Notes under the pieces: model-generated | The model's database searches: none | What the model was told of the DNA's origin: nothing | Seen by the model: the letters and a program-made list of their open reading frames with translations, nothing else | Shown: positions 1-32,419 of the stretch, piece after piece | Position numbering within the stretch: the stretch's first letter is position 1 | How the letters are laid out: each line of letters begins with the position of its first letter | Made by a program: the position numbers and the translations under genes | Assembly (NCBI GenBank): GCA_001784725.1 | Contig: MFRX01000001.1 | Location: forward strand, 16,701 to 49,119 | Direction of reading: 5' to 3' | DNA length: 32,419 bases | Source: Candidatus Moranbacteria bacterium RIFCSPHIGHO2_02_FULL_40_12b | GTDB lineage: Bacteria; Patescibacteriota; Minisyncoccia; Moranbacterales; 2-12-FULL-40-10

Positions 1-1
1 A

Positions 2-253
2 AGCGAATTAAAGCTTTCCCGAATCCAGGATGTTACCACTGAAGTCAATGGAATAATCCAAACGGTCTTGAATTTCGGCGATGTGCATATTCAGACCGCG
101 GGGGAAGAAAGCAAATTTTTTTTACGCCACATTCCCGATCCGGGCGGAATAAAAAGCATTTTAATGGATCTCCAGAAAAACAAGGAAAAAGAAGAAACGG
201 ACGAACTGGGAGAAATGATTGAAAAGAAAATCCACGAAAATACGATTTCATGA
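2..253 (+). CDS. C-terminal fragment of a membrane-associated protein, possibly PH-domain (bPH2-like); truncated by window start
   Basis: Open frame from base 2 (SELKLSRIQDVTTEVNGIIQTVLNFGDVHIQTAGEESKFFLRHIPDPGGI...) to stop at 253; resembles bacterial PH-domain C-termini. Confidence 0.55.
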   Translation, partial: SELKLSRIQDVTTEVNGIIQTVLNFGDVHIQTAGEESKFFLRHIPDPGGIKSILMDLQKNKEKEETDELGEMIEKKIHENTIS

Positions 254-333
254 AAACATTAAAGCATAAAAACATAAAAACAAAGTTATTATAGTGTTTT
301 AACGTTCTTGTGTTTTGATGACTTAAAATACGG

Positions 334-2304
334 GTGAGAAACAAAAACAAAAAAGGTGATTTGTTTTTTCTTTTTATCCTGCTTTGCGCAGGATTTTTTG
401 GGTTTAATGCAAAAGCGGAAACAATTGATCATTTAATAATTTCTGAAATTTTAGTCGGAGGAGAAAAAGCAGATGAAGAATTTGTGGAAATTTATAATCC
501 TACTGAAAACGAAATTAATTTTAAAAGTACATCTTTGAAGTTGCACATAGTTAATTCTACAGGGAAAAGTGATGTAAGCAAGACACTCACTTTTAATAAT
601 GAAAGCATAAAGGCACGGAACTATGTTATTATTTCATCGAGGGATTATAAAGAAAAATTCGGAGAGAACATTATTATTGATGCCTTTTATGGCAGTGGCA
701 GTTTGGTGTCAAAAGGAGCCGTTTATATAAGCAGAAACACCAAAGATTTAACAGATATTATAGATATGGTTGGTTGGGGAAATCATGAAGCATTTTATTT
801 TGAAAAAACACCTTTCAATTTTAATGAAAATAATAATATAAGTATTAATAGAAAATTTGACAATGGAACAATGCAAGATACGGATGATAATAGCGAAGAT
901 TTTATCATTGGTATTCCTAGTCCTAGAAAAGATTTTGTTCCTATACCAGAAGAAAAACCAAAAGAAAGAGTTGTTTATTCCGACAAAATTTACCTAAACG
1001 AAATCTTACCCAATGCTGACGAAGAATTTATTGAACTATTTAATTCCGGAGAAAATGACGAAGATCTTTCCGGCTGGATTTTGCGAGATGCGACTAAAAC
1101 CGGAAAATATGTTTTCCCGGAAAGTTCAATCATAAAATCCAAAGATTATTTTGTTGTCTACAAAAAGGATTACAAGTTTGCCCTAAATAACACAGGCAAC
1201 GAGTCGGTTTATCTTTATGATCCCAATGAAACTTTGGTTTCCAGCGTTTCCTATAACGGCGGCAAGGAAAATGTTTCCTATAATTTCGACGGGATAAGTT
1301 GGCGCTGGAGCAAATATCTTACTCCCGGAGCGGAAAATGAATTCAACGAACTCACTGGGGCAAGGATAAAAGCCGAGAGAAAAATTTATAAAAATACTTA
1401 TGCCGATTTTAAAGCCAAAGTGAAAAATCCGGATAACGATAAGCTGAAATTCACTTGGGACTTCGGCGACGGGCACAGGTCCTACAAGAAAAATACCCGG
1501 CACAAATACAAAAAAACCGGAAAATACAAAGTAACTCTCAAAATCTTTGACGGGAGCGAAGAGACCCAAGAAGAATTCAAAGTAGAAGTGAAAAAATTTC
1601 CCAAGAATAAGATTAAAATAATTGAAATTTCTCCCAATCCGGAAGGGCGCGACAGCGAGGGGGAATATATTGTCGTAAGAAACGAATCCAAAAGGAAAAT
1701 TAATCTTAAAAACTGGGCGATCGCATCGGGAAGCAAAAAATTATACAATCATCCGATAAGCAAGGACATTATCGTAAAACCGGGCAAAACGGTCAAAATC
1801 AGCCGCGATATTTCCAAATTCGCGCTAAACAATAAAAAAGCGAAAATTGAGCTGCGCTATCCGGACGGAAAAGTCGCGTATAAAATTAAATACGACAAGA
1901 AAGAAAATGTGCGGGAAGGCGAAACATACGCAAAAACAGAACTGGGATGGGCGTGGAAAAATAATAATCCGGAAACATTGCTGGCGGTAGCGAAAAAAAG
2001 CGCAGATGAAGCCATTGCAATAACAGGTAATGGTGGAGAAATGACTGAAAAAAATTCAGAAGATCAGGCAACTGTTTCGGAAGAAAAAGAAAAACTGGCG
2101 CTATCAAGCGAAGCGAATAATATTTCTCCGGAAAATGAAAAGGTTTTGGGAACTTCCGTAGAGGTTAAGGAGGATAATTCCGATGATATTATCAATAAAG
2201 CCGATAATCATCCGGAAAAACCTAATGTTATAATAAAACTTTTTGAAAATATAGGGTCTGGCATCAATTCTTTTGTTAACAGAATTATTCTCAAATTTTT
2301 CTAG
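334..2304 (+). CDS. Secreted multidomain protein with lamin-tail-like (LTD) domains and a PKD-like domain
   Basis: 656 aa, GTG start, signal peptide; repeated 'I(S/N)EIL..ADEEFIELFN' LTD motifs and 'FTWDFGDGHRSYKKNTRHKYKKTGKYKVTLKI' PKD motif. Confidence 0.85.
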   Translation: MRNKNKKGDLFFLFILLCAGFFGFNAKAETIDHLIISEILVGGEKADEEFVEIYNPTENEINFKSTSLKLHIVNSTGKSDVSKTLTFNNESIKARNYVIISSRDYKEKFGENIIIDAFYGSGSLVSKGAVYISRNTKDLTDIIDMVGWGNHEAFYFEKTPFNFNENNNISINRKFDNGTMQDTDDNSEDFIIGIPSPRKDFVPIPEEKPKERVVYSDKIYLNEILPNADEEFIELFNSGENDEDLSGWILRDATKTGKYVFPESSIIKSKDYFVVYKKDYKFALNNTGNESVYLYDPNETLVSSVSYNGGKENVSYNFDGISWRWSKYLTPGAENEFNELTGARIKAERKIYKNTYADFKAKVKNPDNDKLKFTWDFGDGHRSYKKNTRHKYKKTGKYKVTLKIFDGSEETQEEFKVEVKKFPKNKIKIIEISPNPEGRDSEGEYIVVRNESKRKINLKNWAIASGSKKLYNHPISKDIIVKPGKTVKISRDISKFALNNKKAKIELRYPDGKVAYKIKYDKKENVREGETYAKTELGWAWKNNNPETLLAVAKKSADEAIAITGNGGEMTEKNSEDQATVSEEKEKLALSSEANNISPENEKVLGTSVEVKEDNSDDIINKADNHPEKPNVIIKLFENIGSGINSFVNRIILKFF

Positions 2305-2394
2305 CAACATAAATTCATTATAAATAATATAGCAGGTATGTTACAGAATCTTTCGATCGGAGTAAAGTGTATAATAACGAATTTATCAAAATTA

Positions 2395-2436
2395 AAAGCG
2401 GCGGGAAAGTTCTCCAGCCGCTTTTTGAAATTAGAT
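2395..2436 (+). terminator. Rho-independent terminator-like hairpin
   Basis: AAAAGCGGC...GCCGCTTTTT stem after the LTD gene, between convergent genes. Confidence 0.6.
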
Positions 2437-2940
2437 ATTTTTCCACTTACTGATTAATTCCATTCTGCCACGATATTCAGGAAAACCAGTAATTTGTCGA
2501 ATATTGTAAAGTGTTCTCCTGTGTATGCTTATGTCAGTGATCTTAAGCTTCAAGTGGGGAAAATAGACCATTTCCTTCCAAAAATCGGATTTCTGTACTC
2601 TAAAAGTTAAGCTTTGATCCGGACTTGTTTTATTACATTCCATTTCCTTCATCCAACAACAGAAGAAGAAAAGCACCCAGATCTTATAATCTTTATATCC
2701 ATTTTCCTCAACTCTTTTCAATGACCAATCCGCCCAATCCTTCGGACTTTGCCATTTTTTCGCGTCTTCCTCTGTTCCCGGAACAAACTTTCTGATTATG
2801 TGCATTCCTCCTTTTTTCTTGAATAAATCAAACTGTTTATGCCTGACACTCTTTTTCCTTGGAAGAATCGCATTATCAGTTTGCCTCTTATTTTCATTCT
2901 CTTCAGTTTTTTTCTGAATTTGATGTAATTCTAATTCCAT
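2431..2940 (-). CDS. Hypothetical 169-aa protein, divergent from a TrmB-like regulator
   Basis: ORF with SD (AGGAGG) and consensus promoter (TTGACA-N17-TATACT) upstream on minus strand. Confidence 0.6.
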   Translation of the reverse strand: MELELHQIQKKTEENENKRQTDNAILPRKKSVRHKQFDLFKKKGGMHIIRKFVPGTEEDAKKWQSPKDWADWSLKRVEENGYKDYKIWVLFFFCCWMKEMECNKTSPDQSLTFRVQKSDFWKEMVYFPHLKLKITDISIHRRTLYNIRQITGFPEYRGRMELISKWKNI

Positions 2941-3004
2941 TATTATCCTCCTTTTTTATGAGATTTTAAATATCTATATATTTCCTTTTTATTTATAATA
3001 ATTA

Positions 3005-3034
3005 AGTATAGCAAAAAGTTTATATGTTGTCAAC
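3005..3034 (-). promoter_or_regulatory. Promoter TTGACA-N17-TATACT; -35 lies inside GTTGTCAAC palindrome
   Basis: Plus-strand GTTGTCAAC at 3026-3034 (-35 on minus at 3028-3033) and AGTATA at 3005-3010. Confidence 0.6.
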
Positions 3035-3086
3035 TATTAATCTATGAAAAGTCCATTTTTTGCCTTAAATTAAGAATAAAAAAGTG

Positions 3087-3115
3087 TTGACTTTGTTTCA
3101 ACAACTAGCTATAAT
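3087..3115 (+). promoter_or_regulatory. Promoter TTGACT-N17-TATAAT of TrmB-like gene
   Basis: Consensus boxes with 17-bp spacing; predicted TSS falls at the ATG (3122). Confidence 0.65.
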
Positions 3116-3121
3116 TAAACT

Positions 3122-3892
3122 ATGATTCAAGAAATACTTAAAAAATTGGGATTTAACGACAAGGAGGCTGAAATATATATTGAAGTTCTAAAATTGGGAC
3201 GCGCAACCCCAGCTCGGATTTCCAAAAGCACCGGAATCAATAGGACAACAATTTATAGTTCCTATAAAAAACTAGTAAAAAAAGGTGTTCTAGTTGAGGA
3301 TCTCGGTCACAAATATACCTATCTTATCGCTTTACCTCCTGAAAATTTACGCGGGATACTTGAACAACAAAAAAAGCGTCTCGAAGAAAAGGAGAAACTT
3401 ATTGATCAAGCGCTTGTTGAAATTTCTAATTTTCCCACCAATTCTGAATTCTCAATTCCCAAAATAAGATTTATTGAAGAGATGGACTTGGAAGATTGCC
3501 TCTATAAGCGAACCGAAGAATGGAATAAAAGCATAAAACAACACGATGGTACCTGGTGGGGATTTCAAGACCATACTTTTATAGAACATTATAAAAAATG
3601 GACTATTGATTATTGGTCTAAATTCAAATCATCGCAGAATATTAAAGAAAAAGTGCTAACAAACAAAACTGAAACAGAAAAACAAATGAAAGCCAAGATG
3701 ATAAGTGGCAGAGAAACTATGTTTTGGAATAAAAGTGATAATTTTTCTTCTTCCTTTTGGATTGGTGGCGACTACATTATTATGATTTATACGCAAAACC
3801 GACCATTTTATTTAATAGAAATTTATAACCCAGTTATGGCTCATAATTTAAGAGAGGTCTTCAGAAATTTATGGAAAGAAATAAAGCATTGA
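3122..3892 (+). CDS. TrmB-family transcriptional regulator
   Basis: N-terminal HTH 'EILKKLGFNDKEAEIYIEVLKLGRATPARISKSTGINRTTIYSSYKKLVKKG' typical of TrmB/Sugar-specific HTH. Confidence 0.85.
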   Translation: MIQEILKKLGFNDKEAEIYIEVLKLGRATPARISKSTGINRTTIYSSYKKLVKKGVLVEDLGHKYTYLIALPPENLRGILEQQKKRLEEKEKLIDQALVEISNFPTNSEFSIPKIRFIEEMDLEDCLYKRTEEWNKSIKQHDGTWWGFQDHTFIEHYKKWTIDYWSKFKSSQNIKEKVLTNKTETEKQMKAKMISGRETMFWNKSDNFSSSFWIGGDYIIMIYTQNRPFYLIEIYNPVMAHNLREVFRNLWKEIKH

Positions 3893-4006
3893 AATTAAAA
3901 TATCCGAATAGCAATTTTGTAATATAAAAGGTATAAAAGATTTTGTAACCCTCTTCTCGAATCCTCTCCCTATTCAGGGCGAGGAGGACAAGGAGAAACT
4001 ATTCAT

Positions 4007-4726
4007 ATGTCCGGACACTCGCATTGGGCGGGAATCAAGCACAAAAAAGCGCTGACTGACGCCAAGCGGGCGGGTATTTTTACCAAACTTGGCCGCGCTG
4101 TTACCCTTGCCGCGCGCGAAGGCGGTGGAAATCAAGAGTTTAACTTTAAGTTGAAATTAACCATTGATCAGGCGCGCTTCGCCAATATGCCCAAAGAAAA
4201 TATTGAGCGGGCGATTAAAAGAGGGACAGGCGAACTAAAAGACGGCGCGGAAATTGAAGAAATAATTTATGAAGCGTATGGACCGGGAAATGTCGCGATG
4301 CTTATCAAAACCGCGACGGACAATAAAAATCGGACCCTGGGGGACTTGAAAAATATCCTAACTAAGACCAGGGGGAAGATTGTTTCTGCCGGATCGGTAA
4401 GTTTCCTTTTTAAGCAAGTGGGAAACATAAACATAACCGTTCCGGAAGGAGTTGATCCATATGAACTGGAACTCAAAGCCATTGATGCCGGCGCGGAAGA
4501 CACAATTTATTCGGAAAACATACTAACTATTTATACGAAATCTGAAAACCTCCAAAAAACGAAAGAAAATCTGGAAAAAGAAGGGCTAAAAATCAGAAAT
4601 GCCATGATAATATACGCGCCATTACAAAAAATAACTCTCAATCAGCAAGATAAAATTGACTACGGGAAGATGATTAAAGCGCTGGACGACCAAGAGGATA
4701 TTCAGGAAGTTTATGATAACTTGTGA
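4007..4726 (+). CDS. yebC: YebC/PmpR family protein
   Basis: 'MSGHSHWAGIKHKKALTDAKRAGIFTKLGRAVTLAAREGGGN' and 'NMPKENIERAIKRGTGE' are hallmark YebC motifs. Confidence 0.95.
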   Translation: MSGHSHWAGIKHKKALTDAKRAGIFTKLGRAVTLAAREGGGNQEFNFKLKLTIDQARFANMPKENIERAIKRGTGELKDGAEIEEIIYEAYGPGNVAMLIKTATDNKNRTLGDLKNILTKTRGKIVSAGSVSFLFKQVGNINITVPEGVDPYELELKAIDAGAEDTIYSENILTIYTKSENLQKTKENLEKEGLKIRNAMIIYAPLQKITLNQQDKIDYGKMIKALDDQEDIQEVYDNL

Positions 4727-4794
4727 TGTTTGCAATTTCAATTTTTTTGTTGTAAAATTAACGCAGACAACTAAAAATCACAACACACAAAAAA

Positions 4795-5787
4795 ATGTTT
4801 GGAATGAAAAATAATAAAAATGAAGAAAAGGCCGATATGTTTATTTCAGGAAACCAAGAAACGGTGAAGGATGATAATATAGCCGTGGGATCGATGCGTG
4901 ACGATCTTAATTCAAATTCTTCGGACGCGGAGCCGGCAAGTTATTCTAAAATAAAAAGCTTCGCCAAGAATGAGGGGGTTTCGCCGTGGCCAAATAATAA
5001 TAAGGATGATTCGAAAACAGAAGCAGAAAGCGGGAACGATAAGCCCAGCGCCCAAAAATCGAAATGGTACAGAATATTGGTTATAACCGTGGTTATATTG
5101 ACTATAATGACCTTTATGGCAGGCGGATATTATTACTGGATTACCCGTAAAGGGACAGAACAAGTCGAAACTGTTGTCAATTCCCAGGGAGAAAAGCCGC
5201 AAATTGAAATTACGGAAAAGAAATTTTCCGACGAGAATCCAAATATTCTCGCGGTGGATACTGAAACCATTAAGACCGCCGACTTACAGCAATTGCTGAT
5301 TCAAAAATCCAATGAAGTAAAAGAAGACGGACATGATAAGCCGGTTGAATTTATCGTAAACGATTTGAATAACAATCCTATTGCTTTTTCCAGGTTTGCC
5401 ATTATTTCCGGAATAAAAATTTCCACCAGCGTCCTGGATAATCTGGAAGAAAAGTTTTCACTGTATTTCTATAATGACGGAGGAAATATGAGGACGGGCA
5501 TCGTAATTAGTTTGAAAAACAAGGATAATGCCGTCCAGGAAATGAAGGATGAAGAAATTATTTTGGCCGATGATCTTATCCCATTATTTCTCGGAAACGA
5601 AGTTATGAAGGAAGGAGTAATATTTAAAGACGGAAATTATAATAATTCCCAAATACGTTACGCAAATTTAAATCCAGAAGGGACTGTTTCTTTGGACTAT
5701 AGCTTTGTGGGCATGAAGCTTGTAATCGGAACCAGTAAAAATACTACGCGGGCTGTTATTGATAAAATATCAAAAGAAAGCAATTAA
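4795..5787 (+). CDS. Hypothetical single-pass membrane protein
   Basis: 330 aa; TM segment 'YRILVITVVILTIMTFMAGGYYYWI'. Confidence 0.65.
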   Translation: MFGMKNNKNEEKADMFISGNQETVKDDNIAVGSMRDDLNSNSSDAEPASYSKIKSFAKNEGVSPWPNNNKDDSKTEAESGNDKPSAQKSKWYRILVITVVILTIMTFMAGGYYYWITRKGTEQVETVVNSQGEKPQIEITEKKFSDENPNILAVDTETIKTADLQQLLIQKSNEVKEDGHDKPVEFIVNDLNNNPIAFSRFAIISGIKISTSVLDNLEEKFSLYFYNDGGNMRTGIVISLKNKDNAVQEMKDEEIILADDLIPLFLGNEVMKEGVIFKDGNYNNSQIRYANLNPEGTVSLDYSFVGMKLVIGTSKNTTRAVIDKISKESN

Positions 5788-5950
5788 TTTGTGGATAAGT
5801 TGTGGAAAGCAGGTTGTTTGTTTGAAAAGGAAAGAAAAAAGTAAATCACTTTCTTAAAAAGCAAACAATCAGGAATTGACAAAAAAAGTTTTCCATTGGT
5901 TGAAAGTTAGTTAAAAATGGCTCTAAACAAACAAATTTTGAAAATTTGCA

Positions 5951-5979
5951 TTGACGCTTGACTAAATTTTTGCTATAAT
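5951..5979 (+). promoter_or_regulatory. Strong promoter TTGACG-N17-TATAAT
   Basis: Consensus boxes with 17-bp spacing, not followed by an ORF. Confidence 0.65.
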
Positions 5980-5984
5980 AGGGT

Positions 5985-6524
5985 TAGAATTTAATGAAAT
6001 TATTAGAATTTTTGTCCATTAAAAACCAATAAATTAATGGTAGAAGTACTTTCAACCACAATTTCCCCCTATTTGTGGTTGAAAATTCTTCTACTATTCA
6101 AGCATTAAGATCCACGTATCTTAATCGCCTCTGATTCTGACCAGAGGACCCTAAAACAAAAACAAAAATACTTTTAAAATAAAAATAAAAATAAAAGTAT
6201 AAAGTTCTTTGATACAAAGGTCTAGCGCCAGAGAACAGTAGAAGGAAGACATTGAAAGTCAGATAAAATGTCAAGCGCATGTATACAAAATACATGTTTA
6301 CATAGTGTATTATGACGCCTCTCACCCGGGCTAAATAAACCGTGTTTACATGTTGATACATGACAAACATCGGGCGAATGCGTCAAAAATTTATTTTTAT
6401 GGGCGTTCATTCGCCCGATTTCATATTTTAGCAGATACTAGTTAATAAAAGATTGTTAATTGGCACCTGTTAAGGTAAAAGTAAGAGCCGCTTTTTAGAA
6501 AATGGACAAATAAGTCCATTTTTT
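5985..6524 (+). ncRNA. Candidate large structured non-coding RNA
   Basis: Strong promoter, many successive hairpins (see findings), no plausible ORF, ends at hairpin AAAATGGAC/GTCCATTTT followed by T's. Confidence 0.45.
6499..6524 (+). terminator. Rho-independent terminator-like hairpin
   Basis: AAAATGGAC-AAATAA-GTCCATTTTTT. Confidence 0.65.
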
Positions 6525-6564
6525 GATATCATAAAAAAAGGTTAACTTAATTAAATCTGAATTT

Positions 6565-7128
6565 ATGTCTATAGAAATTCCGATTAAAGAAAAACTCCCC
6601 GATTATGAAGAAAATTTTGGCCATGTTGCCGAAGTTATAATCAGGGATTCGATCAGAGAAAAAGCCGTACTATTTGTTGAAAAAGTGGAAAAAGGAACAA
6701 AACCGGAAGATTATCGGATGAAAGTGGATTTTTGGATTAAATTTGTCGGAATTGAGGAGCCATTAGGAATCCAATATACCGTGAGTAGCAATGAAGATAA
6801 AATCCAGGAAAAACTGGATTTTCTGAGATCGCGTAATTTTTTGGCCAAAAAAGAGAAAAGGCCTGACGCTGAAATCAACTGGTCGGGGAACGCCAATGTC
6901 GTGCTGGTGCGCGGGAATAAATTAAAAATGGGAAAAATAGACCGAGAGAGTCGCGAGAAGAATGTCAGCCCTTCAAAATTAATCGGCGAGGAATTTATCC
7001 TGAATTTCTTCAACCAGGTTATGATTATGATGGACGAAGCCAACCCTTTCAGGAAAAAAATTATTTATGAAACAATGCGAGCTATTTACCAAGAAACTTC
7101 GGGCAAGAGTAAAAATAAAAAGGATTGA
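6565..7128 (+). CDS. Hypothetical protein (187 aa)
   Basis: Long ORF, charged soluble protein; no family recognised. Confidence 0.6.
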   Translation: MSIEIPIKEKLPDYEENFGHVAEVIIRDSIREKAVLFVEKVEKGTKPEDYRMKVDFWIKFVGIEEPLGIQYTVSSNEDKIQEKLDFLRSRNFLAKKEKRPDAEINWSGNANVVLVRGNKLKMGKIDRESREKNVSPSKLIGEEFILNFFNQVMIMMDEANPFRKKIIYETMRAIYQETSGKSKNKKD

Positions 7129-7154
7129 ATTCTTTTAGAATCCAATCCTTTACG
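7116..7154. terminator. Bidirectional terminator between convergent genes
   Basis: AAAGGATTG...CAATCCTTT hairpin overlapping both gene ends. Confidence 0.55.
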
Positions 7155-7383
7155 CATCTACCCCTTCATTTTTAATTAATATTTTAAATGTAAAGGGCAT
7201 CTCTTTCGTTTCCTTTTTTGGCGTGACGAGAAAGGACCCATTTCCCTGATACTCCGCTTTTTCAACGTTTTTTTGTCTTAGCAAAGCATTTAAAATACTT
7301 TGAGCGGACAGATCAAGAGAATCTATTTTCTCCAATTCTTCTTTGGAGAAAATATCTGAAGGGGTAATTACCTCTTTGGGCAT
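7150..7383 (-). CDS. Small hypothetical protein (MPKEVITPSDIFSKEELEKIDSLDLSAQSILNALLRQ...)
   Basis: Start trimmed from ORF-track 7437 to the ATG at 7383, which is preceded by AGGAGG. Confidence 0.6.
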   Translation of the reverse strand: MPKEVITPSDIFSKEELEKIDSLDLSAQSILNALLRQKNVEKAEYQGNGSFLVTPKKETKEMPFTFKILIKNEGVDA

Positions 7384-7442
7384 TTTAAACCTCCTTGCTT
7401 GGATTTTTCTAAGCTGACGTATGATAGCATAATACACAAATC

Positions 7443-8015
7443 ATGTCAATAGCCAATAAAAACAACATTTTCATCATTTCCGGGCCTTCCGGAGCGGGAG
7501 AGGATTCAATTATTGAAGGGCTGAAAAAATATTTTCCGATAGAGCGGATAGTAACTACTTCAACCAGAGAAATGCGCCCGGGCGAATCGCAAAGCGATCC
7601 TTATTGGTTTATCGCGCGCGAAGAATTTGAAAAACGCCGAAATAACAATGAATTTGTAGAATGGGCGGAGCAGTATAACGGTAATTTATACGGAGTGACC
7701 AAAAAAGAAATTGAAAGAGTGAAAAATTCCGGAAAAATCGGGACGTGGAAAATTGACTGGAAAGGCGTGATAACTGCCAAGAAATTGTATCCGGAAATTC
7801 CGGCGATTTTTGTCACCGTTCCGGATTTGAAAATTATGGAAAACCGCATCCGCCGCCGCGGCGGACTTTCCGAAAAATATATCCGGGAAAGAATGGAATA
7901 TACAAAGGCGTGGATGAAACACGCGGATATTTATGACTACACCGTGGTGAATAAAGAAGGAAAATTGAATGAAGCCATCGCTAAAACCGCGGAAATCATC
8001 AAATCTTATTTGTAA
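7443..8015 (+). CDS. gmk: Guanylate kinase-like protein with altered P-loop
   Basis: 'FIISGPSGAGEDSIIEGLKKYF...TSTREMRPGE...EFVEWAEQYNGNLYGVTKKEIE...RIRRRG' matches the GMK layout but Walker A Lys is Glu. Confidence 0.8.
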   Translation: MSIANKNNIFIISGPSGAGEDSIIEGLKKYFPIERIVTTSTREMRPGESQSDPYWFIAREEFEKRRNNNEFVEWAEQYNGNLYGVTKKEIERVKNSGKIGTWKIDWKGVITAKKLYPEIPAIFVTVPDLKIMENRIRRRGGLSEKYIRERMEYTKAWMKHADIYDYTVVNKEGKLNEAIAKTAEIIKSYL

Positions 8016-8107
8016 GCAAGTTGTCAACTTTAATTTATTATTTATAAGAAAGTTAACAACATTAATTCGGCTAATTTTGTTTTATACAAAGCATTCTAAA
8101 AGCTTTT

Positions 8108-8149
8108 AGTTGTCAACTATTTGACAACTTTTGTTTATTAGAGTATAGT
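8108..8149 (+). promoter_or_regulatory. Operator-like dyad AGTTGTCAA-ctat-TTGACAACT overlapping promoter TTGACA-N17-TATAGT
   Basis: Perfect 9-4-9 dyad 8108-8129; -35 8121-8126; -10 8144-8149. Confidence 0.7.
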
Positions 8150-8164
8150 TAAGTTAGCAACAAT

Positions 8165-9214
8165 ATGGAACTCAAAAAGCTTATTTTAGATTTGATTAAT
8201 AAAAAGGACTCGGTGAAATCCGTGGAAATAGTCAAAACTAGCGGTTTTTCGCGCGCCTATGTTAACCGGTTTCTAAAACAACTCCAGGAAGAAGGAGAAA
8301 TCGTTCTCATTGGGAAAGCCAACAAAGCTTCCTATGTCAGGGCTGACAATGAGCAATTAGCTTTGCAAAAGGGAAAGATTTTGTCGGTGCGAAAAAAAAT
8401 CGCCAACAAAGGCGTTTCCGAAGATTTGATTTTAGACGAAATTCAAAAGAATACAGGGATATTTTTAAACTTGCCGGAAAACACAGAACGCATAGTCAGC
8501 TACGCTTTTACGGAAATATTAAATAACGCCATTGAACACTCCCGTTCTGAATTCATCGAAATATTTATGGAAAAGACGGAAGGAAAAATCCGCTTTACCG
8601 TGGTTGATCGCGGAGTTGGAATCTTCCGCAATATTCAAGGCAAAAAAAAGCTTGCCAGCGAATTGGAAGCTATCCAGGATCTTCTGAAGGGTAAACAAAC
8701 CACTCTGCCGGAGCGGCACAGCGGAGAAGGCATATTTTTCACTTCTAAAGTGGCCGATGTTCTGACCATCAAAAGCTTCAGGAAATCATTGGTTTTTAAT
8801 AACATTCTTGGCGATGTTTTTGTCGAGGACTCCAAGGAATTCGCGGGAACAAAAGTGGTATTCGCCGTTTCCGAAAAAAGTGAAAAGGACTTGAAAAAAA
8901 TTTTTGATCAGTATACGAATGAATCCTTTGAATTTTCCAAAACCAAAGTTATTGTCAAACTGCACAAAGCGGGAACGGAATATCTTTCCCGTTCCCAGGC
9001 GCGAAGGATTACGGTCGGATTGGAAAAGTTCAAAACGGTAATTTTGGATTTCAAAGATGTGAAAACCGTCGGACAAGCGTTTGCCGATGAAATTTTCCGC
9101 GTCTGGAAAAATAAAAACCCGGGTATCGAAATTATTCCCGAAAACGCGAATGAGAATGTAATGTTCATGATTTATCGCGCCCAAGGCGGACATTATTCGG
9201 AAACACGAAAATAA
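8165..9214 (+). CDS. HTH + GHKL (HATPase) + C-terminal STAS-like/DUF4325-type protein
   Basis: N-terminal winged HTH; N-box 'EILNNAIEHS', G1 'DRGVGI', G2 'HSGEGI'; C-term 'TVILDFKDVKTVGQAFADEIFRVW'. Confidence 0.8.
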   Translation: MELKKLILDLINKKDSVKSVEIVKTSGFSRAYVNRFLKQLQEEGEIVLIGKANKASYVRADNEQLALQKGKILSVRKKIANKGVSEDLILDEIQKNTGIFLNLPENTERIVSYAFTEILNNAIEHSRSEFIEIFMEKTEGKIRFTVVDRGVGIFRNIQGKKKLASELEAIQDLLKGKQTTLPERHSGEGIFFTSKVADVLTIKSFRKSLVFNNILGDVFVEDSKEFAGTKVVFAVSEKSEKDLKKIFDQYTNESFEFSKTKVIVKLHKAGTEYLSRSQARRITVGLEKFKTVILDFKDVKTVGQAFADEIFRVWKNKNPGIEIIPENANENVMFMIYRAQGGHYSETRK

Positions 9215-9225
9215 ATTTATTGAAC

Positions 9226-9275
9226 GCAAAAAAGCAGGGTCGCGGTTGCGATTCCTGCCTTTGAGTTTTTTGTGA
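9226..9275 (+). terminator. Terminator-like hairpin
   Basis: AAAAAAGCAGG...CCTGCCTTTGAGTTTTTT. Confidence 0.5.
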
Positions 9276-9300
9276 TAATTTTTACTCCCTCGGATAACGA

Positions 9301-9864
9301 TTATCCTCCTTTTTTATAAGTTTCTAATAACTCCTCAATGCTTTTGATTTGAATTTTTGTTTCTTGAAGATTGCCCAGTATTCCATCAATATTCGAATCT
9401 GGAAGATACTTAGGATATCTTTCTAATATTTTCAGATTATTATCCAGCTCATGATATAATCCCTTACTTCTGGATTTTATTTCTTCCAGTAATTCCTCCA
9501 GCGTTTTTACGGCATCAGTTTTTATTTCCTTTTTATGCTTAAACCCTAAACGTCTTTCAACTTCTCTAATTCGCGCTTTTTGATATGCCTCCAACCGAAA
9601 TTTCATTGATTTGATTACATCAGACGTGTCCTTTAACTCTTCCATTATCCAGTCGTTTCCATTAATAGAAAAATCTTCGCCTTTTGCAGATTTAATTGCC
9701 ACTTCTAAATTATCAACCTTGATTCGAAGCCATGCCGGAAAACTAGCGATTCCTGATTCTATATTTTCAAATCTTTTTATTTCCTCTTCATCCATTTCTC
9801 CTTGCCTTTTTTCCTCCTGTGCCGCCTTATACTTACTGGTCATTCTTTGAATCATTTTTTTCAT
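9301..9864 (-). CDS. Hypothetical coiled-coil-like protein, divergent from a TrmB-like regulator
   Basis: 187 aa, charged helical; minus-strand promoter TTGACA-N17-TATAAT (plus coordinates 9915-9943). Confidence 0.6.
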   Translation of the reverse strand: MKKMIQRMTSKYKAAQEEKRQGEMDEEEIKRFENIESGIASFPAWLRIKVDNLEVAIKSAKGEDFSINGNDWIMEELKDTSDVIKSMKFRLEAYQKARIREVERRLGFKHKKEIKTDAVKTLEELLEEIKSRSKGLYHELDNNLKILERYPKYLPDSNIDGILGNLQETKIQIKSIEELLETYKKGG

Positions 9865-9937
9865 TCTTTCCTCCTATATTTTATTGTTAAGCTGCATTTT
9901 TATTTTGACTCTCTATTATACTCCTCTTTTAAAATTT

Positions 9938-9954
9938 TGTCAAGTAATTTGACA
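9938..9954. promoter_or_regulatory. Operator-like dyad TGTCAA-gtaat-TTGACA over the -35 of the 9864 minus-strand gene
   Basis: Perfect 6-5-6 dyad; -35 at 9938-9943, -10 at 9915-9920 on minus strand. Confidence 0.65.
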
Positions 9955-10056
9955 TCGAATTACTTTTTTTGTCAGTATATCGCTGCATTTTTTCTTATTA
10001 TTGACAAAATAAGCCATTTATATATAATAAAATTGTTGTTATATTTTTTGACAAAT

Positions 10057-10821
10057 ATGGACAATTCAATTAAAAAAGTTTTGCAGGATATTGGACTGGC
10101 AAAAGAAGAATTGGAAATTTATCTGGCCGGATTGGAGCTGGGGGAGTCCTCGGTGCAGAATTTAGCCAAAAAAGCTTGCGTTAAGCGGCCTACGGCGTAT
10201 AATATTTTGACGGAGTTGGTTAATAAAGGCCTTTTTTATCAGACCTTTAAGGGCAAGAAAAGATTTTTTAACGCCGAAGATCCGGATAAATTAAAAATCT
10301 CCATAAAGCAGAAAGAGGCGGAGCTAGTAAAAATATTGCCGGAACTCAAGTCAATTTATAATTCTCCGGTGGCCAAGCCAAGAATAAAATTTTACGAGGG
10401 GGTCGCGGGAGCAATTGCGGTGTATGAAGATACCTTGAGTTCAATTAAAGAGGGAGATGAGATTTTAACATATACTTCTATTAAAAAATTATTTGATATA
10501 TTTCCCAAAGGTTACGCCGAAGAATATTTTAAAAAAAGAGTCGTTAAAAATATAACCGCCAAAGTTATCGCTATAGACAGCGAGGAAAGCAGGGAGTGGC
10601 AAAGGAACGCGGAAAGAGAAATGCGCAAAATAATTCTAGTTCCTGAAAATCAGCAACTTTTTTCCGGAGATACGGAAATTTACGGAGATAAAGTAGCGTT
10701 AATTTCTTATAAAGAAAATTTTATGGCGGTTGTGATAGAGAGCAAGGAAATCGCCAATATGCAGAGATTTATTTTTAATTTGGCGTGGCAAGGATTGGAA
10801 GGAAAAATAAGGACAGAATAA
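10057..10821 (+). CDS. TrmB-family transcriptional regulator
   Basis: ORF-track start 9802 trimmed to the ATG at 10057 (MDNSIKKVLQDIGLAKEELEIYLAGLELGESSVQNLAKKACVKRPTAYNILTELVNKG); promoter TTGACA (10001) / TATAAT (10023). Confidence 0.85.
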   Translation: MDNSIKKVLQDIGLAKEELEIYLAGLELGESSVQNLAKKACVKRPTAYNILTELVNKGLFYQTFKGKKRFFNAEDPDKLKISIKQKEAELVKILPELKSIYNSPVAKPRIKFYEGVAGAIAVYEDTLSSIKEGDEILTYTSIKKLFDIFPKGYAEEYFKKRVVKNITAKVIAIDSEESREWQRNAEREMRKIILVPENQQLFSGDTEIYGDKVALISYKENFMAVVIESKEIANMQRFIFNLAWQGLEGKIRTE

Positions 10822-10837
10822 TTTCAGTAAAAATAAC

Positions 10838-11851
10838 ATGAAGAATTTAATTAAAACAATCCAAAACGCGGCGTTTCAACAAGGACTTTGGCAGAGAGGA
10901 TCAAAGATTGTTTTAGGCGTTTCCGGCGGGCCGGATTCGGTGTGCATGTTGGATATTATGGCGAAAATCGCGCCGAAGTATGATTTGCAACTGATTATCG
11001 CGCATATTAATTACGGTTTACGGGGGAAAGATAGCGATAAAGACGAGGAATTCGTGAGAAAATTGGCGGGGAAATATGGGATTCAGATTTTTACTCTTAT
11101 TCTCCCTCATCCGCCCGCCAAACCTCACCCGGCGCTTCGCGCCACCCTCTCCTTAAAAAAGGAGAGGAAGATTAGGAAAATTCATTCAGAGAATGAATTG
11201 CGCAACATTCGTTACGAATTTTTTGAAAAAGTAAGAAAGCAAAATAAATTAGATTTAATCGCGGTGGCGCATAATGCGGACGACCAAGTGGAGACATTTT
11301 TAATGCGCCTTATCCGCGGGGCGGGATTGCAAGGGTTGTCCGGGATGAAATATAAGAATGAAAAAATCATTCGGCCATTGCTGGGAATTTCGAGAAAAGA
11401 AATTCTCGGTTATTTAGATAAGACGAATAGGACTTATAGGGCAGATAGGACGAATGCCGAGAATTTATTTTTGCGGAACAAAATCAGAAATAAATTAATT
11501 CCCTATCTGAAAAAAAATTTCAATCCTGGTATTAAAAAAACTATTCTTGACTCGGCGGTTTCCATCGCGGATGATTATTCTTTATTAAGTGATATCGCGG
11601 AAAAAGAGGCAGAAAAAATGAAGAATTTAAGCGTTAAAAAGTTGCTAAATTTGCACCCTTCTCTGCAAAAAATGGCCTTGTTGAACTTTATTTTTAAAAT
11701 TAAAGGCAATCTGAAAGATATTGAATCAGCGCATGTGGAGGAAATTTTAAAGGCAGTAAAAAGCACTAAAAGCAAAAATCAGATTGTAATATTTAAAGGA
11801 TTGAAATTGACGCGTAAAGGTGATAAAATTATAATATCGCATAATTTATAA
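10838..11851 (+). CDS. tilS: tRNA(Ile)-lysidine synthase with repeat-derived insertion
   Basis: PP-loop 'VLGVSGGPDSVCMLDIM', 'HINYGLRGKDSDKDEEFV', 'RNIRYEFFEKV', 'VAHNADDQVETFLMRLIRGAGLQGLSGM'. Confidence 0.92.
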   Translation: MKNLIKTIQNAAFQQGLWQRGSKIVLGVSGGPDSVCMLDIMAKIAPKYDLQLIIAHINYGLRGKDSDKDEEFVRKLAGKYGIQIFTLILPHPPAKPHPALRATLSLKKERKIRKIHSENELRNIRYEFFEKVRKQNKLDLIAVAHNADDQVETFLMRLIRGAGLQGLSGMKYKNEKIIRPLLGISRKEILGYLDKTNRTYRADRTNAENLFLRNKIRNKLIPYLKKNFNPGIKKTILDSAVSIADDYSLLSDIAEKEAEKMKNLSVKKLLNLHPSLQKMALLNFIFKIKGNLKDIESAHVEEILKAVKSTKSKNQIVIFKGLKLTRKGDKIIISHNL

Positions 11852-11920
11852 CTAATGTAATAACTTAATGGAGTTAATAATTCGTATATTCGTACGAATT
11901 CGTAATTCGTAGAGAATTTC

Positions 11921-13735
11921 ATGGAAAAACTGCTAAAAAACATATCTATCGTAATTCTTTTTTTTCTTTTAATATCCGGATTCCTTATTCTTTACAGTTC
12001 TCCTTCACAAACTCCTGCCGATATTTCCTTGAGTGATTTAGTCAAACAGATTAATGAAGGCAAGGTAAAACAGATAGAGGTTTTCAATGACGAGCTTAAA
12101 ATAGAACTGGCGGACGGAAAACAGGAAAAATCCGTAAAAGAAAGAGAGTCAGGGATAACCGAATCGCTTAAAAATTACGGAGTGAATCCGGAAAAACTTA
12201 ATTTAGTTAATATAGTGGTTAAAAAAGAGCCCTCCTGGGCTACCTGGATGGGCGCAATTTTGCCTTTTTTATTGCCGTTTCTTCTGATCGGCGGGTTCAT
12301 TTGGTTTATGATGCGCCAAGCCCAGAGGGGAAATACCCAGGCGCTTTCTTTCGGAATGAGCCGCGCGCGGATGGTTGATCCCAAAGATAAGAAAAAAAGA
12401 GTGACTTTCACTGATGTCGCCGGAGCCAAGGAAGCCAAAGAAGAATTGTATGAAATAGTTGAGTTTCTGAAGCATCCTAAGAAATTTTTAAATATCGGAG
12501 CCAAAATTCCCAAGGGAGTATTGCTTTTAGGTCCTCCTGGAACGGGCAAGACACTAATGGCTAAAGCGGTTGCCGGCGAGGCGGGCGTGCCATTCTTTAA
12601 CATCAGCGGATCGGAGTTTGTTGAGATGTTCGTGGGAGTCGGAGCCTCCCGGGTGAGGGATTTATTCCGCCAGGCAAAGAAGAACGCGCCTTCTATTGTC
12701 TTTATTGACGAAATAGACGCCGTTGGAAGGCACCGGGGCGCGGGACTGGGCGGAGGGCATGATGAAAGAGAACAAACGCTTAATCAGATTTTGGTTGAAA
12801 TGGATGGCTTTGAAACTGAAACTAATGTGATTGTTATTGCTGCGACCAACAGGCCGGATATTTTGGATCCGGCGTTGCTTCGGCCGGGAAGATTTGACCG
12901 GCGAGTTGTTCTAGATCTTCCGGATATCAATGAACGGGAAGAAATATTGAAAATCCATGCGAAAAACAAACCGCTTGGAAGTGACGTTAATTTGCGGATT
13001 TTGGCGGAGCGCACCCCGGGATTTTCGGGAGCGGATTTAGCTAATATGGTAAACGAAGCCGCCATACTTTCCGCCCGGCGCGACAAGAAATCAATAGATA
13101 TGCCGGAACTTGCTGAATCGATTGAAAAAGTGATTCTGGGCCCGGAAAGGAAAAGCAAGGCGATAAACAAAAAGGAGAAAGAGATAATCGCCTATCATGA
13201 AGCCGGGCACGCGCTGGTAGCCGCGAATCTTCCTAACGCCGATCCGGTTCACAAAATCTCCATAATTTCTCGCGGACAGGCCGGCGGCTACACGCTGGCA
13301 GTTCCCACTGAAGATAAACGATTGCATTCCAAGGCCTATTTTCTCGATGAATTGGCCGTCCTGCTTGGGGGCTATGCCAGCGAAAAAATAAAATTTAGCG
13401 ATGTAACGACTGGCGCGGCCAATGATCTTGAACGCGCGACGCGAATAGCCAGAAGTATGGTTACTCGCTACGGAATGAGTAAGTTGGGCTCCCGGACTTT
13501 TGGCAAAAAAGAAGAACTTATTTTTTTAGGGCGTGAAATCAGCGAAGAAAGGGACTATTCGGAAAGCACTGCCAATGAAATTGATCGCGAGGTCTCCCGT
13601 TTCATTGATGACTCTGGGAAAATCGCGGAAAAAATAATTACCGGAAAAAAGGAGATATTGGAAAAAATTGTCATCATTCTTTTGGAAAAAGAAACAATAG
13701 AAAAAGACGAGTTCAATGAGATTATCGGGAAATAA
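11921..13735 (+). CDS. ftsH: ATP-dependent zinc metalloprotease FtsH
   Basis: Walker A 'GPPGTGKT', '[28 protein letters not shown]', 'HEAGH', two N-terminal TM segments. Confidence 0.97.
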
Positions 13736-13771
13736 CCGCAGGATTATAAGGAATTTTTTTATATTCTTACT

Positions 13772-14758
13772 GTGGATAAAATTAATTATCTGGAAATATT
13801 AAAAAGGGCTTGGGCTATCACCTGGGGAAATAAATTCCTTTGGTGGTTTGGCTTGCTGATTTCCTTTGGGTTTCCCAATTTAAGCTATAACTATAATATT
13901 CCGCTGAATAATTACAAGAAAGGAAGCGACATAGATGCCGGAAAAGAAGTCATAGGGAAAGCAATGGGTTTTGCGGTTTCGCACTATAAAATTATAACGG
14001 CAGTTCTTATCGCGCTTATAATCCTGGCTGTGTTTTTTTTAATAATCGGAATACTTGCCAGGGGAGGGTTGATTAAAACGATTCATGATATTGATAATAA
14101 GCGAAAAAAAAGCTTTAGAGAGGGTTTTAAAGAGGGGAAAAGATATTTTTGGCGGTTGCTTTTTTCCGGACTGCTGGTAAATATATTTTTAATAGGAACA
14201 GGGATAATTCTTTTTCTCCCGGTAATTTTTCTTTTTTATATGAAGTCATTTTTGCTTGGTTTCGTTACATTATTTTTGGCGATAATAATATTTCTTCCGC
14301 TTTTAATAATAAGTTCTTTTTTGAAAAATTACAGTTCTATGTATATTGTTTTAGGCGATTTGAAAATATTGTCTTCTTTGGAAAACGCTTATGCTCTCTT
14401 TAGGAAAAATATTTTTTCCAGCATAATTATGGCATTATTATTCATTCCCATAGGGATAGCAATTGGAGTCGCGCTTTTTTTTATTTCACTCTCGTTTCTA
14501 GCCGGATTGCTTCTGGCAGGATTTGTGATGCATTTGTTTCTTAATAAAGCCGGGATATTTATTATCGCGTCATTAGGAATTGCTGTTTTTTTGCTAATGT
14601 TCCTCTTAATTAGCGCTGTTTATAAGGTTTTTTGCCAAAGCGCCTGGATATTATTTTTTAAGGAAATAGCAAAATCGGAAAAAAAAGAAGAAGTGGTTGA
14701 GGAAGCATTATCTGATAAAAAAATCCCCGAACCGGAAGGAATTAAAATGGACGGCTAG
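13772..14758 (+). CDS. Polytopic membrane protein of unknown function
   Basis: GTG start; 'MDKINYLEILKRAWAITWGNKFLWWFGLLISFG' then multiple TM helices. Confidence 0.7.
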   Translation: MDKINYLEILKRAWAITWGNKFLWWFGLLISFGFPNLSYNYNIPLNNYKKGSDIDAGKEVIGKAMGFAVSHYKIITAVLIALIILAVFFLIIGILARGGLIKTIHDIDNKRKKSFREGFKEGKRYFWRLLFSGLLVNIFLIGTGIILFLPVIFLFYMKSFLLGFVTLFLAIIIFLPLLIISSFLKNYSSMYIVLGDLKILSSLENAYALFRKNIFSSIIMALLFIPIGIAIGVALFFISLSFLAGLLLAGFVMHLFLNKAGIFIIASLGIAVFLLMFLLISAVYKVFCQSAWILFFKEIAKSEKKEEVVEEALSDKKIPEPEGIKMDG

Positions 14759-14784
14759 TTCCCCGTAAAATCCCGCCAAAATTT

Positions 14785-14858
14785 GGGCTTGTAGCTCAGT
14801 TGGTCAGAGCGCTTCCTTGACATGGAAGAGGTCTCCAGTTCAAGTCTGGACAAGCCCA
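14785..14858 (+). tRNA. tRNA-Val (GAC)
   Basis: Cloverleaf: GGGCTTG/CAAGCCC acceptor, anticodon arm CTTCC-TTGACAT-GGAAG, discriminator A. Confidence 0.93.
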
Positions 14859-14871
14859 CGCCCAAAAATTA

Positions 14872-14957
14872 GGGCGGGTGAAGTTAGAATGTCACATTGA
14901 TCCCACCCTTCGCGAAGGGTGGGATGAATGTCACAAGTTCGAGTCTTGTGCCGTCCA
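14872..14957 (+). pseudogene. Decayed tRNA with palindrome in the anticodon-arm position
   Basis: GGGCGG...CCGTCC acceptor and CACAAGTTCGAGTCTTGTG T-arm, but ATCCCACCCTTCGCGAAGGGTGGGAT replaces an anticodon arm. Confidence 0.6.
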
Positions 14958-15010
14958 CAGTCATGGCAGGCGGGTTTTAGAGATCAGAGGTTCGAATCCT
15001 CTTGTGTCCA
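14958..15010 (+). pseudogene. tRNA 3'-half remnant
   Basis: AGAGGTTCGAATCCTCT T-arm + TGTGTCCA end, no cognate 5' half. Confidence 0.5.
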
Positions 15011-15021
15011 CTGAGCAAGAA

Positions 15022-15059
15022 TTTAAAAAAACCTGGCTGCGCAAGCCAGGTTTTTAAAA
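15022..15059. terminator. Bidirectional terminator
   Basis: AAAAACCTGGCTGCGCAAGCCAGGTTTTT. Confidence 0.7.
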
Positions 15060-15073
15060 TAAAACTGCAATTT

Positions 15074-15997
15074 CTAATACTGCGATTTATATTGGCTGGT
15101 TGTGCTGGAATTCGAATAATTCTGCTGATAATTCCCTCTTGTATTGCCAATCTCCTTTTGCACGGACTTCTGAATCGATCCCACTCCCTTCTGAAGCGCC
15201 TGCATTACCAGCCGGGAAACAAGAGAAGTGATAATTTCCGGAATACTGGTCGCGTTAGCTAATGCTTTATTACCTATATCCTGAGTATCAGCCTGGATGT
15301 CTTTTACTAATGATCCAGGAGTGACAATTTGCCCCCCACTTTCTTTTCCTTTATATCCTTGATACGCTATGGCCTTAGTCATAGCCAGCTTTTCCTCCTC
15401 CGCATATTTAGCACTCGCTTCCCGTAACGCAATATTTCTGTAGCCATATGGATTATTAGCATCATTGGAAAAATAAGCGCCCCAGGCCTGCCAATTACCA
15501 GTTGAAAGCATATCCGCCGGATCGCCTACATATTCATTCAAATTATAACGAGGAATATCGCCGGAAATTGCTTGTTTCGCGGTTTCCTGCAGATAACTGG
15601 AATAATTTCCCGAAACTCCTTCTGTACCGCTTGAATAATTCGAAGCGGAGCTGATTCCTCCCGTAGTAATGGAAAAAAGGTCGTTCATATACACGTCTGT
15701 TTTTTCTGCCGGCTCTTTAACGATAGCATCCCGCCAGTCGATTATAAACATAGCCCCGTCAGTTCCGCCGCCTGACACCATGTTATTTACTTGCTTGGTC
15801 AGCATTTGGACCGCCATTTGTTTCATCATGCCCCTGATCATCGCCATAATCTGGCTCATGATAGTTTCTAACACCTGCTTGAAGCCAGCCGCCCCGAAAT
15901 TTTCCCACCAAATTGCCGCGTGCGTAACTGGAACGGAGAAAAAGTTCACGCAAAGAGTGAAGAGAAGAAAAATTATTATTTTTGTTTTAATATTCAT
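15074..15997 (-). CDS. Secreted hypothetical protein (possibly secretion/pilus-associated)
   Basis: Signal peptide 'MNIKTKIIIFLLFTLCVNFFSVPVTHA'; 4 nt downstream of the TSP3-repeat gene, likely operon. Confidence 0.6.
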   Translation of the reverse strand: MNIKTKIIIFLLFTLCVNFFSVPVTHAAIWWENFGAAGFKQVLETIMSQIMAMIRGMMKQMAVQMLTKQVNNMVSGGGTDGAMFIIDWRDAIVKEPAEKTDVYMNDLFSITTGGISSASNYSSGTEGVSGNYSSYLQETAKQAISGDIPRYNLNEYVGDPADMLSTGNWQAWGAYFSNDANNPYGYRNIALREASAKYAEEEKLAMTKAIAYQGYKGKESGGQIVTPGSLVKDIQADTQDIGNKALANATSIPEIITSLVSRLVMQALQKGVGSIQKSVQKEIGNTRGNYQQNYSNSSTTSQYKSQY

Positions 15998-16000
15998 TGC

Positions 16001-16987
16001 CTATAAATTAAACGGAGTTTCATTGATTCCAATTTCCTTAAATTTGCCTTCGACTTCCTGGGCGAAACTCAAGCTAATACTAATCAAGCTCTGGATATTG
16101 GAAAGTTGAGTAATAGTTCGTACTGGGTCATTATCATCCGGGTTGTCTTTATCTTTAAGGGAAATGGCGTATTTAAAAAGCCGCAGACCTTTCTCGTGAA
16201 TATCCAACATGTTTTCCGGAACTTCAACTTCTTTCATTTGGTCATAAGCAGCTTCTCCTTTTTCAGCGATGTCTTTGAAATAGGAGATATTGGACATTGA
16301 ATTTGAAAGCATGGTTACCTGTTGCAGAAATTCTTCGCTAAAAGCGTCAATATCCTTGATGTCGCTGATTTTTTTGGGTGAATTACTGATAGCAATATAG
16401 GAAAGCGCGGTCAAATATTCAGTGGTATCCCTTTTTTCCATTTCCTTCCTTTTTTCCTCGGATAATTCCGCATAATTTTGTTTTTTGATCTTAATATCCT
16501 TTTCGTCAATATCCGGCAGGTTGTCAAAGGTCAATTCATTTCCCAGCGAATTTTGCAGAATATTGTCCAAGTCCTCTATGGAGATTTCTTTATTATTGCT
16601 TATTCCGCTGCCTATCAATCCGGCTACTTGCGTGGACAATTCCTCCGTCAGGTTTATTTTATCCGCGCTTTTTTCGGACGTATTTTCGTCCTTTGTTTCT
16701 TCATTATTATCCGCGGTTTCAATTTTATCTCCCGGAGCCGGTTTTAGCGGATCATATCCGCCAAACACTTCCGCCCCGTCGGAATATCCATCGCCGTCAG
16801 AATCCTTATTGTTCGGGTCGGTTCCATAACCCTTTTCTTCTTCATCAGTCAGCCCGTCCTGATCCGAGTCCAAAAAAATATTTTTTCCGTTTTTTTTGTC
16901 TTCATCAGCCAAAGCAAAAACGGCGAAACTCAAAACCAAAAGTCCCGCGAAAACGGCCAATGATTTTTTTATAGTTTTTGTTTTCAT
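16001..16987 (-). CDS. Secreted protein with thrombospondin type 3-like Ca-binding repeats
   Basis: Signal peptide and 'DSDQDGLTDEEEKGYGTDPNNKDSDGDGYSDGAEVFGGYDPLKP'. Confidence 0.8.
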   Translation of the reverse strand: MKTKTIKKSLAVFAGLLVLSFAVFALADEDKKNGKNIFLDSDQDGLTDEEEKGYGTDPNNKDSDGDGYSDGAEVFGGYDPLKPAPGDKIETADNNEETKDENTSEKSADKINLTEELSTQVAGLIGSGISNNKEISIEDLDNILQNSLGNELTFDNLPDIDEKDIKIKKQNYAELSEEKRKEMEKRDTTEYLTALSYIAISNSPKKISDIKDIDAFSEEFLQQVTMLSNSMSNISYFKDIAEKGEAAYDQMKEVEVPENMLDIHEKGLRLFKYAISLKDKDNPDDNDPVRTITQLSNIQSLISISLSFAQEVEGKFKEIGINETPFNL

Positions 16988-17104
16988 CCGTTTATATTAT
17001 AGCACTATTTTAATTATACTACAAAGCAAGGAAAATGGCTCTGTGAATAACTCAAAAAGTGGAATAAAAAACCCGCGCGAATATATATTATTATTCACGC
17101 GGAT

Positions 17105-17644
17105 TTATCCCTTTTTTTCCTCCTTTTTATTCTTATCACTAAGAACTTTTACTCCTTTTATTACTCCTAACGTTGCGATAGTTGTGGCTCCAATAAACCA
17201 CCAATTAATCCCTTTTTTTGGCCCCTTTTTGAATATTTCCATATCGTTGTCGGTAATCGCTAACGCTAAATTCAGGAGGGGAAATCTTCTCTCTATCAAT
17301 TCTTTTAATCCCGTTTTAAAGTCCCTTGGATCTATGTTTTTTTGGCGAGACCGCAATGACCATTCATCGGAAATAGAATTTCTAAACATGATGCACTCGC
17401 TTTCATAGTCGGGATTTTGGTAAATCGAAAGAGATGGATTGTCAAGTTGCCGATATACCGGCCAAAGGTATTTTTCCTCAAATTCCAGTATTTTTTCCCA
17501 TTTTTCATCCTGTGAAATATCAGGATCTTTCCAGTGATAAAGACAGTACATTTTCTCGGCAGTGCGGAAGAAATTTCGCAGAAGATCGGCCGAGATTTTT
17601 GTTTCTTTTTGCGTTTCTTTGACGAACCGTGATTCGCTTATCAT
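17105..17644 (-). CDS. Hypothetical protein with C-terminal TM anchor
   Basis: 179 aa; C-term 'INWWFIGATTIATLGVIKGV'; SD AGGAGG upstream. Confidence 0.6.
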   Translation of the reverse strand: MISESRFVKETQKETKISADLLRNFFRTAEKMYCLYHWKDPDISQDEKWEKILEFEEKYLWPVYRQLDNPSLSIYQNPDYESECIMFRNSISDEWSLRSRQKNIDPRDFKTGLKELIERRFPLLNLALAITDNDMEIFKKGPKKGINWWFIGATTIATLGVIKGVKVLSDKNKKEEKKG

Positions 17645-17712
17645 TTTCTCGCCTCCTTTTCAAAAATTTCCGTTCAGGCAATTATATTACCAACCTGAAA
17701 TAAAAGCAAATA

Positions 17713-17779
17713 AATGTATAGTTAACACCGTAAGGTAACACTTGGTATAGTTATGGGTAACACCTGTTAGCTATACATT
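17713..17779. repeat. Inverted repeat AATGTATAGTTAAC / GTTAGCTATACATT enclosing GGTAACAC motifs
   Basis: 14-nt arms with one mismatch (17713-17726, 17766-17779); inside two GGTAACAC and one GTTAACACC. Confidence 0.7.
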
Positions 17780-19370
17780 AGTTTTCCACAGTAGTTACTC
17801 CAATAGAATTAACACCGACCAATAATTCTGCCGTCAACCAAAATAAAATTTGTCCTTGCTGAATGTCCCAAAAATAATGGTCAAAAAGCATGATGAAAAT
17901 AAATCCTATCACAACACTTTTTAATATTATTGTCAAGTAAAAATCCCTCTCCAATCTCCCTTTTGAAAAGGGAGAGAATTTGAATATTCTCCACAAAAAC
18001 CATAAAAATAAAATAAGTCCTATTAATCCCAACTCACTCCAGATTAGGAGAAAAACATTATGCACCGGCTGGAATTGCCAGGATTCAAGAATTATCACAC
18101 TGTATTTTTGCATTTCTAGAACAAACTGGCCATTTCCGATCCCGAAAATAGGATTATCGGATATAATTTTATCGGATAAATTTAAGTATATTATTCGCTC
18201 ATTAAGAGATTTAAGTATTAAGGAGTTAATATTCGGCTTTATTGCAATAATTAGCAGTAAGGAAATTAGAGATAACAGTAGTAATCTTTTTATATGTTCC
18301 ACGTGGAACATATTTCGAAGTAAATTTTTATGAATTGTTCCACACGGAACAATCCTATTCCTGTAAATTTTAAGGAAAATATATAAAATGGCCATAATAA
18401 GACCTAAAATGGCGGATTTAGAGAAAGTAATCATTAAAGCGATAAATTGGATAAATAATGCTATTTTTAAAAATCCCTCTTTATTTCTCCCTTTTAAAAA
18501 GGGAGAAAGTTTAAAAATTGTTCCACATGGAACAATTCCATTTTCCTCCTTTGTAAAAGGGGGATTAAGGGGGATTTTTATTAACTTCCAATATACCCAA
18601 GTTATAATTATTGAAAACAATAAAAATCCGCCTAAAATATTGGGATGCGGAAATAATCCATAAGCGCGGATGAATTTTTCTCCGCCGAAGATGACTTTGG
18701 CCACTCCTGGTATATTTGGTGAAATTAAGCTTTCTTTAAGCCAAAATAATCCAACGGAGTGCTGAATTAAATACTGCCAAATTCCAATTATTGCCTGAAA
18801 TAAGCCAATAAAAATGATAATTTGGAATACGCGCTGTAGAAATGTTTCATGTGAAACATTTTCGGCTTCTGTCATTCCGGCCATCAAGCCGGAATCTAGA
18901 AAAACTTTAGATCCTGAATCGAATTCAGGATGACATTTCTTATAAATTTTTCCACATGGAACAATTCTGACAATAATATACAGAAATAATAAATTAAACT
19001 CCAAAATTTTAATCGCACGGAACAGGGCAATTACCTGATTGTCAGACCAAAGGATGGAAATAAAAATCCAAAGGTTAAAAATCAACAGAATTTTAAGTAA
19101 CGGATTATTTAAGCCAAAACATTGTTTAATACTTGACAAATACTCCGATTTATTTCGTAATATAAATGTTCCCCAAAAAACAACAGTTAAAATAAGAAAA
19201 ATATCGCTTAAATAAAGGTAAATTCCGGAATATTCGTTAAATTGGCCGTTTATTGGATAAAAAAACAGTACTTTTCGGACAAATAAAGTAAAGGTCAGGA
19301 GAAAACCATAAAAAAACCAGATATCCGGGCGGGTTTTGAAATTGTTCCAAAAATTTTTTAGTGCATTCAT
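17778..19370 (-). CDS. O-antigen ligase/polymerase-like polytopic membrane protein with many in-frame palindromic repeats
   Basis: Multiple TM helices, 'ITFSKSAILGLIMA' and 'NPIFGIGNGQFV...PVHNVFLLIWSELGLIGLILFLWFL' typical of Wzy_C/O-antigen ligase. Confidence 0.85.
   Translation of the reverse strand: MNALKNFWNNFKTRPDIWFFYGFLLTFTLFVRKVLFFYPINGQFNEYSGIYLYLSDIFLILTVVFWGTFILRNKSEYLSSIKQCFGLNNPLLKILLIFNLWIFISILWSDNQVIALFRAIKILEFNLLFLYIIVRIVPCGKIYKKCHPEFDSGSKVFLDSGLMAGMTEAENVSHETFLQRVFQIIIFIGLFQAIIGIWQYLIQHSVGLFWLKESLISPNIPGVAKVIFGGEKFIRAYGLFPHPNILGGFLLFSIIITWVYWKLIKIPLNPPFTKEENGIVPCGTIFKLSPFLKGRNKEGFLKIALFIQFIALMITFSKSAILGLIMAILYIFLKIYRNRIVPCGTIHKNLLRNMFHVEHIKRLLLLSLISLLLIIAIKPNINSLILKSLNERIIYLNLSDKIISDNPIFGIGNGQFVLEMQKYSVIILESWQFQPVHNVFLLIWSELGLIGLILFLWFLWRIFKFSPFSKGRLERDFYLTIILKSVVIGFIFIMLFDHYFWDIQQGQILFWLTAELLVGVNSIGVTTVEN
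17947..17978. repeat. Palindromic repeat (TCTCCCTTTTgAAAAGGGAGA family) in coding sequence
   Basis: Direct reading; same family at 18471-18506, 18541-18582 and 26748-26785. Confidence 0.7.
18292..18313. repeat. parS-like perfect palindrome ATATGTTCCACGTGGAACATAT
   Basis: 22-bp perfect palindrome; core TGTTCCACGTGGAACA (18295-18310) is 15/16 to the parS consensus TGTTNCACGTGAAACA. Confidence 0.75.
18336..18351. repeat. parS-like site TGTTCCACACGGAACA
   Basis: 13/16 to parS consensus, symmetric flanks AT/AT. Confidence 0.55.
18471..18506. repeat. Palindromic repeat TCTCCCTTTTAAAAAGGGAGA
   Basis: Direct reading. Confidence 0.7.
18519..18534. repeat. parS-like site TGTTCCACATGGAACA
   Basis: 14/16 to parS consensus; symmetric flanks ATT...AAT. 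Confidence 0.6.
18541..18582. repeat. Repeat CCTCCTTTGTAAAAGGGGGATTAAGGGGGATTTTTA
   Basis: Same sequence family as 18471-18506. Confidence 0.6.
18843..18858. repeat. parS-like site TGTTTCATGTGAAACA
   Basis: 15/16 to parS consensus; flanks AA...TT. Confidence 0.6.
18870..18935. repeat. Composite palindromic element TGTCATTCCGGCC...CCTGAATCGAATTCAGGATGACA
   Basis: Nested dyads ATTCCGG/CCGGAAT, ATCCTGAAT/AATTCAGGAT, outer TGTCAT/ATGACA; translated in frame as CHPEFDSGSKVFLDSGLMAGMT. Confidence 0.75.
18948..18963. repeat. parS-like site TTTTCCACATGGAACA
   Basis: 13/16 to parS consensus. Confidence 0.5.
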
Positions 19371-19572
19371 TAATTACATTATACATTTATTTTACGCTAT
19401 TATAAATATATCCTGAATGAATTTCTAACAGGGTTGACAATATATTCTATGGTATAGTAAGTTAGTTTATTAAGATATTAAGGTGTATAATAGTATAAAA
19501 TTAGTTTTTTAAAAACTGAATAAAAAAAATCAAAAAATCAAAAAATTCTAAAAAAGAAAGAGAGGAAAAAAA

Positions 19573-21267
19573 ATGAAAAATATTTATTTCATTGAAGCAA
19601 AATCTCCGGGAGCGCATATTTTCAGCAGGACTCGGATACCGCGACTTGGCGCTATTATGATGGCCACTATTCTAAGAGACAGGGGTTACAATACAAAAGT
19701 TTTTATTGAAGACATTGCAAAAATAGATTGGTCATTACTGGAAGATGCAGATATGATATGTATTTCTTCCATTACATCTACCGCGCCAAGAGCATACGAG
19801 ATTGCAAAGCGTTTCAGCGGAAAAAAAATTCCTGTTGTAATGGGAGGTCCGCACTCAACTTTTATGACTGAGGAAAGTTTGCAACATGCTAATTATGTGG
19901 TAAGAGGTGAAGGAGAAGAAACTATTATTGAACTGGTTAATCTTTTAAGCGGTAATGCAAATATTAATCAGCATGTTGGAATAATAAAAGGGTTGTCCTA
20001 CTGGCATAACGGGAGGATTTATCACAATCCTAACAGAGAACTTATTCCCGATCTTAATATCTATCCCATTCCAGATCTTAATCTGGTTTATCGATGGAAC
20101 AAAACAGTAATTCCAGTTGCAACTTCCAGAGGATGCCCATTTAACTGCAAATTCTGTTCAGTAATTCCGATGTTCGGAAGAAAAATTCGCACCAGAAGTA
20201 CTGGTTTAGTTATTGAGGAACTGAAACAGGTAGAGAAGTATAAACCAAGACATGTTTTTATCATCGATGACAATTTTGCTCCGAAAAAAGAAAGAGCGAG
20301 AGTGAAAGAATTACTGAAAGCGATGATAGAAAACAGCATAAAACTTGAATGGAGCGCTCAAGTCAGGGCTGATGCGGCGGAGGACGAAGAACTGCTGGTG
20401 TTGATGAAGAAAGCCGGATGCTTTGCGGTGTATATAGGATTTGAATCAATAAATCCAGAAACACTTCGGCTTTATAACAAAGGTCAGAGTTTAGACGATA
20501 TTAGAAATGCTATCCATGTCTTCAAAAAGTATTCAATAAATATTCACGGGATGTTCGTGTTGGGTTCGGACACGGATGATATCCAAACGATAAAAAATAC
20601 TGCCCGGCTTGCAAAAGAATTAGAGATTGACTCTGTTCAATTTATGATGTTAACGCCGCTTCCCGGAACACCTCTTTTTGGAGAACTAAAAGACCAGGGA
20701 CGACTACTTCATACCGATTGGAGCAAATATGACGCTCACCATGCGGTATTTGATCCATGTAATATGTCGGCACTTGAGCTTCATATCTATACACTAAAAG
20801 CTATGAAAAAATTCTATTCCTGGTGGGAAATATTAAGGAAACTCGTGAAGATAAAATGGTATCATGTTATGGTAAAATGGTACGGAAATAGATCTGTCTC
20901 CAAAGCCCTGAGAAAGAAAAAAAAATATCTAAGCTTGCTTTCTGATATTATAGATGGTTCAGTTAAGAAATTTCCGCGGGAGAAAGTGAAAGGGATTGCC
21001 GTAGTTACTGAAGGCCATGAGGCAGACAATTATGGAAGAAATTTTTTCAAGATTTTTCTGGAAGATCTTGGGATAGAAGATCCACAAATTGAAATGGTGC
21101 AAGAAGGAAGTTTACCTATTAGGGGATTTTCATTGAACCAACTTTGCCGAAAAATCGGCAACAGTTTGGGTGCAAAAGACAAAAAAATAAGGAGGGCATT
21201 CGAAATTGCCAGGGGCGTTCTAAATGGTGTGGATTTAGAGTGCACTAAGGCGAAGTTTATTATGTAG
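19573..21267 (+). CDS. Cobalamin-binding radical SAM protein
   Basis: B12-binding-like N-terminus ('VVMGGPHSTFMTEESLQHANYVVRGEGEETI') and 'TSRGCPFNCKFCSV' CxxxCxxC motif. Confidence 0.9.
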   Translation: MKNIYFIEAKSPGAHIFSRTRIPRLGAIMMATILRDRGYNTKVFIEDIAKIDWSLLEDADMICISSITSTAPRAYEIAKRFSGKKIPVVMGGPHSTFMTEESLQHANYVVRGEGEETIIELVNLLSGNANINQHVGIIKGLSYWHNGRIYHNPNRELIPDLNIYPIPDLNLVYRWNKTVIPVATSRGCPFNCKFCSVIPMFGRKIRTRSTGLVIEELKQVEKYKPRHVFIIDDNFAPKKERARVKELLKAMIENSIKLEWSAQVRADAAEDEELLVLMKKAGCFAVYIGFESINPETLRLYNKGQSLDDIRNAIHVFKKYSINIHGMFVLGSDTDDIQTIKNTARLAKELEIDSVQFMMLTPLPGTPLFGELKDQGRLLHTDWSKYDAHHAVFDPCNMSALELHIYTLKAMKKFYSWWEILRKLVKIKWYHVMVKWYGNRSVSKALRKKKKYLSLLSDIIDGSVKKFPREKVKGIAVVTEGHEADNYGRNFFKIFLEDLGIEDPQIEMVQEGSLPIRGFSLNQLCRKIGNSLGAKDKKIRRAFEIARGVLNGVDLECTKAKFIM

Positions 21268-21400
21268 AATTGGGGCGAAGTCGCTTAAGTATGCGACCCG
21301 CCCTTCTTTTTTATCCTATTAGAAATTCTAATAGCACTTTATTTCTAAAGGGATTTATTGACTAACTTTTTTGAATTGATATGATTACTTATAGTTTCGC

Positions 21401-21443
21401 GCGGGCCTATATTCTAGTGGTAAAACACTTCATGGCACCCGCC
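21401..21443 (+). pseudogene. Truncated tRNA remnant
   Basis: GCGGGCCTATATTCTAGTGGTAAAAC 5' half/D-arm, no anticodon arm or T-arm before CCCGCC; promoter-like TTGACT...TATGAT upstream. Confidence 0.5.
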
Positions 21444-21454
21444 TGCTGTGAAAT

Positions 21455-21527
21455 GGGGATATAGCTCAGTTGGTAGAGCGCTTCCATGGCATGGAAGAGG
21501 TCAGGAGTTCGAGTCTCCTTATCTCCA
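21455..21527 (+). tRNA. tRNA-Ala (GGC)
   Basis: GGGGATA/TATCTCC acceptor, anticodon arm CTTCC-ATGGCAT-GGAAG. Confidence 0.93.
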
Positions 21528-21581
21528 CAGCATTTCGGGCAGGTGGAGAAAGTTAAGGGCGTGATTCTCTTTAGATCCACT

Positions 21582-21652
21582 GGGCTTATAGTTAAACGGT
21601 ATAACAGGGCATTCGCATTGCTCAATTCCGGGTTCAATTCCCGGTAAGTCCA
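21582..21652 (+). tRNA. tRNA-Ala (CGC)
   Basis: GGGCTTA/TAAGTCC acceptor with G3:U70, anticodon arm GGGCA-TTCGCAT-TGCTC. Confidence 0.85.
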
Positions 21653-21761
21653 CAATAAAAAATTTAGCGTGATAATTTTTAAAAGCAGCTGGTTTGAGTA
21701 ATTAAAAAATTTTGAATTTAAAATGAAAGAGGCCTCTGATAATTGATCAGGGCCCCGTAGT

Positions 21762-22358
21762 TTAGATTAATGTTAAGAAACTCTCATTTTTTGCCAAGTG
21801 CGGCACCTGGCTGATGTGCGTCATCATTGGAACCAGCCGCAGATTTGCAGATTTTTTGTGAGTCAATTCCTCTCCCAATTCTATGAAAACATCCATTTTT
21901 TCCCGTTTCACTATGCGGGCAATTCCTCTTCTTGCCAATGCGTAGATATATTCATATCCCCGATCAACTGCGTACTGGTAAATAAGAGCATACAACATGC
22001 ATTTGACCGCGGGATCTTTGGAAATTATCCGAGAAATTTCAAGAGAATGCGGTTGTATTTTTCCAATCGCTTTAGCTGCAGGAAGCTCTATTTTATCATC
22101 AGTTATCAATCGACATCCGGTTATTATTTTTCTTCTTTCGCAGTTTTCTCCCGAGATACAAACAATATAATCCGCGTACTGATCAATTAAATCCCTTTCT
22201 ATTTTTTCTTCATTCTCCGGTTCCCATCTGCGGTTATGTTTAATAACAAATTCGTAATATCGCAGACGTTGGAACTCTTTGCGGAGTGGTTCGTCATGAG
22301 TCGTAGGTTCTAAAAGAAGAAATATCCTTCCCGTAATGTCTTCCATCAGTTTTTGCAT
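21762..22358 (-). CDS. LuxI/FeeM-like GNAT acyltransferase (autoinducer-synthase-like)
   Basis: 'ERDLIDQYADYIVCI...IITGCRLITDDKIELPAAKAIG...PHSLEISRIISKD' follows the AHL-synthase/N-acyl amino acid synthase motif order; SD AGGAGGT. Confidence 0.7.
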   Translation of the reverse strand: MQKLMEDITGRIFLLLEPTTHDEPLRKEFQRLRYYEFVIKHNRRWEPENEEKIERDLIDQYADYIVCISGENCERRKIITGCRLITDDKIELPAAKAIGKIQPHSLEISRIISKDPAVKCMLYALIYQYAVDRGYEYIYALARRGIARIVKREKMDVFIELGEELTHKKSANLRLVPMMTHISQVPHLAKNESFLTLI

Positions 22359-22585
22359 CTTTTACCTCCTTTGCATTTTGAGGGGGATACCCCCTTTTTT
22401 AGCGCAACGCAAAGGGAGGTAAATCCCCTTTATTTGGTTAAATTTTAGTTAAATTATTGTTTTTTTAAAGATCTTTCTTGGACATTAAATTGTATTCCTA
22501 AAATGCTAATCTTGTCAAGAGGCATTAGGATTGATATTGTATAAACGATTACTATTTGTCGCTTAACTTATCCCGTAAATTTTTT

Positions 22586-22620
22586 GCCCCCGTAGTTCAG
22601 TGATATAATTAGAAACTACC
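22586..22620 (+). pseudogene. tRNA 5'-half remnant
   Basis: GCCCCCGTAGTTCAGTGATATAATTAGAAACTACC with no 3' half nearby. Confidence 0.5.
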
Positions 22621-22673
22621 TTTTTCTTGTTAGGTGTGCTTGATGTTTCTAATAGGTTTGATATAATAAAAAT

Positions 22674-23300
22674 ATGCGGAAACACTCATGGCAAAAATTG
22701 AAAAGAATTAAGGAATTAAGAAAAACTGGCTACAGTATTAATGAGCTTGTAAAGGAACTTTCTGTTCCTAAAACTACAATTTGGTATCATATTCAGGGAG
22801 TTAAAGTATCGCCAAAATATATTTCTATATTAAATGCTAAAAGAGGTGGAAGCAAAAAAATAAAAGAAAAGAATTTACAAATAGCAAGGGAAAAAGCAAA
22901 AAAATTACTCCAAAATTCAAATAAAGATTTAGCTATAATCCTAGCAATGCTTTACTGGGGTGAGGGTAGTAAAAAAGTTTGTGAGTTTATTAACTCTGAT
23001 GGAAAAATGATACAAGTTTATCTAAAAATTTTAAGAAGTTATCTTAATATATCTAATGATTTCATTAAAATTACTATCAGATATTTTTCTGGTATGAAAA
23101 AAAATAAATGTCTAAATTACTGGTCTAAAATCACGGGTATCTCTAAGAACAAGTTTATAGTTCGTTTTAATGATGGGGGAACACGAGGTAAAACTAAATA
23201 TGGCATGTGTAGAATAACTGTTAGACGCGGTCACAATACTTTGAAACTGATTTACTCTTTAATAGATAAAATTTATAGTCAGATATTAGAAATTCATTAA
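22674..23300 (+). CDS. HTH protein with LAGLIDADG-like region (possible homing endonuclease-like)
   Basis: N-term HTH 'YSINELVKELSVPKTTIWYHI'; 'LAIILAMLYWGEGSKK...FINSDGKMIQVYLKIL' resembles LAGLIDADG-type fold. Confidence 0.6.
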   Translation: MRKHSWQKLKRIKELRKTGYSINELVKELSVPKTTIWYHIQGVKVSPKYISILNAKRGGSKKIKEKNLQIAREKAKKLLQNSNKDLAIILAMLYWGEGSKKVCEFINSDGKMIQVYLKILRSYLNISNDFIKITIRYFSGMKKNKCLNYWSKITGISKNKFIVRFNDGGTRGKTKYGMCRITVRRGHNTLKLIYSLIDKIYSQILEIH

Positions 23301-23307
23301 TTTTTTT

Positions 23308-23381
23308 GTCCTCGTAGCTCAGTGGATTAGAGCGCCACCGTCCTAAGGTGGGCGTCGCAGGTTCGATTCCTGCCGAGGACA
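23308..23381 (+). tRNA. tRNA-Arg (CCT)
   Basis: GTCCTCG/CGAGGAC acceptor, anticodon arm CCACC-GTCCTAA-GGTGG. Confidence 0.93.
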
Positions 23382-23450
23382 CCTTATAAATTCAAAAATT
23401 AAAATGCAAAATTATTGAATCGTTTCGCGATGACTTTTATAGTAATTTTT

Positions 23451-24950
23451 ATGATTAAAAAAATTCCCAAGCAGGTTAAAGAGGTCTTGGAAAAGTTTGA
23501 AGAAAACAATTTTGAGGCCTATATCGTGGGCGGATGCGTGCGAGATTTGATAATGGATAATCCGCCAGCTGGCGGACCAAAGGACTGGGATGTGGCAACC
23601 AACGCCAAGCCGGAAGAAATAATAAAAATTTTCCCGGACAGTTTTTATGAAAATGAATTTGGGACAGTGGGAGTTAAAGTAGAAAGATTTATTGAGAATG
23701 GATTTTTGAATCCGGAATGCGAGCATGATGTTGTTGAGGTGACAACTTATAGGATTGAAAGTAAATATTCCGATAAACGCCGGCCGGACAAAGTCGAGTT
23801 CGCGAAAACCTTGGAAGAAGATTTATCAAGGAGGGATTTTACGATGAACGCGATTGCCTTAAAACTGATAACAAACAACAAACAACAAACAACTTACGAG
23901 ATTGTGGATTTGTTCAGCGGACAGGAAGACATTAAAAATAAAATTATCCGGACTGTCGGCGATCCGCATGAAAGATTTGATGAAGACGCGCTGCGGATGA
24001 TGCGGGCGGTGAGGTTCCACGCGGAACTCGGATTTGATGTTGAGAAAAAAACTTTTGAAGCAGTGAAAAAATACCACGCGCATATGAAGCATATAGCTAT
24101 GGAAAGAATAAAGGATGAATTAACCCGAATAATCTTATCAGACAATCCCGCTGAAGGCATAAATATGCTTCATGAAGCTAAACTGCTTGATTATGTCATT
24201 CCCGAATTAGAAAAAGGAGTAGGCGTGAAACAAAACCGCCATCACATCTATACGATTTACAAGCACAGTATTTTATCTTTGAAGCATTGTCCTTCGGAAA
24301 AGTTGGAAGTGCGACTGGCTTCCCTTCTCCATGACATTGCCAAGCCGCAAACGAAAAGAGGCGAAGGTGAATACGCGACTTTTTACAATCACGACCATGT
24401 CGGAGCGCGGGTGGCGGAAAAAATGTTAACTCGTCTGCGGTTTTCAGGTAACGTAATACAGAAAGTAAAATTATTAGTGGACAGTCATATGTTTTATTAC
24501 AATCCAGATGAAGTGGGGGAAAGTTCAGTGCGCCGATTAATTCAAAAAGTCGGTTTGGAAAACATAAAAGACCTTATTGATGTCCGTATCGCCGACCGGC
24601 TGGGGTCGGGCGTTCCTAAAGCCAAGCCGTATAAACTTCGCCATTTGGAATATATGATTGATAAAGTTTCGCAGGATGCGGTTTCAGTGAAAATGCTCAA
24701 AATCAACGGCAATGATTTAATGAAAGAGTTAAATATAAATTCCGGCCCAAAAATCGGCGCGATTTTAGATGTGCTTTTGGCGGAAGTGATTGAAAATTCC
24801 TCTAAAAATGAAAAAACCCTGCTTCTTTCCCGCGCCAAGGAGCTTATAAATTTGGATTTGTCTAAACTCCGCGAAATGGCGAAAGAAAAAATCGAAGAAA
24901 AGAAAGAAGAGGATGATAAGGAAATCAAAAGCAAACATTGGGTAAAATAA
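23451..24950 (+). CDS. cca: CCA tRNA nucleotidyltransferase/poly(A) polymerase family with HD domain
   Basis: 'YIVGGCVRDLIM...KDWDVATNAKPEEI', 'RRDFTMNAIAL', HD region 'RLASLLHDIAKP'; start trimmed from 23415 to the ATG at 23451. Confidence 0.93.
   Translation: MIKKIPKQVKEVLEKFEENNFEAYIVGGCVRDLIMDNPPAGGPKDWDVATNAKPEEIIKIFPDSFYENEFGTVGVKVERFIENGFLNPECEHDVVEVTTYRIESKYSDKRRPDKVEFAKTLEEDLSRRDFTMNAIALKLITNNKQQTTYEIVDLFSGQEDIKNKIIRTVGDPHERFDEDALRMMRAVRFHAELGFDVEKKTFEAVKKYHAHMKHIAMERIKDELTRIILSDNPAEGINMLHEAKLLDYVIPELEKGVGVKQNRHHIYTIYKHSILSLKHCPSEKLEVRLASLLHDIAKPQTKRGEGEYATFYNHDHVGARVAEKMLTRLRFSGNVIQKVKLLVDSHMFYYNPDEVGESSVRRLIQKVGLENIKDLIDVRIADRLGSGVPKAKPYKLRHLEYMIDKVSQDAVSVKMLKINGNDLMKELNINSGPKIGAILDVLLAEVIENSSKNEKTLLLSRAKELINLDLSKLREMAKEKIEEKKEEDDKEIKSKHWVK
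23571..23586. repeat. Perfect 16-bp palindrome TCCGCCAGCTGGCGGA in coding sequence
   Basis: Encodes PPAGG inserted in the cca N-terminal motif. Confidence 0.7.
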
Positions 24951-24993
24951 CGCTGTATGTCATCCCGAGCACAGTCGAGGGATCTAATAAAAA

Positions 24994-25040
24994 ACAGAAA
25001 AAGGCGGAACCGCGATGGGCTCCGCCTTAGGTCTTTTTGA
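24994..25040 (+). terminator. Terminator-like hairpin
   Basis: AAGGCGGAaccgcgatgggcTCCGCCTT followed by T-rich tract. Confidence 0.6.
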
Positions 25041-25065
25041 GTCAGGTTTTTCCTGCCTCGCGTGT

Positions 25066-25590
25066 TTATGGATCGACTTTAAACTTTCGAGCAAGTCTCG
25101 TATCTATCCACTCAAGCAACTCTAGATAGGATAATTTCATGGCATAATTTTTTTCTGCAACCGCTAGTTCATCTGAAGGTTTCGCCTCATTATATTGGCG
25201 CTTTGGCAAGGCAACTTCTTTAGCTTTCAGAAAATCCGGTTTCAAATCTTGTTCAATGTAAGTTAATAAAAAGATAATTTCTCGATCATAAACACGGGCA
25301 CGGTATTTGTCTTCAAATCTTTGAAGAAATTCTTCCCAAACAAGACTCTTACTTCCGGAAGAAGTGCTTATCATTCTTTTATAATACGCTGCCGCTTTTC
25401 TTGTCGCATAATCGTTTTCACCATCAGCTCTTATGCCTATGTGTCTAAAACCATAAATCATGCTCCAAATAGCATCATTCAGTTTACGGAAATATTCCCA
25501 AAATAATTTTTTTCGAGTCCATCTTAATTCCTTCGACAAGCGCTTTATTTCATCGCTTGCTTTATCATTCTTAGTTTTGTATATAGCCAT
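25066..25590 (-). CDS. Hypothetical protein (174 aa), divergent from a TrmB-like regulator
   Basis: ORF with SD AGGAGG; charged helical protein. Confidence 0.6.
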   Translation of the reverse strand: MAIYKTKNDKASDEIKRLSKELRWTRKKLFWEYFRKLNDAIWSMIYGFRHIGIRADGENDYATRKAAAYYKRMISTSSGSKSLVWEEFLQRFEDKYRARVYDREIIFLLTYIEQDLKPDFLKAKEVALPKRQYNEAKPSDELAVAEKNYAMKLSYLELLEWIDTRLARKFKVDP

Positions 25591-25623
25591 TTCTCCTCCT
25601 TTAATTTTTTGACGGGTTTGTAG

Positions 25624-25752
25624 TTATAAAAAATATTCTTTAATACTTGCGGCAATGGCTACAATAATAAATCCAAAAAACATGCCCGCAGTAAATCCAT
25701 CCCAAAATCCATCCCAAAACTTTTCACTTAGTTTTTTATCATTTTCCATCAT
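25624..25752 (-). CDS. Small membrane protein, 42 aa (MMENDKKLSEKFWDGFWDGFTAGMFFGFIIVAIAASIKEYFL), absent from ORF track
   Basis: 43 codons including stop, SD-like GGAAAGGGG upstream, single TM; upstream of and co-oriented with 25066-25590. Confidence 0.55.
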   Translation of the reverse strand: MMENDKKLSEKFWDGFWDGFTAGMFFGFIIVAIAASIKEYFL

Positions 25753-25940
25753 TATCCCCTTTCCTACATTTTTTGCTAATCTGATAATATTTACTTTTTA
25801 ATGTTCTAAACAGTTAATAATAGCACTTTTAAGCATTATAGTCAATAATAATAGTCAAGTGAGATATAAAAATAGCAAAACTTGCTTTATTTCAGCCAAT
25901 ATGCCATACTATATTTAGTAGTCGGAAATTTACGAATAAT

Positions 25941-26681
25941 ATGGAAATAAAGCAGATTTTGGAACAAATTAATATTGACGGCAAAAAGGCGGAAGTATAT
26001 CTCGCCTGTTTGGAAATGGGCGGGGCGACTGGGTATTTGCTTGCGAAAAAGACCGGTCTCAAGCGGCCTACGGCGTATGATCTCATAAACCAGCTAATGA
26101 AAGAAGGTTTAGTTTATAAGTCCATAAAAGGGAAGATAAAATATTTTTCCCCGGCTGATCCGGAAGTTTTGATTTCCAAGCTGAAAGAAAAAGAAGAAAA
26201 AATAAAATCCATCATGCCTGCCCTTCAAAACTTATACAACTCTCCAAAAACAAAACCATTCATCAGATATTTCGAAGACAAGGAAGGTATCAAAGAAATG
26301 TATGAAGACAGTTTGCGCAGTTGCAAAAAAGGTGATGAAATTTTGGCCTATGTGGGAGACGATGTCTATGAGAACATGTCCGGATATATAGATGAGTATA
26401 TTCGGAGAAGGGTGGAAAAAGGGATACGGATTCGGGGAATTTACAAAGAAGCCGTCCTAGCGAAAAATTTTATGGAAAAAAACCGAGAACAATTGCGAGA
26501 GGTCCGGATTCTGCCGAAAAAAGATTTTCCTATTTCCAATGAAATTGATATTTATAAAAATAAAATTGCCATTGCCAGCTATGGCGCGGAAATGTTCGGA
26601 ATGATCATTGAATCAGCTGAAATCGCCCGCTCGCAAAAAGCCATTTTTGAACTAGCATGGAAAGGTGCAATCGATATTTGA
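25941..26681 (+). CDS. TrmB-family transcriptional regulator, paralog of 10057-10821
   Basis: 'LAKKTGLKRPTAYDLINQLMKEGLVYKSIKGKIKYFSPADPEVL...NLYNSPKTKPFIRYFEDKEGIKEMYEDSL..KKGDEILAYV' aligns along its length with the 10057 product. Confidence 0.88.
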   Translation: MEIKQILEQINIDGKKAEVYLACLEMGGATGYLLAKKTGLKRPTAYDLINQLMKEGLVYKSIKGKIKYFSPADPEVLISKLKEKEEKIKSIMPALQNLYNSPKTKPFIRYFEDKEGIKEMYEDSLRSCKKGDEILAYVGDDVYENMSGYIDEYIRRRVEKGIRIRGIYKEAVLAKNFMEKNREQLREVRILPKKDFPISNEIDIYKNKIAIASYGAEMFGMIIESAEIARSQKAIFELAWKGAIDI

Positions 26682-26869
26682 TATAATATGGAACAGCGTG
26701 GCGATATAATCTAGTAACTGGTAATAAGTAATTAGTAAATAGTAATAAAAATCCTTCTTAATCTCCCTTTTAAAAACGGAGAGAGCGAAAAATATTTCAG
26801 ATTATTTTTACCCTCACCTCAAATCCTCTCCCTGAAAAGGAGAGGAGGACAAGGAAAAAAACTATTTGT

Positions 26870-27484
26870 ATGGCTTGTCCCGTATCACACATCATTTACG
26901 TGAATAAATATTTTGAAAAAAATCCTTCCCATCAATTTGACACAGATGAGTTTATTTTGGGCTGTGTTTTTCCAGATATTCGGAGAATTGACAAATCAAT
27001 AAAAAGAAAAGACACGCATCTTAGGTTCAAACCGGTCGATCTAAATTTTGAGGGGCTGGATTCTTTTAACGCCGGCTGGAAATATCATGTATACTGCGAT
27101 ATGAAAAGAGAGGAAATTTTAAATAAATATAATTTCTATGCTCTAGGCAATGCGGGCGATGCATGGGGGTTGGCGGGAAAATTTTTAGAGGATGAAATTA
27201 TTTATGAAAAATATAACAATTGGGAAAAGCTTGTTTATTATTTTGAAAATATCCCAGGAATCGAAATAGGAGTTGATGTTTCACATGAAACTATGGATCT
27301 TTGGTACGCAATTTTAGCTAAATACATAGAAAAAAAACCGGATGGAAAAGCAATCAGAATTTTTTTGAGCAAGCAGCCAAAACTCGCTCCGAAATCGAAA
27401 GAAATAGTTTTGTCTGTGGACAAACTGGCAAGAAATGATAAAGTAGTTGAGATATTGGAAAAGGTTAAAGATGAAATTGTTTGA
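26870..27484 (+). CDS. Hypothetical protein, resembles zinc-dependent phospholipase C-like N-termini
   Basis: 'MACPVSHIIYVNKYF...FILGCVFPDIRRI...KDTHLRF' pattern. Confidence 0.55.
   Translation: MACPVSHIIYVNKYFEKNPSHQFDTDEFILGCVFPDIRRIDKSIKRKDTHLRFKPVDLNFEGLDSFNAGWKYHVYCDMKREEILNKYNFYALGNAGDAWGLAGKFLEDEIIYEKYNNWEKLVYYFENIPGIEIGVDVSHETMDLWYAILAKYIEKKPDGKAIRIFLSKQPKLAPKSKEIVLSVDKLARNDKVVEILEKVKDEIV
27277..27292. repeat. Isolated parS-like site TGTTTCACATGAAACT
   Basis: 14/16 to parS consensus, within CDS. Confidence 0.4.
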
Positions 27485-27494
27485 CGGGGCATAG

Positions 27495-27518
27495 CCCCGC
27501 CCTTCGCGAAGGGCGGGG
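27495..27518. repeat. Perfect 24-bp palindrome CCCCGCCCTTCGCGAAGGGCGGGG
   Basis: Shares core CCCTTCGCGAAGGG with 14900-14925. Confidence 0.8.
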
Positions 27519-27543
27519 TAAATATACCGGTAGTACGCACGAC
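27514..27543 (+). pseudogene. tRNA-Pro-like 5' remnant
   Basis: CGGGGTAAATATACCGGTAGTACGCACG resembles the intact tRNA-Pro 5' half CGGGGTATAGTATATCGGTAGTACGCGCC. Confidence 0.5.
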
Positions 27544-27567
27544 TTGCTTTGTTAAATTATATTATTG

Positions 27568-27632
27568 GAGCGTGGTATAGTGGCATTACCCCAGCATCAA
27601 AGCAAGGCGCTTGATGCGGGGCAGGCGCACTT
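27568..27632 (+). pseudogene. Decayed tRNA-like sequence with expanded hairpin
   Basis: D-arm-like GCGTGGTATAGTGGCATTAC then CCCCAGCATCAA...TTGATGCGGGG; no T-arm. Confidence 0.4.
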
Positions 27633-27651
27633 TTATTTAATTCAAAATTAA

Positions 27652-27725
27652 CGGGGTATAGTATATCGGTAGTACGCGCCCTTCGGGTGGGTGAAGGCTG
27701 AGTTCAATTCTCAGTACCCCGACCA
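27652..27725 (+). tRNA. tRNA-Pro (CGG), CCA encoded
   Basis: CGGGGTA/TACCCCG acceptor, anticodon arm CGCCC-TTCGGGT-GGGTG, ACCA follows. Confidence 0.88.
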
Positions 27726-27761
27726 ACTTAGAAGCAAGAAGTAAATATTAAGCGATATAAA

Positions 27762-28058
27762 ATGAAATTAGTCATAAAAAATATAAAAGAAAATTCAGTT
27801 AATATGCTAAGAAAAGTGGGCTATGTTTTTCAGCGGCATGAGGGCAGTGAAATGAGTTTTGTGCGGGTCTTAGCGCGGTCTGGTTTTCCCCGTTTCCATG
27901 TTTTTGTAAAGATGAAAGAAAATAATTTGTTGATTAATATTCATTTAGACCAAAAAAAGGAAACATACGGGAAAGCCAAAAGGCATCACGGGGAATATAG
28001 TGATAGCCAATTATTAAATGAGGAAATAGAGAGAATTCGAGAAATAATACAAGGTTAA
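27762..28058 (+). CDS. Small hypothetical protein (98 aa)
   Basis: Compact ORF 'MKLVIKNIKENSVNMLRKVGYVFQRHEGSEMSFVRVLARSGFPRFHVFVK...'. Confidence 0.6.
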   Translation: MKLVIKNIKENSVNMLRKVGYVFQRHEGSEMSFVRVLARSGFPRFHVFVKMKENNLLINIHLDQKKETYGKAKRHHGEYSDSQLLNEEIERIREIIQG

Positions 28059-28148
28059 GCGAAAAAATAAGATTATCTAATTTCTAATTTTCAATTTCTA
28101 ATTTCTAAACGAATCCAATTTTTAAAAATTTAAAATTTTATTTAATAT

Positions 28149-28231
28149 GCCGGGGTGGTGGAACGGCAGACACGCTAGCCTTAGGAGCTAGTGCTCGAAA
28201 GAGTGTGGAGGTTCGAGTCCTCTCCCCGGCA
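28149..28231 (+). tRNA. tRNA-Leu (TAG)
   Basis: GCCGGGG/CCCCGGC acceptor, anticodon arm CTAGC-CTTAGGA-GCTAG, long variable arm. Confidence 0.93.
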
Positions 28232-28232
28232 C

Positions 28233-29219
28233 ATGAAAAAAATAATAATTAAAAAAGAAAATTCAGGACAAAGAATTGATAAATTCCTTTCCTCCTATGC
28301 TAAAGCTTCGGCGGATAAAAAGCCAGAAGTTTTTTTAAATATGGAAATAACCCGCGGAGAAATTATTCGGATGATAAAAAACGGGAAAATTAAAGTAAAT
28401 AATAAGAATATAAAACCGAGTTATGTTTTGAAGGAAGGAGACAAGATAAGCGCAGAGCGAAAAGCGAAAAGCGAAAAGTTAATCCCGAAGGACAATATTA
28501 AAATTAAAATAATTTATCAAGATAAAAATATTATAGTTATTGATAAGCCAGATGGATTGAAAATACATCCAAATAATTTTGAGGAAAAAAATACTTTGGT
28601 GAATTTTTTAATTTCAAAGTTTCCGGAAATAGAAAATATAAATGATGGCTCGACGGGTTCGGATTTAAGGCCCGGAATCGTGCATCGTCTGGACAAAGAC
28701 ACTTCTGGCGTTATGATAATCGCGCGGAAGCAGGAGTCCTTTAATGAATTGAAAAATTTATTTAAAAACAGAAAAGTGGAAAAGAAATATTTGGCGGTAG
28801 TGCGCGGAAAATTAAAAAATAAAAAAGGGGTGATTGAAAAACCGATCGCGCGCGCGGAAAATTATAAAAAGCAGGTCATCGCCGGCGGGAAAACGAAAAC
28901 AAAAACAAGATCGGCCGTGACGGAATACGAAGTTATTAAGGAGTATGATAGCTGTTCTTTGCTGGAAATCCGCCCAAAGACCGGCCGGACGCACCAGATC
29001 AGGATCCATCTATTTTCTCTGGGACATCCGGTTATTGGGGATGAAATATATAAATTAAAATCCAAGATTCAACCTTTTTCTTCTTCAGGACTAAAACTTA
29101 ACGCAAAAAGGCAGCTGCTTCACGCGCAGGAAATAAAATTCGAATTATTTAGAAAAAAATATTATTTCCAAAGCAAGATTCCGGATGATTTTACCAATTT
29201 TCTAAGGAATCTTGACTAG
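28233..29219 (+). CDS. RluA-family pseudouridine synthase with S4 domain
   Basis: 'GQRIDKFLSS', 'IVHRLDKDTSGVMIIARKQESF', 'RPKTGRTHQIRIHL..LGHPVIGD'; start trimmed to the ATG at 28233. Confidence 0.93.
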   Translation: MKKIIIKKENSGQRIDKFLSSYAKASADKKPEVFLNMEITRGEIIRMIKNGKIKVNNKNIKPSYVLKEGDKISAERKAKSEKLIPKDNIKIKIIYQDKNIIVIDKPDGLKIHPNNFEEKNTLVNFLISKFPEIENINDGSTGSDLRPGIVHRLDKDTSGVMIIARKQESFNELKNLFKNRKVEKKYLAVVRGKLKNKKGVIEKPIARAENYKKQVIAGGKTKTKTRSAVTEYEVIKEYDSCSLLEIRPKTGRTHQIRIHLFSLGHPVIGDEIYKLKSKIQPFSSSGLKLNAKRQLLHAQEIKFELFRKKYYFQSKIPDDFTNFLRNLD

Positions 29220-29332
29220 TCAATAGGAAAAAGATATTATGAAATGGCTTTAAATTTAATTAATTCGTTAAGAAATACTCAGTTATTGAGTTTGTTTTTA
29301 ATTTAATAAACTTCGAGTATAATAATAACCAT

Positions 29333-29773
29333 ATGAAGAAAAAAATGATTGAATTTAATTCCAGCCAAAGGACTAAGAAAATTCCTGAACTTAGAGCTGG
29401 AGATATCGTGAAAATTCACCGCAAAATAAAGGAAGGAGAAAAAGAACGACTGCAGGTCTTTGAAGGCATTATTATCGCCATAAAAGGAAAACAAAGCTCA
29501 TCGCCAATGATAACTATCAGAAAAATTTCTTTTGGTATTGGAGTGGAGCTTATATTACCTCTCTATTCTCCGCAAATTGAAAAAGTAGAATTAATCAAAA
29601 GGGCAAAAGTCAGAAGATCAAAATTGTATTACATAAGAAATAAATCCGCAAAATCCCTAAGGATGAAATATAAAGACATCATGGGATATGCAAAAGCGGA
29701 AGAGGAAAAACCCGAGCTGGAAAAAACGGAACAACCTCCGGAAAATATGCCGTCAGAAAAACATAGCCATTGA
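29333..29773 (+). CDS. rplS: 50S ribosomal protein L19 (bL19)
   Basis: 'ELRAGDIVKIHRKIKEGEKERLQVFEGIIIAIKG...TIRKISFGIGVELILPLYSPQIEKVELIKRAKVRRSKLYYIRN'. Confidence 0.95.
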   Translation: MKKKMIEFNSSQRTKKIPELRAGDIVKIHRKIKEGEKERLQVFEGIIIAIKGKQSSSPMITIRKISFGIGVELILPLYSPQIEKVELIKRAKVRRSKLYYIRNKSAKSLRMKYKDIMGYAKAEEEKPELEKTEQPPENMPSEKHSH

Positions 29774-29822
29774 TAAATTATTTTCAACGATAGTCGTTTG
29801 GGTAGATAGTTTACGTCTAGTC

Positions 29823-29905
29823 GGGCATGTGGCGGAATTTGGTATACGCGTATGCTTGAGGTGCATATGCCGCAAGGATTGGAGGTTCGAGTCCTCTCAT
29901 GCCCA
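29823..29905 (+). tRNA. tRNA-Leu (GAG)
   Basis: GGGCATG/CATGCCC acceptor, anticodon arm TATGC-TTGAGGT-GCATA. Confidence 0.92.
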
Positions 29906-29911
29906 CTTTTT

Positions 29912-29962
29912 GGATGATTAGCTCAGTTGGCTAGAATATCTCTCTTTTGCTTCAGAAAGGAT
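29912..29962 (+). pseudogene. tRNA 5'-half remnant
   Basis: GGATGATTAGCTCAGTTGGCTAGAATATCTCTCTTTTG... truncated around the anticodon arm. Confidence 0.55.
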
Positions 29963-29965
29963 TTT

Positions 29966-30039
29966 GGGTCTGTAGCTCAGTTGGCTAGAGCGCTTCTCTT
30001 ACAAAGAAGAAGTCACTGGTTCGAGTCCAGTCAGACCCA
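29966..30039 (+). tRNA. tRNA-Val (TAC)
   Basis: GGGTCTG/CAGACCC, anticodon arm CTTCT-CTTACAA-AGAAG. Confidence 0.94.
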
Positions 30040-30043
30040 CATT

Positions 30044-30115
30044 GCCGCGGTAGCTCAGTGGTAGAGCGAAGGACTGAAAATCCTTGCGTTGGCAGTTCGA
30101 TTCTGCCCTGCGGCA
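30044..30115 (+). tRNA. tRNA-Phe (GAA)
   Basis: GCCGCGG/CTGCGGC, anticodon arm AAGGA-CTGAAAA-TCCTT. Confidence 0.94.
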
Positions 30116-30187
30116 CATAACTAGAATCATGAATTACGAAGTATGAATTATGCATGATTCTTTATTTGTTTTTTATAATTTATATTT

Positions 30188-30259
30188 GGGACTGTAGCTC
30201 AGTGGTAGAGCGAGCGGCTCATAACCGCCTGGTCGTAGGTCCGATCCCTACCAGTCCCA
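30188..30259 (+). tRNA. tRNA-Met-type (CAT)
   Basis: GGGACTG/CAGTCCC, anticodon arm AGCGG-CTCATAA-CCGCC; could be elongator Met or Ile2. Confidence 0.9.
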
Positions 30260-30269
30260 TATAGATTTA

Positions 30270-30340
30270 GCGGGCATAGTATAGTGGTAATACACGTCCT
30301 TGCCAAGGATGAGCCGGCAGTTCGATTCTGCTTGCCCGCT
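30270..30340 (+). tRNA. tRNA-Gly (GCC)
   Basis: GCGGGCA/TGCCCGC, anticodon loop TTGCCAA. Confidence 0.93.
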
Positions 30341-30424
30341 CAAGAATTTTAGAATATTTTACCTTGACATAAATAAACTTGCCAGTATAATATAACTACA
30401 GAAAGATAATTTTTAATATATCAT

Positions 30425-31204
30425 ATGAAAAAAATAATTATTCTCCTTGCCATCTATATTTTTTTGGCAGTGGTATTTTTTAATCCAGTATCCGCAAATA
30501 ATTCGGAAAATGATAATATGGAAGTTATTCCAGAAAAAGACGGGGTTTATGATGTTCCGGGACACCCCAATCTAAAAGTTAGGGTTTTTATCCATAAGGC
30601 AAGACCGCCAAGAATAATTGAACCTTCTTTAATTTGCGATTTGTCTGATCCGGATTCTTCTTCCGTTGTCGGCGCAACCGGCTGGCGATTGCCCGCGGTC
30701 TGGACCTATAATTTGAATCCTGGTAGCGTTCCTTCTTCGGTAGGGTCAGCCAATATAGCCAATATTTCTTCTTTATCCTTTGGGAATTGGCAATCCGCGA
30801 GTGGCAGCAAAGTAACCTTTATTACGGGTCCCAATACCACGATTTCAAGGAAAGGTCTGGACGGAAAAAATATTATTGCCTGGGGAAGAACTTCAGGATC
30901 CGCGCTGGGAGTGACGTATACCTGGTATAATCCCAGCACCGGTCTGGCCGTTGAAACGGATACCATAATGAACAAAAAATTTTCCTGGAGCTGGTCGGGA
31001 AACTTCGGGGGTTGCGCCGATGGCAATTCCTATGACGCGCAAAACATATTAACGCACGAACTGGGACACTGGATTGGCCTGGATGATGAATATGCCTCGG
31101 GGTTTGCCAATAACACTATGTACGGATACGGGTCAAAAGGAGAAATCAAGAAAGATACTTTGACCTCCGGCGATATTACGGGAGTTTCCGAAATTTATCC
31201 GTAA
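30425..31204 (+). CDS. Secreted matrixin/snapalysin-like zinc metalloprotease
   Basis: Signal peptide; 'ILTHELGHWIGLDDEY' = HExxHxxGxxD; downstream 'NNTMYGYG' Met-turn-like. Confidence 0.82.
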   Translation: MKKIIILLAIYIFLAVVFFNPVSANNSENDNMEVIPEKDGVYDVPGHPNLKVRVFIHKARPPRIIEPSLICDLSDPDSSSVVGATGWRLPAVWTYNLNPGSVPSSVGSANIANISSLSFGNWQSASGSKVTFITGPNTTISRKGLDGKNIIAWGRTSGSALGVTYTWYNPSTGLAVETDTIMNKKFSWSWSGNFGGCADGNSYDAQNILTHELGHWIGLDDEYASGFANNTMYGYGSKGEIKKDTLTSGDITGVSEIYP

Positions 31205-31232
31205 TTTATAAAATAGCGAATACAATTTTACT

Positions 31233-31262
31233 TAAAAATCCCTCTCAAGGGATTTTTAAGTT
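31233..31262 (+). terminator. Rho-independent terminator
   Basis: AAAAATCCCT-CTCA-AGGGATTTTT. Confidence 0.7.
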
Positions 31263-31436
31263 TTTTGCCTTTATTAAGCCACCATTCGGTATAGCTTAAA
31301 ATTTTTTTGCTTTATTTAAGCCAAAATGAGTTATTCCTGCTTGACTTATCGGATAATTTTTGTTAAACTTATCAATTGGCTCAAAATGGGCCAATCCAGT
31401 TCTTAAAAAACTAGGATTAAACATTAACTGAAACGA

Positions 31437-31997
31437 ATGCGTAACATTAGTATTTTTGCCATTTTGCCGGCAATAGTAGCGCTTGCTTTTCCTCAAACAG
31501 CGCTGGCAAACGGAACAATAAATACTAATACAAAAATAGAATTTGAGATGTCAGAAAATGCGGTATTAACTAACGATGTAATAGCAAATGGTTTACTAAA
31601 AATTCCGTATAACTACGAGGGCTATGTTCCCATTGAACAAAAAGAAGACGCGGAACATTCCAAGATTTTGGCTAAATGGAAGGCAAAGCAAAAATCAGGA
31701 AACTTGCCTTCTGATAAATTCACAATTAACGCCAGCGCTTATACGGCAGCCGCCGACGAGTGCGGGAAATCTGACGGAATAACCGCCAGTGGAATCCGGG
31801 TAAAAGAGAAGCACACCCTGGCCTGCCCTCCCCAATATCCATTCGGAACAAAGGTTAAAATTGAAGGGCATGGAACATATACTTGTGAAGATCGCGGGGG
31901 AGCGATCAAGGGAAACCACTTTGACATCTATATGAAAACCAAAAAAGAGGCCTTCGCCTTCGGAAGAAGAAATCTTGAGGCGGAAGTAGTAAATTAA
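31437..31997 (+). CDS. 3D (Asp-Asp-Asp) domain protein
   Basis: Signal peptide; 'INASAYTAAADECGKSDGITASGIRV...PFGTKVKIEGHGTYTCEDRGGAIKGNHFDIYMKTKKEAFAFGRR'. Confidence 0.88.
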   Translation: MRNISIFAILPAIVALAFPQTALANGTINTNTKIEFEMSENAVLTNDVIANGLLKIPYNYEGYVPIEQKEDAEHSKILAKWKAKQKSGNLPSDKFTINASAYTAAADECGKSDGITASGIRVKEKHTLACPPQYPFGTKVKIEGHGTYTCEDRGGAIKGNHFDIYMKTKKEAFAFGRRNLEAEVVN

Positions 31998-32022
31998 ATA
32001 AAAAGAGAATTTGAATAAATAA

Positions 32023-32051
32023 AACATCCCGATGCAAGTCGGGATGTTTTC
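32023..32051 (+). terminator. Rho-independent terminator
   Basis: AAAACATCCCGA-TGCAAG-TCGGGATGTTTT. Confidence 0.75.
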
Positions 32052-32096
32052 GTATCTTGATTATAATGTAGGGCTTTGGTATATTTTATAAAGTTA

Positions 32097-32169
32097 GGTC
32101 GTGTGGCGAAGTAGCTAACGCGGCGGTCTGCAAAACCGCTATTCGTGGGTGCAAATCTCACCGCGACCT
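32097..32169 (+). tRNA. tRNA-Cys (GCA)
   Basis: GGTCGTG/CGCGACC, anticodon arm GCGGT-CTGCAAA-ACCGC, discriminator T. Confidence 0.92.
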
Positions 32170-32183
32170 CAAATAAATATCAA

Positions 32184-32268
32184 GCCCGGGTGGTGGAATC
32201 GGTAGACACAAGGGACTTAAAATCCCTCGGATGAATAATCCGTGCGAGTTCGAGTCTCGCCTCGGGCA
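32184..32268 (+). tRNA. tRNA-Leu (TAA)
   Basis: GCCCGGG/CTCGGGC, anticodon arm AGGGA-CTTAAAA-TCCCT, long variable arm. Confidence 0.94.
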
Positions 32269-32324
32269 CTAGAGTTTGTTTTTTAATTTAATAGCCGGGT
32301 TCCCGGAAGAGGAAGTGTACTGAA

Positions 32325-32363
32325 TTTAAAATCCGTCAGAAAACTGGCGGATTTGTTTTTTTA
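32325..32363 (+). terminator. Rho-independent terminator
   Basis: AAATCCGTCAG-AAAA-CTGGCGGATTTGTTTTTTT. Confidence 0.6.
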
Positions 32364-32419
32364 AAAAATTAAAACAAACTTTCCTGCTTGTCGTCGGGCG
32401 GTTCGGCGCTTAAAAATTC

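Follow-up and report, generated by a model that had tools for sequence, protein, structure and literature searches.

In the window (the whole 32,419-nucleotide stretch of Candidatus Moranbacteria DNA that was analysed), the 777-bp gap between the gene u1 (4795-5787) and the gene at 6565 holds a promoter and a terminator hairpin, and very likely constitutes the site of a free-standing gene for a structured non-coding RNA of about 540 nt (5951-6524), although no transcript data are at hand. The promoter (5951-5979, forward strand), TTGACG-N17-TATAAT with a TG extended -10, is a conserved, near-consensus promoter of the sigma70 type; the same promoter with a spacer of exactly 17 nt stands 5' of the RNA in 54 of 67 homologous loci and is conserved in the alignment too. 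The inferred transcript (5986-6524, forward strand) would start at about +1, 7 nt past the -10 element, and end at an intrinsic terminator made of a hairpin and a U-run (6499-6524, same strand). In other species the alignment places a different terminator at the equivalent position, where GCACC..GGGTGTTTTTT or a similar sequence is found. A 545-nt RNA from the locus folds at -153 kcal/mol against -97.6 for shuffled sequences (z = -9.8, with none of 100 shuffles folding as well), and no conserved open reading frame was detected, the longest ATG frame within the RNA having a median of 29 codons across loci. Since the downstream genes differ and the terminator precedes the next gene, the RNA was read as an independent gene. 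A sequence-only reading made earlier had proposed a structured RNA of about 540 nt without a credible reading frame, with this promoter and a terminator-like hairpin at 6499-6524. All of this held: the promoter is in the sequence and conserved in homologous loci, the hairpin is present, and the fold z-score, the covariation described below and the absence of a conserved frame support the RNA itself.

The gene directly 5' of the RNA was u1 in all 65 loci with enough sequence. On the forward strand of the window it encodes a protein with one transmembrane helix, an N-terminal motif of the IHTMxxDL type and an outer domain that resembles DcrB/PsbP. It belongs to no Pfam family, and its alignment with relatives (A2) shows the short conserved IHTMxxDL motif, a disordered stretch, the transmembrane helix and the outer domain. 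An AlphaFold2 model likewise has a single transmembrane helix, and a Foldseek search with the outer domain gave DcrB as the best PDB match (E = 0.007, probability 0.84). The usual gene order is pnp, u1, RNA, yraN and a dksA-like (dksA/traR-like) gene, while the window has yebC, u1, RNA, an unknown gene and gmk. In spite of its constant adjacency, u1 was rejected as the dedicated protein partner of the RNA, for it occurs throughout the class without it. As u1 follows pnp class-wide, and usually no RNA is recognised behind it outside the Moranbacterales, the adjacency may reflect history and not function. Elsewhere in the window, ARAGORN placed a dense tRNA cluster at 29823-30341 (Leu, Val, Phe, Met, Gly) and 32097-32269 (Cys, Leu).

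The secondary structure rests on covariation in an alignment of 69 sequences, in which column pairs were scored by a G-test with APC against 20 tree-simulated alignments that kept each column's own number of changes. The 24 best-scoring pairs were all helical and Watson-Crick, and 9 of them were never reached in the 20 nulls; in the named structure 86% of cells were paired, compared with 76% after shuffling and 35-44% after sliding. Helices were also assessed by a swap test, in which RNAduplex was run with the partners exchanged between species. All features lie on the forward strand. P1 (6038-6096) has a lower stem formed by strands A (6038-6046) and B (6088-6096), an upper stem (6050-6061/6073-6084), covarying pairs in its stem, and an 11-nt loop, UUUCCCCCUAU (6062-6072), that is conserved while the stem covaries. 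The long-range helix P2 (6088-6244) joins B (6088-6099) to strand C (6233-6244) and closes the core; its column pair 176:314 is 100% Watson-Crick and covarying. Within the core lie P3 (6104-6111/6118-6125), with all 8 pairs changed on both sides, P4 (6128-6133/6142-6147), P5 (6168-6176/6192-6200; swap z = -12.0), whose loop is A-rich, and P6 (6219-6229), a covarying GGY...GCC hairpin (swap z = -8.2). Beyond the core follow P7 (6248-6253/6267-6272; stem swap z = -15.4), the covarying P8 (6278-6362), composed of 6278-6284/6356-6362 and 6292-6297/6348-6353 (swap z = -11.9 and -13.0) and bearing a conserved AAAAT bulge and the apical sequence UCACCCGGGCUA (6322-6333), and P9 (6369-6419), a GC-rich hairpin of 6369-6380/6408-6419 with an inner part 6381-6384/6402-6405 (swap z = -19.9). 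The A-rich tract AAAACAAAAACAAAAA (6153-6168) has a pyrimidine every 6 nt and, in the 69 sequences, A at 94-100% in all columns other than the two pyrimidine ones. The P5 loop holds a second A-rich tract with the same 6-nt spacing of pyrimidines, and both are conserved across the order. Such tracts fit ARN repeats, and a role as an Hfq platform was considered and rejected, as Hfq was not found in any of 23 genomes.

The loops of P4 and P7 interact in a kissing contact, as shown by sequence evidence: strands 6136-6141 (UCUGAC) and 6258-6263 (GUCAGA) covary (swap z = -7.4), and UUCUGAC:GUCAGAA has been rewritten as UCUGGC:GCCAGA, UCUUAGC:GCUAAGA, CUGAG:CUCAG, CUAACA:UGUUAG and UUCCC:GGGAA. Sequences of the L041 type lack P4 and P7 together. 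Covariation cannot separate an intramolecular from an intermolecular pairing here. The contact is judged on the 69-sequence covariation alignment and the swap tests instead of alignment A3, where the PK and P7 columns are misaligned in insert-bearing clades, so that kissing-loop counts from A3 are too low. The contact is a clean case of one that has been rewritten several times.

Besides forming the 3' arm of P1, strand B is complementary to strand C, so that the lower part of P1 and P2 are mutually exclusive, both using B. Both A and C covary with B: swap z was -16.7 for A:B and -15.5 for B:C (-13.4 for the inner B:C alone), against -1.3 for the A:C control, and columns 172-174 can pair with A in 97-100% of cells and with C in 96-100%. 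Constrained folds of 66 species put the two states on a near par, with a mean difference of 0.7 +/- 3.8 kcal/mol and B:C lower in 32, though these energies leave out Mg2+, the kissing loop and proteins. All three strands are retained in the oddest variants, for example L041, and also L216, which has lost the apex of P1. The exchange of A and C on strand B is therefore likely to be functional, and the fold is read as one meant to exchange, an inference from sequence. It remains possible that a three-way junction forms instead, with inner A:B and outer B:C pairs present together. Under the preferred reading of an exchange, the local hairpin P1 (A:B) would form first during transcription, an order that is inferred, and strand C would later invade, pair with B and close a multiloop holding P3 to P6 and an unpaired GUUCUUU. 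As an example of conserved strand exchange the RNA is unusually clear-cut: two different partners each covary with the one strand.

That GUUCUUU (6204-6210, forward strand), a near-invariant boxA-like element, stands just 5' of P6 and strand C. Of 69 homologues, 56 match GYTCTTT. Another 12, with C in position 5 and, in six of them, A in position 3 as well, read GUUCCUU or GUACCUU and are poor boxA sites; the one remaining, L025, is incomplete. Pairing of GTTCTTT with AAAGG or AGAGAAY, the two candidate partners, was rejected for want of covariation, and for this reason the element is probably unpaired. Pairing of the 5' leader with GTTCTTT or strand B, the only two targets tried for it, was likewise rejected, as neither covaried with the leader. 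Most stems of the sequence-only reading were borne out by covariation or swap tests, namely 6041-6093 (P1), 6104-6125 (P3), 6168-6200 (P5), 6369-6419 (P9), GACATT/AATGTC, which is P7, and both CATG stems, which are the two stacked parts of P8. Its stem at 6128-6147 (P4) held in part, being CCTCTG/CAGAGG with 6 bp and not 7, while CCATTA/TAATGG (6016-6040) found no support, as it occurs in the window sequence only and competes with the conserved P1. That reading had missed P2, P6, the kissing loop, the strand exchange and GTTCTTT.

In a covariance-model scan, no Rfam 15 family was matched at the gathering score by the RNA of the window or by 11 homologues, and the same held for 11 more sources, which carry short elements or elements from other classes. 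With E-values up to 5 allowed, the window RNA matched only spurious microRNA models and one snoRNA. The scan of the window RNA and its homologues showed no sequence or Rfam relation to OLE, ROOL or GOLLD. No description of the Moranbacterales RNA was found in a search limited to open-access papers, and by the measure of Rfam 15 and that literature the earlier claim that it is undescribed stands; an Rfam match, or a lack of conservation and covariation, would have refuted the claim, and both were checked and neither was observed. At the RNA locus, RF00023 and ARAGORN were negative for tmRNA, while a tmRNA gene over the cut-off lies elsewhere in 19 of 23 Moranbacterales genomes and an RNase P RNA gene (RF00010) lies elsewhere in all 23, in the window's own genome at G000:C25:5182-5542. 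Because both are encoded elsewhere in the same genomes, the RNA is neither, in agreement with the earlier failure to see a tmRNA T-arm or an RNase P core. Four genomes have no tmRNA over the cut-off, G000 (the window's own), G007, G017 and G022; assembly gaps or divergent tmRNAs are possible. The SRP RNA models RF00169 and RF01854 were not matched at the RNA locus, and genome-wide RF00169 matched 0 of 23 Moranbacterales and 0 of 114 genomes of the class, and RF01854 0 of 114 of the class, while the SRP models did detect the control genomes. SRP RNA in the Paceibacteria is thus either very divergent or missing. A tie between the RNA and SRP RNA loss was rejected: the models fail equally across the rest of the class, leaving no specific link.

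By BLASTN, 73 of 97 genomes from the window's order have the RNA. R1, a covariance model of its 5' domain, detected it in 37 of the 39 genomes sampled from the Moranbacterales, an order of the class Paceibacteria in the Patescibacteria, and in none of about 348 genomes from the rest of the class. Of the two that it missed, G003 carries the RNA after all, with the apex of P1 lost. The absence from those 348 or so genomes had first suggested an order-only distribution, which was dropped after R1 matched four genomes of other classes in a phylum-wide sample. Three of those four loci (L151-L153) have a CCCCC-loop hairpin beside a dksA-like gene; L151 and L152 keep strands A, B and C when read by eye, and the hairpin stem of L153 is wholly different. 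The exact P1-loop pattern occurred in 65 records of a genome collection. Most of these bear the title Candidatus Moranbacteria or Moraniibacteriota, and the remainder are mostly unlabelled Patescibacteria or uncultured bacteria; the pattern had no match in viral contigs, plasmids or phages. As most loci were gathered by this exact pattern, the "100%" conservation of the loop is inflated. Two loci with other labels, L090 (Saccharibacteria) and L094 (Micavibrio), carry the Moranbacterales RNA with u1 and probably come from mislabelled or contaminated bins. All told, this is almost certainly a real family of structured non-coding RNA, new to Rfam and near-universal in the sampled Moranbacterales. 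Patescibacteria genomes are very small, yet some 500 bp are kept for the RNA in nearly every sampled Moranbacterales genome, and such retention suggests an important function. Even without a known function, it is a new family suited to Rfam and to structure work.

Several other Paceibacteria have shorter elements near pnp-u1, with a promoter, a B strand, one or more hairpins, GYTCTTT, a hairpin and a C strand; several have a clear promoter or terminator, some having a terminator as well as this layout, and three lie directly between u1 and the dksA-like or next gene. Oriented along u1, they are L142 2700-2950, L147 (reverse strand) 2650-2850 and L150 2670-2925, where GYTCTTT lies in a hairpin multiloop with a long-range closing helix, and, with the same layout, L155 850-1200, L156 1055-1400, L157 1110-1460 and L194 480-760. 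Read by eye, L150 has the words CUGUUC in its B strand and AGAAUGG in its C strand, just as the Moranbacterales do. The R1 model did not detect the short elements, and their homology to the Moranbacterales RNA is no more than possible, resting on layout and neighbourhood with no statistical match or common alignment. The shared B/GYTCTTT/C layout and the words of L150 suggest, without proving it, an older core, with P1 and its C-loop, the A-rich tract, the kissing loop, P8 and P9 as later gains of the Moranbacterales.

What the core might do is suggested by GUUCUUU. The gamma-proteobacterial boxA consensus is GYTCTTTAANA, in a study which states that non-coding RNAs were left out of consideration (PMC5725501), and GTTCTTTGATA of the window agrees with it at 10 of 11 positions. 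BoxA is the antitermination site of NusB-S10. The element lies mid-transcript, unlike the 5'-end place of boxA in rRNA leaders, and the stretches of G010 examined for an rRNA-leader boxA, a partial coverage of that genome, contained no rRNA gene. As a boxA, GUUCUUU would bind NusB-S10, and the RNA would act in trans as a stable RNP, either through Nus-aided folding or as a buffer of free NusB-S10. In the absence of NusB-S10 binding data, a boxA/Nus role is a lead, with the balance against it. The full account, which combines the non-coding RNA gene, the strand exchange and a boxA RNP, is as apt to be right as wrong, its function being inferred without transcript data. A bolder version, a mere possibility, holds that a free-standing, trans-acting boxA RNA exists throughout the Patescibacteria, with the multiloop presenting boxA to NusB-S10. 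The exchange of A, B and C would then open or close the boxA core, linking free S10 to transcription antitermination, and the Moranbacterales version would be one enlarged by a kissing loop and an additional C-loop hairpin. No other free-standing boxA RNA of this kind is known to us; should the boxA reading prove true, we know of no earlier stand-alone RNA built around an antitermination docking site.

The most serious rival, and a possible one, is an ornate scaffold, in which the RNA would assemble into a homo-oligomer or be coated by protein into a particle, in the manner of OLE, ROOL or GOLLD; the kissing loop or B:C would then be intermolecular and GUUCUUU a tertiary contact and not a boxA. 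The size, many helices, kissing loop, A-rich linker and unknown function all fit ornate RNAs, and covarying loop pairs in ROOL and GOLLD proved to be intermolecular (PMC12286853), a distinction on which covariation here is silent. Against it stand the lack of a match to those RNAs and the presence of GYTCTTT in the short Paceibacteria elements, which lack most of the ornate parts. An antisense regulator, whose P1 loop would pair with G-rich, Shine-Dalgarno-like mRNA sites, is unlikely. In its favour are the strict conservation of the loop above a covarying stem (inflated by the pattern-based sampling) and the retention of CCCCC in other classes despite a changed stem; there are other sRNAs whose C-rich loops target Shine-Dalgarno sites. 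However, within the window's genome the 10-nt complement TAGGGGGAAA is confined to the RNA gene, no second conserved site of it was found in 23 genomes and thus no exact target of the loop is conserved, none of the 23 genomes has a detectable Hfq, and the relative L216 lacks the loop while keeping the rest. An apparent depletion of TAGGGGGAAA relative to its reversed control is uninterpretable because TAG is a stop codon. Less credible still is a cis leader, in which a riboswitch or attenuator would control the downstream gene and the A/B/C exchange would serve as the expression switch: mutually exclusive helices are typical of attenuators, and the next genes are usually yraN and then the dksA/traR-like gene, with a dksA-like gene in three other-class matches, but the downstream gene in the window is different and the terminator hairpin involves none of the strands A, B and C, so that neither a constant downstream gene family nor the absence of an own terminator, as a leader would require, is met. 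Finally, a divergent housekeeping RNA (tmRNA, RNase P, SRP or 6S) overlooked by standard models is all but excluded, for although no SRP RNA model matches anywhere in the class, tmRNA and RNase P RNA have their own genes, the SRP models fail as much in relatives without the RNA, no SRP domain IV motif was seen, and covariance-model scans of the RNA loci gave no 6S match (the genomes were not scanned for 6S).

Among known systems, OLE, ROOL and GOLLD resemble the Moranbacterales RNA in being large and free-standing, with many helices, loop-loop contacts, A-rich or variable linkers and an unclear function. OLE has membrane-protein partners, which may be set beside the adjacent membrane-protein gene u1. 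The Moranbacterales RNA differs from all three in its host lineage, in the strand exchange on B, in its boxA-like core and in having no matches in phage or plasmid collections. The raiA-motif RNA (ModT), for which refolding in vivo has been reported (PMC11706538), is likewise lineage-wide, stand-alone and structured, but its sequence and fold are different and its hosts are Bacillota and Actinomycetota. The boxA/nut elements of rRNA leaders are likewise untranslated and have, flanked by hairpins, an unpaired GYUCUUU in a region closed by a long-range helix, for which the rRNA leader-trailer helix is the comparison (PMC10250234). The present RNA, in contrast, has no rRNA following it, carries its boxA-like element in the middle and has its own promoter and terminator, and 12 of its 69 homologues deviate at U3 and/or U5, with one more incomplete. 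The boxA of mRNA leaders is a further likeness, as it too lies outside rRNA operons (PMC5725501), although the Moranbacterales RNA is a separate non-coding RNA and not the leader of an mRNA.
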